Assembly: GCA_944325655.1 (NCBI GenBank)
Contig: CALVAW010000004.1
Location: 1-64,000, forward strand
Length of the DNA: 64,000 bases
Origin: Candidatus Gastranaerophilales bacterium
Lineage (GTDB): Bacteria > Cyanobacteriota > Vampirovibrionia > Gastranaerophilales > Gastranaerophilaceae
Direction: 5' to 3'
Positions 1-64,000 of the stretch are shown piece by piece (within the stretch, counting starts at the first letter, position 1; every line of letters starts with the position of its first letter). Under the pieces are notes generated by a model that did not search any database, was not told where the DNA came from, and was given only the letters and a program-made list of their open reading frames with translations. Both the position numbers and the translations under genes were made by a program.

Positions 1-48
1 GGAGTTGCAGTAGGACCGCCTGTCGGAGTTGCAGTAGGACCATCGGTT
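1..48. repeat. 24-bp tandem repeats coding for the PTxGPTA tail
   Basis: Two head-to-tail 24-bp units (1-24 and 25-48) begin identically with GGAGTTGCAGTAGGACC and then differ in a few bases. A third, diverged unit starts at 49. On the minus strand they encode an eight-residue Pro/Thr/Gly repeat in the surface-like protein. More units may lie outside the window. Confidence 0.75.
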
Positions 49-1508
49 GGGGTTTCTTGCAACATGCTTAACATTCTGTTTTCATCCAGGTCAAGGTCTA
101 AATGCACGTATGCCAAGGGCTGTAGATTTATTTTTGCATTTTCCGGGTTTGATAAATTTAATCCTATAGGTGAGTATAAATCTTCAATTTTTATAACCCT
201 GTTTCCATATATAGAAATTAATTCATTGTTATTATCTATAATTTGTCTGAATGCTGATGTTAATAGTGATTCATATTTTTCAGGTTCAAGATTATATGCT
301 TCTTTTAAACTTATATCATCTGTAAGTCCATACAAATCAAGAATATCCAGCGGGGTAGTGAGTGCGCCGTTAAGTTCTGAAAGATTTGCAACTGTTCTGT
401 CAGATGTTATATAACTTACTGTCGGCATTTCTTCTCTTTTGTCTGTCAAGAATTTATTCCAATCAAAAGAACTGTTATTTAATGCATCTTTAGTAATGAT
501 GCTTATAGGAATTTTAGGACATACAATTTCAAGTTTTCCGCCGTTTTTTACACAGTTTGAAATTGCATTTTTATAATTTTGTTCACTTGTATATTTGAAT
601 ATTTCATAGTTTTCTTTTATGAGGCTTATTCCATGCCATATTGCATCACCTGCGTATGAATCCATGGTTTCGATATTATATGTTTTTGCTAAATAATTGT
701 TTACTAATTTAAGTAATTCATCGTCATTTGAAGTGGCATTAATTTGTTCTTGAGGGATGGTGATTGTAGTTTTACCGTATGCGTTAGAATTATTTGGAGT
801 TAATTCGGTATTAAATACCATTGCGCTGTTAAAGTTTTCTGATGTTTCTTCGGTCATACTGAATACAGGGACTACGATCGGTCTTTCTCCTCCGGTTGTG
901 TAATCGGTGGCTCTTATTAATTCGGGATCAATATTTGAAACATCACCTTGTGTAAAGTCAATCATTCCGCTTGTAACTTTTTGAGCCATCCAAGGGTTTG
1001 TTTTAATATTTGCAAGTGCAGACATGTTTTTGTAATTTTCATCATCACTTGCATTTTCATATAAAGTTGCCGTTAAATCATCAAGATTTGTAAAATCATT
1101 ATATGCATCAGTGTTTTTTGTTAAATATGCTAATGATGTGGTGGGTTTATATGTTTCAGCTTCCCAGTTGCCTGTTAAATCAAATGTTATTGAAGGAGCA
1201 TCAAGTGTTTGAGCTAATTGGAATGCGTTATCTTCTTGTATTTCGGTTATTGCATTGGCAGTTAAATTTGAATAGTCTTTTATTCCTTTTTCAAATGATG
1301 CCGCTGATGTTTTAGTGGGGTTAAGAAGCGATGTAATAGCTAATAAAGCAGATGTTAAATATGCGGCATATTTATTTCTGCGGTTATTTTCTTGCCTGCC
1401 GTTAAAAGAAACAGAATTGTAATTAGGTTTAATATTGATTGGGTTGTCGGCTCTGCGCACATTTGGTGCTTTATTTGAGGCAATCAGCGAGATTTTATTT
1501 ACGTTCAT
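1..1508 (-). CDS. Partial surface-like protein with N-terminal I/V-x-F-x-G tag and C-terminal Pro/Thr repeats
   Basis: About 502 residues are visible; the C-terminal end runs off the window. I do not recognise the family. Residues 1-32 are Asn- and basic-rich and end in VSFNG (33-37). A single hydrophobic stretch follows at about 47-62 (AAYLTSALLAITSLL), then a TSAAS run that looks like a signal-peptidase site, so the mature part is probably outside the membrane. The long middle part has no motif I know. The visible end is a Thr/Pro repeat of the type PTDGPTATPTGGPTA, usual in cell-surface spacers. The start is ATG at 1508, with AGGAG about 8 bases upstream. The tag before the hydrophobic segment matches tags on the proteins that start at 23021, 25729 and 27178. 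Confidence 0.7.
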   Translation of the reverse strand, partial: MNVNKISLIASNKAPNVRRADNPINIKPNYNSVSFNGRQENNRRNKYAAYLTSALLAITSLLNPTKTSAASFEKGIKDYSNLTANAITEIQEDNAFQLAQTLDAPSITFDLTGNWEAETYKPTTSLAYLTKNTDAYNDFTNLDDLTATLYENASDDENYKNMSALANIKTNPWMAQKVTSGMIDFTQGDVSNIDPELIRATDYTTGGERPIVVPVFSMTEETSENFNSAMVFNTELTPNNSNAYGKTTITIPQEQINATSNDDELLKLVNNYLAKTYNIETMDSYAGDAIWHGISLIKENYEIFKYTSEQNYKNAISNCVKNGGKLEIVCPKIPISIITKDALNNSSFDWNKFLTDKREEMPTVSYITSDRTVANLSELNGALTTPLDILDLYGLTDDISLKEAYNLEPEKYESLLTSAFRQIIDNNNELISIYGNRVIKIEDLYSPIGLNLSNPENAKINLQPLAYVHLDLDLDENRMLSMLQETPTDGPTATPTGGPTAT

Positions 1509-1726
1509 TATCAACGACTCCTATAATGTTATTTGATGTTTATATAAATATAATGAATGATATTTGTTGCTCATAGCATAAGAAAATGCTTTTTATTTTT
1601 TACAATTCTTAATATTAAAAATTAAATTACGACTCATTAATTTTATACGGTGATTATAACATTTTAGTTTTTACTGTCAATTTAAAAAGAATTATTTTGG
1701 TAATTTTAGTGTATTTTATAAAAATT

Positions 1727-1757
1727 AAAAAGGAGATAATTTGCTTATCTCCTTTTT
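1727..1757 (-). terminator. Rho-independent terminator after tRNA-Gly
   Basis: A 13-bp perfect stem (AAAAAGGAGATAA with TTATCTCCTTTTT) around a 5-base loop, directly after the 3' end of tRNA-Gly on the minus strand and followed there by a T-rich run. Confidence 0.8.
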
Positions 1758-1761
1758 AATT

Positions 1762-1834
1762 AGCGGAAGACGAGGCTCGAACTCGCAACATCCTGCTTGG
1801 AAGGCAGGTACTCTACCAATTGAGTTACTTCCGC
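1762..1834 (-). tRNA. tRNA-Gly (anticodon TCC)
   Basis: The minus strand folds as a full cloverleaf. The acceptor stem is GCGGAAG with CTTCCGC, the anticodon loop CTTCCAA carries TCC, and the T loop GTTCGAGCC is normal. CCA is not encoded. Confidence 0.95.
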
Positions 1835-1894
1835 ATTATTTTAGTTTTTTCTGTATTTTTATTTAATTATAAACAAAAAATATTTGCAATATTT

Positions 1895-3073
1895 TTATAA
1901 AATTTTGTCTAACCTTTCCATAGCTTCTTTTGTGTTTTCATTAGTATTAAAAGAAGTTAATCTAAAAAAGCCTTCTCCGTTTTTTCCGAAGCCTGCTCCC
2001 GGTGTTCCTACTATTCCGGCTTTTTCAAGAAGAAAGTCAAAAAATTCCCAACTTGTTAAATTATTAGGACATTTTAGCCAAATATAAGGAGAATGCAGTC
2101 CTCCGGTAAACCAGATATTATGTTTTTTTAGAGTGTCGGCTATGATTTTAGCATTTTTTTTGTAGTAATTAATATTTTCGTATATTTCTTTTTGACCTTT
2201 TTCGCTAAAAACTGCCTCAGCCCCTTTTTGAACAATGTAGGGTACGCCGTTAAATTTTGTTGTTTGTCTGCGAAGCCACATTTTATTAAGACTCATTCCG
2301 TTATATACTAATTCTTCTCCGACAATAGTATATCCGCAGCGTGTTCCTGTGAAACCTGCAGTTTTTGATAGCGAACAAAACTCTATAGCGCAAGTTTTTG
2401 CACCTTCAATTTCAAAAATGCTTTTTGGTAAATTTTCATCAGAGATGAAGCATTCGTATGCTGCATCAAATAGGATTATTGCTTCATTTGCTTTTGCCCA
2501 TTTTACCCATTGTTCGAGTTGATTTTTATTATATGCTGCTCCTGTCGGGTTATTTGGTGAACATATATATACTATGTCAGCTTTAATTTCATCTTTTGGC
2601 AAGGGAAGAAAATTATTTTGTTGATTTGCTTCTAAAAAAATAATTTTTCTATCTTGCATTGTATTTGTGTCAACATAAACAGGATATACAGGATCGGGTA
2701 TAAGAACAGTATTTTCTTTTGAAAATAAGTCTAAGATATTTCCCAAATCAGATTTTGCTCCGTCTGAGATAAAAATTTCATCCAGTTTTAAGTTTACATT
2801 TCTTTTTTTATAATAATTTTGAATCTTTTCCTTTAAAAAATCATAGCCTTGCTCGGGGCCGTATCCTCTAAATCCTTCCGGAGTGCCCATTTCAATTACC
2901 GCCTTTTGCATTGCTTCCACAACGCTTTTGCATAAAGGTTTTGTTACATCTCCTATACCAAGTCTTATAATTTTTTTATCGGGGTTGTTTTTGCTGTATT
3001 CGTTTACTTTTTTAGCTATCGTAGAAAAAAGATAACTTTCTGCAAGTTTTTTATAATTCTCATTTGTTTTCAT
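1895..3073 (-). CDS. dapL: LL-diaminopimelate aminotransferase
   Basis: A 392-residue fold-type I PLP enzyme that transfers an amino group from glutamate to tetrahydrodipicolinate to give LL-diaminopimelate, a one-step route to lysine and peptidoglycan precursors in the cytoplasm. The sequence shows the RLGIGDVTKPL opening, FRGYGPEQGY, the CSPNNPTGA loop, and the PLP-lysine segment SLSKTAGFTGTRCGY. Near the end, PGAGFGKNGEGFFRLT resembles the family's C-terminal arginine segment. The length is normal for DapL. The family is known from cyanobacteria, plants, Chlamydiae and some anaerobes, which fits the proposed lineage. The gene stands alone between tRNA-Gly and a TonB-like gene. Confidence 0.93.
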   Translation of the reverse strand: MKTNENYKKLAESYLFSTIAKKVNEYSKNNPDKKIIRLGIGDVTKPLCKSVVEAMQKAVIEMGTPEGFRGYGPEQGYDFLKEKIQNYYKKRNVNLKLDEIFISDGAKSDLGNILDLFSKENTVLIPDPVYPVYVDTNTMQDRKIIFLEANQQNNFLPLPKDEIKADIVYICSPNNPTGAAYNKNQLEQWVKWAKANEAIILFDAAYECFISDENLPKSIFEIEGAKTCAIEFCSLSKTAGFTGTRCGYTIVGEELVYNGMSLNKMWLRRQTTKFNGVPYIVQKGAEAVFSEKGQKEIYENINYYKKNAKIIADTLKKHNIWFTGGLHSPYIWLKCPNNLTSWEFFDFLLEKAGIVGTPGAGFGKNGEGFFRLTSFNTNENTKEAMERLDKIL

Positions 3074-3136
3074 TTTACCCCGCTTTCGTTACTGGAATTA
3101 TACTTTTTTTAGCGTTTTTTTGCAAGTAAAAGAAAA

Positions 3137-4765
3137 TCAGTTCATTTCTGCACTTAAGGTCACTTCAACAGATTTTGAAATAATACCGTGACTTGGCGGC
3201 TTCATATAGGTGAGAGTGTCTGTTATTACTTTTTTAACTGTCGTATCAATCAGTTCGGAGCCTGATGATGCTACTACTTTAATTGAATCTACATTTCCGT
3301 TTGGCGATATTTTTATGTCAATCTTAACAATTTTATTTATCGGAATATCATTAACAAGCAGCAGTTCATTTTGCAGATTAAGTTTGATATTTTTACCTGC
3401 CAGTTGAAGATATTTTTTGTATGAATCTTTTTTTGTAACGCTTTCAGGAGCTTCCCAAGCTATTCTTGTAATGGTTGGAGAATACACAGGCTGGGATGGG
3501 GCAGGTTGTTGTATGGAAAAATCTTCTATACTGTTTTCTTTTGGTATTAATTTTGCTTGTCCGGGTGTGTAGTTATAGTCATTATTGTAATTTTCGTCAT
3601 AATCTTCAAAAGGCTCTTCAAATGAAGCTATTTCTTTGTTTTCTTCAATAATGTCAGAAGTTCCTTTAATTGATATAAGGGCAAAACTTCCTAAAATAAG
3701 AAATATTACAATTGTAATTAATACCATACGTTTATTTTTTGCACTTATTATTGTTTTGATGGGAGGAAGTTCAACTTTTGGAATTTCATCAAAAATAGCG
3801 TCTATTACTTTTTTGCTTATTTGTTTTTTATCATTTTTGTCTGATAAATCAAACATTTGGATTGTTTTAGGTTTATCGTTTTCAAAGGTGTTATCCGCAT
3901 CGTTAAAAGACTTGATATTATAAGTGTCATCTATATCGTCACTTTTTAGTTTTATATTGCTTTGGTATTGACTTTCCGATGAAGCATTATTTAAATTTTC
4001 TTCAAAAGTTGCGAATTTGCTTTGTTTTTCGAAGTTTGCATTGACTGCTAAAACCGGTGTTTTTATTTCATTTTTTCTTATTAAATTGGGATAATAACGG
4101 ATATTATTTGCAAGTTTTTCAAATTCAATTGCATCTATAAATTTTGCTCTGCAAGAATCACAATTCATAAGATGTTGAATAAGTTGTCTTTTATATACTG
4201 AAGAAAGGTCGTTATCAATAAATTTCAGAAATAAACCCAAGCAATCCACATGTTTTCCAAGAAGAGTTTTGGTTGCCATAGAATGTTTGGTTAAGGAAGC
4301 AAATTTTTTGATATCAATGATAAAATCCAGTGTAGGATAATAAAATTTTGAATCATGCGAGCAGGACGGTATATTTTTTGCATCAATAAAGCCTATCATT
4401 TTAGCTTCTTTTATTTTTGAACCTATTTGGACAATGAAATAAAAATGAGGCATAATATCCATATCCATGTGGATTTTAGGTATTTTTACCGTTTTTTCCT
4501 TATAAAGAGTTATAACATCTATTCTGTAATTTCCGTAATAAATGTCGCTTAGTTTAAATTCTTCGAATAACATGGGGATTTTATATGCGCTTCTTCTTGT
4601 GTCTATTTTAAATTTTTTGGCACGCAGGTAGCTAATGGCGCAAAAAATTCCAAGTATTTCAATCATGCCTCTTTTTCTTATTTGAGGGCTTGACAAAGCA
4701 CTTGCTAAAAGCTTGGCGGAATGTGCCTGTTCATCATTTATTTTAATAATATCTAAGTCCAACAT
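3137..4765 (-). CDS. Zinc-finger and TonB-like single-pass membrane protein
   Basis: 542 residues. The N-terminal half (about 1-170) is a soluble region I cannot name; it vaguely recalls DUF1822-type cyanobacterial proteins, but I am not sure. H198-x3-C202-x2-C205 matches the anti-sigma zinc-finger (zf-HC2) spacing. One membrane helix lies near 347-367 (VLITIVIFLILGSFALISI). A Pro/Glu-rich spacer and a C-terminal region (about 445-542) with the TonB C-terminal pattern follow (V-x-I-x-I-x-P-x-G-x-V ... SSG ... ID). This order would put the zinc finger in the cytoplasm and the TonB-like part in the periplasm. It could be a TonB-like energy transducer, or a membrane anti-sigma sensor that borrowed the TonB fold. 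No ExbB/ExbD genes are nearby. Confidence 0.65.
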   Translation of the reverse strand: MLDLDIIKINDEQAHSAKLLASALSSPQIRKRGMIEILGIFCAISYLRAKKFKIDTRRSAYKIPMLFEEFKLSDIYYGNYRIDVITLYKEKTVKIPKIHMDMDIMPHFYFIVQIGSKIKEAKMIGFIDAKNIPSCSHDSKFYYPTLDFIIDIKKFASLTKHSMATKTLLGKHVDCLGLFLKFIDNDLSSVYKRQLIQHLMNCDSCRAKFIDAIEFEKLANNIRYYPNLIRKNEIKTPVLAVNANFEKQSKFATFEENLNNASSESQYQSNIKLKSDDIDDTYNIKSFNDADNTFENDKPKTIQMFDLSDKNDKKQISKKVIDAIFDEIPKVELPPIKTIISAKNKRMVLITIVIFLILGSFALISIKGTSDIIEENKEIASFEEPFEDYDENYNNDYNYTPGQAKLIPKENSIEDFSIQQPAPSQPVYSPTITRIAWEAPESVTKKDSYKKYLQLAGKNIKLNLQNELLLVNDIPINKIVKIDIKISPNGNVDSIKVVASSGSELIDTTVKKVITDTLTYMKPPSHGIISKSVEVTLSAEMN

Positions 4766-4932
4766 TATTCTAATTTTAAATTAAACCAATAACTCTTATT
4801 ATATAATTTGACACATACAAAAATATTTTTCAAAAAATTGGCGTTGTTTTTTTATGTTTTGTTGCATTTTCTTAATAAAAAAAATTAATTTTATATTTTG
4901 TTTTAAATTTTTTTATACTACAATTCTACATT

Positions 4933-6990
4933 ATGAAGAAAGATTTTTTATTGGAAGTAAGGGTTCAGGAGCTTCCCTATAAATTTATTCCGTCGGCGTG
5001 TAATCAATTGAAAAGCTCTTTTGAAAAATTATTTAAAGAAAATGCACTAAATTATGACAAGATAAATGTTTATGCTACACCAAGGCGTCTTGTTGTATTG
5101 ACAGAAGGTTTGTCTTTTTGTCAGGAAAATATTGAAAAAGATGTCAGAGGTCCTATTTTAAATATTGCAAAGAATGACAAGGGTGAATATACTCCTGCTG
5201 CTCTTGGTTTTGCGAAAAAAAACGGAGTCGATGTTTCGGCTTTGTACGAAAAGGATAATTATATATGGGCAAAAATAGAGATAAAGGGAAATTTAGCTTC
5301 GGACATTCTCAAAGACAACATTGAAACACTTATTTTAAAACTTCAAGGTCCTCATTTTATGCGCTGGAAGGATTTTGAAGAAAAGTTTTCACGCCCTATT
5401 GAAAATGTTGTGGCTATTTTTGGGGATGAAGTTGTTGATTTAAGCATTATGGACAAAAAGGCAACAAACAAAACTCAAGGACACAGGTTTTCTTCCAATC
5501 GTGATGTCACAATAGATAGACCGCAAAATTATATTGATTTGATGAGAAAATCAAATGTTATTGTGAATCAAGACGAAAGAAAACAGGTTATAGTTGAAGC
5601 TGCGCTTAAATGTGCAAATGACAAGAATTTATCGGTTAATTTTGATGAAATACCCGAATTGCTTGAAGAAGTTACATATATAACCGAATGGCCCGTTGCG
5701 GTTATGTGTGAATTTGATGAAAAATATCTTCAAATTCCGGCAGTTGTCACAACAACTGTTATGTCCAGTCATCAAAGATATTTTCCGCTTTGGACAAAAG
5801 ACGGACAACTTTCAAACAAATTTATAACCATGGCAAATTATACGGGAGATGATTTTTCAAATATAAAAGCCGGTAATCAAAGGGTTATAGCGGCTCGCCT
5901 TGAAGATGCCATCTTTTTCTATAATGAAGACACAAAAACAAAGTTAGTTGATAAATATGATAAGTTAAAAGGTATGACGTTCCAAAAAGGCTTGGGAACG
6001 TTGTTTGATAAAACTCAAAGAATGTCAAAGCTGGCCGATAAAATTTGCGATGAATTAAATATAAATGATAAAGAGGATATTTTGCGTTGTGCTAAGCTTG
6101 CAAAATGCGACCTTTCAACAAGTTTAGTGTTTGAATTTACAGAACTGCAAGGTTTTATTGGCGAAAATTATGCTTTTAAAGATGGTGAAAGGCATAATGT
6201 TGCAAAAGGAATATGTGAACATTATTTTCCTTTGGGCGCAGATTCGGCACTTCCTTCAGGTATTGAAGGACAAATAGTTTCGATAGCTGATAAAATTGAT
6301 ACAATTTGTGCTTTATTTATTTCAACACAAGGAGATAAAAAGAAAAAACGTCCTACGGGTTCAAATGACCCTTTGGGCGCAAGACGTGCTGCGATAGGAG
6401 TTTTGAGAATAATTATTGAAAAAGGTTTGCAGGTTAATCTTGATGAGATAATGGATTGTTCTTTAAGACTTTTGTCGGATGAATTTTCAATTATTTTGGA
6501 AGGTTCGATAAAGAATGATTTGAAAGATTTCTTTATGCAAAGATTATTGGTAATGTATGAAAAAGAATATGACAGAAAGATTTTTCTTGCATTAGAGGGT
6601 GTTAATCCTTTTGTCAATTTATGTGAATTTATTAAAAAAGCAGATATTTTGAAGAAAAATTTGAGTGATGAGAATTTTATAAATATAAAAGAAAATGCAA
6701 AACGTGTTTTGAGAATTCTAAAAGATGAACAAAAAGGCGAAGTTGATGAGTCTTTGTTTGCTTTAAATGAAGAAAAAAACTTGTATAATGCTATAAAAGC
6801 CCACAATGAAAAGATTGATGATTTGGAAAAATATATAAAATCTTTAAATTCTTTGACAAAGCCTACGTCGGAATTTTTTGAAAATGTGCTTGTTATGGAC
6901 AAGGACGAAAAAGTTAAAAACAATCGTCTCAATCTTTTGAGTATTTTAAAAGAAAAATATTTAGCAGTATGCAATTTTGAAAAACTTTAG
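4933..6990 (+). CDS. glyS: Glycyl-tRNA synthetase, beta subunit
   Basis: 685 residues, normal length for the beta chain of the alpha2-beta2 bacterial glycyl-tRNA synthetase, which recognises and helps charge tRNA-Gly in the cytoplasm. The opening FLLEVRVQELPYKFIP, the TPRRLVVL segment, VRGP, the VTTTVMSSHQRYFPL block, and the HD-like LAKCDLSTSLVFEF and GIEGQIVSIADKIDTICALF segments are typical of GlyS. The alpha subunit gene (glyQ) is not in the window. The next gene begins directly after the TAG stop. Confidence 0.95.
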   Translation: MKKDFLLEVRVQELPYKFIPSACNQLKSSFEKLFKENALNYDKINVYATPRRLVVLTEGLSFCQENIEKDVRGPILNIAKNDKGEYTPAALGFAKKNGVDVSALYEKDNYIWAKIEIKGNLASDILKDNIETLILKLQGPHFMRWKDFEEKFSRPIENVVAIFGDEVVDLSIMDKKATNKTQGHRFSSNRDVTIDRPQNYIDLMRKSNVIVNQDERKQVIVEAALKCANDKNLSVNFDEIPELLEEVTYITEWPVAVMCEFDEKYLQIPAVVTTTVMSSHQRYFPLWTKDGQLSNKFITMANYTGDDFSNIKAGNQRVIAARLEDAIFFYNEDTKTKLVDKYDKLKGMTFQKGLGTLFDKTQRMSKLADKICDELNINDKEDILRCAKLAKCDLSTSLVFEFTELQGFIGENYAFKDGERHNVAKGICEHYFPLGADSALPSGIEGQIVSIADKIDTICALFISTQGDKKKKRPTGSNDPLGARRAAIGVLRIIIEKGLQVNLDEIMDCSLRLLSDEFSIILEGSIKNDLKDFFMQRLLVMYEKEYDRKIFLALEGVNPFVNLCEFIKKADILKKNLSDENFINIKENAKRVLRILKDEQKGEVDESLFALNEEKNLYNAIKAHNEKIDDLEKYIKSLNSLTKPTSEFFENVLVMDKDEKVKNNRLNLLSILKEKYLAVCNFEKL

Positions 6991-8064
6991 ATGAAGATAT
7001 TAATTGTAAGTGATTTATATCCATTGATTGCAGATAGTACGATACCTTCTGTTGTTGAGGAATTTGCGCTTGCATTTAAAAAAAGAGTTGAAAAAGTTGT
7101 AATAATACGACCGAATTTTTTGTTAAACACATTTATTCGCAAGCATAAAATTATTAAATCAGGTGAATATTTAAGGAATGGAATTAAAATATATAACAGA
7201 AATTTTATTTTGCCTTTTATTTTTGAAGATGAGGACTTTATTTCAAATTTTAAAGATTTTGATTTAATAATTTCTCACATGCCATCGGGTCATATATATG
7301 CGGATTTATTAAATAAAAGGCTTAATTTGCCTCATATAGCAATTGTTCATCAAAGCGATTTTGAGGTGATTACAAGTTTTAAATACTGTTTGTATTTTAA
7401 AAAAAGGCTAAAAAAAGCGCTCTATAATTGTTCTTCTTTGGGCGCAAGAAATAAATTTTTGGCGGAATATTTTAATTGTGATTTTATTTTGCCCTCTTTT
7501 GTTTATGAAAAAAATATAATTAAAACTAAGATTTTTAAAAATAAGAAAATTAAATTTATTACTCTATCTAAATTAATAAAAAGAAAAAATATTAATTTGG
7601 TTATTGAGGCTCTAAAAAGCGTTGATTTTGATTTTGAGTATGATATATACGGAGAAGGCAGGCAAAAGAATGAGCTTCAAAATCTTATTTTAAAATTAAA
7701 TCTTCAAGATAAAATAAAAATTCATAATTTTATAAACCACAATGAAATATATGAGAAATTGGACGAAAGCGACATTTTTATTTTACCTTCGATAAAAGAA
7801 TCTTTTGGAGTAGCTTTTTTTGAGGCGATGTCCAGAGGCTTAATAGTTATTGCAGGCGTTGATACCGGCATGGATGGGATTATAAGAAATGATGAAAACG
7901 GATATTTGGTTGAACCCGATGTTAAATCCGTCTTTAAAGTTTTAAGCAAATTAAAAGAAATTGATTTTGAAGATATAAGCAGAAAAACTATTGAAACAAT
8001 CAGAAATTTTGAAGAAGGAAAAATTATGACGAAATATTTTGAAAATATTAAAAAAAATCTATGA
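6991..8064 (+). CDS. Glycosyltransferase, GT4-like (GT-B fold)
   Basis: 357 residues. Transfers a sugar from a nucleotide-sugar donor to a glycan or lipid; the acceptor is unknown. The C-terminal half has the donor-site signature of GT4 enzymes: ILPSIKESFGVAFFEAMSRG (about residues 265-284, the E-x7-E motif), then NDENGYLVEP. The N-terminal half opens ILIVSDLYPL, as GT-B enzymes do. The ATG touches the stop codon of glyS, so the two are probably cotranscribed. There is no signal peptide or membrane helix. Confidence 0.85.
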   Translation: MKILIVSDLYPLIADSTIPSVVEEFALAFKKRVEKVVIIRPNFLLNTFIRKHKIIKSGEYLRNGIKIYNRNFILPFIFEDEDFISNFKDFDLIISHMPSGHIYADLLNKRLNLPHIAIVHQSDFEVITSFKYCLYFKKRLKKALYNCSSLGARNKFLAEYFNCDFILPSFVYEKNIIKTKIFKNKKIKFITLSKLIKRKNINLVIEALKSVDFDFEYDIYGEGRQKNELQNLILKLNLQDKIKIHNFINHNEIYEKLDESDIFILPSIKESFGVAFFEAMSRGLIVIAGVDTGMDGIIRNDENGYLVEPDVKSVFKVLSKLKEIDFEDISRKTIETIRNFEEGKIMTKYFENIKKNL

Positions 8065-8118
8065 AATAAGATATTTTTTAAATATAATAGTTTCAGATTA
8101 ATAGAAAAGGAATTAAAA

Positions 8119-8772
8119 ATGCAAGCAAGACGAGCAAGCAGAGAATTAGCTTTAATATTGTTTTCGCAATTGGACAAGAATTTAGATAAATATAAAAATG
8201 AAGATTTTACACAGATTGTTTTAAAATCCGTAAGAACATTGATTTCAAATTCTTATGATGAGGTTTCAATGAGTGTTTCGGATTTGACAAATATTAAAAA
8301 TCAAATTATTGAATTTGAAAATAATCACGAAGATAATTTATCCCGTCCTATAGATAGTGAAAATATTCCGGTACAAATTCCTTTGACTTCTGATTTGGAA
8401 GGCAAAATTGATATTTTACTAAACGTTGCTGAAAAAACATTATCGGCTCTTGATGTTGCTGAGTTATGCACTCTTGCTAATAAAGAAGATGTTCGTGAGT
8501 ATATTATAAAAATTTGTTTTGAATATCAAAAAAACAAGGAAGAAATTGATAAAATAATAAGTGAATTTGCCTTTGGATGGGACATTGACAGATTATTTAA
8601 AATTGATAAAGATATTTTAAGAATTGCAATAACAGAATTGGCTTTTGTTAAAGATGCTCCTCATAAGGTTGTTATTGATGAAGCGTTGGAATTGGCGAAA
8701 AAATATTCTACAGACGATTCTCCGTCTTTTATAAACGGTATATTAGCAAGAGTAGTTGAAAAATATGTTTAA
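8119..8772 (+). CDS. nusB: Transcription antitermination protein NusB, cyanobacterial-type long form
   Basis: 217 residues against about 140 in E. coli. NusB binds boxA RNA with S10 (NusE) in rRNA antitermination. The C-terminal part (KDILRIAITELAFVKDAPHKVVIDEALELAKKYS ... FINGILARVV, long block at about 165-217) is canonical. The start MQARRASRELALILFSQL followed by a long helical insertion is the layout I associate with cyanobacterial NusB, which supports the lineage call. An SD-like AAAAGGA precedes the ATG. It overlaps ftsY by 8 bases. Confidence 0.92.
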   Translation: MQARRASRELALILFSQLDKNLDKYKNEDFTQIVLKSVRTLISNSYDEVSMSVSDLTNIKNQIIEFENNHEDNLSRPIDSENIPVQIPLTSDLEGKIDILLNVAEKTLSALDVAELCTLANKEDVREYIIKICFEYQKNKEEIDKIISEFAFGWDIDRLFKIDKDILRIAITELAFVKDAPHKVVIDEALELAKKYSTDDSPSFINGILARVVEKYV

Positions 8773-9715
8773 TTTTTTTAAAAATAAAAAAGAAGAAAAT
8801 ACAGAAAAACCCCAAAATATTCCAAATTTCGGGGTTTTAAAGAATATTTTAAAAAAAAGCGCAGATTCTCTTGTGGGAAATATTGTTAATCTAACCACAG
8901 GCGACAGTCTTGTTGATGAATTTGAACTTGAAGATATTGAGGCACTTTTAATTAAGGCTGATTTAGGGGTTGATTTATCGGTTGAGCTTGTGAATAAAAT
9001 CAGAAACGAAAAAATTAAATCATCCCAATTGAAAGATTTTCTTCGTGCGGAATTTAGCAATATTTTAAATGTTCAAAAAGATGAAAAATTAAAATTTGAT
9101 AAAGACAAATTGAACATATATTTCGTTGTGGGCGTTAACGGTGCCGGTAAAACTACTTTAATCGGGAAGCTCGCTAATAAATTTAAAAAAGAAGGCAACA
9201 GGGTTTTGATGGTTGCAGGAGACACATTTAGGGCTGCTGCAGAAGAACAGCTTGATATTTGGGCTAAGAGGGCAAACGTTGATATTTTGCGTGAAGACAA
9301 GGCGGATAGTGCATCTTTGGCATATCGAGCGATTGATTTGGCAAGAAAAGAAAATTATAACGTAGTTATTATTGATAGTGCGGGACGCTTACAAAATAAA
9401 TATAATCTTGTTGAGGAATTAAAGAAGATAAAAAATGTTATATTAAAAAAGCTGGATGATGCAAATCTTGAAACAATATTGGTTTTAGACGGTTCTCAGG
9501 GGCAAAACGGTTTAAATCAGGCATTAGTATTTAATGATGCTGTAGATATAACATCAATTGCTATTACGAAGCTTGACGGAAGCTCAAAAGGCGGTATTAT
9601 TTTTTCTATCGCTAAAAATTTAAAGATACCAACAAAATTAATAGGTATTGGTGAAGGAATTGATGATATAAGTGATTTTGATAAAAATAATTTTATAGCT
9701 GCTCTATTTGATTGA
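8765..9715 (+). CDS. ftsY: Signal recognition particle receptor FtsY
   Basis: 316 residues from ATG 8765; a TTG at 8756 would add three. GTPase that docks the SRP-ribosome complex at the membrane. A short charged N-terminal region precedes the N domain, then the G domain with GVNGAGKTT (G1), DTFRAAAEEQL (G2), IIDSAGR (G3), TKLDGSSKGG (G4) and GIGEGIDD (G5-side). The G3 box normally reads DTAGR; here it is DSAGR. It overlaps the end of nusB and is followed by comEC within 2 bases, so it is probably part of a glyS-comEC transcript. Confidence 0.95.
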   Translation: MFNFFKNKKEENTEKPQNIPNFGVLKNILKKSADSLVGNIVNLTTGDSLVDEFELEDIEALLIKADLGVDLSVELVNKIRNEKIKSSQLKDFLRAEFSNILNVQKDEKLKFDKDKLNIYFVVGVNGAGKTTLIGKLANKFKKEGNRVLMVAGDTFRAAAEEQLDIWAKRANVDILREDKADSASLAYRAIDLARKENYNVVIIDSAGRLQNKYNLVEELKKIKNVILKKLDDANLETILVLDGSQGQNGLNQALVFNDAVDITSIAITKLDGSSKGGIIFSIAKNLKIPTKLIGIGEGIDDISDFDKNNFIAALFD

Positions 9716-9717
9716 AA

Positions 9718-12285
9718 ATGGAAGAAAAATTTTCACAAACGAAGTTATTTACAATTTTATTTTCGATATTTTATGTATCGGGTTTAGCGTCTTGTTTTTA
9801 TAATTGTACTTTAATATGTTCGATTTTCGCTCTTATTATCTTAATTTTAGTAACCATATTTTCAAATTTAGGTTTTAAAAGAACAATAATACTCTATTTA
9901 ATGTTCTTTGTCGGAATTATAAGAGCAAACAGCAGTGAAAATATAGATAAATCTTTGCAAAACGTAAAGGCTGATAATGTTGTTTTATCAGGAAGAATAG
10001 TAACTTCGAAAGATATTTCAAACAGATATAAAAGAGTCAGATTTTATTTGAAGGCAGATAGCGTAAGAATTTCGGGTAAAAAGTTTAAAAATTTAAATTC
10101 AAAAATTTTAGTAAGTTACATTAAAGATGATAAAAATGAAAATAAAATATCTATAGGAGATTTTATAGAAGTTCAAGGAAGGTTGTCTCCCGCTAAAGAG
10201 GCTAAAAATCCTTATCAATTTAATTACAGAAGGTATCTTTTGAATAATGATTGCACAAATGTTTTATATGCAAAACCCGATACTATACATATAATTAAAG
10301 AACCGGTTTTTGATATTCATAATTGCAATGACAGTTGGTATTATATTTTGAAAAAATTTGAATCAATCAGGCAAGATGTTATTCTTCGTCATTCAAAATA
10401 TATTAAATCGCCCGAGCTTGAGATATTGGGAGGTATTGTTTTTGGTAATGAAACTATAAATCCCGATGAAAAAATAAAAGAAGATTTCAAAAATTCGGGC
10501 TTGCTTCATCTTTTAGCTGCGAGCGGTTTAAATGTTGCTTTGATTTTTGGAATTTGGTGGTGGATTGCTATGTTATTGCGCATTCCTTATAATTTCTCTA
10601 TTCTTTTAGGAGCGTTTTTTGTTATTTTATATACTTTTATGACAGGTTTTCCGCCTTCTATTTTAAGAGCTTCTTGCATGCTTTTATTTGTTCTTTTCGG
10701 AAAATTAATAGACAGAAATGTAAATTCCGTTGCACTTGTCTTTTTTGTTGGATTTTTGATTTTATTTTTTAATCCAAAGATGTTGTTTGATGTCGGTTTT
10801 CAATTGTCTTTTGTTGTAACAATTGGTTTAATTGCGTCTTGTCCTGTTGTTGTATCTAAAATAACAGATAAAGATAAAAAGTTTAAAGAAAAATTTAAAA
10901 ATTCGTCTTCTATTGTGAAATATTTTGTTTATGCATTTTCTCCCGTGAATATTGTTTCTGCTCTTGCGGTTCCTTTCTTTGCGCAACTTTGGGTAATACC
11001 TTTACAGATGCATTATTTTAATAATTTTGCACTTTTTAGTGTAATTGCAAATATTGCAGTTATTCCTTTTATAGGAATTTTGAGTTTTATTGGTTTTATA
11101 AGTTCAATTATTGCACTTGTTCCTTATTTGAATGAACCTGTTGTACATTTGTTTGATATTATTGCTAAACCAATGTTAACTTTGTTAGCAAAAATTAGCG
11201 AATTTTTCGCTTCATTTAAGTATTCAATGCTTAATGTATACGGTTTAAATATTTTTCAGATGTTTGGTGTTTGGGTTTTAATTTTACTTTTTCTTTTAAA
11301 TTTAAAATTTTCTTTTAAAAATAAAAAGAGTTTAATTTCGATGATTTGCTTGATTTTTATTTTTGTGCTGAGTTTTGTTAAAACTGATAGTTTTAAAAAT
11401 GATTTTGAAATTGTTATGTTTGATGTTGAAAATGCGGATAGTTTTTTGATTAAAACTCCAAAGAAACGCTATATTCTGATAGATACCGGAAGAAAACCGT
11501 ATAAGGGGTTGTCGAGTGGTGAGATTATTTTAAATCGTTATTTTAAAAATGAAAGAATAAATAAACTAAAAGCTCTTATAATTACACATTTTGATATGGA
11601 TCATTGCGGAGGTGCAATTGATGTTTTGAAATCAGTTAAGACCGAAGAGGTTATAATTCAAAAAGATAAAGCAAAATCAGAATTGTCTAAAGAGATTTTA
11701 GATTATATAAAAAGTAATAATTTTAATTATAAAGTTGCAAAAAATAATGAAATTATATATTCAGAACCTGATTTAGTTGTTAAAACTTTCACACCGAAAC
11801 TTAAAACCAAATCAGATAGCGACAAATTTGATAATGAAACTTCAATTGTCACGCTTATAACATATAAGAATAAGAATTTTCTTTTTATGGGAGATGTTGG
11901 TGTTTTAGGTTTTAATTCAATTGAAAAATATTTACCCGAAAAGACGGATATTTTGAAAGTGGGTCATCATGGCGCTAAAGATGTAATAAGCAAGAAGATG
12001 TTAAATCGGATAAAACCTGATTATGCTTTAATTTCAACAGGAATAAATAAATTTAATCATCCTCACTATTCCACAATTAATTTACTCAATGATGGTAAAA
12101 TCAAAACAATTTCTACCAGAAATTATGGTTTTGTGAAAATTGTTTTAGATAAGAAGTCCGATTTTGAATTTTATCATTATGACGGTCTTTCAAAAAAGAT
12201 TGAAAAAATCTTATTTGATAAAAAGAACCCCGTTCCTTTTTGTAAATCCGAATATGTCCAAAATTTTATAAAAGCTAATCTATAG
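9718..12285 (+). CDS. comEC: ComEC/Rec2 family competence channel
   Basis: 855 residues from ATG 9718. Polytopic inner-membrane protein of the DNA-uptake machinery, thought to pass single-stranded DNA into the cell. It has an N-terminal membrane pair and an OB-like soluble region (about 75-190), then the competence domain with SGLLHLLAASGLNVALI and many helices (about 250-560). The C-terminal metallo-beta-lactamase-like domain has THFDMDHCGG, LFMGDVG and GHHGAKD. The HxDxDH metal motif is intact. The start lies 2 bases after the ftsY stop. The end overlaps the convergent YhcH-like gene by 11 bases. Confidence 0.93.
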   Translation: MEEKFSQTKLFTILFSIFYVSGLASCFYNCTLICSIFALIILILVTIFSNLGFKRTIILYLMFFVGIIRANSSENIDKSLQNVKADNVVLSGRIVTSKDISNRYKRVRFYLKADSVRISGKKFKNLNSKILVSYIKDDKNENKISIGDFIEVQGRLSPAKEAKNPYQFNYRRYLLNNDCTNVLYAKPDTIHIIKEPVFDIHNCNDSWYYILKKFESIRQDVILRHSKYIKSPELEILGGIVFGNETINPDEKIKEDFKNSGLLHLLAASGLNVALIFGIWWWIAMLLRIPYNFSILLGAFFVILYTFMTGFPPSILRASCMLLFVLFGKLIDRNVNSVALVFFVGFLILFFNPKMLFDVGFQLSFVVTIGLIASCPVVVSKITDKDKKFKEKFKNSSSIVKYFVYAFSPVNIVSALAVPFFAQLWVIPLQMHYFNNFALFSVIANIAVIPFIGILSFIGFISSIIALVPYLNEPVVHLFDIIAKPMLTLLAKISEFFASFKYSMLNVYGLNIFQMFGVWVLILLFLLNLKFSFKNKKSLISMICLIFIFVLSFVKTDSFKNDFEIVMFDVENADSFLIKTPKKRYILIDTGRKPYKGLSSGEIILNRYFKNERINKLKALIITHFDMDHCGGAIDVLKSVKTEEVIIQKDKAKSELSKEILDYIKSNNFNYKVAKNNEIIYSEPDLVVKTFTPKLKTKSDSDKFDNETSIVTLITYKNKNFLFMGDVGVLGFNSIEKYLPEKTDILKVGHHGAKDVISKKMLNRIKPDYALISTGINKFNHPHYSTINLLNDGKIKTISTRNYGFVKIVLDKKSDFEFYHYDGLSKKIEKILFDKKNPVPFCKSEYVQNFIKANL

Positions 12286-12733
12286 CAATTTTTACTATTA
12301 CTTTTTTAATGTTTTTCGGTTGTTTATCATATAGCATAGGTGCGTGTACATCATTTGGAAAAAATATTACAAAATCACCTTCTTTAAGGTTTATATAGTT
12401 ATATACTTCACCTTCTAAGAATTCAATGTCTTTTTCTTTGTCATATTCTGTTACTTTTGTTTGAAAGTCTTTTAAAATTCCGTAACCCATGCACTCATGT
12501 CCATGTATTAAATATTGAATATCAATATATTTTCTGTGCACTTCCCATTTTTGCTCGGATTTTTCTTTTGTGGTCAGCGTTTGGATGTTTGCAAATATTT
12601 CTTGTCCTTCTATTTCGTATTTTCCTTCTTTTAGGTTTTTTAAATCGCTATTTAAAAGAAAATCAAAACCTTTTTTTAATTTATTATTTAAAGCACAATA
12701 TTGTTTAGCATTATCTAAACTGTCAAATATCAT
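12275..12733 (-). CDS. YhcH/YjgK/YiaL family protein (DUF386)
   Basis: 152 residues. Small cupin-like beta-sandwich family, often linked to sialic acid or other sugar catabolism and proposed to act on sugar anomers; the substrate here is unknown. Family marks are the middle block WEVHRKYIDIQYLIHGHE and the metal-site segment FVIFFPNDVHAPML near residues 119-132. It lies downstream of a glycosyltransferase gene and overlaps it by 11 bases, which suggests cotranscription and perhaps a glycan-related role. No sialic-acid genes are seen. Confidence 0.88.
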   Translation of the reverse strand: MIFDSLDNAKQYCALNNKLKKGFDFLLNSDLKNLKEGKYEIEGQEIFANIQTLTTKEKSEQKWEVHRKYIDIQYLIHGHECMGYGILKDFQTKVTEYDKEKDIEFLEGEVYNYINLKEGDFVIFFPNDVHAPMLYDKQPKNIKKVIVKIAID

Positions 12734-13496
12734 AGTCTCTCCTTAATTTTTCAAATAACATAGTTTCAAAAATAAATTTTTCAATAGCTTTTTCTTTTGC
12801 AAAAATATAACCGATTTTTCCGTTTAAAAACGCTTTTTTAATAAAATACCAATATAAAAATACAAAAAACGGTTTTATAAATACGGATGCTTTTTTTGAT
12901 TTATTGTTTTTTAGAATAAGTTTATTTTTTTCTATAATTTGATTAATTCTTTTTGAGATATCGTTTTTTATGTATTTTAGTTTATATGCATTTTTTGTTT
13001 TAAAATTTTTGTTAAGTTTATGGATTTTTCCTGAAATTAATTTTAAATTTGAGTTGGGGTTATCTGAAAAAATTGCTGCTTCTTTTTTAAAGAAGCAAAG
13101 TTCTTCTTTAATTTTTGCCGCTTTGATTTCCTTGTTTAAATAAAAAGTTTTTTTACTTAATGTTAGTGCGTTTTTATTTTTTTTAGGATTTTCTATATAA
13201 TGTTCAAGTTCAAAAATAAGTTTTTGCGGTATAATTTCGTCATCCTCAAGGACAAGAATCCAATCCGAAACTGCTTCATTAATTGCATTATTCAAAGCAG
13301 TCGAGCTTTCATTTTTATCTGCGTATATTATTTTTGTTTTGTATTCTTTTGCTATTTCAATAGTGTCATCTGTGGAGTGAAAATCGACAAGAATAATCTC
13401 GGTAACATCTTTTATTGCCTCTATAACTTCGCAAAGAGTTTTTTCCGAATTGCAGGTTTTTATTATTGTGCTAAATTTTAAATTGTCTTTTACCAT
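12723..13496 (-). CDS. Glycosyltransferase family 2 (WaaE/KdtX-like)
   Basis: 257 residues. The N-terminal GT-A domain starts FSTIIKTCNSEKTLCEVIEAI, followed by EIILVDFHSTDDTIEIA and the metal-binding stretch WILVLEDDEIIP (around residues 79-90). This pattern resembles WaaE/KdtX-type transferases that decorate the lipopolysaccharide core. The last third is basic, with an FFVFLYWYFIKKAF stretch that may touch the membrane. Donor and acceptor are unknown. It shares a minus-strand run with the YhcH-like gene. Confidence 0.82.
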   Translation of the reverse strand: MVKDNLKFSTIIKTCNSEKTLCEVIEAIKDVTEIILVDFHSTDDTIEIAKEYKTKIIYADKNESSTALNNAINEAVSDWILVLEDDEIIPQKLIFELEHYIENPKKNKNALTLSKKTFYLNKEIKAAKIKEELCFFKKEAAIFSDNPNSNLKLISGKIHKLNKNFKTKNAYKLKYIKNDISKRINQIIEKNKLILKNNKSKKASVFIKPFFVFLYWYFIKKAFLNGKIGYIFAKEKAIEKFIFETMLFEKLRRDYDI

Positions 13497-13533
13497 AAAG
13501 AGATTTTAGCAAAAAATTTTGTTTTGGGCTAAA

Positions 13534-14307
13534 TTATTCTTTAGGAATTTTGATACTTCCTCTTACATCCTTGTTGATGCCTACTGTTTCAAATAGCGAA
13601 TTAGAAAGATCTTGCTCGTTTTGTGCGCTTAAAAATTTACCGCTTGTCATAAGAGCCGTACATCTTAGTTGATTGTTTGCTTCAATATCATGGATGTCAA
13701 ATGCTATAACGTCTATTTTAACATCATTTCTTGTTTTCATAAGATTTATAACGTACGTACAAGGGCTTTCATCGCAATTTTCTCCGCCATCAGTCAGCAG
13801 GATTATATGTTTTTTGCCTGTTGTACCTGTAAAATCATTGTTGATTGCTTGTTTTAGAGAGTATGTTATCGGCGTCCAGCCTGTTGCATTTGTTTTGTAC
13901 AGACTGGTTAATATTTCCTGATAGTTCCTTGTTGCTAAAGGTACGGTTAAAGTTGATGCCTGACAGCCTTGCAGATATGTAAAGCCTGCTTTATGTCCGT
14001 ATACTCTTAATCCTGTTTTAATATCCGCAGGAATTTTTGGCAATATTTCGGCTAAAGTATTTCTTGCCATGTCTATTTTTGTTTTGCCATCTATAGTATC
14101 ATTCATTGAATTTGAAAAATCCACAATAAATATAATTTGAGAATCTTTTTTTGCGACTGCAACGCTTTTGCTGACTTCCGTTATATTTTCGGGAGTATAA
14201 ATTTTATAATCAAAATTTGGTTCGGTTTTTGCTTTTTGACATAAAATTACTGTCAGAAAGAATAAAATTAAAAATGTGAATATATTTTTGTTTTTCATAA
14301 AATACAT
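13534..14307 (-). CDS. Secreted von Willebrand factor A domain protein
   Basis: 257 residues (248 if the inner ATG at 14280 is used). A signal peptide (KNKNIFTFLILFFLTVILC, about residues 5-23) may end in a lipoprotein-like Cys. The vWA domain has the metal-site motif DFSNSMN (D-x-S-x-S), then GWTPITYSL and LLTDGGENCD, all parts of the MIDAS. Such domains bind protein or matrix partners through a metal ion outside the membrane. No partner gene is evident beside it. Confidence 0.8.
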   Translation of the reverse strand: MYFMKNKNIFTFLILFFLTVILCQKAKTEPNFDYKIYTPENITEVSKSVAVAKKDSQIIFIVDFSNSMNDTIDGKTKIDMARNTLAEILPKIPADIKTGLRVYGHKAGFTYLQGCQASTLTVPLATRNYQEILTSLYKTNATGWTPITYSLKQAINNDFTGTTGKKHIILLTDGGENCDESPCTYVINLMKTRNDVKIDVIAFDIHDIEANNQLRCTALMTSGKFLSAQNEQDLSNSLFETVGINKDVRGSIKIPKE

Positions 14308-14361
14308 TATAATTTAATTTCCTGGTTGTTTTTATGCAAGAAAAGTTATTATCTCCTACTC

Positions 14362-14829
14362 TTAAAGCGTAACCATAGTGTCATTTGTCAATTCTTGTCT
14401 CAGTTGTTCTACCGTAACTTTTTCTATGGGAGAAAAATTATCTTTTCTTAAGTAAACTGTTTCAATTCCGGATTGTACAATAAATCTTTTGCACAAGATG
14501 CATATCATATTATGTCCCCAGATATACATTGCCCCTTTTTGGCATCTGTCTTGACCTGCTTGTATGATTGCATTTTGTTCTGCGTGTATACTTCTGCATG
14601 TTTCATATCTGGTTCCTGAAGGGATGTTGTTTTTTATTCTGTAGCATTCTCCAAGCTCCATACAAGATACTACTTTTGAAGGTACTCCGTTGTAGCCTGT
14701 TGCTTTTATTTTTTTGTCAGGACCCACTATAACTGCGCCTACTTGAGCTCTAAGACAGTTAGAGCGTTTTGCTACCGTATGAGCTATTTCTAAAAAGTAT
14801 TCATTCCATTCTATCGGTTTAGTTTCCAT
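14362..14829 (-). CDS. Deoxycytidylate (dCMP) deaminase
   Basis: 155 residues. Zinc enzyme that turns dCMP into dUMP for thymidylate synthesis. The catalytic segment CRSIHAEQNAIIQAG has the HAE motif, and ICILCKRF supplies the two zinc cysteines (C-x2-C). NCLRAQVGAVIV near the N-terminus and RIKNNIPSGTRYETCRS match the dCMP/ComEB group. The gene stands alone, divergent from yggS. TTTCCT on the plus strand gives an AGGAAAT ribosome site before the ATG. Confidence 0.92.
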   Translation of the reverse strand: METKPIEWNEYFLEIAHTVAKRSNCLRAQVGAVIVGPDKKIKATGYNGVPSKVVSCMELGECYRIKNNIPSGTRYETCRSIHAEQNAIIQAGQDRCQKGAMYIWGHNMICILCKRFIVQSGIETVYLRKDNFSPIEKVTVEQLRQELTNDTMVTL

Positions 14830-14923
14830 ATTTATTTCCTTTATTTAGTAAAATGTTAACATAAAAAGCATGCCAATTTGACCTCATTAATTCAACATAT
14901 TAAGAAATATTACGCTAATTACA

Positions 14924-14962
14924 ACATGTCAAAACATGCTCCATGACATGATTTTGGCATGT
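14924..14962 (+). other. Hairpin with T-run in the yggS leader, possible attenuator
   Basis: An 11-bp stem (ACATGTCAAAA with TTTTGGCATGT, one G-T pair) encloses a 17-base loop that itself holds CATG-CTC-CATG. TTTTTAATTT follows. It lies about 90-130 bases before yggS on the plus strand with no plus-strand gene ending upstream, so it may act in the leader of yggS-sepF. The function is inferred only. Confidence 0.4.
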
Positions 14963-15090
14963 TTTTAATTTGCTTGAAAATGAGTTAAATTAATTTTTTG
15001 CAAGTTGAAAACAATATTTTATAATTAAAAAGAAGAGGCAATAATGCTTCTTTGATGCGAATAATTGGGAGTATTATTAAGGCTTTTAAA

Positions 15091-15729
15091 ATGACGGTAA
15101 GAGAAAATCTGAACAAAATTTTAAAAGACACGGAAAGTTATAAGCCAAGAATTATCGCAGTCACTAAATACTATGATATTGATAAGATGATGGAAGCTTT
15201 TGATGCAGGATTGAGAGATTTTGCAGAAAGCAGAGCGCAAGAAAGTATCGAAAAAATCAATAAAATAGATGATACAACTAAGACGCAATCGATATATCAT
15301 TTTATAGGACATTTACAAACGAATAAGGTAAAATACGTAGTCGGTTTTTTTGACTATATACACTCTGTGGATAGCTTAAAAATCGCTCAATGTATTAATC
15401 TTGAGGCAAATAAAAAAGGCATTAAACAAAAAATACTGATTCAGGTTAATAATGCTTATGAGCCTCAGAAGTTTGGGGTGTATCCTGAGCAAATTGAAAA
15501 CTTAATCACTGAAGTCTCAAAAATGCAAAACGTTGAGCTTGTGGGGCTTATGAATATAGCTCCTTTGATTGATGATGTTGCTGAGCTTCAAAGACTTTTT
15601 TCGGATATGAACAAATTAAAACAAAAGTTTAATTTGAAAGAACTATCCATGGGAATGAGTCACGATTATAAAATTGCCGTTGAAAACGGTTCAACAATGA
15701 TTAGATTAGGCAGAATTTTATTTGAATAA
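15091..15729 (+). CDS. yggS: YggS family PLP homeostasis protein
   Basis: 212 residues from ATG 15091 (AAGG 8 bases upstream); ATG 15055 would add twelve. Non-catalytic PLP-binding barrel that buffers vitamin B6 and amino acid pools. The PLP lysine sits in IIAVTKYY (about residue 26). FAESRAQE, HFIGHLQTNKVK, QVNNAYEPQKFGV, LMNIAPL, LSMGMSHDYKIAVENGSTMIRLG are all family landmarks. sepF follows 15 bases later, the same order as in cyanobacteria and many Gram-positives. Confidence 0.93.
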   Translation: MTVRENLNKILKDTESYKPRIIAVTKYYDIDKMMEAFDAGLRDFAESRAQESIEKINKIDDTTKTQSIYHFIGHLQTNKVKYVVGFFDYIHSVDSLKIAQCINLEANKKGIKQKILIQVNNAYEPQKFGVYPEQIENLITEVSKMQNVELVGLMNIAPLIDDVAELQRLFSDMNKLKQKFNLKELSMGMSHDYKIAVENGSTMIRLGRILFE

Positions 15730-15744
15730 TTAAAAGGAGAAAAG

Positions 15745-16242
15745 ATGGCACTTTCAGAAAAAATTAAGGAAATTATCGGAGCTTTAACGGATTCTTTAAA
15801 TCCTATGAGCGAGGATGCTTATGAAGACGATATCGAAAACGGTTATGATTCCGATTATCCGACAGATAGAAATGCGGCGCTACAGCCGAGTTTTACCGAA
15901 ACTAACCCTATAAGAAAAAATAGGGCAAATCTGAGAGTTTTACCTCAACCAAAAGCAGGCGCTTATGAAGTTGTTGTAATTGAGCCCAAGGCTTATAACG
16001 AATCTATTACAATTGTTGAAGCTTTAAAAGAAAGAAAAACAGTAATCTTGAATTTACAACTTTTAGACAGAGAACAATCCCAAAGAATAGTTGACTTTTT
16101 ATGCGGATGTACTCATGCTCTTGAAGGTTCTCAAAGAAAAATTGGCGAAAGCGTATTTATCTTTACTCCGTCTAATATAAATATTTCTCAAGAGTTTGTA
16201 AATTCTAAATTGACATCGGATGCTATGTGGACAAAAGCCTAA
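15745..16242 (+). CDS. sepF: Cell division protein SepF
   Basis: 165 residues. Binds FtsZ and ties the Z-ring to the membrane. The N-terminal amphipathic helix MALSEKIKEIIGAL is followed by an acidic linker (22-60). The SepF core holds VVVIEPKAYNESITIVEALK, TVILNLQLLDREQSQRIVDF and SQRKIGESVFIFTPSNINIS. The layout matches SepF of cyanobacteria and Firmicutes. AAAAGGAG precedes the ATG. Confidence 0.93.
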   Translation: MALSEKIKEIIGALTDSLNPMSEDAYEDDIENGYDSDYPTDRNAALQPSFTETNPIRKNRANLRVLPQPKAGAYEVVVIEPKAYNESITIVEALKERKTVILNLQLLDREQSQRIVDFLCGCTHALEGSQRKIGESVFIFTPSNINISQEFVNSKLTSDAMWTKA

Positions 16243-16292
16243 GTGGCGGATGAAATAGCATTACGGAATAATAGAGAGTTAATATAATTGAT

Positions 16293-16313
16293 AAAGGCGC
16301 ATTTTGCGCCTTT
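16293..16313 (+). terminator. Rho-independent terminator after sepF
   Basis: A 9-bp stem AAAGGCGCA with TGCGCCTTT around a TTT loop, followed by TTG and more T. It separates yggS-sepF from grpE-dnaJ. Confidence 0.85.
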
Positions 16314-16341
16314 TTGTTTTATAATTACTTCCATAGACTAC

Positions 16342-16369
16342 TCGACATTGTTTATTCATATTTTATAAT
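16342..16369 (+). promoter_or_regulatory. Likely sigma-70 type promoter for grpE-dnaJ
   Basis: TCGACA (16342-16347) and TATAAT (16364-16369) are 16 bases apart, about 40 bases before the grpE ATG. I see no CIRCE inverted repeat here. Confidence 0.5.
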
Positions 16370-16408
16370 ATTACTAGATTAAATATCTTTTAAATAAAGG
16401 AGGAAATT

Positions 16409-16999
16409 ATGGAAGAAAACAAAAATCCGTTCCATGATGAAAATGAATCAACAGATAGTGAAGAAATAAAAGAAAATATTGAAGAAAATTCTGATGAAAA
16501 AGTTGATGAAAATAACAATGAACTTCAAGAGAACAAAGAAGTATCCGATGAAATAGAAAAAAAATATGAAGATTTGAATAATAAATATTTAAGACTTGCT
16601 GCAGATTTTGATAATTTTAGAAAAAGAATGACCAATGAAAGACAAGAATTATTAAAATATGCTGCTGCAGACGTGTTAACAAAGATTATATCGGTTTTGG
16701 ATACTTTTGATAGAGCAAAGGACAGTTTGAAAGAAATCGATAATTGTTCGACCGTAAAAGAAAGTTATGAGCTTGCTTATAAACAACTTTTGGACACTTT
16801 GAAGAAAGTCGGAATGGAAGAAATTGATGCTTTGGGAAAAGAATTTAATCCAAGTGAACATGAAGCAATAACACAAGTTCCGACTGATGAATATGAAGAA
16901 GATCATGTTGCCGTTGTTGCTCAAAAAGGTTACAAATTGGCTGATAAAGTTTTAAGACCTGCACTGGTCGGAGTTGCAAAGAAGAAGGAAAATGAATAG
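16409..16999 (+). CDS. grpE: Nucleotide exchange factor GrpE
   Basis: 196 residues. Exchanges ADP for ATP on DnaK. A very acidic N-terminal tail (1-50) and a long coiled coil precede [13 protein letters not shown]. The beta-wing region ends with [47 protein letters not shown], all typical. AAAGGAGG lies 6 bases before the ATG. dnaJ overlaps the end. dnaK and hrcA are not beside it. Confidence 0.95.
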
Positions 17000-18119
17000 T
17001 ACAATGGATTATTATGAAATATTGGGCGTAGACAGAAATGCGACAAAAGATGAATTAAAAAGAGCATTTCGTACAAAAGCCAGAAAATATCATCCGGATG
17101 TAAATAAAGCGCCGGATGCTGCTGAAAAATTTAAAGAAATTGGAAAAGCTTATGAGACATTATCGGATGATAATAAGCGTCAAATATATGACAGATATGG
17201 AGAAGAAGGTTTAACAAACGCAGGTTTTAATCCTCATTCATTTAGCATGGAAGATATAGACTTGTCAGATATTTTTTCTTCATTTTTCGGTGGCGGTTTT
17301 GGAGGTTTTTCAAGGGGTTACGAAAGAGATCCTAATGCTCCGATTGACGGTGAAGATTTAAGATTGGATTTAGAGATTGATTTCTTGGAAGCTTGTTTTG
17401 GAGTGGAAAAGGAAATAAAAATAAAACATTTGGAGCCTTGTGAGGCTTGTAATTCAACAGGAATTGATAAAGACGCAAAAGATACGGTGTGTCCTGTTTG
17501 CAATGGACAAGGGAGAATTCAAAAGAGTACTCAAACTATACTGGGTTCTTTCACTTCGGTAACGACATGTCCGAATTGTCATGGGACAGGGAAAAATCCT
17601 AAGGCATTTTGTAAAGTATGCCAAGGTCAAGGCACAATTGCAAAAGAAAAAAAATTAACAATAAAAATTCCTAAGGGAATCGATTCTTCTTCTAAGATGC
17701 GTGTTGCACATGAAGGGAATGCCGGAAGAAACGGCGGTCGCCCGGGAGATCTTTATGTTGTTGTATATGTTAAACCCTCAAAAGAATTTATAAGAAACGG
17801 TTTTGATATATATACGGAATTGGAAATTACAACGCCGCAGGCGGTATTGGGTGATGAAGTTAAAATTAAAACTATTCATGGTGATTTTGTTGCAAAAATT
17901 CCTGCCGGTATTCAAAACGGCGACAGAATTACTCTAAAGGGACAAGGTGTTCCTTATCTTGGAAGTGAGTCGCAAAAAGGCAATCATTACGTTACAATTA
18001 AAGTAAGTGTTCCTAAAAAATTATCAAATCGAGAAGAAATTTTATATAGAGAATTATATAATATTTCTAAAGAACAAAGCGGTTTTTTAGATAAGATGAA
18101 ATCCGCACTCGGAAAGTAA
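16992..18119 (+). CDS. dnaJ: Chaperone protein DnaJ
   Basis: 375 residues from ATG 16992 inside the end of grpE; ATG 17004 (MDYYEILG) is also possible. Stimulates the ATPase of DnaK and hands over substrates. The J domain holds YHPDVNK (HPD intact). A Gly/Phe-rich linker ([12 protein letters not shown]) and four C-x2-C-x-G-x-G zinc repeats follow ([32 protein letters not shown]), then the C-terminal substrate domains. It is a full-length type I DnaJ. Confidence 0.96.
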
Positions 18120-18137
18120 AAATTGAAAGAGGTTTTT

Positions 18138-19592
18138 ATGAATATAAAGAAATGCGTAACATTTTTATCTTTGTGTTTTTTTCTTTCAAGCGGCGCTTTT
18201 GCATCTAAATTGCCAAATGATGTATGGAGTTTTATAAAATCAGAAATTCCTTCTGCAAAGCAACGATTTGACAGTGTAATAACAATTTCGGATGATTTAA
18301 TGTATATACCTTTATATCCTCCTTCGGATAAAACAGTTGAAAAAATTTCAGTTGAATATTCATATCCGCAAAAGCCTCTAGGCTCATATCCCGAGGTTGT
18401 TCTTTTGAATAACGGGTATTCTTTGTTAAAAGTTTTTAAAGATAAAGACGGAAATTATACCTTAACAAAAAAAGATGATTTGCCCATAAAGGTAAGATTA
18501 GGGTTGATGCCACAAGATATGCTTACTCCTGCCGGCTTAAAAATTCCGGAAAGTTTGAAATTGACTTTGGGAGACCTTTTAATTCCTTCTAAAGATGAAA
18601 ATACTCTTGCATTGAATAAAGCAGACAAAGAAAAAGCCAAAAGTCCTTATAATCCTGTTGTTAAGAGAAATGAATTTGTTTTAACAGTGGATTTTAAAGA
18701 TAAAAAGACTCTTATTAATCCAAGAAATTCAAAGTTTTTGGAAGTGTATGATACAACAAGTCAAAATCCTTTGTATGAGTTGAAATTGTCGTCTATGCCT
18801 TTAAAAATTCTGACATCAGAAAAGACAAAAGTTGCTCTTGTTTTATATTGGAGCGGAAAAAATCTTGAAATAATCGATTTAAAAGATGAGCGCACAATCG
18901 CTACAATTCCGATTGATGCAAATGCAACGGATGTAGCTTATAACAAGAAAGAAAATCTTGCTTATGTTACAAGTCAAAATGCAAATTCAATTTATGTTAT
19001 AAGTCTTGATTCAATGGCTTTGGTTAAGGTAGTGAGAGTTGATCAGAAGCCTTCAAAAATAACATACTGCGAGGCGGATGATTCTATTGCTTTTTATGAT
19101 GAGTATGCGCAAAAAATTTATAATGTGACCAAAGATGGTGAAGAATATGTAGTTCAACCTATGGGAACAGTTAATAATGTTGCAAAAATACTTTCAGATA
19201 CTGCGAATATATATGCTATTTCAAGAACGCAAGATCAGCTCTTTGTATTTGATAAAGTTCAAGGTAAATTATTAAATACGGTTGAATTGGATAAAAAACC
19301 TACAGATGCAGTTATGTTTGGTACAAAATTATTTATTTTATGTTCAAAAGAAGGCTATATGGATATTTTCGATACAATCGAAGGTAAGGTTATATCACGA
19401 GAACAGCTTTCAAAAGACGGTTTTTATTCAAAAATTACGTTAATTCCAAATGAAAATAATATTTTAATAACAGGAATTAACGCTAAAAATTACCTTTTAT
19501 ACAGTCTTGATAAAATGCAAATAGTTAAAAAACAAGAATCGTATATTGATGTTGCAAATATTATAATTATAGACAAGGTTCAAAAATTGTAG
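18138..19592 (+). CDS. Secreted beta-propeller-like protein
   Basis: 484 residues from ATG 18138 (GAAAGAGG upstream). A signal peptide (MNIKKCVTFLSLCFFLSSGAFA, then SKLP) sends it out of the cytoplasm. From about 190 onward there are repeated short strands of the type LAYVTSQNANSIYVISLDSM and IYAISRTQDQLFVFDKVQGK, as in YVTN/NHL-like propellers. The N-terminal 150 residues are unknown. It follows dnaJ closely on the same strand and precedes a methyltransferase by 3 bases. The ligand is unknown. Confidence 0.65.
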   Translation: MNIKKCVTFLSLCFFLSSGAFASKLPNDVWSFIKSEIPSAKQRFDSVITISDDLMYIPLYPPSDKTVEKISVEYSYPQKPLGSYPEVVLLNNGYSLLKVFKDKDGNYTLTKKDDLPIKVRLGLMPQDMLTPAGLKIPESLKLTLGDLLIPSKDENTLALNKADKEKAKSPYNPVVKRNEFVLTVDFKDKKTLINPRNSKFLEVYDTTSQNPLYELKLSSMPLKILTSEKTKVALVLYWSGKNLEIIDLKDERTIATIPIDANATDVAYNKKENLAYVTSQNANSIYVISLDSMALVKVVRVDQKPSKITYCEADDSIAFYDEYAQKIYNVTKDGEEYVVQPMGTVNNVAKILSDTANIYAISRTQDQLFVFDKVQGKLLNTVELDKKPTDAVMFGTKLFILCSKEGYMDIFDTIEGKVISREQLSKDGFYSKITLIPNENNILITGINAKNYLLYSLDKMQIVKKQESYIDVANIIIIDKVQKL

Positions 19593-19595
19593 CGA

Positions 19596-20210
19596 ATGGA
19601 TATTTGTGATGTTAAAAGAGTGAATTCGGTTTGTTTTGATGAAGAAGTTGAAAAAATTCTTTCTTCTCTTGAGAAAACACGTTGTGAATTTTGGAATTTA
19701 GACAGACCAAGTGCTAATTTTTTAAATATGCTTATAAAAATAAATAATTCCAAAAATGTATTGGAAATAGGTACTTCTAACGGATATAGCGGAATTTGGA
19801 TATTGGAAGCATTGAAAGAAACAAAAGGAAAATTTACAACTATTGAATTTTGGGAGAAAAGACAAAGGGTTGCAAGGAAAAATTTTGAAATATATAAAAA
19901 AGATGTTTTTATGGAACCTAAAATAGGTTCTGCGATTGTTGTTTTGCAGGATTTAGAAAATGAAATAAGAAGTTCAAAAAGAGAAAAATATGATTTTATA
20001 TTTATAGATGCAAATAAAAAAGAATATGTTGATTATTTTGAGTATGCGGATAAAATTCTTAAAATCGGCGGTATAATACTTGCCGATAATATTTTGACCC
20101 ATTATGAAAAAACTCTTCCTTATATTAATCTTTTGTTTGAAAATAAAAATTATCAATCTCAAATCCTTGATATAGGTGCAGGAATGATGATTTCAAGAAA
20201 GTTAAAATAA
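19596..20210 (+). CDS. O-methyltransferase, COG4122/class I
   Basis: 204 residues. SAM-dependent, Rossmann-like. VLEIGTSNGYSGIWILEAL is the SAM-binding motif I region (about residues 50-68). FTTIEFWEKRQRVARKNF, YDFIFIDANKKEYVDYF and GGIILADNILTHY match the metal-dependent O-methyltransferases of the caffeoyl-CoA/MdmC type, where the Asp and Asn would bind the metal. The substrate is unknown. The ATG lies 3 bases after the preceding stop, so the two are likely cotranscribed. Confidence 0.85.
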   Translation: MDICDVKRVNSVCFDEEVEKILSSLEKTRCEFWNLDRPSANFLNMLIKINNSKNVLEIGTSNGYSGIWILEALKETKGKFTTIEFWEKRQRVARKNFEIYKKDVFMEPKIGSAIVVLQDLENEIRSSKREKYDFIFIDANKKEYVDYFEYADKILKIGGIILADNILTHYEKTLPYINLLFENKNYQSQILDIGAGMMISRKLK

Positions 20211-20241
20211 AAAAACTTAAAACATTTTGTTTTAAGTTTTT
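20211..20241. terminator. Bidirectional terminator between O-methyltransferase and the small-peptide operon
   Basis: A perfect 13-bp stem AAAAACTTAAAAC with GTTTTAAGTTTTT around ATTTT. The A/T flanks serve convergent transcripts from both sides. Confidence 0.8.
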
Positions 20242-20269
20242 ATCCTCTTTTCGTCTTGTAGCTGCGCTC

Positions 20270-20410
20270 TTATGCATTAAATGCTGAAATTGCCATTGGT
20301 GTTTGAATTGGGTTGGATGATGAAATATAATTTATTGTCCATATAAACATAGTGCAAGAAATTAGCACAAGTATTATCAAAAGAAAATTGGTTAATTTAT
20401 TTTCCGTCAT
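20270..20410 (-). CDS. 46-residue single-pass membrane peptide
   Basis: ATG at 20410, TAA ending at 20270, with GAGGAC upstream. MTENKLTNF is followed by one hydrophobic helix (LLIILVLISCTMFIW, about residues 10-24) and a short polar tail ending in MAISAFNA. It begins 24 bases after the ETAG peptide gene on the same strand, so the two form a two-gene unit from one promoter. I do not recognise it. A helper, export or immunity role for the peptide is only a guess. The terminator at 20211-20241 follows. Confidence 0.55.
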   Translation of the reverse strand: MTENKLTNFLLIILVLISCTMFIWTINYISSSNPIQTPMAISAFNA

Positions 20411-20434
20411 TTTATTGTCCTCTATTTTTAATTT

Positions 20435-20608
20435 TTATGCCATTGCAGAAAATGAGCCAGATGAGCCGGCACTTGGAGTTGAACAAGCAATTGAACCAGC
20501 TGTTTCTGTTGAAAAAATAGAAGGTGCAGGCGTTGATTGTACTGCAGGTGAGCCTGCTGTTTCCGGTTTTGAATTATGACCTTGTGAAAGACTTACTGAA
20601 TTAAACAT
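20435..20608 (-). CDS. 57-residue ETAG-repeat small peptide
   Basis: ATG 20608 with AAGGAGAT 5 bases upstream and a good promoter. A short polar leader (MFNSVSLSQGHNSKP) is followed by two modules: ETAGSPAVQSTPAPSIF, then ETAGSIAC and a Ser/Gly/Ala tail ending FSAMA. A paralogue at 63625-63894 has the same module order and the same kind of end (ETAGTIAC, Ser/Gly-rich, YSALG). There is no signal peptide or membrane helix. Short leader, repeated cores with Ser/Thr and one Cys, and a paralogue elsewhere recall ribosomal peptide precursors, but no modifying enzyme is adjacent. It could also be a small secreted structural peptide. Confidence 0.7.
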   Translation of the reverse strand: MFNSVSLSQGHNSKPETAGSPAVQSTPAPSIFSTETAGSIACSTPSAGSSGSFSAMA

Positions 20609-20646
20609 TTTTATCTCCTTGAATTTTATATATCTTGTATCCTATA

Positions 20647-20675
20647 CTTATATAAAAACGATATAAAATGTTCAA
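20647..20675 (-). promoter_or_regulatory. Promoter for the ETAG peptide pair
   Basis: On the minus strand TTGAAC (20675-20670) and TATAAG (20652-20647) are 17 bases apart. Transcription would start about 30 bases before the AAGGAGAT ribosome site of the 57-residue peptide. Confidence 0.6.
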
Positions 20676-20720
20676 TTTCAAGTATAATTTTTTTTGTTAC
20701 ATATCTTAATAAGTTATTGT

Positions 20721-23021
20721 TTAATAAAATAGCAGGCTTGTAAGTCTTTGGTAATCAGTATCATTTAAAGCTCTGTATTTTTTCTTTAATATTGTTAAAA
20801 CTTTTAAGTTGTATGACAATGTATCTTGAATATTTTTTAATTCTGTTCTAATTTCTGAAATTTTTCTGATTTTTTCTTGTGTTTCTATTTCTGATTTTAG
20901 TTTTTGGTATAATTGTTTGGTTTCTTCAAAGCTTGCGTTGGAATATTTTTCTCTATATGTTTGATTTAATTTTTCAATTTCTTCACTTGTTTTTTCAATT
21001 TCTTTTAATCTTGCTAAAATTAATTGTTCTTCTTCTTGATTGTCTGATAAAGTATTAAGATTGATAAAATATCTTACCGAGCTTTTTTTTGAGAGCTCAT
21101 CAAGTTTGCTTTCGATTTCTTTTTGCGCCATTCTTGAAATTTCAAATGCTGATTTTGGAGGAATAGTTGAATTTTTTGATTTGAAATATTCCTCAAGTTG
21201 AACTGCTGCTTCAAATAGTTCTGCATAGTGTTTATATTCTTTGTAATCTTCTTTTTGTTTGTCTTTATCTTCGGTATTTATTTCTCCTCTTTCAAGAATT
21301 GTTTTGTTTTCTTGTTCAAGTCTTTCATTTTCTTGTCTTATTTCCGATAATCTTTCTTCAAGCATTGGTTTGTCAAAAATACAATCTTTAAGATTTTCTA
21401 TTTGCGATAAAGCTTCTTCCATTTCGCTAATGAGTGTTTGAAGTTCTTCCAGTGTTTGTTTGGTTGGAAGGTTCGAGCTAATCATATCTTCTAATATTTC
21501 TTTTTTTTGGTTAAGATTTTTTATTTCCGCTTCTAAAGATTCTATTTGTGTTAAAAGTTGTGTAATTTTGTAATCGTAGCGGCTTAATTTTTTTAATTGC
21601 AGAGTTTTATTCAAAGTTTGAATTTCATTTTCAATTTGAGCTGCTTGATATTCATCAGTAGTATTATCAAGAAGCATTTCAAGTTCTGTTATTTTTGTCA
21701 GGGCGTCTAAGCATTGTTGTTTTTCATTTTGATTGGTTTCAAGCTGTTCTTTTAAGCTTTGGATTTGAAGTTTAAGTTTTTTTATTTTTTCTGTTACAAT
21801 TTGATGCTGAGAAATATTTTCAAATTGTGGATTTTTTTCAAGTGCAGATACTTCTCTTTTTAGAATTTTGATTTTTTCAATCATTTCTCCTATTTTATGG
21901 CTTATTTTTTCAATTTCAAATTCTCTTCTTGCAAATATATCTTGCAGTTTTTTATTGTTTGTAGAGGGCGGTTCCGTGAGTTTAATTTTGCCTTTACTTA
22001 TTCTTGATATTGTTTCTATAATTTCTTTTATATAACTTTTATATTTAGGGTTTAAATCACCTTTATCTAAAGCTTTTTGTACGTCTTCCAGATATCTTTG
22101 AAGACCTTCTTGTAAATTTTCTTTATCTTCCATCCATTCTTCAAATAAAATATTTCCTTTTGCAGTGTTGCAACTAGCACAGTCGCAAATATAATTATCT
22201 GTTCTGCTGGTTCCCTGTTTTGATTTTGGGATTAGATGTTCTGTGCTGGGTACGGATTCAATAACTAATTTTCCTGCAATTTCTTTTGGTGTTCTTGAAG
22301 GATCTGAGTACTTAACAAAAAAAGCGCTTATTTCTTTGTTTGATGTTGGTATTTTGCTTGCTATATATGAAAGTTGCCTTTTAATTTCGGAGTTTGATAT
22401 TAAAGATGTGATATCGTCAATAAATTCTTTTCTTTTAAATTTTTTGTTCGTTTTTCCTATTGCATCTTGTTTGTGTTTGTATAAAGCCGAGAGAATTAAA
22501 GCTTTTTGTTCATCATTTATTTCGGGGTTGTTTTTTATAAAGTTTTCAATTTCATCAAATACGATTAACTGCTTTTCAATAAGTTCTCCAAGATTTGATT
22601 CTCCTGCAATGCGCACAAGTTCAGCAATGTTCAAGGTAGGGTATTTAAGAGCAAGTTCTTTTAGCATATCAACAATTTTTTGTTTTTGCGGCCTATATAT
22701 AGTTCTATGTCTATTATTTAGAGGGTCTTTTATAAAAACAGTTTCATCTTCATATTTTTCAAGAGCATCTTTTAGTTCTTGTCCTTTTTTGCTTGCAATA
22801 TCATTTGCAAAAGCCATTTGTTCTTCATCGTTTAACATTAAAAGTCCGCAAACGGGACAGTGAAGATTGGGGATATTTCTTACTTCAAAATTGTTTTCAG
22901 TGCAGCGAAAAGCTCCAAAATTTATTTTATTGTTTATAGGAATATTTTGGTTTGAATTTATCTGATTTTTGCATTTATATCTATGCATGTTGTATTTTGG
23001 AATTTGAAAATTTATTTTCAT
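20721..23021 (-). CDS. HNH-type nuclease domain with long coiled coil and N-terminal tag
   Basis: 766 residues. Residues 1-32 form an Asn/basic tag ending in INFGAF (33-38). C55-x2-C58 (CPVCG) is a probable zinc ligand pair. The HNH-like core is at about 259-290: TEHLIPKSKQG with the catalytic-type His262, Asn276, then C281-x2-C284-N-x2-K. Residues 340-760 are almost all coiled coil, with heptads rich in Glu, Lys, Leu and Gln. This fits an HNH endonuclease fused to an SMC/Rad50-like rod without an ATPase head. Its ATG overlaps the stop of the helicase gene (ATGA), so the two are translationally coupled. The target is unknown. Confidence 0.7.
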   Translation of the reverse strand: MKINFQIPKYNMHRYKCKNQINSNQNIPINNKINFGAFRCTENNFEVRNIPNLHCPVCGLLMLNDEEQMAFANDIASKKGQELKDALEKYEDETVFIKDPLNNRHRTIYRPQKQKIVDMLKELALKYPTLNIAELVRIAGESNLGELIEKQLIVFDEIENFIKNNPEINDEQKALILSALYKHKQDAIGKTNKKFKRKEFIDDITSLISNSEIKRQLSYIASKIPTSNKEISAFFVKYSDPSRTPKEIAGKLVIESVPSTEHLIPKSKQGTSRTDNYICDCASCNTAKGNILFEEWMEDKENLQEGLQRYLEDVQKALDKGDLNPKYKSYIKEIIETISRISKGKIKLTEPPSTNNKKLQDIFARREFEIEKISHKIGEMIEKIKILKREVSALEKNPQFENISQHQIVTEKIKKLKLQIQSLKEQLETNQNEKQQCLDALTKITELEMLLDNTTDEYQAAQIENEIQTLNKTLQLKKLSRYDYKITQLLTQIESLEAEIKNLNQKKEILEDMISSNLPTKQTLEELQTLISEMEEALSQIENLKDCIFDKPMLEERLSEIRQENERLEQENKTILERGEINTEDKDKQKEDYKEYKHYAELFEAAVQLEEYFKSKNSTIPPKSAFEISRMAQKEIESKLDELSKKSSVRYFINLNTLSDNQEEEQLILARLKEIEKTSEEIEKLNQTYREKYSNASFEETKQLYQKLKSEIETQEKIRKISEIRTELKNIQDTLSYNLKVLTILKKKYRALNDTDYQRLTSLLFY

Positions 23022-25729
23022 AGAAATATCTCGCTGCCTATTGAATCTTTTTCACTTAAAAGAAGCGCATCTTGTACATTTTCTTTTAGTTTTCGGTAAT
23101 AATTTTGGTTAGGATAAATTTCAGGATGTTTTAGGGCAAAATCGCATATATTATTAATTTGCTTAAGGACAGTGATTGTATTGGTAAGTATTTTATAAAT
23201 ATTGCCTTCGTAGCTTTTTCTTGAGTATTCTTTTGATTTGAAATCAGTATTTTGTGTATCTTGTAAATTTGTTATGAGTTGTCTAAAATTATCGGTTGAA
23301 TTATCTGATATTTCATTCAGATGGGCCCAAAGGTATGCAACCAGTCCTGAGAAGCTGTCTGAAATAACTATATCTTCCGGTTTTAATTTACTTTCGTAGA
23401 AGCTTTTTATAACTTTGCTTTCCAATTTTTTATATGCTTCTCTTATCTTTTCAAAATCGAACTTTTGTTCAAAATAGCTTGCTTCATCTTGAAGTTGTGA
23501 GGCGAATTTTTGGGAGATAATTTCTTCCATTTCTTCTTTTTCTTTTTGTGGTGAAGAACCTGCTATATATCCTACCATTTGACATAATTGTGCTGCATTT
23601 AACCCGCTGAATTTTTCTTCATATATTAAGCTTGACAGCATAATCGGGTTTAAACCTTGGCATAATTTTAATATTTTTCCTTTTGGAGTCAGGGAAATTT
23701 CACCCTGATTATTTTTTATTATATATTCGTGTTTTAACATTACATTTTGGTAATTAACAAATTGATTATAGAGCGTCCTTTTTGTTTTTTCGGGTTCTTT
23801 TGAGATATATACGCTAAAAGATTTTTCAATTAATTGTTTAATGTTTTCTAATGATGAATTATCTTCAAAATATTGCGCAAGTATTTGCCAATCCGGCTCA
23901 AAGAAACTCCTTAATTTATCAGGAGGTGAAATTATATAGTTATATGCTGTTTCAAGTTCGTCGGGTCTTTTTGATTCTTGTGATTTTTTATCAGATGATT
24001 TTTTCTTCGATTTTACTTTTTTAGTGTCTTCTATTGACGGTTTCAGATTATAGAAAACAACGTGTCCCAGAGAATCTATGCCTCTTCTGCCTGCCCTGCC
24101 TGTCATTTGATGAAATTCGTTTGCGCTTATTGTTTCGTATTCAACCTTTTTAGTTGCAGCATCATATTTTTGATAAGTTATATCCGAGAGAACAACGGTT
24201 TTTGCGGGCATATTGATTCCGGTAGAAAGGGTTGAAGTTGCGACAACTACTTTTAATAGTTTTTTAGAAAACAGGTCTTCAATCAATTTTTTGTATTGTG
24301 GTGTAATGCCGCTATGGTGAAATGCAAAGCCCGAAAGGAGCATTTTTTCGTTAAAGCTTTTACCGAGATATATGCCTTTTTTCTTATATTCTTCAATTGT
24401 AGCTTTTATTTTCTCTTTTTCTTCTTTTGTTGTAAGGTCAAGTTCAGCGTTTAGTAAACTATAGGCTGTTTGTGAGCATTTTCTTTTAGAAAGCTTAAAA
24501 ATTATGGCCGGAAGCATATTTTTAATTTCTAAATCTTTCACCAAAGCGGGATAATTATCTTCTGTATCTTTTAATTTTATTTTGTTAATATGTTCGCTGC
24601 CGATTTCTGACAAAAATTGTATAATTGATTCTTTTTGTTCGGGTGTAAAATTGGGGTATATTGTATCTAAAAATTCTGTAAAGGTACTTTCGCTGCATTT
24701 TTTTAAACCTTCTGCAGCTTGTTTTAGCTCTTGAGCAGTTTGAATATATTCTTCCTGAGTCATTTCATAGTAATTATCTTTTTCATTTTTTGTTTTAAAT
24801 ATGACTTCCAATGCTCTTTTTTGTCTGTTCGTAAGATGTTTAGGGTCCATTGACTCAAGATTTATCATGCTTCTTTTTACTTTTATTAATTTGCCTTTTT
24901 GTGCTTCAATGCCTTTTTCCTGTTGATAAAGATGCCAGATAAGCGGAACAAATCTTTCTTCAGGTTTTATTTCAATTTTTGCAACGTTTCTTTCTGAATT
25001 TAAAGATTGTATCCAGTTGGCAAACGTAGTACTGTTTCCTATAGTTGCCGATAAGCAAAGAATTTGTGTTTTATCCAGAGGAGTTTTAATGATTGAATAT
25101 TCCCAAATTTTTCCTCTGTCTTGGTCTGAGATGTTGTGAGCTTCATCAAAAATTACAGTACCTATGTTTTTTGAATTTTGTTTTAAATCAGCTGTTTGGT
25201 TATTATAAATTTCTGTTGTCATAATTTGAATAGGGGCGGTCGTATTGAATTTTATATCCCCTGTTAAAATGCCGACATTTTCTTTTCCGTATATTGTTTT
25301 AAATTCTCTGTATTTATCATTCGCCAAAGCTTTTTGCGGAACTGTATAAATTGTTTTTTTGCCGTTTTTAAGGTTTAAAGTTATTGCATAATGCGCTACA
25401 GCAGTTTTTCCGGTGCCTGTAGGTGCGCAAAAAACGACAGAATCTCCGGCATATAGTCTTTTGGAACATTCAAGCTGATATTTGTCGGGTTTCAATTGGT
25501 ACATTGAACCGTTTTTTAGTTTAACTTGCGGCAGTTGAAAATAATTTTCATCTACTGTTTGTTGAAAACCCGGCAATTCCGTGCTTTGAAAATAACCTCT
25601 GAAATTTATATTTTTTGAATATATTGATTTATAATTTTCAGGGTAATTTAAGGAAGTGTTTTGCGGGCTTTTTGAATATGTTTTAGCTTTTCGTATATAT
25701 AAATTTATATTTTGAATAGGTGTAATCAT
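23018..25729 (-). CDS. Ski2-like superfamily 2 helicase with N-terminal tag
   Basis: 903 residues. An N-terminal tag ends in INFRGYF (41-47). The helicase core follows: Walker A APTGTGKT (K108), TVPQKALANDKY (Ia), DEAH (195-198), LSATIGN (III), FAFHHSGI, VVVATSTLSTGINMPA (V) and HQMTGRAGRRG (VI). These are the marks of Ski2/Mtr4/Hel308-type enzymes, which move 3' to 5' on RNA or DNA. A long insertion (about 270-440) and a C-terminal winged-helix-like part are unnamed. It is the first gene of a pair with the HNH protein. Helicases of this group occur in the Hachiman defence system (HamB), but no HamA-like gene is here. Confidence 0.8.
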   Translation of the reverse strand: MITPIQNINLYIRKAKTYSKSPQNTSLNYPENYKSIYSKNINFRGYFQSTELPGFQQTVDENYFQLPQVKLKNGSMYQLKPDKYQLECSKRLYAGDSVVFCAPTGTGKTAVAHYAITLNLKNGKKTIYTVPQKALANDKYREFKTIYGKENVGILTGDIKFNTTAPIQIMTTEIYNNQTADLKQNSKNIGTVIFDEAHNISDQDRGKIWEYSIIKTPLDKTQILCLSATIGNSTTFANWIQSLNSERNVAKIEIKPEERFVPLIWHLYQQEKGIEAQKGKLIKVKRSMINLESMDPKHLTNRQKRALEVIFKTKNEKDNYYEMTQEEYIQTAQELKQAAEGLKKCSESTFTEFLDTIYPNFTPEQKESIIQFLSEIGSEHINKIKLKDTEDNYPALVKDLEIKNMLPAIIFKLSKRKCSQTAYSLLNAELDLTTKEEKEKIKATIEEYKKKGIYLGKSFNEKMLLSGFAFHHSGITPQYKKLIEDLFSKKLLKVVVATSTLSTGINMPAKTVVLSDITYQKYDAATKKVEYETISANEFHQMTGRAGRRGIDSLGHVVFYNLKPSIEDTKKVKSKKKSSDKKSQESKRPDELETAYNYIISPPDKLRSFFEPDWQILAQYFEDNSSLENIKQLIEKSFSVYISKEPEKTKRTLYNQFVNYQNVMLKHEYIIKNNQGEISLTPKGKILKLCQGLNPIMLSSLIYEEKFSGLNAAQLCQMVGYIAGSSPQKEKEEMEEIISQKFASQLQDEASYFEQKFDFEKIREAYKKLESKVIKSFYESKLKPEDIVISDSFSGLVAYLWAHLNEISDNSTDNFRQLITNLQDTQNTDFKSKEYSRKSYEGNIYKILTNTITVLKQINNICDFALKHPEIYPNQNYYRKLKENVQDALLLSEKDSIGSEIFL

Positions 25730-25870
25730 ATTTTTTCCATGACCGTTTATCTATTTAACGGGTATGAAAAAATATTTTTGCTAGTATGCAGTTAAATGTT
25801 AAATTTTTTTGCTTGTTAATGTTTAAATTAATTTAAGATAAATAACTTTTTGCTGAATTTAAAAATAAAA

Positions 25871-25944
25871 TGTCCACGAGAGGATTCGAACCTCCGACAT
25901 TCACCTTAGGAGGGTGACGTTCTATCCATCTGAACTACGTGGAC
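25871..25944 (-). tRNA. tRNA-Arg (anticodon CCT)
   Basis: The cloverleaf is clear on the minus strand: acceptor GTCCACG with CGTGGAC, anticodon loop CTCCTAA carrying CCT, T loop GTTCGAATC. Confidence 0.95.
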
Positions 25945-25991
25945 ATTTAACTTGATTTTAACATAAACTTATTTTATAGTATATATGTCTT

Positions 25992-26064
<73 letters not shown>

Positions 26065-26070
26065 GATTTT

Positions 26071-26098
26071 AAAAAAAGAGCTTTTGGGCTCTTTTTTT
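26071..26098 (+). terminator. Terminator after tRNA-Lys
   Basis: An 11-bp stem AAAAAAAGAGC with GCTCTTTTTTT, loop TTTTGG, starting 7 bases after the tRNA. Confidence 0.85.
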
Positions 26099-26146
26099 GT
26101 ATAAATTATCGTAATTTATTAGATTGATTTATGTTAGATGCGTTAA

Positions 26147-27178
26147 TTATTTTAATTTATCTTTCCAATAATCTAAATAAGTTTCATTGCCATTTTTTTG
26201 AGCTAAAGCTTTCCTTGTGGCATCCGGCGCTACTTCAATTAAGACTTCCAATTTATTTATGTCACATATAAAAAAGCGTGGATAAATAGGCAATAATCCT
26301 TCATTATTTTTAATTAATAATACTTTTTGGAAGATTTTTTCAGTATCTTCTCCCAGAACCTTTTTATAAGCATTAATTTCATACATACCTGCGCAATGTA
26401 TGGGTGTGTCGCCATTGTTATCTTTTATTGTTAAAACATTTGCAAAAGTTTCAAGTGCTTTATCGCCCAGCGCTTCTTTAAATGCAATAATTCTATCTGC
26501 ATCTGCATAGTGTAGAGGTGTTTTCTTGTATTTATCTTGAATTAATAGAACACTTGCAAAAATTTCAGGCGCTCTATCACCCAGCGCTTCTTTAAGTGCA
26601 ATAATTTTGTTTGCGCTTGCATAATGCAGAGGCGTCGTATTATCATCTTTACTTTGTATTGTTAAAACACTTGCAAAAATTTCAGGCGCTCTATCACCCA
26701 GAGCTTCTTTAAGTGCATTAATTTCGGGTGCCTCTGCACAATATACAGACGTTCTTCCGTTTTTATCCTGCATTATTGCAGCCTTTGCAAAAACTTCAGG
26801 TGATTTTTCACCTAATATTTCTGCAAAAGCTTCAATTTGTTTACTATTTGACAAATTAAGAATGGGAATATCACGTTCTTCAAGTAAAAAGGCTTCTAAG
26901 TCATTTGGATTTGAGGCAAAAACTTTTTTAATATCTTCAACAGATGTTTTACCTGAAAAATCATCTTTAACTTTTGTTAATTTTTCTGTTTCATTTATAA
27001 AATTTAAAACCTCTTCTTTTCCTTTAAAAGATATTTTTGAATAAGCTTTTAATTGATTTAATGTAGGAGTTGTTAAATTTCGACCGATAACAGAAGGTTT
27101 CGGATTATTCATTTTATTCTTTTTAAAAGAATTTCTAACATTGTAGTAACTTATTTTACTTATTGCATCTACTTTCAT
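26147..27178 (-). CDS. Ankyrin-like repeat protein with N-terminal I-x-F-x-G tag
   Basis: 343 residues. The tag (1-53) starts MKVDAISKIS and ends ISFKG (49-53). From about 120 there are at least four 36-39 residue repeats of the type ALKEALGDRAPEIFASVL, then a linker and TPLHYA. The TPLHYA turn is the ankyrin signature; the helix part (GDRAPEIF) is unusual. There is no signal peptide. The protein probably mediates protein-protein contacts. AAGGGAGAT precedes the ATG. It follows the helicase-HNH area but is separated from it by two tRNAs. Confidence 0.75.
   Translation of the reverse strand: MKVDAISKISYYNVRNSFKKNKMNNPKPSVIGRNLTTPTLNQLKAYSKISFKGKEEVLNFINETEKLTKVKDDFSGKTSVEDIKKVFASNPNDLEAFLLEERDIPILNLSNSKQIEAFAEILGEKSPEVFAKAAIMQDKNGRTSVYCAEAPEINALKEALGDRAPEIFASVLTIQSKDDNTTPLHYASANKIIALKEALGDRAPEIFASVLLIQDKYKKTPLHYADADRIIAFKEALGDKALETFANVLTIKDNNGDTPIHCAGMYEINAYKKVLGEDTEKIFQKVLLIKNNEGLLPIYPRFFICDINKLEVLIEVAPDATRKALAQKNGNETYLDYWKDKLK
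26549..26730. repeat. Near-identical tandem DNA repeat inside the ankyrin-like gene
   Basis: Two copies of a segment over 50 bp long, 117 bp apart (from about 26549 and 26666), are almost identical; both carry CACTTGCAAAAATTTCAGG followed by the same GCGCTCTATCACCCAG. 117 bp is 39 codons, one protein repeat. Neighbouring repeats are more diverged, which points to a recent duplication or gene conversion. Confidence 0.75.
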
Positions 27179-27392
27179 TTATCTCCCTTTCTTAAATTAA
27201 TTATATAACATTTGTGAAAAAAATATTTTGCTATTAAAAATTGTACTTTATTGCTTTTTATAGTGAGCTTTGCTTATATTAATTATGAATGTGCAATTAT
27301 AATTCATTTCATATACTATATATTAATTATTTTAATTGTTAAAAATTGTGCTATTAATTATATTAAGATAGTATTTTAAATGAGTTGATATT

Positions 27393-27986
27393 ATGAAAAA
27401 AATAGTATATTTTTTAATATTTTTTGTTACATTGCCCGTATTTGCTGCAGATAAATTGCATGTTAGCGCTATGAACAGTTTTAGTTCAATTGAACCTTCG
27501 CAAAGTTTTCAGGTTATGTTAATTGAAGACGGTGTGTTAAATGATGTCTATATGATAAAGGGAGATGTATTAAATTGCACTCTTCAAAAAACAACTGATC
27601 CGACAAGGGCTAAAAGAGATGCAAAAATTTATTTGTATGTAGACAGTTATACTGATAAAATGGGAACTCATGAATTTCAAGACAGATTAGTGGCAAAATA
27701 TGCTCAAAAAATACTGTCGGTAGAAGAAATTAAAAAAACGCCTCCGAAAACGGTTGTAAAGAAAACTGTAAGCACAGTCGGAAACTTTTTTATGAAGGGT
27801 TTTTCGTATGCTGTATCTTTTGTTGACGGGGTTAAGGAGAACAAAGAAGATAACAGGATGAAATCCGGAGTTAAACAAGTTTACGATGATTCTTTTCTTT
27901 CTCTCGTTAAATATGGGCATGAAGTCGAAATTCAAGAGGGAGATGAGTTTTATCTCGTTATTAAAAAATTAAAAAGCAAAGATTAA
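27393..27986 (+). CDS. Secreted protein of unknown function
   Basis: 197 residues. A clear signal peptide (MKKIVYFLIFFVTLPVFA, then ADK) sends it to the periplasm or outside. The mature part opens LHVSAMNSFSSIEPSQSFQVML, which looks like a beta-sandwich start, then a basic stretch (TPPKTVVKKTVSTVG). I do not recognise the family. It stands alone, divergent from the ankyrin-like gene. Confidence 0.65.
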   Translation: MKKIVYFLIFFVTLPVFAADKLHVSAMNSFSSIEPSQSFQVMLIEDGVLNDVYMIKGDVLNCTLQKTTDPTRAKRDAKIYLYVDSYTDKMGTHEFQDRLVAKYAQKILSVEEIKKTPPKTVVKKTVSTVGNFFMKGFSYAVSFVDGVKENKEDNRMKSGVKQVYDDSFLSLVKYGHEVEIQEGDEFYLVIKKLKSKD

Positions 27987-28020
27987 ATGTAACAAATTGT
28001 AAAAAAGCGGCTCTATAGTC

Positions 28021-28048
28021 TAAAGTTTAATTGAATTATTGACGATAT
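28021..28048 (+). promoter_or_regulatory. Sigma-28 (FliA)-like promoter
   Basis: TAAAGTTT (28021-28028), 12 bases, then GACGATAT (28041-28048). The known flagellar sigma-28 consensus is TAAAGTTT-N11-GCCGATAA: the -35 is perfect, six of eight -10 bases match, and the spacer is one longer. Confidence 0.5.
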
Positions 28049-28094
28049 TCCTTATGTAGACAATAAAGAATAAAGGAAAATAAGGAGCCGTAAA

Positions 28095-28472
28095 ATGGAT
28101 ATTAATCAAGTAAGGTTTGGTAATTATTCTATCGGTAATTCAGGTGCCAGACAGGCGCGTGAAGAAAAGGCTGATGAAAGTAAAGCGGAAGAGCTCAGGA
28201 AGGAAAGCATAAGCACTTTTAATCCCGATAAAATGCTTGATGCTATGGAAACTCAGGGCTTACAAAATTTAGCGCAGGTAAATTTGGTATCTAAAAAAGA
28301 AGTTAATCCTGCCGAATTTTTGTCGGAAGATAGAATAGCGGATATTGAAGCCATGATGGGCGAATTTGAAATCGGAGTTAATAAAATAGCGGATGTATTG
28401 GAAGAAGAATTCCCAATGCTTTCGCCTGACAACAGATTGGCTTTTGCAGCTCATATTTTTGCTGCGGAATAA
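28095..28472 (+). CDS. 125-residue unknown protein, probable flagellar regulon
   Basis: No signal peptide or membrane helix. It begins MDINQVRFGNYSIGN; a charged stretch (ARQAREEKADESKAEELRKE, about 19-38) and a helical C-terminal half rich in Asp, Glu, Met and Ala follow. AAGGAG lies just before the ATG. A sigma-28-like promoter 47 bases upstream suggests it is made with late flagellar genes. The size is close to FlgM, but I do not see the FlgM motif. The V-R-F-G near the start resembles, at a shorter distance, the tag of the tagged proteins here. Confidence 0.6.
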   Translation: MDINQVRFGNYSIGNSGARQAREEKADESKAEELRKESISTFNPDKMLDAMETQGLQNLAQVNLVSKKEVNPAEFLSEDRIADIEAMMGEFEIGVNKIADVLEEEFPMLSPDNRLAFAAHIFAAE

Positions 28473-28519
28473 AAGCTAAAGGGAAGTTTCCTTATTCTCC
28501 TCTATTGTTTAATTTTTAT

Positions 28520-28550
28520 GCCGTTAAAGAGTCCTTTAACGGCTTTGTTT
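28520..28550 (+). terminator. Terminator after the 125-residue gene
   Basis: A 10-bp stem GCCGTTAAAG with CTTTAACGGC, loop AGTC, then TTTGTTTTTT. It overlaps the last codons of the convergent cca gene. Confidence 0.8.
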
Positions 28551-29849
28551 TTTGATAAAATTTATAGCTTCTTCTTTTGTTGTTATTTCTCCGGTGAGTT
28601 GAGCTTCTTTTATTTCAAGTAGGAGCATTCCTATTTTTTTTGAAGGGGGTATATTTAATATGTCCATTATCTCCCGACCGTTTAAAAGACCTTTCGGACT
28701 TTTGACAAGCGATTGCACTTCGTTGTAATAGTTTAAAAGGTTTTCAAGATGATTTATTGATGAATTAATCATTTCTTCGCTTACATCCACTCCTTTTGCA
28801 GAAAGCCTATCCGCACGAGATAGTTCAATTATATCCGGTGTATCTTTTTCAAGTTTTCTTATAAATCTTGCGTATGCTTTTTTGTTATCAGGGCAATTTA
28901 TAAGACTTGCCGGATATATATGGTATTTTACCATTTTTGCAATATATGCTATTTGTTTATTGGAAAACTTGAGCTCTGACAGTTCTTTTTTTGCAAGTTC
29001 GTACCCTTTGATATCGTGACCTATAAATCTGTGTCTGCCTTGAGGTTCAATAGTCCAAGTAGAGGGTTTGCCTATATCATGGTATAAAGCGGCGATTTTT
29101 AGTAGGGGATTATTTGTTCTTATATTTTTTACCGTTTCAATGGAATGATGAACTAAATCAAGATGATGATGGGAGTTTGGAGGGACTTTTTTAATTTCTT
29201 TGATAAAAGGAAAAATGATTTCTAATGCATTGTTTTCATACATTTGAAGCAATGTTTTAACTATGTATTGTCCTTCAAACATGTGTATTATTTCATAATT
29301 TATTCTTTCTTTTGCGCTTGATAAAACATTTTTAAAATTTAGTTTTGTGTAATTTTCAAGCTTTTTATCAATTTCAAAACCCGTTAGAGCTTGAAATCTG
29401 TACATTCTCAGGTATCTTAGAGTATCATCTTCAAGGTTTTTTAAATCTGATGTTTTGATAATTTTATTTTTTATATCTTTGATTCCGTCAAAAGGGTCTA
29501 ATAATTCATTTGTTTTTAAGTTATAAAATATTGAATTAATTGTAAAATCACGCCTTTTAGCATCTTTTATTATGTCGTTTTCAAGTGCATTTGAAATATC
29601 GAAATAGTTTTCTTTATCTTTTAAGACTACTCTGTAGATTTGGTTTTCCTTGTCGAGTTCAATGAAAGTTCCGTTTAGTTTTTGAGAAATTTTATCGGCA
29701 AGTTTTTTTGCGTTTTTGATGCAGACTAAATCTCTGTCTTTCGATATTTTTTTGTTTAAAAAATAGTTTCTTAAATATCCGCCGACAAGGTATACTTCTT
29801 GGTTTTCTATTATTTCGCTTATAGAATTTAAAATGATATCATTAAACAT
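28536..29849 (-). CDS. cca: CCA-adding enzyme / poly(A) polymerase family with HD domain
   Basis: 437 residues. Nucleotidyltransferase that adds or repairs the CCA end of tRNA, which this organism needs because the tRNAs here do not encode CCA. The head has VYLVGGYLRNYFLNKKISKDRDLV; the usual GG-x-VRD reads GGYLRN, while the DxD metal pair (DRD) is present. RRDFTINSIFYN and LEDDTLRYLRMYRFQ are typical. An HD phosphohydrolase-type domain (ALYHDIGKPST, about 254-264) follows. It starts 1 base after rsmE and is probably cotranscribed with it. Confidence 0.9.
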   Translation of the reverse strand: MFNDIILNSISEIIENQEVYLVGGYLRNYFLNKKISKDRDLVCIKNAKKLADKISQKLNGTFIELDKENQIYRVVLKDKENYFDISNALENDIIKDAKRRDFTINSIFYNLKTNELLDPFDGIKDIKNKIIKTSDLKNLEDDTLRYLRMYRFQALTGFEIDKKLENYTKLNFKNVLSSAKERINYEIIHMFEGQYIVKTLLQMYENNALEIIFPFIKEIKKVPPNSHHHLDLVHHSIETVKNIRTNNPLLKIAALYHDIGKPSTWTIEPQGRHRFIGHDIKGYELAKKELSELKFSNKQIAYIAKMVKYHIYPASLINCPDNKKAYARFIRKLEKDTPDIIELSRADRLSAKGVDVSEEMINSSINHLENLLNYYNEVQSLVKSPKGLLNGREIMDILNIPPSKKIGMLLLEIKEAQLTGEITTKEEAINFIKKQSR

Positions 29850-29850
29850 A

Positions 29851-30576
29851 CTACTCTATTCTTGTTATAATATTAGAAATGGCTGCAGTAATTGCATTTG
29901 GAGCCTTGTATATTATTTTACCGAGACTTAATAATTTATAATTGTGTTTTTTGAAGTAATTAAATTCGCAATCTGAAAATCCCCCCTCAGGACCTGTTAC
30001 GATTGCTATTTTTTCTTCTTTGTCAATGTTTTTTAGAGCGTTATCTATACTAATATTTTCATATTTTTCAGCAAAAATAAGGATATTTTCTTTTTTGAAT
30101 TTTTTAAGTATGGTTTTTAAATCTGAAACTTCATTGATAATTGGTAAATCAGCTCTTTCGCATTGTTTAAAGTTTTCGAGGGCTATTTTTTCCCATTTTG
30201 GAATTTTATTTTTTATTGAATTTAAAGATGCTGATACATTGTCTGAAAATACCGGATAAATTTCTTTGACTCCGGATTGAACTGCATTTGCTATTGCACT
30301 GTTTTCGGCATCTGTCATCAAGATTGATTGTATCAGGCAAAGCTTTGCTTTTAATGTTCTCTCGCTTTTTGTTTTTTCGATAATTTCTGCATTGAGGCAG
30401 TTTTTTGTTATATTAATTATTTTTGCGAGATAAACAAATTGATTTTCATCAATAAATTTGAGGTTTTCTCCGATTTTTGCTCTTAAAACTTTGGTTATAT
30501 GAAAAAAACTATCATTATTTTCAAGTGTGATAAGATTGTTTTTTATTTCTTCTTTTTTTATTAAAAAATGTGGCAT
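29851..30576 (-). CDS. rsmE: 16S rRNA m3U1498 methyltransferase, RsmE family
   Basis: 241 residues. SPOUT-fold methyltransferase that makes m3U1498 in the small-subunit decoding region. It begins MPHFLIKKEEI with a PUA-like domain (HITKVLRAKIGENLKFIDE). IAIVTGPEGGFSDCE is the SAM knot. The usual second knot motif, LG-x-RILR-x-ETA, reads LGKIIYKAPNAITAA here, so the family is certain but the site is atypical. cca follows directly. Confidence 0.88.
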   Translation of the reverse strand: MPHFLIKKEEIKNNLITLENNDSFFHITKVLRAKIGENLKFIDENQFVYLAKIINITKNCLNAEIIEKTKSERTLKAKLCLIQSILMTDAENSAIANAVQSGVKEIYPVFSDNVSASLNSIKNKIPKWEKIALENFKQCERADLPIINEVSDLKTILKKFKKENILIFAEKYENISIDNALKNIDKEEKIAIVTGPEGGFSDCEFNYFKKHNYKLLSLGKIIYKAPNAITAAISNIITRIE

Positions 30577-30688
30577 AACATTAAAATTTTAACACATAAT
30601 TTAATTTTCTCATATAAATGAAGGATATTTTAAAATTATGCTAAATGCCTTAAAACCCTTACTATATAAGACTTTTGCTTATTTTCTT

Positions 30689-30721
30689 ATACTAAAGTAT
30701 GAAAATTATATACTAAAGTAT
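30689..30721. repeat. Two ATACTAAAGTAT inverted repeats before flagellin
   Basis: ATACTAAAGTAT occurs at 30689-30700 and 30710-30721, starts 21 bp apart (two helical turns). Each is an inverted repeat (ATACT and AGTAT around AA). The second copy contains the -35 box of the flagellin promoter, so it may be a regulator binding site or a duplicated promoter element. Confidence 0.5.
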
Positions 30722-30740
30722 AAAAAAATATTTTCGATAT
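30714..30740 (+). promoter_or_regulatory. Sigma-28 (FliA)-like promoter of flagellin
   Basis: TAAAGTAT (30714-30721), 11 bases, TTCGATAT (30733-30740). Spacing equals the sigma-28 consensus TAAAGTTT-N11-GCCGATAA. It ends about 30 bases before the flagellin ATG. Confidence 0.65.
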
Positions 30741-30769
30741 AGATTGTGTGGAAAAAATGGAGAGAAAAA

Positions 30770-31636
30770 ATGGCTATCACATTAGGGACAAATGTACCTG
30801 CTTTCGTTACCCGTATGAATCTTAACGGTGTTACAAGCGATTTAACAACGACAATGGAGAGATTGTCAACCGGATTAAGAATTAATAAAGCTGGTGACGA
30901 TGCTGCAGGTCTAGTAATTTCAGAAAGCATGAAAGCTTTCATCAGCAGTTCAAAACAAGCAATGAACAATATTCAAACAGCTGAAAGTTATTTGAACATT
31001 GCAGAAGACGGAATGGTATCAATTAATGATCATTTTCAAAGGATTAACGATTTGCTGACAAATATGGCAAATGACACAAATGATATTGATTCCAGAACGG
31101 CGGCTGTCAGGGAAATTATTGAACGTCTGGATGAAATTAACAGGCTTGCTGAAACAACAAATTTTAACGGAAGGACTATGCTAGACGGCTCGGGTCAAAA
31201 TGACCAGATAATTGTTCAGATGGGACCTGACGAAACAGAATTATCAACTCTTGATATTTCACCCGCTTTAACGGATTGTCATGTTAGTGCTTTGGGGGCA
31301 CTGCTTCCGGATAACCTAAATCCGGACGACCCTGCTTATGAACCTAACAATGAAAATTGCAGAGCGTATATGGCACAAATACAAGACGCAATTTCCGAAA
31401 TTACCACTCGCAGAGGTCTTTTGGGGGCTTTTGAGAACAGAATGGAAAGCTCTTATGACAGTTTATCTACAAGAATAGAGTCACTAGAGTCGGCAAAAAG
31501 TGTTTATACAGATACGGATATAGCCGAAGAAGCAACAAATTTAACATCGCAACAAATTATGCAGCAAGTTAACGTCGCAATCTTATCAACCGCAAACAGT
31601 ATGCAGCAAACAGCGCTATCACTTCTCGGTGCGTAG
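30770..31636 (+). CDS. fliC: Flagellin
   Basis: 288 residues from ATG 30770 (GGAGAG upstream). Filament subunit exported through the flagellar type III gate. The N-terminal D0/D1 part reads NGVTSDLTTTMERLSTGLRI, NKAGDDAAGLVISESMK; the C-terminal part ends with VNVAILSTANSMQQTALSLLGA. The middle is short (about 150-215), so this is a compact flagellin with little D2/D3. It carries two Cys near the centre. A sigma-28-like promoter and a strong terminator flank it, so it is a single-gene unit. Confidence 0.95.
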   Translation: MAITLGTNVPAFVTRMNLNGVTSDLTTTMERLSTGLRINKAGDDAAGLVISESMKAFISSSKQAMNNIQTAESYLNIAEDGMVSINDHFQRINDLLTNMANDTNDIDSRTAAVREIIERLDEINRLAETTNFNGRTMLDGSGQNDQIIVQMGPDETELSTLDISPALTDCHVSALGALLPDNLNPDDPAYEPNNENCRAYMAQIQDAISEITTRRGLLGAFENRMESSYDSLSTRIESLESAKSVYTDTDIAEEATNLTSQQIMQQVNVAILSTANSMQQTALSLLGA

Positions 31637-31661
31637 GTAAAAATCCTTAACTTTCTCTCCA

Positions 31662-31698
31662 CAAGGCTTGCTTTTGGAAGTTTCAGAGGCGAGCCTTG
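31662..31698 (+). terminator. Terminator after flagellin
   Basis: CAAGGCTTGC (31662-31671) pairs with GCGAGCCTTG (31689-31698), one G-T pair, 17-base loop, followed by TTTTAT. Confidence 0.75.
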
Positions 31699-31712
31699 TT
31701 TTATAATATTAA

Positions 31713-31744
31713 AAATGCTACAAGGTATAACTCTTGTAGCATTT
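31713..31744 (-). terminator. Terminator after rpsO
   Basis: A 12-bp stem AAATGCTACAAG with CTTGTAGCATTT around 8 bases; on the minus strand it is just after the rpsO stop. Confidence 0.8.
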
Positions 31745-31763
31745 AAACTTGAAATTTATTTTT

Positions 31764-32033
31764 TTAGCCTCTTATACCGAGCTCTTTAATTAATGCACGG
31801 TATTTTTCAAGGTTGGCGTTTTTAAGATATGTAAGCATACCTTTTCTTCTTCCGACCATAACTAAAAGACCACGTTTTGCTTGAAAGTCTTTTTTGTTAG
31901 TTTTTAAATGTTCGGTTAATTCGGAGATTTTTTGGGAGAGCATTGCAATTTGAACTTCAATGTTTCCGCTGTCTTTTTCGGTTTTGCCGAATTTTTTGAT
32001 GATTTCTTGTTTGTTTTTCAAGTTAATTGACAT
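31764..32033 (-). CDS. rpsO: 30S ribosomal protein S15
   Basis: 89 residues, the normal size. Binds 16S rRNA helices 20-22 during 30S assembly. Landmarks are KQEIIKKFGKTEKDSGNIEVQIAMLSQKI, LTEHLKTNKKDFQAKRGLLVMVGRRKGMLTYL (long blocks at about 8-36 and 38-69). It stands alone with its own terminator; pnp is not adjacent. Confidence 0.97.
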   Translation of the reverse strand: MSINLKNKQEIIKKFGKTEKDSGNIEVQIAMLSQKISELTEHLKTNKKDFQAKRGLLVMVGRRKGMLTYLKNANLEKYRALIKELGIRG

Positions 32034-32192
32034 TTTTGTTTTCCTTTTTTTGTTTGTTATACTTATTTGTTTTTAAATTGTAACAAAAACAAATTAAAAT
32101 TTACAAAAATTATTTAACAAAAATTAATATTTTAAGTTAAGTTTTGTTTTATGTCTGCAAAATATGATTTTTCTTAATGATATAATTTTGTT

Positions 32193-35018
32193 ATGAATGA
32201 TTTTATTGAAATTTATGGTGCTAACCAACATAATCTTAATAATGTAAATTTAAAAATTCCAAAAAACGAACTCACTGTTTTTACAGGTGTTTCAGGTTCA
32301 GGAAAGAGTTCTCTTGCTTTTGATACTATTTTTGCGGAAGGTCAAAGACGATATGTAGAGAGTTTGTCAACTTATGCACGTCAATTTTTAGGTCAAATGG
32401 ACAAACCTGACGTAGAGCGAATTGACGGTCTTTCTCCCGCAGTTTCAATTGATCAGAAATCAACTTCAAATAACCCTCGTTCCACTGTCGGTACAATAAC
32501 TGAAATATATGATTATTTGAGATTGTTATTTGCAAGAGTGGGAACCCCGCATTGTCCAAAGTGCGGCGCAGTTATTGAACCTCAGACAATTGATGAGATT
32601 GTTGATAACATAATGAGTTTTAGTGAAGGTGAAAAAATTCAAATTTTGTCTCCTATTGTACGCTCAAAAAAAGGTGAATATAAACAAATGCTTTCGGGGC
32701 TTTTATCTGAAGGATTTGTGAGAGTAAGAATCGATGGAGTTATATATAACCTTGAGGAAGATGAAATTGAAATTAATAAAACTCAAAAACATACTATAGA
32801 AATTGTCATTGATAGAATTATAGTTAAAGAAAGTGCTAAATCAAGAATTTTTGATTCGGTTCAAGCTGCTCTTATTCGTGCAGACGGATTGTTAATTGTA
32901 AATAAGATTAAAAACAACGAAGATATAGTTTATTCGGAAAAACTTGCTTGTCCGAATTGTAATATAAGTTTTGAAGAATTAACACCCCGCATGATGAGTT
33001 TTAATAATCCTTATGGAGCTTGTCCGGTTTGTCATGGCATTGGGGCACATTATGAAATAAGTCCTGATTTGGTTGTGCCAGATCCGGAGAAGTCATTGAG
33101 CCAAGGAGCTATTTACCCTTGGGCAAAGACAAGTAACCCGTATTATTCCGATATTTTAGAAAGTGTTTGTGAAAATTACGGAATTGATTTTGATAAACCG
33201 TTTAAATCTTTGACTCCGGCTCAGAAGGGTATAATTTTATACGGAAACGGAGATGAGAAGATAAAAATTCGTTATGCGGATTTCGGAACAAAAAATTATC
33301 GTACTCATGTAATGAGCTATATCGGCGTTATACCGTATTTGACAAAAAAATATGAATCGGATTCAGATTTAATTAGAGCTGAAATTGAAAAATATATGAT
33401 TTCAAATCCCTGTAAGGCTTGCGGGGGCGGAAGACTGAATAGTTTTGCACTTAGCGTTAAAATATCCGGTAAAAATATATTTGAATTTTGTTCAATGTCG
33501 GTTATAAAAGAACATGAATTTATACAGGAACTTTATTTAAGTCTTGATGAATTTAAACTTAAGATTGCAAAACAAGTGCTTGATGAAATCAGGACAAGAT
33601 TGAAGTTTTTGATTGATGTCGGTATAGGGTATTTAACTCTTGCCCGTTCTGCAGGCACTTTATCAGGAGGAGAGGCGCAAAGAATCAGACTTGCAACTCA
33701 AATAGGCTCGGGCTTGTCGGGAGTTTTGTATGTATTGGATGAGCCTTCAATCGGTTTGCATCAAAGAGATAATAATATGCTTATTTCAACTCTTTTGAAG
33801 CTGCGAAATTTAGGAAATACATTGATAGTAGTTGAGCATGATGAAGATACAATGCAAGCGGCAGATTATATTGTGGATATAGGTCCTTATGCCGGTGTTA
33901 AAGGCGGAAAGATTGTTGCGACAGGGTCAATTGATGATATTAAGCAATCTTGCGAATCTCTTACCGGAAAATATTTGTCCGGAAAAAGAAAAATATCGGT
34001 GCCTAAAAAAAGACGTGAGGGAAATGGTGAATTTTTGGAAGTAAAAAATGCCCATGTCAATAATTTAAAAAATATTGATGTTAACATTCCTTTGGGTAAA
34101 ATTGTTGCTGTCACAGGTGTCTCCGGTTCGGGAAAATCAAGTCTTGTCGGAGATATTATTTGTGAATACGCAAGACATGAGCTTTTAAAAAATAAACCAA
34201 AACCCCAGGGGGTTGATTTAATTAAAGGATTTAACAACATAGATAAATTGGTAGTAGTTGATCAATCTCCAATCGGAAGAACTCCGAGGTCAAATCCTGC
34301 AACTTATACAGAGGTTTTTACTCATATAAGAGAATTGTTTGCACAGACTCCGGAAGCAAAAATGAGGGGATATAAACAGGGAAGATTTTCATTTAACGTA
34401 AAAGGCGGAAGATGTGAAAAATGTTCCGGTGACGGATTATTGAAAATAGAAATGAACTTTTTATCCGATGTATACGTTACATGTGATGTGTGCAAAGGAA
34501 AACGATATAATCAAGAAACCTTAGAGGTTAAATATAAAGGAAAAAATATAGCTGATGTTTTGGATATGAGCGTGTCTGAAGCATTGGAATTTTTTAAGAA
34601 TGTACCAAAAATAGCAAATCGTTTACAAACATTGTATGATGTCGGTTTGGATTACATTAAACTCGGTCAAAGCGCAACCACGCTTTCAGGTGGCGAAGCG
34701 CAAAGAGTAAAGCTCGCTTTGGAATTAAACAAAAGGGCAACCGGAAAAACTTTATATGTATTAGATGAACCTTCAACGGGTCTTCATTTTTATGATATAG
34801 ATAAATTGATGAAAATGTTGCAGCAATTGGCGGATAGCGGCAATACGGTATTAATTATTGAGCATAATATGGATATTATAAAGTGTGCAGACTGGATTAT
34901 AGATTTGGGTCCTGAAGGTGGTGACGATGGCGGTGAAATAGTTTTCAAGGGAACGCCCGAGCAGATAATACATTGTGAAAAAAGTTATACGGGACAATAC
35001 TTGAAAAAATACTTATAA
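32193..35018 (+). CDS. uvrA: Excinuclease ABC subunit A
   Basis: 941 residues. Damage-recognition ATPase of nucleotide excision repair. It has two ABC modules: Walker A GVSGSGKSSLAFDT (about 34-47) and GVSGSGKSSLVGD in the second half, with signatures TLSGGEAQRIRLATQ and TLSGGEAQRVKLALE. Zinc-finger cysteines lie in HCPKCG, CPNC, CPVCHG and CEKCSGDG/CDVCKGKR. RRYVESLSTYARQFLGQM is typical. Full length and intact. It appears to stand alone. Confidence 0.97.
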   Translation: MNDFIEIYGANQHNLNNVNLKIPKNELTVFTGVSGSGKSSLAFDTIFAEGQRRYVESLSTYARQFLGQMDKPDVERIDGLSPAVSIDQKSTSNNPRSTVGTITEIYDYLRLLFARVGTPHCPKCGAVIEPQTIDEIVDNIMSFSEGEKIQILSPIVRSKKGEYKQMLSGLLSEGFVRVRIDGVIYNLEEDEIEINKTQKHTIEIVIDRIIVKESAKSRIFDSVQAALIRADGLLIVNKIKNNEDIVYSEKLACPNCNISFEELTPRMMSFNNPYGACPVCHGIGAHYEISPDLVVPDPEKSLSQGAIYPWAKTSNPYYSDILESVCENYGIDFDKPFKSLTPAQKGIILYGNGDEKIKIRYADFGTKNYRTHVMSYIGVIPYLTKKYESDSDLIRAEIEKYMISNPCKACGGGRLNSFALSVKISGKNIFEFCSMSVIKEHEFIQELYLSLDEFKLKIAKQVLDEIRTRLKFLIDVGIGYLTLARSAGTLSGGEAQRIRLATQIGSGLSGVLYVLDEPSIGLHQRDNNMLISTLLKLRNLGNTLIVVEHDEDTMQAADYIVDIGPYAGVKGGKIVATGSIDDIKQSCESLTGKYLSGKRKISVPKKRREGNGEFLEVKNAHVNNLKNIDVNIPLGKIVAVTGVSGSGKSSLVGDIICEYARHELLKNKPKPQGVDLIKGFNNIDKLVVVDQSPIGRTPRSNPATYTEVFTHIRELFAQTPEAKMRGYKQGRFSFNVKGGRCEKCSGDGLLKIEMNFLSDVYVTCDVCKGKRYNQETLEVKYKGKNIADVLDMSVSEALEFFKNVPKIANRLQTLYDVGLDYIKLGQSATTLSGGEAQRVKLALELNKRATGKTLYVLDEPSTGLHFYDIDKLMKMLQQLADSGNTVLIIEHNMDIIKCADWIIDLGPEGGDDGGEIVFKGTPEQIIHCEKSYTGQYLKKYL

Positions 35019-35094
35019 AATAAGCCATTGTTTTAATGTTATAATATTTTTTTAGTGTATAATGGTTAAAAATTCTAGTTTTAGTGGAGGAACA

Positions 35095-35556
35095 ATGAAA
35101 AAAATATTTTTTATATTAACGGCGGTTTTTGTTTTGTCAACTTCTGTTTTTGCCGGAGAAAAAGAAGATGTGATGGCTGTTTTTGATAAATATGTTCAGG
35201 CTGCAAACAGTTATTCCACCTCACTTCCTTCCTTTTATACATCTGATGCAAAAATAGTACGTGTGGTTAATAAGAAGCAAGGTGGTCAAAAAGCCGTATT
35301 AATACCTTTCGATAGATATTTAAATGAATTGAAAAGCAGAGCTGCTTTAGCAAGAACGGTTCGTTATACCAACAGGTATGAAAACAGAAAAGTTACAAAA
35401 GTGGGTAATGATTATAAATTGAGCGCTACACGACTTCCAAGAAGCGACAAAACGGGCTTACCTTGTTATTTTGTATTCACAAAGCAAGGTGATAATTGGA
35501 AAATAAAAGAAGAAAGTTTGACTACAAATGTTCAAACCTTTTTAAATGCAAAATAA
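35095..35556 (+). CDS. Small secreted SnoaL/NTF2-like protein
   Basis: 153 residues from ATG 35095 (GTGGAGG upstream). A signal peptide (MKKIFFILTAVFVLSTSVFA, then GEK) exports it. The mature part (DVMAVFDKYVQAANSYSTSLPSFYTSDAKIV) and the later FVFTKQGDNWKIKEESLT match the pattern of small NTF2/DUF4440-like folds. The ligand is unknown. It overlaps nothing and faces the plsY gene tail to tail with 2 bases between. Confidence 0.65.
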   Translation: MKKIFFILTAVFVLSTSVFAGEKEDVMAVFDKYVQAANSYSTSLPSFYTSDAKIVRVVNKKQGGQKAVLIPFDRYLNELKSRAALARTVRYTNRYENRKVTKVGNDYKLSATRLPRSDKTGLPCYFVFTKQGDNWKIKEESLTTNVQTFLNAK

Positions 35557-35558
35557 TA

Positions 35559-36170
35559 TTATTTTCTTACTTTATTTTCTTCACCTTTTAATAGTCGTTT
35601 TATGTTTTCTCTGTGTAAATAGACTATATATATCGCTGCAATTGCGCAATATATAGTGTAGCAGGGCGGGTTTTTAAATAAATACATTAATATAGGAGAT
35701 GCTATCAGGGCTATAATAGATCCCAGCGAAACATATTTTGAAATGTAGGTTATAATACTCCAAATAATCGCTATGGAGATTCCGACAAAGAAATTTAGTG
35801 CTAAAATTGTACCAACTCCTGAGGCAACTGATTTTCCGCCTTTAAATTGCAGAAATACGGGTTTTGAGTGTCCTATTATAACAAAAATTGCACAAAAAAC
35901 GGCAATAATTCCTATGCTATCATTTGCGTAATTTGCTGCAATCTTACCCAGTATAACAGGTAGTGCGCCTTTTATTGCGTCAAGCAGCATTACTATAAAA
36001 AACCATTTTTTGCCTAAAACTCTTTTAACATTAGTAGCTCCTGTTGAACCTGAACCGATTTTTCTTATATCATCTCCGGTTTTTGCTTTTACAATAATAT
36101 ATCCGGTAGGTATTGACCCTATTAAATATGCAATTATTGAAAAGAATAAAATGTATAATGTTAAGGTCAC
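35559..36170 (-). CDS. plsY: Acyl-phosphate:glycerol-3-phosphate acyltransferase
   Basis: 203 residues. Polytopic inner-membrane enzyme that moves an acyl group from acyl-phosphate to glycerol-3-phosphate, the first step of phospholipid synthesis. Signatures are YLIGSIPTGYIIVK, IRKIGSGSTGATNVKRVLG, GHSKPVFLQFKGGKSVASGVGT. It overlaps der by 4 bases, so the two are coupled. Confidence 0.95.
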   Translation of the reverse strand: MTLTLYILFFSIIAYLIGSIPTGYIIVKAKTGDDIRKIGSGSTGATNVKRVLGKKWFFIVMLLDAIKGALPVILGKIAANYANDSIGIIAVFCAIFVIIGHSKPVFLQFKGGKSVASGVGTILALNFFVGISIAIIWSIITYISKYVSLGSIIALIASPILMYLFKNPPCYTIYCAIAAIYIVYLHRENIKRLLKGEENKVRK

Positions 36171-37486
36171 TTTTTATCTCCTTTTTGCCTGTATGAAACA
36201 ACTATCGGTACTCCTTTAAAACCAAAATTTTCCCTTAATTTTTTGTTTAAATATCTTTTATAATGATCCTGAATTAAATCTTTATTATTTATAAAAATAA
36301 CAAAAGTAGGGGGATTTATTTTTGCCTGTGTAGAATAGTATATTCTCAAAAGCTTGCCTTTAATTGATGTCGGAGGATTTAAGTCAAACGCTTCATTTAT
36401 AACTTTGTTTAAAAGTCCCGTTGAAATTCTTTTTTCACGTTCCGCTTGAACTTCTGCTGCAATTTTAAAAATTTGTTCCAGTCTTTGTCCTGTTTTAGCA
36501 GAGATAAATATTTTTTGAGCATAATTTAAAAAAGGAGCTTCTTTTTCAATTTCTTCCTGAAATTTATGCGTTTGCGTATTTTTAATTAAATCCCATTTGT
36601 TAAATGCAAGAATTAATCCGCAACCTGCTTCTTCGCAGATAGAGGCAATTTTTTTATCTTGATCGGATAAACCTTCTGCCGCATCAATTACAAGGAGTGC
36701 AACATCGCATTCTCTTATTGCTCTTATTGCTCTGTCTACCGCAAACATTTCAACTCCATAGTCCACTTTGGATTTTTTTCTTATTCCCGCAGTGTCCACA
36801 AGACGGAATATTTTATCTTCAAATATAATTTCTTCGTCAATACTGTCTCTGGTAGTACCTGAAACGTCACTTACAATTGCACGTTGTTTTTTTAGTAAGT
36901 TGTTTAAAATAGAACTTTTTCCGGCATTTGGTTTACCGACTATTGCGATTTTTAGCGGTTTGCTTTCTTCATTTTGTTCTTCTTCAATTTTAATGTCCTT
37001 GGTTATATCGTCTAAAAGATCGCCTACCGTACAATCGCCATGCAGAGCGCTCAGAGGATACATATTATCAAAGCCTAAAGCCCAAAATTCGCTCGCTAAA
37101 TCACTTTGAGTATTTGAATCAACTTTATTAACGACAAGCAAAACTTCTTTTTTTGTATGTCGTAATTTATTTGCTATGTCATAATCATAAGGATTTAAAC
37201 CGGATTTAGCGTCAACAACAAAAAGTATGGTGTCAGCTTCTTCAAGAGCGATTTCAACTTGAGAATTTATATTTTTTACAAATTCATCTTCATTACCTTC
37301 GACTATTCCTCCTGTATCTATCAGAATAAATTTTTTATTTTGCCAGTTTGCGTCAATATATATTCTGTCTCTTGTGATGTTTGGTTTGTCATCAACTATA
37401 GACAGTCTTTTTCCTGCTATTCTGTTTACAAGGGTTGATTTGCCCGTATTCGGACGTCCTACTACTGCAATAACTTTTTCTTTCAT
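36167..37486 (-). CDS. der: Ribosome assembly GTPase Der (EngA)
   Basis: 439 residues. Tandem GTPase needed for 50S assembly. First G domain GRPNTGKSTLVNRI with DTGG and NKVD; second GKPNAGKSSILNNL with DTAG and NKWD. The KH-like C-terminal domain ends NFGFKGVPIVVSYRQKGDK. Normal length. It begins a der-plsY unit. Confidence 0.97.
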   Translation of the reverse strand: MKEKVIAVVGRPNTGKSTLVNRIAGKRLSIVDDKPNITRDRIYIDANWQNKKFILIDTGGIVEGNEDEFVKNINSQVEIALEEADTILFVVDAKSGLNPYDYDIANKLRHTKKEVLLVVNKVDSNTQSDLASEFWALGFDNMYPLSALHGDCTVGDLLDDITKDIKIEEEQNEESKPLKIAIVGKPNAGKSSILNNLLKKQRAIVSDVSGTTRDSIDEEIIFEDKIFRLVDTAGIRKKSKVDYGVEMFAVDRAIRAIRECDVALLVIDAAEGLSDQDKKIASICEEAGCGLILAFNKWDLIKNTQTHKFQEEIEKEAPFLNYAQKIFISAKTGQRLEQIFKIAAEVQAEREKRISTGLLNKVINEAFDLNPPTSIKGKLLRIYYSTQAKINPPTFVIFINNKDLIQDHYKRYLNKKLRENFGFKGVPIVVSYRQKGDKK

Positions 37487-37602
37487 AGAAAAATTATAAT
37501 ATAAAATATTTGAATTTGAGCAAAAAAAATATTGTAGCGGTTTTATTTTATTATGCTATACTGCATGTAGTAAGTGTGTGCTTTTTAAGCAAGGGAGGCA
37601 AT

Positions 37603-37785
37603 ATGATTCAACCGCTTAAAGCAATCGCAGGAAAGACAATGGTTTCTAATCCCATTGCTCTTAATCCCCAAATGGCATACAGAAATTCAATGAATTGTTC
37701 TGCTAAAGGGGAAAAGTTAAATATCAATTGCAATGAAGTTCGTTCGTTGACTCGAGACGGGCTAAAACTTGATATTTTAGCTTAA
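37603..37785 (+). CDS. 60-residue unknown peptide
   Basis: ATG 37603 with GGGAGG 7 bases before it and a terminator after it, so it is probably a real single gene. The sequence starts MIQPLKAIAGKTMVSNPIAL and ends SLTRDGLKLDILA; two Cys are present. No signal peptide or membrane helix. I do not recognise it. Confidence 0.5.
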   Translation: MIQPLKAIAGKTMVSNPIALNPQMAYRNSMNCSAKGEKLNINCNEVRSLTRDGLKLDILA

Positions 37786-37787
37786 TG

Positions 37788-37813
37788 AAATCGGGCTTTT
37801 AAAGGCCCGATTT
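37788..37813 (+). terminator. Terminator after the 60-residue gene
   Basis: A 9-bp stem AAATCGGGC with GCCCGATTT, loop TTTTAAAG, then TTATATA. Confidence 0.8.
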
Positions 37814-37936
37814 TTATATATAAAATAAATTGTCAGTTTACATATAAATTTAATTGTCAAGTAATGCTTGATTTTTTATAATTTTGTAAAGTATTTATTT
37901 ACTTTATTGCTGATATTTTTTTGGTAAACTTAGAAT

Positions 37937-38695
37937 ATGCTTATAGATACACACGCTCATATAAATATGCTTACAAATCCTGATCTTGGAATAATTGAGG
38001 CAAGAAATGCCGGAGTAGAGGAGATAATTATTCCTTCCGCTTGTGAAAATGATTTTGAGCGAATACTAGAGTTGTGTCATAAATTTGAAAAAGTCTATGC
38101 TCTTTTGGGTGTGCATCCTGAAGATTGTGAGAAATTCAGTGATGAAACCGCAAAAAAGATTATAAATTTAGCTAAAGATAAAAAAGTTGTGGGAATAGGT
38201 GAAATAGGTTTGGATTATCATTATACCAAAGAGAATAAGGATATTCAAAAACATTGTTTTATTAATCAAATTGAAATTGCAAAAATGCTTAAATTGCCTA
38301 TTGTAGTACATGATAGGGATGCTCATTTTGATACGTTGGAAATTTTAAAATCAGAAAAGGCGCAAAGAGTTCTTTTACATTGTTTTTCTGGTTCGGTTGA
38401 ATTTATGAAAGAATGCGTAAAATTGGGTTATAAAATTGCGCTTGGCGGAGTTGTAACATTTAAAAACGCTAAAGTAATAAAAGAAGTTGCTTATAATGTT
38501 GATTTATCCGATTTAATGCTTGAAACCGATTGTCCTTATCTTGCGCCTCATCCTTTCAGGGGCGAAGAAAATTCTCCAAAATATATTGGTTTTGTAGCAA
38601 AAGAAATTGCTAAAATTAAAAATATACCCTATGATAGTGTTGTAGTTCAGACTGCTAAAAATGCAAGAGAGTTTTTTAATTTAGAGGAGGAGTAA
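37937..38695 (+). CDS. tatD: TatD family metal-dependent hydrolase
   Basis: 252 residues. TIM-barrel metal enzyme, 3'-exonuclease-type DNase. DTHAHINM at 3-10 provides the first metal ligands (H-x-H); GEIGLDYHY, VVHDRDAHFDTLEIL, HCFSGSVEFM and LLETDCPYLAPHPFRGEEN (as MLETDCPYLAP) complete the site. It starts a run with an 85-residue gene, tlyA and a SEC-C protein, with 0-6 base gaps. Confidence 0.94.
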   Translation: MLIDTHAHINMLTNPDLGIIEARNAGVEEIIIPSACENDFERILELCHKFEKVYALLGVHPEDCEKFSDETAKKIINLAKDKKVVGIGEIGLDYHYTKENKDIQKHCFINQIEIAKMLKLPIVVHDRDAHFDTLEILKSEKAQRVLLHCFSGSVEFMKECVKLGYKIALGGVVTFKNAKVIKEVAYNVDLSDLMLETDCPYLAPHPFRGEENSPKYIGFVAKEIAKIKNIPYDSVVVQTAKNAREFFNLEEE

Positions 38696-38953
38696 ATGTC
38701 TCAACAACAAATTCAAGGAACTATAAAGACAAGAATGGCTGTTTTGGTTTTTTGTCGTGATGTAAGTAATCCCATGGTTTTGTATTTTGATAATGCGCAA
38801 AAAGTTTATGAAGATTTAAAAGCATTGATTAATTCCGCTGAAATTAAAATGGTGGAATTTGAACCAAACGGTCCTATCAAAAAAGCGGCATTATTGTCCA
38901 GCAATATTATGGGGGTTGCTATTCAGGAAGAAAGATATTTTTCACAAGAATAA
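38696..38953 (+). CDS. 85-residue unknown protein in the tatD-tlyA operon
   Basis: The ATG directly touches the tatD stop, and GAGGAGG sits inside the tatD end. MSQQQIQGTIKTRMAVLVF is followed by a small alpha/beta pattern (MVLYFDNAQKVYEDLKALI, about 27-45) and MGVAIQEERYF at the end. No membrane helix. Probably a small cytoplasmic protein; I do not recognise it. Confidence 0.65.
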   Translation: MSQQQIQGTIKTRMAVLVFCRDVSNPMVLYFDNAQKVYEDLKALINSAEIKMVEFEPNGPIKKAALLSSNIMGVAIQEERYFSQE

Positions 38954-38959
38954 TTAAAT

Positions 38960-39742
38960 ATGGTAAAAAAAAGACTTGATTTAATACTTTTTGAACATGG
39001 TTTTTTTGAAACAAAAAGTGCTGCCGCTGCGAATATTTTAGCGCATAACGTAAAGATAAATGATGAGATTATAACAAAATCCGGTACAATGTACGATGAA
39101 AGCGTTTTATTTGATTTAGAAAAACCTGCATTAATTGAAATTAATTCAATTCCTTATGTATCAAGAGGGGGATTGAAATTGGAACATGCAATTAAGGAAT
39201 TTAAAATAAATTTAAAAGATAGAATTTGCATTGACATGGGAGCATCTACGGGCGGTTTTACGGATTGTATGTTGCAAAACGGAGCAAAATTTGTTTATGC
39301 GCTTGATTGCGGATATAATCAATTAGCTTGGAAATTAAAAAATGATAAAAAAGTTAAATCCATTGAAAAAATTAACGTGAAAAATTGTTCTTTTGAAGAA
39401 GTGTACGGTTGCAAAAAGCTTCCTTCGGAAGAACTTCCGACATTTATGAGCATGGATTTATCTTTTATATCCATAAAAAAAGTTCTTGAAAATTGTAAAA
39501 GATTAATTTCTGAAGATGCGGAGTGCGTTCTTTTGATAAAACCTCAATTTGAAGCCGATAGAAACGAAATAGATAAAGGCGGAGTCGTAAAAGACGAAAA
39601 AACAAGAAACAAAATCACAAATGAAGTAAAATGTTTTTGTGAAAAGTTAGGTTTTAAGGTTTTAGGACTTACAAAAAGTCCGATACAAGGAGCAAAAAGT
39701 AAAAATATTGAATATTTAATATATTTAAAAAGGGGAAAATAA
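38960..39742 (+). CDS. tlyA: TlyA family rRNA 2'-O-methyltransferase
   Basis: 260 residues. An N-terminal S4 RNA-binding domain (RLDLILFEHGFFETKSAAAANIL) is followed by an FtsJ-like methyltransferase with SRGGLKLEHAI, IDMGASTGGFTDCML (SAM site), DCGYNQLAWKL, MDLSFISIKKVL and LIKPQFEADR. It probably makes 2'-O-methylcytidine in rRNA. Its stop overlaps the next start (TAATG). Confidence 0.92.
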   Translation: MVKKRLDLILFEHGFFETKSAAAANILAHNVKINDEIITKSGTMYDESVLFDLEKPALIEINSIPYVSRGGLKLEHAIKEFKINLKDRICIDMGASTGGFTDCMLQNGAKFVYALDCGYNQLAWKLKNDKKVKSIEKINVKNCSFEEVYGCKKLPSEELPTFMSMDLSFISIKKVLENCKRLISEDAECVLLIKPQFEADRNEIDKGGVVKDEKTRNKITNEVKCFCEKLGFKVLGLTKSPIQGAKSKNIEYLIYLKRGK

Positions 39743-41010
39743 TGTCTGTAGTGGATAGTTTAAATATAATAAGCAAAACAATAGAGAATATTTTGGATTT
39801 TGTCGCAAATGATAAGGTTTTATCCGAAGATTTTCAACAATATCTTGAAATAAACGGTATAGAAATTGAGTCTGAAAAGGAATTTAATAATGTTATTATT
39901 CAATATGTTTTGGATATGAAGATGCAGAACGGTTTAAGGGTTCTTGAATATTACAGAAGAAACAATAAAACCTATGATGAAGTTATTGATGCACTTTTAA
40001 ATTCTTTTTGCTCGGTTTTTAAGGTGAATAAGGTTTTATCAAACGCTTTTGATGTTACTTGTTTGACATCAAATGTTTCATTAACGATAATACCGATGGT
40101 GAAAATGAGCCATTTAAAACAAATCGGCAAATTTGACTATATACAAGCAAGAATACTTGAGTTAAACAGAGTTCAATATATTCTTGAAATATATGATGTA
40201 ATTTCGGAATTTGATGTATATAAAGCAACAACTACTGCCATAAGATATATGCTGCAAAATCCAAAAACGGCTTATTATAAAAATGATGAGAAAAAAAATC
40301 AGCTGGAAAAAAGTGTTGCCGATTTTTATGAAAAATTTGAAAAGTGTTTTTCGTCTCAATTTGTGGTTACGACAAATAAAAAAATTGACAGATTGATTGA
40401 ATATTTCAATTCTTATCGTTTAACTGAAAAAAAAGAAGATTACAGTTCTTTAATTGAAAAACCCGAAAAATACCGATTTATAAAAGTAGATGAATTTAAT
40501 TGTGATGATGATACTTTTATGCAAAATGCAATCGGCGGTTTTGCTTCTCATAAAGAAATATATGATGTTGCTTTATGGATTGATAAAAAGAGAGGGTTAT
40601 ATATTATTCCTTTTTTAAAAACATTTTTTAAATGTTTTGAAGAAGAAATTGAAGAAAAAAATGAATGTATCAAGGAATTTTTGACCAGCGATAAAATTCC
40701 GCCGAGCGTTATAAAGTATGCTTGTGAAAATTATGAAAAGTTTTTTGATGTGGTAAATGAAGCTTTAAATACTAAATTTGATAATTTGGAAGAACTTTTA
40801 TTCAACACGAAAGCAGTTTATGTTGATTCCGGTATATTTTCTCCGGTTGTTGTTCTTTTTAACTCGGAACTCTTTTCTTTGATTTTAGGTTTTGAAGAAA
40901 AAAAAGATGAAGAAAAAAACAAACCTCAAACTAATATCGGAAGAAATGACCTTTGCCCGTGCGGTTCGGGTTTGAAATATAAAAAATGTTGCGGAAAAAA
41001 TTTACAGTAA
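39742..41010 (+). CDS. SEC-C motif protein
   Basis: 422 residues. The last 25 residues hold the SEC-C zinc motif, NDLCPCGSGLKYKKCC (C-x-C-x8-C-C), known from the SecA tail and stand-alone adaptor proteins. The rest is helical and unknown. It overlaps tlyA by 1 base and is the last gene of the tatD run. A link to translation or protein export is possible but not shown. Confidence 0.75.
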   Translation: MSVVDSLNIISKTIENILDFVANDKVLSEDFQQYLEINGIEIESEKEFNNVIIQYVLDMKMQNGLRVLEYYRRNNKTYDEVIDALLNSFCSVFKVNKVLSNAFDVTCLTSNVSLTIIPMVKMSHLKQIGKFDYIQARILELNRVQYILEIYDVISEFDVYKATTTAIRYMLQNPKTAYYKNDEKKNQLEKSVADFYEKFEKCFSSQFVVTTNKKIDRLIEYFNSYRLTEKKEDYSSLIEKPEKYRFIKVDEFNCDDDTFMQNAIGGFASHKEIYDVALWIDKKRGLYIIPFLKTFFKCFEEEIEEKNECIKEFLTSDKIPPSVIKYACENYEKFFDVVNEALNTKFDNLEELLFNTKAVYVDSGIFSPVVVLFNSELFSLILGFEEKKDEEKNKPQTNIGRNDLCPCGSGLKYKKCCGKNLQ

Positions 41011-41078
41011 TTTAATACTTTAAAAAAAATAAAATTTATGATATAGGTTAGTATAATAAGAGGTTAAAGGAGTATAAA

Positions 41079-41603
41079 ATGTCACAGGAAAATCAAACAG
41101 AAGAAAAAGTAGAGAAAAATTGTAAGTTTACGTTATTAATGGTTATGGTTATTGTTTCGTTATTGCTTTCGGTATCGGCATTAACTTTGTCAATTTTATC
41201 TTTTAAAGGAACTAACGGTCCTTCCGCAGCTTCAAATAATCCTATCGTTATATCAAAACAATATGATAAAGGCAGAAGTTTAGATAAAGCAATCGCAACA
41301 AAGAAGCCTATGATAGTATTTTTCTATACTGACTGGTGCGGTTTTTGTCAAAGATTTATTAAAACTTTTGATAAAGTAACTAAAGATAAAAAAATTAAAT
41401 CAAATTTTGCTATTGCTTATGTAAATTGTGAAAATCAAGACAACCATAAATATATGGAAGAATACAAAGTTCAAGGATTTCCTACTGTTTTTGTTGTAAC
41501 AAAAGAAGGTAAAAAGGTACAGTTGGAAAATAGCACATTCTTTAATGATGACAGTGTTGAAGTAATTAAGAACAATGCACTGGATGTAATAGAAGAAGAT
41601 TAA
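41079..41603 (+). CDS. Membrane-anchored thioredoxin-like protein
   Basis: 174 residues. One membrane helix (about 18-41, FTLLMVMVIVSLLLSVSALT) places the thioredoxin domain outside the cytoplasm. The active site is DWCGFCQRF (C-x2-C, around 87-90); GFPTVFVV supplies the cis-Pro. Likely a disulfide reductase or isomerase for exported proteins. The sequence resembles DsbD-C/TrbB-like thioredoxins. A strong terminator follows. Confidence 0.85.
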   Translation: MSQENQTEEKVEKNCKFTLLMVMVIVSLLLSVSALTLSILSFKGTNGPSAASNNPIVISKQYDKGRSLDKAIATKKPMIVFFYTDWCGFCQRFIKTFDKVTKDKKIKSNFAIAYVNCENQDNHKYMEEYKVQGFPTVFVVTKEGKKVQLENSTFFNDDSVEVIKNNALDVIEED

Positions 41604-41618
41604 AACAATAATTTATAT

Positions 41619-41649
41619 AAAGAGCTCCCTTTAATAAAGGGAGCTCTTT
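41619..41649. terminator. Bidirectional terminator between the thioredoxin-like and DegT genes
   Basis: A perfect 14-bp stem AAAGAGCTCCCTTT with AAAGGGAGCTCTTT around AAT, between two convergent genes. Confidence 0.9.
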
Positions 41650-41657
41650 AGTTGTTT

Positions 41658-42788
41658 TTATACTGCAGCAATTGTTGAATTTGCTTCTTTTACACATTCA
41701 ATAAGAGTTTGAGCAACTTCTTTTTGTTCTTCTTTTGTTATTTCCGCAAACATAGGAAGAGAAAGAACAAGTTTGGTATTTTTTTCTGTTATGGGAAGCA
41801 TGCCTTCTTTGAAATTATATTTTGCATGAACTTTTTGAAGATGTAAAGGTATGGGATAATATATCATAGCGCCAATACCTCTGTCTGCAAGCATTTGATG
41901 AACTTTATCACGATTTGGAATTTTAACGGTGTATTGATGATAAACACAGTATGTATTATTTAATTCTTTCGGTGTTTCAATTAAATCACATTTTGAAAAA
42001 AGCTCGTTATAATATGCTGCATGTTCTCTTCTTGCTTTGTTCCAAGAATCTACATAAGGAAGTTTAACTCTTAAAATTGCCGCTTGTATTTCATCAAGCC
42101 TTGAATTAACACCTATTTCGTCATGGTGATATCTTACTGCTCCGCCATGGTTTCTAAGTGCCACTACTCTATCTTTAATATATTGGGAATTGGTTGTTAA
42201 AAGTCCGCCATCACCCATTGTGCCAAGATTTTTAGTCGGATAAAAACTAAAACATCCTATATCTCCTATTGTTCCGACTTTCTTTCCTTTATATTCAGCT
42301 CCTATTGCTTGACAAGCATCTTCAATTACAAATAAATTGTGACGTTTTGCTATATCTACTATTACATCCATATCGCAAGGTTGACCGTATAAATGAACAG
42401 GAATAATTGCTTTTGTTTTCGGTGTTATGGCAGCTTCGATTTTAGAAGCATCTATATTAAACGTATTCGGGTCAATATCAACAAAAACAGGCTTAGCACC
42501 TACTATTCCTATTGATTCTGACGTGGCAACAAAGGTAAATGCCGTTGAAATGACTTCATCACCTTCGCCTATATCTAAAGCTCGAAGTGCAAGATGCAGA
42601 GCATCTGTTCCGGAGTTTAGAGTTACCGCATGTTTAACATTGAGATATTCGCATATTTCATTTTCAAATTCTTTGTTATTTGTTCCTAAGATATAAGAGC
42701 CGCTTCTCATAACCTCTAAAACGGCAGCTTCAGCCTTTTGTGCTATTGTTTCATATTGTCTTTTTGAATTAATAATAGGAATTTTCAT
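41658..42788 (-). CDS. DegT/DnrJ/EryC1 family nucleotide-sugar aminotransferase
   Basis: 376 residues. PLP enzyme that aminates a keto sugar for surface glycan or O-antigen synthesis. The PLP lysine lies in FSFYPTKNLGTMGDGG (about 186-192). VTLNSGTDALHLALRAL, IPVHLYGQPCDMD and EDACQAIGAEYKGKKVG fit the family. The exact sugar is unknown. It follows the TolC-like gene by 86 bases on the minus strand. GGAGAAA precedes the ATG. Confidence 0.92.
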   Translation of the reverse strand: MKIPIINSKRQYETIAQKAEAAVLEVMRSGSYILGTNNKEFENEICEYLNVKHAVTLNSGTDALHLALRALDIGEGDEVISTAFTFVATSESIGIVGAKPVFVDIDPNTFNIDASKIEAAITPKTKAIIPVHLYGQPCDMDVIVDIAKRHNLFVIEDACQAIGAEYKGKKVGTIGDIGCFSFYPTKNLGTMGDGGLLTTNSQYIKDRVVALRNHGGAVRYHHDEIGVNSRLDEIQAAILRVKLPYVDSWNKARREHAAYYNELFSKCDLIETPKELNNTYCVYHQYTVKIPNRDKVHQMLADRGIGAMIYYPIPLHLQKVHAKYNFKEGMLPITEKNTKLVLSLPMFAEITKEEQKEVAQTLIECVKEANSTIAAV

Positions 42789-42874
42789 ATTTTTCTCCTC
42801 ACATTCTTCCCTGATTATTTTATATTAGCACGATTCTTTGATTTAATTTATAAAGATTAGATAAAGATTTAAAA

Positions 42875-44125
42875 TTACATCGCTTTTTCATCCAGAAGAA
42901 TATCGTGTCCTACATTTTCCATTAAATCCAGATATGAATTGAATAAGAGGTTCATGGCACCAAGATAGTCTCCAATAACATTTTTATATTCATTTTCTAT
43001 TTGTATAACGTTTAAAAGCGTGACTTCATTTTTTTTGTATTTGTTTTTGTATATTTCCACCATGCTGTGTGCGTCTTTTAAAATGGTTTTGTAGTGTTCC
43101 ATGTTTTCTTTAGCATATATAAATTCATTATAATCTTTTTTTAGTGCTATTTTTAGATGACACTCGTATGATTCTTTATTTATTTTATTTTTTTCTATAG
43201 TTTCTTTTGCTTTGTTAATATCGGGTTTGTATTGATTTAAGATGGGAATATCTACGTATGCACCGACAAAAGCACCGGGCAAGGCTTCTCCTTTTGTTTG
43301 ATGAGCGGTTTGATATGCCGTTCCGCCTGCTATTGCAATGTCGGGTATTACTTTGTGTTGTTGAATAATTAAATCTTTCTCGGCAATATTTATGTCACTG
43401 TCGGCAATTTTTAAAGAATGACTGTATTTTAGAGCCATTTCTTCGACTGTTTCATATTTTGGAACATCTATATTTAAGATATCTAAATTTTCGTCAAAAA
43501 GGCTGTTTTCGACAGTATCATATATAATTGAGTCATTTTTTAAATTTAAAACATCATTCAAATTAAGCTGAGCAACCATAAGACTTGATTTTGCACCGTT
43601 GATAAAGACAATTTGTTTTCTGTGTTTTATGTCTGATTGTAATATATCTGCTTCGTAATTTTTGTTTTTTGAGATGCTTTGCATTTGGTTGAACAATTTT
43701 TCGCGTTCTTCATAAACTTTTAGAATTGATTTTGTATAGAGAACATTAAAATATGCTTTCAAAACTTTTATTTTTAATTGATGTTCAAAAGCTGAAATTT
43801 CTTCTTGTGTTTTATTGAGTTGTGAAATTGCCGCTTCTTTTCTTGGACCTCTTTTAAATAATTCAATAGGCAAAAAGCCGCCAAACTGGCTTGAATTACC
43901 TCTTGTTACTTTGCCCATAAGAAAATTTGATTGAAATTGAGGATTTTTTAGTTCGTTTGCTATTTTAATTTCCTGATATTTGATTTCAATTTCTTTTTTC
44001 TTTGCTTGCAATTCAAGATTATTTTCTAATGCAATATCAACAGCTTCTTGTGCTGATATTTTGATAATTTCAGCACTTACCGATTGGAGGGTTAGTATTA
44101 TTAAAAGTAAAATTATTTTTTTCAT
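42875..44125 (-). CDS. TolC-like outer membrane efflux protein
   Basis: 416 residues. A signal peptide (MKKIILLLIILTLQSVSA) is followed by SAQEAVDIALENNLELQAKKKEIEIKYQEIKIA, the typical first repeat of the TolC (OEP) fold; a second repeat covers the C-terminal half (YSHSLKIADSDINIAEKDLIIQQ). It forms an outer-membrane channel with a periplasmic tunnel and shows the cell is diderm. No inner-membrane pump genes are next to it. AATGCTAGCATT at 44136-44147, just upstream of the start, is a perfect 12-bp palindrome. Confidence 0.88.
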   Translation of the reverse strand: MKKIILLLIILTLQSVSAEIIKISAQEAVDIALENNLELQAKKKEIEIKYQEIKIANELKNPQFQSNFLMGKVTRGNSSQFGGFLPIELFKRGPRKEAAISQLNKTQEEISAFEHQLKIKVLKAYFNVLYTKSILKVYEEREKLFNQMQSISKNKNYEADILQSDIKHRKQIVFINGAKSSLMVAQLNLNDVLNLKNDSIIYDTVENSLFDENLDILNIDVPKYETVEEMALKYSHSLKIADSDINIAEKDLIIQQHKVIPDIAIAGGTAYQTAHQTKGEALPGAFVGAYVDIPILNQYKPDINKAKETIEKNKINKESYECHLKIALKKDYNEFIYAKENMEHYKTILKDAHSMVEIYKNKYKKNEVTLLNVIQIENEYKNVIGDYLGAMNLLFNSYLDLMENVGHDILLDEKAM

Positions 44126-44294
44126 AACGAATTATAATGCTAGCATTTATGCTTAATTAATACAAGAATTAGCAAGCAGAATTTTAACAATGTTTATTTT
44201 ATTATAAAGATTGCATAAAGATTTTTTATAAAACTTTACATTAAATTTTTGTGTTATAATTTTGGTAAAGTAAAAGTTAAAAAAGGAGAAAATA

Positions 44295-46340
44295 ATGAAT
44301 TTCAAACCGGGAAAATGGCAAACGGAAATTAATGTTCGTGATTTTATTCAAAAGAATTATACACCCTATGACGGCGATTCAAGTTTTTTAGCAGGTCCTA
44401 CAGAAGCTACAATTAAATTGTGGCAAGAATGTTGTGATCTTTTCAAAAAAGAAAGAGAAAACGGCGGCGTGCTGGATATGGACACAAAAATTGTTTCAAC
44501 AATTGTTTCGCATGATGCCGGATATATTGATAAAGAATTAGAACAAATTGTCGGCTTACAAACTGATAAACCTCTTAAACGTTCTTTGCAGCCTTTTGGC
44601 GGAATCAGAATGGCTGAAACAAGTTGTAAATCATACGGTTATGAAGTTGATCCCGAAGTAGTTGAAATTTTTACAAAATATAGAAAAACTCACAATCAAG
44701 GTGTTTTTGATGCTTATACTCCTGAAATGAGAAAAGCTCGTCATGCGGCAATTTTGACGGGTCTTCCGGACGCATACGGCAGAGGACGTATTATAGGTGA
44801 TTACAGACGTGTTGCACTATATGGTATAGATAGATTAATAGAAGATAAAAAAGAACAACATGCTTCACTAGACGGTGAAATGACACCTGAAAAAATTCAA
44901 TTAAAAGAAGAAATAATGGAACAAATCAGAGCACTTGATGAGATGAAGCAGTTAGGTGCTAAATACGGTTTTGATATTTCAAGACCGGCTCAAAGCGCTA
45001 AGGAAGCAATCCAATGGTTGTATTTTGGTTATTTATCAGCGGTAAAAGAACAAAACGGTGCCGCTATGTCAATCGGAAGAACTTCAACTTTTCTTGACAT
45101 TTATATTGAAAATGATCTTAAAAACGGTGTGATAACAGAAGAACAAGCACAAGAAATGATAGATCATTTTATTATGAAATTAAGACTTGTTAAATTTGCA
45201 AGAACTCCGGAATATAATTCATTATTTTCAGGAGATCCTACTTGGGTAACTGAATCAATCGGCGGTGTCGGCGTTGACGGTCGTCATATGGTTACAAAAA
45301 ATTCATTCAGATATTTGCATACACTTGAAAATTTAGGTACTGCGCCGGAACCGAATTTAACAGTTCTTTGGTCAAAGAGATTGCCTCACAATTTTAAACA
45401 ATATGCAGCTCATATTTCAATTAAAACTTCATCAATTCAATATGAAAATGATGATATGATGAGAGTTACACACGGAGATGATTATGCTATTGCATGTTGT
45501 GTTTCTTCAATGGTAGTCGGTAAAGAAATGCAATTCTTCGGAGCTCGTGCTAATCTTGCAAAATGCTTATTGTATGCAATTAATGGCGGGGTGGATGAAA
45601 GATTAAAAGAACAAATTGGCCCCAAATATCGTCCTATAACTTCTGAGTATCTTGATTTTGATGAAGTTATGGATAGATATGAAGATATGATGGAATGGCT
45701 TGCCGGTTTATATGTAAATACTTTGAATGTAATTCATTATATGCATGATAAATATTGTTATGAAAGATCTCAAATGGCTCTTCATGACAGAGATGTGAAA
45801 CGTTATTTTGCAACCGGTATTGCAGGTCTTTCGGTTGTTGCAGATTCACTTTCCGCTATTAAATATGCAAAAGTTAAGACTATTCGTGATGAAAACGGAC
45901 TTGTTGTAGATTATGAAGTTGAAGGTGATTATCCTAAGTACGGTAATGATGATGACAGAGTTGATAAATTTGCTGTAGATATAGTTAAAAAATTCATGGC
46001 TATGATTAGAAAACATTATACTTACAGAAATTCAGTTCCGACTATGTCTATATTAACAATTACTTCAAATGTTGTGTACGGTAAAAAGACCGGTAATACT
46101 CCGGATGGACGTAAAGCAGGAGTCCCTCTTGCACCGGGAGCAAATCCTATGCACGGACGTGACAGCAACGGTGCAGTTGCATCATTAGCGTCTGTTGCTA
46201 AACTTCCGTTTAATGACGCTCAAGATGGTATTTCAAATACTTTCTCGATTATTCCGAATGCATTAGGTAAAGATGATGTATTCATGGGAGATTTAAATAT
46301 TGAGCTCGATTGCGGATGCTGCAGCGGAAGTGTTCAATAG
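44295..46340 (+). CDS. pflB: Pyruvate formate-lyase, core without the glycyl-radical domain
   Basis: 681 residues. Turns pyruvate and CoA into formate and acetyl-CoA. The two catalytic cysteines are intact at C401-C402 ([10 protein letters not shown]), and [14 protein letters not shown]-like, [21 protein letters not shown] and [17 protein letters not shown] are typical. The normal chain is about 760 residues, ending in a glycyl-radical domain (RVSGYAV). Here the chain stops right after NALGKDD with a unique 20-residue tail holding C673-x-C-C676. The missing domain is encoded by the next gene. AAAAGGAG precedes the ATG. A terminator follows the second gene. Confidence 0.93.
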
Positions 46341-46378
46341 GCATTTGTTATTACTATTTTAAAAAAGGAAATATAATT

Positions 46379-46621
46379 ATGACAACTCAACAAGAAGAAA
46401 ATTTAATTAACCTTTTAGACGGGTATGTTGAAAAAGGCGGACATCATTTGAATGTTAATGTTTTTAATCGTGAAACATTGCTTGATGCTCAAGCACATCC
46501 TGAAAAATATCCGCAGCTTACAGTCAGAGTTTCAGGGTATGCGGTTAATTTTATTAAATTAACAAAAGAACAACAAGATGATGTCATTTCAAGAACTTTT
46601 CACTCTCAATTGGGTGCTTAA
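46379..46621 (+). CDS. Stand-alone glycyl-radical domain of pyruvate formate-lyase
   Basis: 80 residues from ATG 46379 (AAGGAA 8 bases before). It equals the C-terminal domain of a normal pyruvate formate-lyase: [48 protein letters not shown] with the radical Gly at 53, and [14 protein letters not shown]. coli GrcA (YfiD) is a similar separate radical domain, but there it backs up an intact enzyme; here the core lacks its own domain, so the 80-residue protein must supply the radical. It starts 38 bases after the pflB stop, as a second gene in the operon. Confidence 0.9.
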
Positions 46622-46638
46622 AAAGTTAAAATAATCAT

Positions 46639-46677
46639 AATAACGGAGCCGAAAATTTATTTGTCGGCTCCGTTATT
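46639..46677 (+). terminator. Terminator after the split pfl operon
   Basis: A 14-bp stem AATAACGGAGCCGA with TCGGCTCCGTTATT around an 11-base AT-rich loop. Confidence 0.85.
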
Positions 46678-46766
46678 ATTAAGAATGTATAAAAAAGCTC
46701 TTATTTTTGTAAATATTTAGTTCTTTTATAATATAATAATTCTTGTCTTTAATTGGAGTATTATAT

Positions 46767-48017
46767 TTGAAAAGTTCAAAAAGACTAACAATAAATATAT
46801 TTATTGCGCTTGTTGCAGGTATCCTGACGGGATGGCTTTTTCCTCATATAGCGGTTAAGTTTCAGCCCCTTGGTGATATGTTTTTGAGAATGGTAAAAAT
46901 GATTATCGCTCCTTTAATATTTGCCACTTTAACAGTGGGCATAGCAGGTCACGGCGATGTCAAAAATCTTGGAAAAATCGGTCTAAAAACAATTATATAT
47001 TTTGAAATTGCAACAACTATTGCTCTTATATTGGGGCTTGTTATGGCAAATATTTTAAAACCGGGTGTTGGTTTTAATATCGATGTGAGCTCAGTTTCTA
47101 TGGCAGTTGTTGAAAAAATGAAAACGGTTCCACAGGGTCATTCGTTAGTTCATATGTTGGTTGATGCAGTGCCTGAAAGCGTTGTTGAATCAATGGCAAC
47201 GGGTGATTTATTACAAATTGTGGTATTTGCAATATTTTTTGCTCTTGCAATGTGTGCTGTCGGTTCAAAGGCAAGACCTGTTTTGGATTTTTTACAAAGC
47301 ACTTGTGATATAATGTTTAAATTTACCGAATATGTTATGAAATTTGCTCCTGTTGGTGTTTTTGGTGCAATTTCAGCTACAATAGGACAAAATGGCATAG
47401 GAATTTTAGCAAGCTATGCAAAATTAATCGGCATAACTTATTTTTCTTTAATTGTTTTTGTGGTAATTGTTTTGGTTGTTGCATGCAGAATTATTAATGT
47501 GCCATTTTTGGGGCTTTTAAAAACAATAAAGGATCCTGCGCTTTTAGCATTTACAACGGCATCATCCGAAGCGGCATTACCAAAGGCTATGAGCCAGATG
47601 GAAAAGTTTGGAGTTCCAAAAAGTATTGTAAGTTTTGTTATGCCAATGGGCTATACGTTTAATCTTGATGGTTCTACTTTGTATCTTACTCTTGCAACAT
47701 TATTTTGTGCTCAAATAGCGGGAATTAATCTTTCTCTTGAGCAGCAGTTAATGATTATGTTTACTTTAATGCTTACTTCCAAGGGTATTGCCGGAGTGCC
47801 CAGAGTTTCTTTGGTTATTTTGACGGGAACTTTGACGGGTTTTGGTTTGCCTGTTGTCGGTGTGGCTATATTGTTGGGTATAGATCAGATACTTGATATG
47901 GGAAGAACAACGGTGAATTTAATCGGAAATTGTGTTGCGACAACGGTTGTTGCTCGTTGGGAAAATGAGTTTGACCATGAAAAAATGAATAAATTTTTAT
48001 CTCGCAATGATGAATAA
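46767..48017 (+). CDS. Dicarboxylate/amino acid:cation symporter (DAACS family)
   Basis: 416 residues from a TTG start at 46767, chosen because GGAG lies 8 bases upstream and the protein then begins MKSSKRLTINIFIALVAG; TTG 46743 would add eight. Eight-helix transporter with re-entrant loops. LRMVKMIIAPLIFATL, TASSEAALPKAM (the serine-rich loop), VMPMGYTFNLDGSTLYLTLATLF (NMDGT-like) and GRTTVNLIGNCVATTVVA match GltP/DctA. The substrate is glutamate, aspartate or a C4-dicarboxylate with H+ or Na+. Confidence 0.93.
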   Translation: MKSSKRLTINIFIALVAGILTGWLFPHIAVKFQPLGDMFLRMVKMIIAPLIFATLTVGIAGHGDVKNLGKIGLKTIIYFEIATTIALILGLVMANILKPGVGFNIDVSSVSMAVVEKMKTVPQGHSLVHMLVDAVPESVVESMATGDLLQIVVFAIFFALAMCAVGSKARPVLDFLQSTCDIMFKFTEYVMKFAPVGVFGAISATIGQNGIGILASYAKLIGITYFSLIVFVVIVLVVACRIINVPFLGLLKTIKDPALLAFTTASSEAALPKAMSQMEKFGVPKSIVSFVMPMGYTFNLDGSTLYLTLATLFCAQIAGINLSLEQQLMIMFTLMLTSKGIAGVPRVSLVILTGTLTGFGLPVVGVAILLGIDQILDMGRTTVNLIGNCVATTVVARWENEFDHEKMNKFLSRNDE

Positions 48018-48082
48018 AATTAATCTTTGTCATTAGACTGGAGTATAATTTAAAAATTCAATAAAACAAATATACTGTTTTT

Positions 48083-49087
48083 ATGAAAATTTTGTTTTAT
48101 GATATGGGAAATTTTGAATTAGATTATTTTTTGGATAAAATTCCAAGTAATATTGAACCCATTTTTTTTAAAAAACCTTTAAATATTTCAACTTATGTGG
48201 ATGAAAAACACACTGGTGCTGAGGCTTTGAGTGTTTTTGTGAGTTCTGATTTAAGTAAAGATGTTTTATCTAAATTTAAAAATTTAAAATATATTTTTCT
48301 AAGATGCGTGGGTTTTTCAAATGTTGATTTGAATTATTGCAAAGAGAATAATATTTTTGTTTTTAATACTCCTAATTACGGTAATTCAACGGTTGCTGAA
48401 TATGCTTTTACTCTTATTTTAATGCTTTCTAAAAAAATAATTAAATCAAAAAATGATTTACAAGAAGGTAAAACGGAAAGAGACGAAATAACGGGAATTG
48501 AATTATTTCAAAAAACTTTGGGAGTAGTAGGCGCCGGTTCTATAGGCAAAGAAATAATAAACATTGCAAAAGGTTTTAAAATGGATGTTTTGGTTTTTGA
48601 TTTGAAGCAAAATGGTGATTATAATTTTGTTTCTTTTGACGAATTGCTTGAAAAATCTGATTTTGTTGTTATTTCTTGCCCATTAACAGAATTTACAAGA
48701 AAAATGTTTAATAAAGAGGCAATTTCAAAAATGAAAAAGACTGCGCTTTTAGTTAATGTTGCCAGAGGTGAAATTATTGATACGGAAGCTTTGTATGTTG
48801 CTTTAATAAATAAAAAGCTTTTTGGTGCAGGCTTAGATGTTGTTGAATGTGAAGAAATATTATGTGAAAGTTATAAAAAATGTTCTAAAAATGATAATTT
48901 CAAAGAACATTGTTTAAAAAAGTATTTTTTTATTCAAAAGTTGATGCAATTGGAAAATGTTATAATTACTCCTCACAATGCTTATAATACTTTGGATGCG
49001 CAAAAAAGAATTTTGGATATGACTTTGGAGAATATTAAGTCATCTTTTGATATAAAATCTGGCACTAAAAATTTAGTTTTGATATAA
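48083..49087 (+). CDS. D-2-hydroxyacid dehydrogenase family protein
   Basis: 334 residues. NAD-dependent, probably reducing a 2-keto acid to a D-hydroxyacid or the reverse. The NAD site is LGVVGAGSIGKEI (about 153-165). NVARGEIIDTEAL, GAGLDVVECEE and TPHNAYNT supply the catalytic Arg, Glu and His. A Cys-rich insertion (CEEILCESYKKC) after the Glu is unusual. It heads a run with deoC, a 65-residue gene, an ACT protein and UPF0210. Confidence 0.88.
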   Translation: MKILFYDMGNFELDYFLDKIPSNIEPIFFKKPLNISTYVDEKHTGAEALSVFVSSDLSKDVLSKFKNLKYIFLRCVGFSNVDLNYCKENNIFVFNTPNYGNSTVAEYAFTLILMLSKKIIKSKNDLQEGKTERDEITGIELFQKTLGVVGAGSIGKEIINIAKGFKMDVLVFDLKQNGDYNFVSFDELLEKSDFVVISCPLTEFTRKMFNKEAISKMKKTALLVNVARGEIIDTEALYVALINKKLFGAGLDVVECEEILCESYKKCSKNDNFKEHCLKKYFFIQKLMQLENVIITPHNAYNTLDAQKRILDMTLENIKSSFDIKSGTKNLVLI

Positions 49088-49097
49088 TTAGTTTATT

Positions 49098-49766
49098 ATG
49101 GAAGGAATAAATAATTATATTGAACATACTTTACTTAAACCTGATGCAACCATAGCTGACATTGAGAAGTTGGCAAAAGAAGCAATTATGTATAATTTTT
49201 TTGGGGTTTGCGTAAATCCTTACTATATTGGCTTTGTAAAAAATATATTATCAGATAGTTTGGTAAAAGTTGTTAGCGTTGTTAATTTTCCTCTTGCATC
49301 CAATACTATTGAAACAACAGTTTTTCAGACGGAGAATGCTTTGAATTTGGGTGCTGATGAAATAGATACAGTTATAAATATATCGGAATTAAAAAACAAA
49401 AATTATAAAAAAGTTATATCCGACATTAAAAAAGTAAAAGAAATATGTTCTGATCATAATTTAAAAGTTATTTTAGAGACTGATTTGCTTACAAAAGAAG
49501 AAATTGTCATAGCTTCTAACTGCGCTGTTGAAGCAGGTGCGGATTTTGTTAAAACTTCAACAGGTTTTGTTAAAAACGGTATAGGTGCACAAATTGAAGA
49601 TGTTAAGTTAATGTATAAAACGGTTGCCGTTTCGGGGCTTGGAGTGAAAGCAAGCGGTGGAATAAAAAATTATAACCAAGCGGTTGATTTAATTAATGCG
49701 GGTGCAAGTCGTCTTGGCACTTCAAGCGGTGTTGATATTATTTTAGGAAAGGATAAAAATGTCTAA
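49098..49766 (+). CDS. deoC: Deoxyribose-phosphate aldolase
   Basis: 222 residues. Cleaves 2-deoxyribose-5-phosphate to glyceraldehyde-3-phosphate and acetaldehyde. YIEHTLLKPDAT opens the barrel; VSVVNFPLASN, ADEIDTVINIS, VILETDLLTKEEI, ADFVKTSTGF (Schiff-base Lys) and VKASGGIKN are catalytic blocks. It overlaps the next gene by 8 bases. Confidence 0.95.
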   Translation: MEGINNYIEHTLLKPDATIADIEKLAKEAIMYNFFGVCVNPYYIGFVKNILSDSLVKVVSVVNFPLASNTIETTVFQTENALNLGADEIDTVINISELKNKNYKKVISDIKKVKEICSDHNLKVILETDLLTKEEIVIASNCAVEAGADFVKTSTGFVKNGIGAQIEDVKLMYKTVAVSGLGVKASGGIKNYNQAVDLINAGASRLGTSSGVDIILGKDKNV

Positions 49767-49956
49767 AGAAGAAAACAAAATAACAATTCGTTCAGATAGA
49801 GATACGGATTATGTATTTATGTATAAAGGTGAAGAAGTTGTTTTGAAGGCAAGAAGCGTTGTTTCTGTTGCAGATGGTTTGAAGAATGTTGTTTTTCCGA
49901 CTGTGGCAATGAAAATAATGAATAATTTAATAGTTATTAAGGGTGATGTTAAATAA
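49759..49956 (+). CDS. 65-residue unknown protein between deoC and the ACT gene
   Basis: Overlaps deoC by 8 bases and the ACT gene by 1, so it belongs to the operon. The chain (NKITIRSDRDTDYVFMYKGE, then VVLKARSVVSVADGLKNVVF) looks all-beta, with no membrane helix or Cys. I do not recognise it. Confidence 0.65.
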   Translation: MSKEENKITIRSDRDTDYVFMYKGEEVVLKARSVVSVADGLKNVVFPTVAMKIMNNLIVIKGDVK

Positions 49957-50243
49957 TGTCGGATAATAATTCAAATCAAATAATAATAACCGTAACCGGT
50001 AAAGATAAAGTCGGAATTGTTTCTGCCGTTTCAAATTGTCTTGCAGAAAATAAGGTTAATATAGAAGATATTAAACAAACAATTATGCAGGATAATTTTG
50101 TCATGATAATGCTTTGTAATACAGAGTTTATGACGGTTTCATTCAAAGATTTTAAAGATAATTTACTTAAGCTTGCAGATGAACTTGGCATGGAGATTTG
50201 GGTTCAAAAAAAAGATATATTTGATAAAATGCACACAATTTAA
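49956..50243 (+). CDS. ACT domain protein (UPF0237-like)
   Basis: 95 residues, one ACT domain: IIITVTGKDKVGIVSAVSNC, EDIKQTIMQDNFVMIMLCN. This kind is paired with UPF0210 proteins in many genomes, and UPF0210 follows here after 8 bases. It may bind an amino acid and regulate the partner. Confidence 0.9.
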   Translation: MSDNNSNQIIITVTGKDKVGIVSAVSNCLAENKVNIEDIKQTIMQDNFVMIMLCNTEFMTVSFKDFKDNLLKLADELGMEIWVQKKDIFDKMHTI

Positions 50244-50251
50244 AGGATACT

Positions 50252-51619
50252 ATGTCGGATTTTAATCAAAAGCAAATACTTGAAACAATCAGAATGATAA
50301 AAATTCATCACCTTGATATAAGGACAACAACCTTATCATTGAGTTTAAGAGATTGCGCAACAAGCGATACAAAAAAAACAGCTGCAAAAATATACGATAA
50401 AATCATAAAATTTGCTAAGGATTTTGTATCTTTAGCAAATGAAATTGAAAATGAATATTCTATTCCTATAGTAAATAAAAGAATTGCATTGACTCCGATT
50501 TCTATTGTGGGTGAATCTTGCGATAATTGTGACTATGTTTATATAGCGAAGATGATTGACAAAGCTGCAAGTGAGGTCGGGGTTGATTTTGTCGGTGGTT
50601 TTTCGGCGCTTGTAGATAAGGGTTTTACAAAGGGTGATTTAAGATTTTTTGAGCAAATTCCTGAAGCCCTTGCTGTTACTCAAAAGCTATGTTCTTCGGT
50701 TAATCTAGGAACTTCTAAGGCGGGAGTTAATATGGACGGGGTTTTAAAGACTGCCGATGTCATTAAAAAGACCGCTATACTTACTAAAGAGTTTGATAGT
50801 ATCGGAGCGGCAAAGTTTGTATGTTTTTGTAATGCTGTTACGGATAACCCCTTTATGGCAGGTGCTTTTTGCGGAGTTAACGAATCGGAATGTGCTTTAA
50901 ATATAGGTGTTTCAGGTCCGGGTGTGGTATCAAGTGCTATATATGATTTATCAAGTGAAGCTGATTTTGGCGAAGTCAGTAATTTAATAAAGAAAATGGC
51001 CTTTAAAATTACTACCGCAGGAGAGTTAATCGGCAGAAAATTGGCTAAAAAAATGAACATTCCTTTTGGGGTTATTGATTTATCCCTTGCACCTACGCCT
51101 TTGAGAGGAGATAGCGTCGCAGAGATTTTTAAAGCAATGGGATTAGAACAAGCAGGCGCTCATGGAACCACGATGGCCCTTGCGATGTTAAATGATGCCG
51201 TTAAAAAAGGCGGAATTATGGCTTCCAGCTATGTTGGCGGATTGTCCGGTGCATTTATTCCCGTATCAGAAGATGCCGGAATGATAGAGGCTGCTGAAAC
51301 AGGATCTCTTACAATTGATAAACTTGAAGCAATGACATCAGTTTGTTCTGTAGGATTAGATATGATAGCAATTCCGGGAGATACTCCAAATTCAACTATA
51401 GCTGGTATTATAGCAGATGAAATGGCTATAGGAATGATAAATAAAAAGACAACAGCAGTGAGAGTTATACCGGTTATCGGAAAAAATGTGGGCGATAAGG
51501 CTGAATTTGGCGGTTTATTAGGGTATGCGCCTATTATGAAAGTTAATCCGTATTCTTGTTTGGATTTTGTTAAAAGAGGCGGCAGAATTCCTGCTCCTAT
51601 TCACAGCATGAATAATTAA
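50252..51619 (+). CDS. UPF0210 (DUF711) family protein
   Basis: 455 residues. DNFVGGFSALV-like VDFVGGFSALVDKG, INLGTSKAGVNMD, FCGVNESECALNIGVSGPGVV, GVIDLSLAPTPLRGDSVAEI and MIAIPGDTPNSTIAGIIADE (20-residue start) match UPF0210, a pyruvate formate-lyase-related fold without the radical motif; its reaction is unknown. Cotranscribed with the ACT gene. It overlaps the convergent membrane-protein gene by 4 bases. Confidence 0.92.
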   Translation: MSDFNQKQILETIRMIKIHHLDIRTTTLSLSLRDCATSDTKKTAAKIYDKIIKFAKDFVSLANEIENEYSIPIVNKRIALTPISIVGESCDNCDYVYIAKMIDKAASEVGVDFVGGFSALVDKGFTKGDLRFFEQIPEALAVTQKLCSSVNLGTSKAGVNMDGVLKTADVIKKTAILTKEFDSIGAAKFVCFCNAVTDNPFMAGAFCGVNESECALNIGVSGPGVVSSAIYDLSSEADFGEVSNLIKKMAFKITTAGELIGRKLAKKMNIPFGVIDLSLAPTPLRGDSVAEIFKAMGLEQAGAHGTTMALAMLNDAVKKGGIMASSYVGGLSGAFIPVSEDAGMIEAAETGSLTIDKLEAMTSVCSVGLDMIAIPGDTPNSTIAGIIADEMAIGMINKKTTAVRVIPVIGKNVGDKAEFGGLLGYAPIMKVNPYSCLDFVKRGGRIPAPIHSMNN

Positions 51620-53313
51620 CCTTGATGTGTTTGTTTTGCCCACGGTGGTGTTAACTTATTTAGAGGTATTTCGGATTTGCTTTCGTTTAATTGTTTTTTG
51701 TCGCTATAGTCGGCAAAATTTCTATAATCGTCCATTTCATTGATTGTGAGCATATTTGCTACTCTTGAAGCATTTTTTTGTTCTTTTGTAATTATAGCTT
51801 GCAGAATAAAAATCGGAATAACGCCTGTCAATATTGGTGCAACTGATTTAAGCACTGATAATACGCTTATATTTTTATTCATAAAATCTTTTGCAGCGCT
51901 TTTTTTAGCTAAAAGTACCATTGCAATGCTTGATATTATACTGCCGATTGTAATAACGGTTTCGCCTACTGCTTCTGTGCTTTCGGAGTATGCTTGTGAT
52001 TTTTCATCAAGTCTGTTGTATATTTTAAATATGTTTTGTTGAAGTTGTTTAGCTCTTTTTTCTTGCTCCGGCGTTATTTGTATTTTTTCTTGTGCTTTTC
52101 TTTGTTTTACGTTGTTTTCATTGTGTTGTTTTAAATATTGATTATATTCTTTGTTGTCTTTATATGCTTTTAAAAGAAATTTCAAAAAATTGGGTTTTTT
52201 GTCTTGGTTTATATATTTTGAACCGTCTTCATTTTTTGCTTTTTCATCATCAACATATATGAGCTTTTCAGGATTATTTAAAAATTCTTGTTTAACTTTA
52301 AATCTTGCAACACGTGAACCTTGTTTTTGAATTTTTGCCGCAATGCTTGAAAGTATTATGGATATAATTCCGCCTGTGGCGAATGATGCTATTAATTTTT
52401 TGTTTTGGTTTATTTTTAATAAAGATAATAATTTATTTGTTACAAAACCTACTAATACTCCTCCTGCAAGAGTTAAAGTGCTGAATATGGTTGTTGCAAG
52501 TTCAAGATTTTCCGCATAATCCTGAGAAGCTATATCAATTTTTTCTACAATGTTTGTAATTAATTGTTTATCTTTTTTAGCTTCTTCGATTTCTTCTTGG
52601 GTTAGCGGTTTATTAAAGTTTTTTCTTTCTTTTTCTGTTTCTTTTTTGAATTTGTTTTGTGCTTCGTTTAAGGTTTGATCTTTTTTAAATAATTGTTTTA
52701 TGTTTTTTAATATACCTAAACTTGCGTTTTGTGTGATTTTTTTCTTTTCTTTTTTATCAACCTTGATTTTAGATGCTATTTCATCTCTTTCTTTTTCCTG
52801 TTCTTTATTTAGAATTGCAAATTGTTTAGTCGATGATAAATCTTTTTGCATTGATTCAATTCTTCCGGTTCTTGAAGCTTGGATTTCTTTTCTTGCTCCC
52901 CATTGATTTAAGAGTGGTTGCAGAAGTGCTAATACTGCACAATTTGCAGCAGTCGGAAACAGTATTAATTTTTCGGATATTTTGTTTAGATTTTTTTGTT
53001 TTGAACAAAATACAGCCAGAGCAAGACCGCCAAAAGTTGCTATTTGTGTTGCAAGACCAATAATTGTTCCTTTTGTTGCTTCTGTATATATTTCTGCATC
53101 TTCCGCTCTTGTTTGAGAATACTCATCCATTATATCAACAGCGTTTAAAACAACTTTTGCTCTTTTTATATCGTTTTCTTTTTGAGCTTCTTTTATGCCA
53201 TGTTTTTCAATATATGCAAGACGTTTTGCCTCCTGTTCGGAGCGTTTTTGTTTCCATTCTTTATATAGTGGCTTGTTTTTTCGATAGTCAAGATAACCGT
53301 TTAAAATTTCCAT
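51616..53313 (-). CDS. Membrane protein with three copies of a two-helix module
   Basis: 565 residues, no signal peptide, unrecognised. I see one pattern three times: S-Q plus a Glu-rich strand, a membrane hairpin, then a Gln/Lys-rich end with S-R. The modules lie at about 64-152 (EYSQTRAE ... IQASRTGR), 262-337 (ASQDYAEN ... QGSRVAR) and 438-520 (KSQAYSES ... NASRVAN). Each has two hydrophobic helices, six in total. Long charged, coiled-coil-like linkers (160-260, 340-435) join them. A scaffold or tether role is possible. GGAGAA precedes the ATG. Confidence 0.7.
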   Translation of the reverse strand: MEILNGYLDYRKNKPLYKEWKQKRSEQEAKRLAYIEKHGIKEAQKENDIKRAKVVLNAVDIMDEYSQTRAEDAEIYTEATKGTIIGLATQIATFGGLALAVFCSKQKNLNKISEKLILFPTAANCAVLALLQPLLNQWGARKEIQASRTGRIESMQKDLSSTKQFAILNKEQEKERDEIASKIKVDKKEKKKITQNASLGILKNIKQLFKKDQTLNEAQNKFKKETEKERKNFNKPLTQEEIEEAKKDKQLITNIVEKIDIASQDYAENLELATTIFSTLTLAGGVLVGFVTNKLLSLLKINQNKKLIASFATGGIISIILSSIAAKIQKQGSRVARFKVKQEFLNNPEKLIYVDDEKAKNEDGSKYINQDKKPNFLKFLLKAYKDNKEYNQYLKQHNENNVKQRKAQEKIQITPEQEKRAKQLQQNIFKIYNRLDEKSQAYSESTEAVGETVITIGSIISSIAMVLLAKKSAAKDFMNKNISVLSVLKSVAPILTGVIPIFILQAIITKEQKNASRVANMLTINEMDDYRNFADYSDKKQLNESKSEIPLNKLTPPWAKQTHQG

Positions 53314-53444
53314 TTATTCTCCTTGGTTCGCATGTATTTAAAACGTATAAATTTTTAAAGTTGCTATATATTAAAAAATGTATCAAAGTAAGTACTAATT
53401 TATATTTTTTTGTTAGAATACAGTAAGAAGGATAGAGGTATTAT

Positions 53445-55772
53445 ATGTTAAATTTATTTTCCCGTAAAAAACAATGCAGTGCTAATTATAATCCAAGAGA
53501 ATTGGAAGTTTTGCTTGCTAAGATTGCGCAAATTTATAGAATTGAAGAAATAAACCCAGAAAGAAAAAAATATCTGACAAAAACAATTAAAAGATTTGGT
53601 TATTTGCCTTATCCACAATTTAAAGTATTACAAGAATTAACTCCGGCTGAGACAATATATTGTCTTGTTGAGAAGCTTAAATATGCTAAGACTTTTATAG
53701 AAAATAAATTTATAGATTTTGACAATCCTTCGGTTTTAGCAAGAAAAAATATAAAAAATTCGGATTGGTTTAAACAGGAAGGTCATGATATAAAGCTTCT
53801 GTCGTTAAGTGCTCTTGGTGATGGAAATGCTTCTGAAAATACCGGAAAATTTATTGATTGGTTAAAATGTTTAATTACTTTAAATTCCGGAAATGATGAA
53901 CTTGGAATTTTGCCTGTAACATTATATCTTATTCCTTTTAATAAACGTGAATTTGATTGTGCTTATCTTCCGAAATCCTCTGAAGTGTCGGAAAAATTGC
54001 AGGATGATAACTTGATGAAATTTTTGGGATTAGATGTTTCAAGTCAGGTAAAATTATTTATACAACTTGCTCAGTTGTGTAATCATCCGGTAATTTATGA
54101 CATTTTGCCGCAAACAGCGAGATTTTCGAAGGTTGTATTGGCGCATCCTTATGTTGCTCGTTGGATAGACATAAATGAACTTATAAACAGCATAACGGGT
54201 TATTTGAATGCTCTTTGTGCTCAAATCATTCAAAAACGTAAGTATAAAGATGAAGATGTTATTAATACTCAAAAAAAATATATAGAAAATCTTAAGGGTA
54301 ATTACAAGAAATATTCTTCAACAGAAGAGAAGATTGTAGAAGAAATAGAAGAAGATATAAAAGAATATAAAATTCTTTTGTCATATAAAATGAGTTTTGC
54401 TCAAAAACAGGATGAATTATCTAAAAAAGCACAAGATGTAATTAATTGTGTTGCAAAAAAACATATAAAATGTGAAAATGATATTTTAAATCAGGATGAA
54501 ATAGTTGCAGCTTTGATAAAAGCCGGTTTGTGGACTATGCCCGGCGGAGCATGGTGTTCTGCAGGAGTTCCTGTGTTTGATAAAATGAATAAAGGTGCTC
54601 AATATCCTTTATTTAAACACTATAATCATAAAGGTGAAGATGTTACGCATTTTGCCAATTTAGATTGTCAAACTCCATATTTCTTCTACCATTTTGAGAT
54701 AAATAAATATAATGGTGATGTTATAGATTTTTATGCGGATTATGTCGCAAAACTTCAAAAGCAATATAATTTTGACGGTTTCAGAGTTGATCATATTGAT
54801 CATATTGTTGATGAATTCTCACAAGATAAGAAAGGGCAGCCGTTAAGTTACAGAATACCTGCTAAGGTTCTTGGAAAAATTAATTCAACAATAAAAAGAA
54901 AAGTTCCTTATTTTGCAACTTTAGCAGAATATATGCTTTGGGACGGATATTTTAAGGAATATCATAAAGATATGAAATTCGATGTTCTTTGGGGCGATGA
55001 TATTGTTTCTCAAAGTTCAAAGACTCCGGAACAGATAATTAATGATAATTTACGTCTTTCCACTTATAATCAAAAAAATGCAAAGTCTAATTTCTTGTCA
55101 ATTTTAAAAACGTATAACAATCAAGACGGAGAATTTAGAGACATTAATCAATATCCCGGACAGCTTGGTTCGCAAGGGGCATTGTTTAAATGGTTTAAGA
55201 TGAAATTTATTCCCGGCGGTAAATTTGCAAAACGTCCGGTTTTGTTGGTTGATGGGGATGAAAGCTTTACAAAAGTTGGTATAGAAAGAGTTATTTCAAA
55301 AGAAGTATCCATGGTTAGAAATTATGATTGGAACTTTTTTGAAAAATTTAACGCTCTTGATTATTTTGCTCAACACGATAAACTTTTAAATTCCGGAAGA
55401 GCTGTTTTGCACAATCAGGAAAATAACGGTTTTGTTTGTTGGGAGATTGTGCCGGATGATACTAAGAAGGTAAAAAAAGGTGAAAAACAGGTGACTTATC
55501 TTGTTGTTGCAAATTATTTTGCTCCTTATGAGATAAAAGACGTTCAATTTGAAGATGGTCATATAGAAAAGAAAAATGTTCGAGGCACAATCACCCGTGA
55601 TAACACCGTAAAAATTAAGCGCGGAAGAAAGTTAGTTTCTTATTATGATTTTGAATTGGATGAGTTGAATAAATGTTTATTTGTTGAAAAACCTCTTGAA
55701 AATGATATAACTAAACAAATTACATTTAAAGAACTTCGACCCGGTGAATTTAAAGTTTATAAGATGATATAA
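53445..55772 (+). CDS. Divergent GH13-like (alpha-amylase superfamily) enzyme
   Basis: 775 residues. A glucan-active TIM barrel is suggested by YNFDGFRVDHIDHIVDEF (about 441-458), which carries the GH13 region II pattern G-F-R-x-D-x-x-x-H with D449 as nucleophile, and YFATLAEYMLWDG with E495 as likely acid. Region I is not clear, and region IV may be in the NYDWNFFEKFN segment. A charged coiled-coil insertion (about 262-345) splits the barrel, which is unusual. No signal peptide, so cytoplasmic: probably glycogen or maltodextrin metabolism. Substrate unknown. Confidence 0.7.
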   Translation: MLNLFSRKKQCSANYNPRELEVLLAKIAQIYRIEEINPERKKYLTKTIKRFGYLPYPQFKVLQELTPAETIYCLVEKLKYAKTFIENKFIDFDNPSVLARKNIKNSDWFKQEGHDIKLLSLSALGDGNASENTGKFIDWLKCLITLNSGNDELGILPVTLYLIPFNKREFDCAYLPKSSEVSEKLQDDNLMKFLGLDVSSQVKLFIQLAQLCNHPVIYDILPQTARFSKVVLAHPYVARWIDINELINSITGYLNALCAQIIQKRKYKDEDVINTQKKYIENLKGNYKKYSSTEEKIVEEIEEDIKEYKILLSYKMSFAQKQDELSKKAQDVINCVAKKHIKCENDILNQDEIVAALIKAGLWTMPGGAWCSAGVPVFDKMNKGAQYPLFKHYNHKGEDVTHFANLDCQTPYFFYHFEINKYNGDVIDFYADYVAKLQKQYNFDGFRVDHIDHIVDEFSQDKKGQPLSYRIPAKVLGKINSTIKRKVPYFATLAEYMLWDGYFKEYHKDMKFDVLWGDDIVSQSSKTPEQIINDNLRLSTYNQKNAKSNFLSILKTYNNQDGEFRDINQYPGQLGSQGALFKWFKMKFIPGGKFAKRPVLLVDGDESFTKVGIERVISKEVSMVRNYDWNFFEKFNALDYFAQHDKLLNSGRAVLHNQENNGFVCWEIVPDDTKKVKKGEKQVTYLVVANYFAPYEIKDVQFEDGHIEKKNVRGTITRDNTVKIKRGRKLVSYYDFELDELNKCLFVEKPLENDITKQITFKELRPGEFKVYKMI

Positions 55773-55774
55773 AA

Positions 55775-55800
55775 AAAAGGGGGGGGATAATCCCCCTTTT
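55775..55800. terminator. Terminator with A/G homopolymer between convergent genes
   Basis: AAAAGGGGG pairs with CCCCCTTTT. The 5' side is a run of eight A followed by eight G (55771-55786), a slippage-prone stretch. Confidence 0.7.
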
Positions 55801-55814
55801 AAATTTTGTCAAAT

Positions 55815-56891
55815 TTAAGCAAATACTTTAAATGTTTTTTCAACGTTATCCTTAATAACTTGCTCAACGGATTCCATTTCCGTTTTAATTGCATTTTGTT
55901 CGGTATCTAATTGTTGTAATCTTAATTCAAGTTGTTGGTCTTGTTGTTGAACTATTTCTGTTTGAGCATTGATATCCGAAATAGTTTTTTCATATATTGC
56001 TTTTTCATATTCATAATCATTATAGGCATCATCATAGGCATTTTGATCCATTTCTTGAACGGTAGCCAAAGTGAAGGTCATTCCTTTTAAATCATTTGGA
56101 TACGAATCGTCGTCTGCTATGACAATCGAGCTGTATCTTCCTGTGCTTGATTGTTCCACTGTAGCAGTAACCTGAGTTGTTACTTCTTTTGAATATGTGT
56201 AAGGATATAGAATATTATATTTTCCTATTTGCGGATCGTCAGATACCATATCTAACAATTGTTCTTCTGTCATAAAGTGATTTTTTCCTTGGGAATCTTG
56301 GAAGAAATAATATTGTGTATCTTTTTCGGTACAACATTTGTCATAACCTGTAAGATTTTTGTTTGCTTCCGCTTTATATATTTGATATTGATTAACGGAA
56401 AGTGAACCGTTTTCGCCTGTGTAAGCATTTGTCGAGCTTTCATCATATACAATAGAGGTTGTTGCTTTGTTACCTGTATCAATCAAAGGGATTGTGTATA
56501 TATTGTATGTTTTGCCTTCATCTGTTTCTTCCGTTTTTTTGGTAACTGCGCCAAGGCTGTATGATGTATTTTTTGAATCCATATATTCTTGTTTGCTTGA
56601 AAGAGTTACTATGTATTCGTTTTCTCTGTTATATGTTTTTGTCATGCTTGAAATTGTGTAATCTTCAGATGCATAAGAGCTCGAAGAATTTTCAAGTACA
56701 TAACTTGTTTTGTAGAAATCTGAGGTTGAAGGCGGAGTTGGCACTGTTAAATCCATCATTTGGTTGTACAAGTTAGCACTTTCATTTGACAAAGCTGTTC
56801 TTTGTTGGTTAATTTGCTGACCTTGGTATTCAACATTACTTTTTCTTGCCGTTAAACCCAGAAACCTTGCCTGACTGGCTGCCATACCCAT
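55815..56891 (-). CDS. Unknown protein in the probable flagellar regulon
   Basis: 358 residues from ATG 56891, chosen because GGAGG lies 11 bases upstream; ATG 56900 and 56909 are also possible. The N-terminus, ASQARFLGLTARKSNVEYQG followed by QQINQQRTALSNESANLYNQ, is helical and looks like the start of a flagellar axial or hook-associated protein, but I cannot assign it. The middle is Tyr/Ser/Thr-rich; the last 80 residues are a Gln/Glu-rich coiled coil. No signal peptide. A sigma-28-like -35 box (TAAAGTTT) is upstream. It may be exported through the flagellar gate. Confidence 0.6.
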   Translation of the reverse strand: MGMAASQARFLGLTARKSNVEYQGQQINQQRTALSNESANLYNQMMDLTVPTPPSTSDFYKTSYVLENSSSSYASEDYTISSMTKTYNRENEYIVTLSSKQEYMDSKNTSYSLGAVTKKTEETDEGKTYNIYTIPLIDTGNKATTSIVYDESSTNAYTGENGSLSVNQYQIYKAEANKNLTGYDKCCTEKDTQYYFFQDSQGKNHFMTEEQLLDMVSDDPQIGKYNILYPYTYSKEVTTQVTATVEQSSTGRYSSIVIADDDSYPNDLKGMTFTLATVQEMDQNAYDDAYNDYEYEKAIYEKTISDINAQTEIVQQQDQQLELRLQQLDTEQNAIKTEMESVEQVIKDNVEKTFKVFA

Positions 56892-56927
56892 AACTGTCAT
56901 TGCCTCCATTGTTCATTCACATTAGTG

Positions 56928-56955
56928 TCTACGGGTTTTATTTAATGAAACTTTA
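56928..56955 (-). promoter_or_regulatory. Sigma-28-like promoter before the 55.8-kb gene
   Basis: On the minus strand TAAAGTTT (56955-56948) is a perfect sigma-28 -35 box; after 12 bases CCCGTAGA (56935-56928) is a weak match to GCCGATAA. Confidence 0.4.
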
Positions 56956-57028
56956 GTATATATAAAGTATTTTTTACAAAAGTTTACAAATTTTTTTTAT
57001 TGAAATATAATGTATTTTGGAAATAGAT

Positions 57029-57784
57029 ATGACACAATTATTTGGAAATATTCATTCTATAGAATCATGCGGCACTGTTGATGGTCCCGGTATTCGTCTC
57101 GTTGTTTTTTTACAGGGTTGTCCGATGCGTTGTTTATATTGTCATAATCCTGACAGCTGGGATTTTAATGTCAATAAAAAAATGTCATCTGAAGAAATAT
57201 TGGCTAAATATGATAGTGTAAAAGAGTTTTTAAAAAATGGCGGGATTACGGCTACAGGCGGAGAACCTCTGGCGCAGATTGATTTTGTTATTGATCTTTT
57301 CAGAAAAGCTAAGAATAAAAAAATTCATACCGTTCTTGATACTTCGGGAGTTACATTTAATAAAAACGATGTAAGAAAAATGGATGAATTAATGAAGTAT
57401 ACTGATTTGGTCATGCTTGATATTAAACATATTGATCCTATTCAACATAATAAATTAACAGGTCATCCTAATGAACAAATATTGGATTTTGCAAGATATT
57501 TATCTGATAAAAAAATTCCGGTTTGGATAAGACATGTGGTTGTTCCTTCTATTACTTATAATAAAGTGTACTTGACTCGTTTAGGTGAGTTTTTGGCAAC
57601 TTTGAACAACATCCAAGCTCTTGATGTTTTGCCTTATCATGATATGGCGGTAGCTAAGTATGAGAATTTAGGTAAAGAATATCCCCTAAAAGGGGTTCCT
57701 CCTTTAACAAAAGAACAAGCTATCGATGCCAGAAACATTATTTTAGATGCCATGAGAAATGCAAGAAAGAATATGGGAATTTAA
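57029..57784 (+). CDS. pflA: Pyruvate formate-lyase activating enzyme
   Basis: 251 residues from ATG 57029. Radical SAM enzyme that makes the glycyl radical on pyruvate formate-lyase. The iron-sulfur motif is GCPMRCLYCHNPDSW (C-x3-C-x2-C, about 30-37). TATGGEPLAQIDF, VMLDIKHIDP and WIRHVVVPSIT fit PflA. It is 10.4 kb from the split pfl operon and must act on the 80-residue radical domain. It overlaps flhB tail to tail by 4 bases. Confidence 0.94.
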   Translation: MTQLFGNIHSIESCGTVDGPGIRLVVFLQGCPMRCLYCHNPDSWDFNVNKKMSSEEILAKYDSVKEFLKNGGITATGGEPLAQIDFVIDLFRKAKNKKIHTVLDTSGVTFNKNDVRKMDELMKYTDLVMLDIKHIDPIQHNKLTGHPNEQILDFARYLSDKKIPVWIRHVVVPSITYNKVYLTRLGEFLATLNNIQALDVLPYHDMAVAKYENLGKEYPLKGVPPLTKEQAIDARNIILDAMRNARKNMGI

Positions 57785-58959
57785 TTTTCATTTTCGTTTT
57801 TGAATTTTTTTAAGGATTCTTCTTTTTTCTTTTGCATTTCTTTTTGTGTTTGTATATCGCCTTTTTCTTCTGCTGTTTTTTGAATAATTTCTTGTTCTTG
57901 TTTTGTTGTTTTCTTTAGTTTGTATACAAAAATTAGAATTTCAGCTATAGCTTTATATAAATCCGGTGGTATTTGCCTGTTTATATCAACAAGTCTGAAT
58001 AGCGCTCTTGCAACCGGAGGATTTTCTATGACGGGTATGTTATGTTCACGAGCAATTTCTTTAATTTTATGGGCGAACAATTCGGTTCCTTTTGCAACAA
58101 GCATGGGTGATTCCATTTTTTGTGCGTCATATTTAATTGCGCAAGCTATGTGAGTTGGATTTGTGACTACAAAATCACAAGTTGTAACCGCATCCATCAT
58201 TTTTTGTTGTAAAAGTTGTTGCCGTCTTTGTCTCAGAGCTGCTTTAACATTCGGGTCGCCTTCGGAGTTTTTGTATTCATCCTTAACTTCCTTGAATGAC
58301 ATTTTTTGATCTTGAAGAAATTTCCATTTGGTTACTCCATAGTCTGCTGCAGCTATTATCAGAAAAGCTATTCCTGCTTTTATAACGAAATCAAGCATTA
58401 GTGAACCAAATTGGATTAAAATTGCAAAATGATTATCTATTGCCGCAAGCATTAATATGTCTTGAAAGTGGTCTTTATAGACCATATAACCGATAATTCC
58501 CAAAATTATAACTTTTGCAATGTTTTTAAAAAGGTCAAAAAGGGTTTTTGGGCTCATCAGATTTTTAAAATATTTAACGGGGTTAAATTTTTCGGCATTA
58601 AATTCCATAGGTTTTGTTGTAAAAAGAGGACCTATTTGAATTAAATCTCCTAAAATACCTATAATTGAAGCAAGCACAAGTATGGGAAGAAGCATTAGAG
58701 CTGTAGGAACTATAGTTTTTGTAAACAGATATGCATAGCCTATTTCATCCAGATGTTTATTTGGTATTTGTTCGTATATAATCGTAAAGAGGGCTGTTAA
58801 TTGATTCCATATAAAGGGAGAAAGAGCATATATAGCGCTAAACATAACAATTATTGCAAGAGCGGTCGATAAATCTTTTGACTTTACAACCTGCCCGTCT
58901 TCTCTGGCCTTTCTTAGCTTTTGTTGACTTGCTTCAAATTGTTTATTTTCGTCACCCAT
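57781..58959 (-). CDS. flhB: Flagellar biosynthesis protein FlhB
   Basis: 392 residues. Export-gate switch protein in the inner membrane. A basic N-terminus (FEASQQKLRKAREDGQVVKS), four membrane helices (about 30-205) and a cytoplasmic domain with the self-cleavage site NPTH (VVTNPTHIACAIKYD), then IPVIENPPVARALFRLVDI. The C-terminal 40 residues are Lys/Glu/Gln-rich. SctU (virulence type III) has a similar fold; the flagellin and sigma-28 context favours FlhB. It starts 4 bases after the preceding minus-strand gene ends. Confidence 0.92.
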   Translation of the reverse strand: MGDENKQFEASQQKLRKAREDGQVVKSKDLSTALAIIVMFSAIYALSPFIWNQLTALFTIIYEQIPNKHLDEIGYAYLFTKTIVPTALMLLPILVLASIIGILGDLIQIGPLFTTKPMEFNAEKFNPVKYFKNLMSPKTLFDLFKNIAKVIILGIIGYMVYKDHFQDILMLAAIDNHFAILIQFGSLMLDFVIKAGIAFLIIAAADYGVTKWKFLQDQKMSFKEVKDEYKNSEGDPNVKAALRQRRQQLLQQKMMDAVTTCDFVVTNPTHIACAIKYDAQKMESPMLVAKGTELFAHKIKEIAREHNIPVIENPPVARALFRLVDINRQIPPDLYKAIAEILIFVYKLKKTTKQEQEIIQKTAEEKGDIQTQKEMQKKKEESLKKFKNENEN

Positions 58960-58963
58960 GAAA

Positions 58964-61393
58964 TTATTGTTCTAATTTAACGTCTGCAACTTTTGGGTCA
59001 AGCAATTTTTTGCCTGATTCTTGAAATTCAACTTGTATCAGTTGTCTTTGTTCATATTTAATGGTTTTAATTATTGTACCTTTTCCGTATTTTTTATGAC
59101 TTATAATATCTCCTTCTTTGAAAATTAAAGTTTCCTCTTGTTCTTGCGGTTCTTCTTTGAAAATTGGTAAATTTTCTTTTTCGATAGGTTTTTCAAGAAT
59201 ATCGGCATTAATTTTTGTTTCTTCGTCAACTTCGATTAAAGAAGGATTTTGAGCCGGTTTTGTATCAATAATTTGTTCAAAGCTTTCATCAATAGAATTA
59301 TTTGCGATTTCGCTTAAATTTAATTCTTCATCATCTTGAACGTTTTGGGTTTTATATTCAACATTATCTATATTTACACTTGTTTTTTCATATTCCATCG
59401 AGCTTTCTTTTGCAATCTGAAAGAAATCGAGTTCTTCATCCGACAAATCGGTTTTGTCTTCGTCTTTTTCTTGCAGTTTGATAACTTCTTCTTTTTCAGG
59501 GGTGGAGATGTCAGTTTTTTCAGACTCTATGATTTCAGAAGTTTCTTGTATAGGAAGATTTTCGTTAATTTTAATTTCTGCATCTTCTTTTATTGATAGC
59601 TGCATTTCCTTTTCGGAATCTTCCAGTTGTAAATCTTCCTTATCTTCGTCTATAGAAATTTCTTCAGTGTTTTCTGCTTCTTTAAGGGTATTTTCAAATG
59701 TTTGCGGATTTTCTTTTTCGTTTGTTTCGAACTCGTCTGTTTCAGAAGAACTTGTTTCAAGGTCTTCTGTTTCGGATTCATTCAGTTCTTGAAATTCGTC
59801 TTCGGAATTTTTTTTGATTTCTGTTTTTGAATTGCTATTTTCAAACACGTCTTCAAAGATATCATCTTTTTCTTCCGCTTTTTCCGAGTTTTCTTCTTTT
59901 TCGGTATTTTCAATTTGCGGATTTTCTATATCTTCAAAAGTTTCTTCGTCGCTTGTTGTATAATCTTCTGTGGGATTATTTTCTAAAATTTTGTTTTCAA
60001 AGAAATCATCAATTTCTTGCGTTTCTTGATTTTCTTTCTTTTCATTTTCAAATTTTGTCAGCTCTTCCATCAATTTTTCGGAGTCAGTTTTAGAGATTAT
60101 TTCTTTTTTGTCCTCTGTATCGCCTTCATCCTCTTTGACAAGAGACAGGGCTATTTTTCTGTAATTTTTTCTTTTTTCTTGCATTTCAAGCTCGTAATCA
60201 CGAGCGAAATATAAGAAATTATCCGTATTTTCTCCGAATATAATACAACCTTCGGGTATAAGGTTTGCAAGACCAAAGTTTGCATCAAGAAAATCCGTTC
60301 TTTGATAAAGGCTTGGAAGTAAAATATAATTTTTGCAATACTGCATTATAGAAGGTAATTTTTTATAGTTGTACGAAACATTCGGAACAAATTTTATGTT
60401 TTTCTTTTTATTATATATTTTGTTAATTAAGTCTACGTCGCAATTTTCATCATTTATTCTTGTTATAAGATAGACTTCTTGTTCTAAATATTCGGTTATA
60501 TATTCCAAATAAGCTTTTTGCCAGAATGTTTCAATTCCGGATAAATCAATTATGGTTATGGGGTTTTTTTCTATTGTTTTAAAGAGTGTTTCGTTGTCTT
60601 TTTTTGTTCTGGCAAATATTTCATCCATTTGGTATTTTTTTAATCTGACAAGCAAAACTTTTAGCTCAGGATAAGGAGTTGCTTTGTATTGTTCTAAAAG
60701 CACTCTTGCAAAAGCGTTGAAAGGTATAAATTCACCTTCTTGTTTTTTGGCAAATTTTTTAATTTCGTTTATTATTTCACCGCCTATAGCTTGAAATTCC
60801 AGACTTGCATCAGAAAGACATTTTTTGAAAATAAAATCAATTGTAGTGTAATTCAGAGGCATTCTGAAATTTTTTGAAGCTTTTATTTTTTTTGCGTTTT
60901 CGAATTCAATAACTCCTGTGGAATCAATTATTATTGAATGTTTTTCGGTCGATAAATTTTTTGCAAGGTTTAAAGATATTGAATTTGCATTTTCGATTTT
61001 ATCGGCAAGAATAATTGCGTTGTTGTTGAAGAAATCATATTGTATTTCGAGCGAACTTGAGCTTTTTGTATTCGTTCCGAATATAAAAGTTTTTTTATCT
61101 TGATTTATAAAATTTTCGATTTCTTCTTGTTTTATTTTGATAATTTCACATTCTCTATTTGGGGTGAAATTGTCATAAGGTATTACTTCATTATTTTCAG
61201 TAACTCTGTAAAAGAGTTTTATTTTAGCAATATTTTGCGAAGAATCGAATTTATTGTCATATATTTCGACAATTTCCGCAATATATCTGTTTTCGTCTGA
61301 TTTTACCATTAGAAAATCAAACAATTTAAAATCTTCCACTCTGGGGTTAAAAAGTATTCTTATACTGTTGTTTAAAGCATTTGCTACTTGCAT
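58964..61393 (-). CDS. Degenerate HerA-like protein with acidic linker and PcrA-type C-terminal domain
   Basis: 809 residues, unrecognised as a whole. The first 100 residues look like a HAS-barrel (NSIRILFNPRVEDFKLFDFL, YIAEIVEIYDNKF). The middle (100-410) has HerA/FtsK-like strands (STEKHSIIIDSTG, ITIIDLSGIE), but where Walker A should be I see NNAIILADKIENANSIS, with no GKS/T; so ATPase activity is doubtful. Residues about 430-740 are very acidic (Glu/Asp). The end (GDIISHKKYGKGTIIKTIKYE) resembles the Tudor-like tail of PcrA/UvrD. flhB follows within 4 bases. Confidence 0.6.
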   Translation of the reverse strand: MQVANALNNSIRILFNPRVEDFKLFDFLMVKSDENRYIAEIVEIYDNKFDSSQNIAKIKLFYRVTENNEVIPYDNFTPNRECEIIKIKQEEIENFINQDKKTFIFGTNTKSSSSLEIQYDFFNNNAIILADKIENANSISLNLAKNLSTEKHSIIIDSTGVIEFENAKKIKASKNFRMPLNYTTIDFIFKKCLSDASLEFQAIGGEIINEIKKFAKKQEGEFIPFNAFARVLLEQYKATPYPELKVLLVRLKKYQMDEIFARTKKDNETLFKTIEKNPITIIDLSGIETFWQKAYLEYITEYLEQEVYLITRINDENCDVDLINKIYNKKKNIKFVPNVSYNYKKLPSIMQYCKNYILLPSLYQRTDFLDANFGLANLIPEGCIIFGENTDNFLYFARDYELEMQEKRKNYRKIALSLVKEDEGDTEDKKEIISKTDSEKLMEELTKFENEKKENQETQEIDDFFENKILENNPTEDYTTSDEETFEDIENPQIENTEKEENSEKAEEKDDIFEDVFENSNSKTEIKKNSEDEFQELNESETEDLETSSSETDEFETNEKENPQTFENTLKEAENTEEISIDEDKEDLQLEDSEKEMQLSIKEDAEIKINENLPIQETSEIIESEKTDISTPEKEEVIKLQEKDEDKTDLSDEELDFFQIAKESSMEYEKTSVNIDNVEYKTQNVQDDEELNLSEIANNSIDESFEQIIDTKPAQNPSLIEVDEETKINADILEKPIEKENLPIFKEEPQEQEETLIFKEGDIISHKKYGKGTIIKTIKYEQRQLIQVEFQESGKKLLDPKVADVKLEQ

Positions 61394-61595
61394 TTACTGT
61401 CTTTCTTTATAATACCACTTTAAATTATACCAATAAAAAATTCATAATCCAATAAAAATATTATAATTTATTTTAATATTACACCATAAAATGTATTTTT
61501 TGCAATTGAATTTTTAATTTTTATTTTCTCTTTGTTCCCATAAATTAATACTTGACAGTTTTGTATGTCCACAATAATATATTACTTATGACAGT

Positions 61596-61667
61596 GCCGA
61601 TGTAGCTCAATGGTAGAGCAACGGTTTTGTAAACCGTAGGTTGCGGGTTCGAGTCCCATCATCGGCT
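61596..61667 (+). tRNA. tRNA-Thr (anticodon TGT)
   Basis: Acceptor GCCGATG with CATCGGC, anticodon loop TTTGTAA carrying TGT, T loop GTTCGAGTC. Confidence 0.95.
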
Positions 61668-61712
61668 ATTTTTGATAATAAGTACTCTTAACACACAAAT
61701 GGCGTTGAATGT

Positions 61713-61784
61713 GCCCTTGTGGCGCAGGGGTAGCGCACTCCCTTGGTAAGGGAGAGGCCGTGAGTTCAAATCTCATCAAGGGCA
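61713..61784 (+). tRNA. tRNA-Thr (anticodon GGT)
   Basis: Acceptor GCCCTTG with CAAGGGC, anticodon loop TTGGTAA carrying GGT, T loop GTTCAAATC. Confidence 0.93.
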
Positions 61785-61846
61785 AAAAATAAAATTGTAA
61801 ATTGAAAACTGAATATGGTTAAATCCGAAATAATAATATAATTTAG

Positions 61847-61929
61847 GGGTAGGTGCCCGAGTGGCTAAAGGGAGCAGACTGTAAATCTGCCGTCAGACGA
61901 CTACGGTGGTTCGAATCCACCCCTGCCCA
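61847..61929 (+). tRNA. tRNA-Tyr (anticodon GTA)
   Basis: Acceptor GGGTAGG with CCTGCCC (one T-G pair), anticodon loop CTGTAAA carrying GTA, and a long variable arm typical of tRNA-Tyr. It precedes tuf, as in many bacteria. Confidence 0.95.
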
Positions 61930-62021
61930 ATCTTTCACCTTAAAGTGGAAGCAAAATATACATAATGAATTGATTGAAAAACAAAATTGAATTAAAATAA
62001 GAAAGAAGGAGAACTTATCTT

Positions 62022-63230
62022 ATGGCTAGAGAAAAATACGAAAGAACCAAGCCGCACGTTAATGTTGGTACTATTGGACACGTTGACCATGGTAAAACAA
62101 CTTTAACAGCTGCTATTACAGGTTGTATGGCTGCAGCAGGCCAAGCAGAAGCAAAGAAATTTGACGAAATTGATGCTGCTCCTGAAGAAAAAGCACGTGG
62201 TATTACCATTTCAACTGCACACGTTGAATATGAAACCGCTACTCGTCACTATGCTCACGTTGACTGCCCGGGCCACGCAGATTACGTTAAAAACATGATT
62301 ACTGGTGCTGCTCAAATGGATGGAGCAATTCTTGTAGTTGCTGCAACAGATGGTGCAATGCCTCAAACTCGTGAACACATCCTGCTTGCACGTCAAGTTG
62401 GTGTTCCTAATCTTGTTGTATTCTTAAATAAATGCGATATGGTTGATGACCCTGAATTGTTAGACCTTGTTGAAATGGAAGTTAGAGAGTTATTATCTTC
62501 TTATGAATTTGACGGAGATAATATACCTTTTGTTAAAGGTTCTGCTCTTAAAGCTTTGGAAGCTGTTCAAGCTAATCCTTCCGTAAAACGTGGAGACGAT
62601 GAATGGGTTGATAAAATTTGGGAATTAATGGATGCTATTGATACATACTTCCCGGAACCTGTTCGTGATTTGGATAAACCGTTCTTAATGCCTGTTGAAG
62701 ACGTATTCTCTATCACTGGTCGTGGTACTGTTGCTACAGGCAGAGTTGAACGTGGTATTGTTAAAGTCGGTGATGAAGTTGAATTGGTTGGTCTTGGTGA
62801 AACCAAGAAAACAACTGTTACCGGAGTTGAAATGTTTAGAAAATCTCTTGATCAAGGTCAAGCAGGTGACAATATCGGTGCTTTACTTCGTGGTATCGAT
62901 AAAACTGAAATTCAACGTGGTCAAGTATTGGCTAAACCCGGTTCAATTACACCACACAAGAAATTTACAGCGAATGTATACGTATTGAAAAAAGAAGAAG
63001 GCGGACGTCACACTCCTTTCTTCCCCGGATACAGACCTCAATTCTACATCAGAACTACAGACGTTACCGGTTCAATTAAATTTGACGGCGAAATGGTAAT
63101 GCCTGGTGATAACGTTGTAATGGAAGTTGAATTAATTAACCCTGTTGCTATTGAACAAGGTATGAGATTCGCTATCCGTGAAGGCGGAAGAACAGTCGGT
63201 GCCGGCGTTGTAGATAAAATTATTGAATAA
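62022..63230 (+). CDS. tuf: Elongation factor Tu
   Basis: 402 residues. Carries aminoacyl-tRNA to the ribosome as the GTP complex. G domain [30 protein letters not shown] (20-residue block), NKCDMVDD; domain [23 protein letters not shown]; domain III end [22 protein letters not shown] lies before the ATG. The codon mix is more C-rich than in neighbours, as expected of a highly expressed gene. The tRNA-Thr, Thr, Tyr genes upstream are probably on the same transcript. Confidence 0.98.
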
Positions 63231-63242
63231 TAATTTAGCTAT

Positions 63243-63276
63243 AAAAGACTCGACAAATTAACTTGTCGAGTCTTTT
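63243..63276 (+). terminator. Terminator after tuf
   Basis: A 14-bp stem AAAAGACTCGACAA with TTGTCGAGTCTTTT around ATTAAC. Confidence 0.9.
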
Positions 63277-63288
63277 TGTAATGATATT

Positions 63289-63313
63289 AAAAGCCCTCTT
63301 TAAGAGGGCTTTT
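63289..63313. terminator. Second hairpin, terminator of the DUF378 gene
   Basis: AAAAGCCCTC with GAGGGCTTTT, 5-base loop, 4 bases before the stop of the convergent DUF378 gene; usable from either side. Confidence 0.75.
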
Positions 63314-63316
63314 TTA

Positions 63317-63541
63317 TTAGCAATTATAATGTGAACATTCTATATTTTCTTTGACTGAGAAAATAAAATATCCTATTGCACTTAATCCTACAACTAAGTA
63401 TATAATTCTTGAAGCAATTGACATATCGCCGAATAAAAATCCTACAAGGTCAAAATCAAATGCTCCGACCAGCCCCCAATTGAGTGCACCAATTAAAACA
63501 AGTGTGTAAGTTAGCCATTTAAAAATATTCATAGCGTTCAT
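63317..63541 (-). CDS. DUF378 small membrane protein
   Basis: 74 residues. Two membrane helices: WLTYTLVLIGALNWGLVGAF (about 9-28, with the family NWGLVG motif) and IIYLVVGLSAIGYFIFSV (about 46-63). The tail holds two Cys (ECSHYNC). The family is common and of unknown function. GGGAGA precedes the ATG. Confidence 0.88.
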   Translation of the reverse strand: MNAMNIFKWLTYTLVLIGALNWGLVGAFDFDLVGFLFGDMSIASRIIYLVVGLSAIGYFIFSVKENIECSHYNC

Positions 63542-63624
63542 AGTCTTCTCCCTTTATTTGATATAGGTATTATGAAGAAGACTTTTAATAAATTAAACAC
63601 CTTTTTGTTTAATAGACTTTTAAA

Positions 63625-63894
63625 TTATCCTAAAGCACTATATGAGCCGCCACTGCTGCTTGAAGATGTATTATTGCAAGCAATTGTGCCAGCTGTTTCT
63701 GTTTGAGCTGAAAATAAAGGAGAAGGAGTATTTTGCGCAATTGTGCCTGTGCTTTCCGTTTTTTCACCATCATTTTTTACATTAAATAACGGGGAAGGCG
63801 AATTTTGCGCAATTGTACCCGCTGTTTCAGGTGTTTCATTTGATTTTTTTTCCTGCATTGAGGTTTTTGAATTAAGGTTAAATGATGTATCCAT
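63625..63894 (-). CDS. 89-residue ETAG-repeat peptide, paralogue of the 20.4-kb peptide
   Basis: ATG 63894 is chosen because AAAGAGATAAAATG matches the start region of the 57-residue paralogue (AAGGAGATAAAAATG); ATG 63909 would add five residues. Leader MDTSFNLNSKTSMQEKKSNE, then three modules: ETAGTIAQNSPSPLF, ESTGTIAQNTPSPLF and ETAGTIAC followed by a Ser/Gly tail ending YSALG. No signal peptide. Repeated cores with one terminal Cys and Ser-rich end suggest a precursor peptide, but no maturation gene is visible within the window end. It could also be structural. Confidence 0.7.
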   Translation of the reverse strand: MDTSFNLNSKTSMQEKKSNETPETAGTIAQNSPSPLFNVKNDGEKTESTGTIAQNTPSPLFSAQTETAGTIACNNTSSSSSGGSYSALG

Positions 63895-64000
63895 TTTATC
63901 TCTTTCCATTCAAATAGTGTCCTTGAGATAAATTCCACAAAATTAAAAAATTAAACAACAATAATCTTACTTGTGTTTTTGTTTCTCCGGAAAGACGAAA

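What the first reader, a model, noticed from the sequence alone, without database searches (positions are those of the whole stretch)
20435..20608. New small-peptide family: ETAG modules with a conserved Ser/Gly tail
This 57-residue gene has a good promoter (TTGAAC, 17 bases, TATAAG) and a strong ribosome site, yet is short enough to be missed. It is built as leader, ETAG-S-P-A...PSIF, ETAGSIAC, Ser/Gly tail, FSAMA. The gene at 63625 shares module order, the single Cys after ETAG-x-IA, the tail composition and even the start region. Two unlinked copies of the same short design suggest a peptide family under selection. A precursor of a ribosomally made, modified peptide, or a small exported peptide, are the main options (inference).
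Basis: partly seen in the sequence, partly recalled or inferred. Interest (0 to 1): 0.8.

Follow-up and report, generated by a model that had tools for sequence, protein, structure and literature searches.

The report
New ETAG-repeat peptide family, gut bacteria
Two overlooked short genes in this gut-bacterium genome belong to a previously unnamed family of repeat-bearing small peptides found across nearly a whole family of non-photosynthetic cyanobacterial relatives, where they are switched on by a distinctive shared promoter and are often made together with a tiny membrane protein; what they do is still unknown.

Summary
Both ORFs are real genes: no stops or frameshifts in relatives, dN far below dS, and no such heptads expected by chance. 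They belong to a family confined to one family of Candidatus Gastranaerophilales. A strict ETAG[ST]hA DNA pattern hits 187/288 genomes (29/41 genera); the reversed control hits about 6. Members are leaderless, disordered, 50-145 aa, with 1-7 heptads and a Ser/Gly-rich tail ending in a small residue. No Pfam, NCBIfam, PHROGs or PDB match.

Three further findings: (1) In 10 genera the peptide is followed 16-120 nt later by a conserved 46-49 aa single-TM miniprotein. (2) Most copies share a rigid long promoter (TTAA-N4-TGTAACAAA-N13-GAAAT-N18-TTTATATA-TGTAAG) whose other targets are small helical or coiled-coil orphan proteins. (3) Nearly every sampled genome has an FHIPEP export gate, and many lack the flagellar class.

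The RiPP idea is disfavoured: YcaO is absent from 25/27 genus genomes including this one, no recurrent maturase neighbour was seen, and the Cys is not conserved. Best guess: a leaderless motif-repeat peptide working with a membrane miniprotein at the envelope, plausibly exported by the flagella-derived T3SS (mechanism inferred, about 35-40%).

The parts
20435..20608 (-). ETAG peptide, B-type copy, 57 aa (MFNSVSLSQGHNSKPETAGSPAVQSTPAPSIFSTETAGSIACSTPSAGSSGSFSAMA)
   Evidence: ORF; homologues; 26 of 27 promoter sites with up to 2 mismatches in 686 kb of contexts precede such genes
20270..20410 (-). 46-aa single-TM miniprotein (TM46), downstream partner of the B-type peptide
   Evidence: 24 nt after the peptide's stop; E<1e-3 in 10 genera; ETAG-like peptide upstream in 18 of 19 testable loci; dN/dS mostly 0.1-0.3; helix 2-32, pLDDT 82
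20642..20711 (-). conserved promoter of the bicistron: TTAAG-N4-TGTAACAAA-N13-GAAAT-N18-TTTATATAAG
   Evidence: exact match at 20651-20701, spacing 22 nt in 52 of 54, family-wide with zero in the reversed control, conserved beyond the searched positions
20205..20250 (-). AT-rich hairpin after the TM46 gene, candidate terminator (also reads on the plus strand)
   Evidence: fold -11.2 kcal/mol, z -4.2
63625..63909 (-). ETAG peptide, A-type copy, 94 aa, three heptads
   Evidence: orthologues at 63-67% identity in G008 and G015; dN 0.32, dS 1.3-1.5
63929..63959 (-). A-type upstream element GTTTAA...TTGTGGAATTTA, conserved before about 20 A-type genes in the genus
   Evidence: exact TTGTGGAATWTA occurs once in the window
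63317..63541 (-). DUF378 small membrane protein, next gene in the same direction after the A-type peptide
   Evidence: Pfam PF04070 E 1.1e-20; same order in several genus genomes (cluster c17)

Best explanation
The two ORFs are members of an undescribed family of leaderless, intrinsically disordered small proteins built around 1-7 copies of a short linear motif, E-[TAS]-[AGS]-G-[ST]-[ILVM]-A, with a Ser/Gly-rich tail and a short hydrophobic C-terminus ending in a small residue (Ala, Cys or Gly). The B-type copy is the first gene of a two-gene unit with a 46-aa single-pass membrane miniprotein, driven by a specific long promoter. Shown: family, selection at protein level, conserved bicistron, promoter and its regulon. 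Inferred: the heptads are repeated binding sites for one partner protein; the peptide works at the cell envelope with the miniprotein; and, since there is no Sec signal and its co-regulated genes look like leaderless helical export substrates, it is probably a substrate or accessory of the flagella-derived type III export machine that this bacterial family carries.
For: Family and distribution; background level outside the family. Protein-level selection: 198 synonymous against 42 non-synonymous codon differences between heptads within genes; dN well below dS. Bicistron. Promoter; 254/288 genomes have exact sites, reversed control 0. Regulon content: of 92 distinct exact sites, 43 precede ETAG peptides and 36 precede other short ORFs up to 160 aa, mostly orphan helical or coiled-coil proteins (no Pfam family above threshold for those tested). 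Export machine: FHIPEP in 287/288 genomes in two score classes, about 880 and 730 bits. The second operon has FliE, FliF/YscJ, FliH and FHIPEP, plus a FliI/YscN ATPase in g33; its FlhA scores below the flagellar cut-off (705.8 against 772.1) and below the SctV cut-off. No Sec signal, disordered.
Against: No direct evidence of export or of any partner for the heptad. The export-apparatus operons examined carry no copy of the same promoter within 3 mismatches (the one weak site in those loci is elsewhere). The family and the export machine are both near-universal here, so co-occurrence cannot discriminate. TM46 was not detected in many genera, so it cannot be strictly required. The A-type copies have another promoter and no TM46 (0 of 18). 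Other regulon members include gcvPB and a pilin-like gene, so the regulon is not only export substrates.
Confidence: 0.38

Rival explanations
1. RiPP precursor: the heptads are recognition or core repeats, and the Ser/Gly/Cys tail is modified by an enzyme encoded elsewhere and exported.
For: Repeated modules; Ser/Gly/Cys-rich tails in some genera resemble microcin-B17-like cores (from memory); 70 of 92 ORFs hold a Cys somewhere; a SPASM radical-SAM protein is present in 24/27 genus genomes.
Against: YcaO absent in 25/27 genus genomes including this one. SPASM absent in G013 and G021, which carry the family. No recurrent maturase-like neighbour in 40 contexts. No conserved leader/core split; the heptad is the conserved part and the tail drifts. 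The Cys is not conserved in this genus.
Confidence: 0.12
2. Bacteriocin-like pair: the ETAG peptide is secreted and the 46-aa TM protein gives self-immunity.
For: Gene order peptide then small TM protein, short intergenic gap.
Against: No double-glycine or Sec leader, not cationic (median net charge -2); near-universal and often syntenic inheritance rather than the patchy spread expected of bacteriocins; A-type copies lack TM46.
Confidence: 0.08
3. Cytoplasmic regulator or adaptor: the heptads dock a regulatory protein (protease adaptor, anti-sigma or chaperone client), and TM46 tethers it to the membrane.
For: Dedicated promoters, usually one or two genes per genome, disordered motif-repeat architecture; location next to the grpE-dnaJ operon in four genera.
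Against: No conserved folded partner gene beside it other than TM46 (the HNH/helicase genes recur only in genus g1); C-terminal ends vary in length and composition.
Confidence: 0.27
4. Surface or matrix structural peptide: heptads drive self-assembly (curlin-like), with the Ser/Gly tail as linker.
For: Repeats with similar motif, Ser/Gly/Ala-rich composition.
Against: Copy number of heptads often only 1-2, irregular spacing, no Sec signal, no curli-type export neighbour seen.
Confidence: 0.1

Closest known systems
Type III / flagellar export substrates (leaderless, disordered N-terminus)
   Same: No Sec signal, Ser/Asn-rich N-terminus, co-regulated with leaderless helical orphan proteins, family-wide export apparatus.
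   Different: No sequence match to any known substrate; secretion untested; no apparatus gene beside the peptides.
RiPP precursor peptides (multi-core or microcin-B17-like)
   Same: Short, repeated modules, Ser/Gly/(Cys)-rich tail.
   Different: No associated maturase found, Cys not conserved, motif rather than tail is the conserved part.
Small peptide plus single-TM miniprotein operons (bacteriocin/immunity pairs, type I toxin-like TM peptides)
   Same: Two short adjacent genes, second with one TM helix.
   Different: Conserved across genera, acidic disordered first gene with motif repeats, A-type copy without the TM partner.
Disordered proteins with repeated short linear motifs
   Same: Short conserved motif in variable number and spacing inside low-complexity linkers.
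   Different: The ETAG[ST]hA motif was not found in any paper searched, and the profile has no PDB match.

Membership tests
ETAG-repeat peptide family (defined here) | One or more heptads E-[TAS]-x-G-[ST]-h-A in a short Ser/Gly/Ala-rich leaderless ORF | tested here: met
ETAG-repeat peptide family (defined here) | One of two conserved upstream elements | tested here: met
   B-type at 20651-20701, A-type at 63929
YcaO-dependent RiPP (TOMM, microcin B17-like) | YcaO cyclodehydratase in the genome | tested here: not met
   absent in G000 and in 25/27 genus genomes
Radical-SAM RiPP | SPASM maturase with or near the precursor | tested here: inconclusive
   SPASM proteins in 24/27 genomes but on other contigs in this genome, and absent in two carriers; other radical-SAM classes not tested
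RiPP precursor (general) | Post-translational modification of a core peptide | not testable with these tools
   needs mass spectrometry
Lanthipeptide, lasso, graspetide precursors | LanM/LanC, B1/C or ATP-grasp enzyme with the precursor | not tested
Class II bacteriocin | Double-glycine or Sec leader and cationic mature peptide | tested here: not met
   no hydrophobic leader, median net charge -2; no double-glycine leader by eye
Type III export substrate | Secretion dependent on the export gate and ATPase | not testable with these tools
   the machine exists; secretion needs an experiment
Type III export substrate | Absence of a Sec signal and disordered N-terminus | tested here: met
   (necessary, far from sufficient)

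The most novel reading that the evidence does not exclude
Gastranaerophilaceae carry a flagella-derived, non-flagellar type III export system with its own regulon, marked by a 60-bp rigid promoter, of leaderless small proteins. The ETAG peptides are its most widespread product: motif-repeat peptides that dock on one dedicated receptor, often with a membrane miniprotein. This would be a new class of exported or envelope peptide in gut commensals.
Probability: 0.25. Interest if true: 0.85.

Novelty: new variant of a known kind. Interest (0 to 1): 0.62.

Why it matters
An unannotated protein family present in at least 32 of 41 sampled genera of a common gut lineage, with its own promoter class and a miniprotein partner, is likely part of that lineage's core biology. 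The promoter gives a handle on a whole regulon of orphan small proteins, and it bears on an open point: most Gastranaerophilales were reported to hold only a non-functional subset of flagellar genes (Soo et al. 2014, PMC4040986). That subset may be a separate, conserved export machine.

Tried and rejected
Chance repeat: rejected. DNA-level repeat duplication: rejected, codons differ synonymously between heptads. Phage origin: no match in phage records or viral contigs. Known families: none in Pfam, NCBIfam, PHROGs or PDB sequences. YcaO RiPP: rejected for this family. My first promoter patterns were off by one base and missed the window's own site; corrected. The alignment-wide genome-contig scan failed for lack of conserved columns; a closer subset gave organism names. 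AlphaFold on the single peptide sequence gave a low-confidence model without secondary structure. PDB searches with regulon proteins gave nothing. Papers: no mention of the motif.

Full report
What is there. The window lies in a 1.69-Mb genome; the closest named relatives are Candidatus Gastranaerophilales MAGs.

Is it a family? Yes. A search with the 94-aa protein finds matches in 22 of 28 genomes of the genus (the three weakest, in gyrase or flagellar genes, are chance). A 20-nt degenerate pattern for ET[AG]G[ST]hA hits 187 of 288 genomes in 29 of 41 genera of the family, while the same pattern reversed hits about six genomes. Outside the family the pattern falls to the level of the control, which rises in the large genomes there. 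A few pattern hits inside the family are chance (for example L091 and L160), so the count is slightly high. Reading the ORFs gives proteins of 50-145 aa (median 75) with 1-7 heptads, a Ser/Gly-rich tail and short C-termini such as SAMA, SAIA, SYSC, SSVC. Between heptads of one gene the codons differ 198 times synonymously and 42 times otherwise (the pattern itself limits which residues may vary). Orthologues have dN 0.12-0.36 and dS mostly 0.8-2. So selection acts on the protein. The Cys after the heptad is present in both window copies but in only 15 of 92 family ORFs.

The partner. In the B-type locus a 46-49 aa ORF with one TM helix follows in the same direction. A profile of it finds clear matches (E<1e-3) in 10 genera. 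In 18 of the 19 loci I could read, an ETAG-like peptide lies just upstream, including genera where the strict pattern had failed: EAAGTMA/ETLGTMA in g36, EEAGATIA in g3, degenerate forms in g37 and G002 (in g37 the match is loose, and I counted it on position, promoter and partner). In the window the pair is followed by an AT-rich hairpin. The A-type copy instead sits before a DUF378 membrane protein and tuf. Across 109 distinct ETAG ORFs, 38 had the TM miniprotein downstream, none of them A-type.

The promoter. Upstream of B-type genes is a rigid element: TGTWAC to GAAAT is 22 nt in 52 of 54 cases. In 686 kb of contexts, which were chosen around ETAG genes, 26 of 27 sites lie directly upstream of one. 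Across 288 genomes the exact pattern occurs in 254, typically 1-8 per genome, with zero matches of the reversed pattern. Positions that were not searched for are conserved at 82-100% (TNTNAA upstream, TATA..TGTAA downstream). Many of those sites are not before ETAG genes. Of 92 distinct sites read, 43 precede ETAG peptides (a sample enriched for them, since many loci were fetched for the peptide). The rest precede mainly 53-58 aa proteins, 100-150 aa helical or coiled-coil proteins and some larger ones, with no Pfam family above threshold among those tested. A-type genes have a different element, GTTTA...TTGTGGAAT, which resembles SigB-type promoters (from memory; not tested).

The export machine. 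FHIPEP is found in 287 of 288 genomes, in two score classes; genomes without the flagellar class (about 880 bits) have the other (about 730 bits). The second operon encodes FliE-like, FliF/YscJ, FliH and FlhA-like proteins, with a FliI/YscN ATPase adjacent in g33. Its FlhA falls below both the flagellar and the SctV equivalog cut-offs. Soo et al. 2014 (PMC4040986) reported that most Gastranaerophilales have a flagellar gene subset that would not build a flagellum; this operon is a candidate for that subset (inference). The window itself carries an FlhB/SctU gene at 57781-58959, 4.7 kb from the A-type peptide.

How it may work. Shown: disordered, leaderless, motif-repeat peptide; conserved bicistron; dedicated promoter. 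Inferred: the heptad is a docking motif, and the peptide acts at or beyond the membrane, possibly exported by the flagella-derived machine. I rate this at 0.38. The main rival is a cytoplasmic adaptor tethered by TM46 (0.27). RiPP (0.12) is disfavoured.

Known or new. No family library, PDB sequence or paper searched contains it. As a sequence family it is new. As a kind of thing (lineage-restricted small peptide operon, perhaps an export substrate) it is a new variant, so I did not call it categorically new.

Noticed in passing
window 57781-58959; L217-L222 (second FlhA operon): A second, apparently non-flagellar FliE-FliF-FliH-FlhA operon occurs in many genera of this family, including genomes lacking the flagellar FlhA class; its FlhA scores below both the flagellar and SctV cut-offs.
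   Followed up: partly
L175/L176, L178, L179, L180, L181, L188 and L243-L292: A family-wide regulon sharing the B-type promoter: about 55-aa helical proteins, 100-150-aa coiled-coil proteins, larger Ser/Gly-rich or coiled-coil proteins, gcvPB and one pilin-like gene.
   Followed up: partly
L093, L095, L096 (genus g24): The ETAG heptad also occurs once or twice near the N-terminus of a different, membrane-type protein with 'ISF-GG' and 'VNFKG' motifs, so the motif is used outside the small-peptide context.
   Followed up: no
window 20721-23021, 23018-25729, 26147-27178: HNH/coiled-coil protein, Ski2/Hel308-like helicase and ankyrin-like protein whose N-termini carry an 'INFGAF/INFRG/ISFKG' type motif; similar motifs appear at the start of other proteins in these genomes.
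   Followed up: no
G003:C3:56431-63874 (L210): Four tandem YcaO genes (open frames of 612-638 aa) in one genus genome; otherwise YcaO is nearly absent from the genus, so a separate YcaO cluster may exist there.
   Followed up: no
L115, L117, L124, L127: In several genera the ETAG gene is followed by a small GIY-YIG-like nuclease gene in the same direction, 76-88 nt downstream.
   Followed up: no
window 55815-56909: 364-aa orphan protein with a flagellin/needle-like N-terminal region (GMAASQARFLGLTARKSNVEYQGQQINQQRTAL) close to the second flhB; no Pfam or NCBIfam match.
   Followed up: partly
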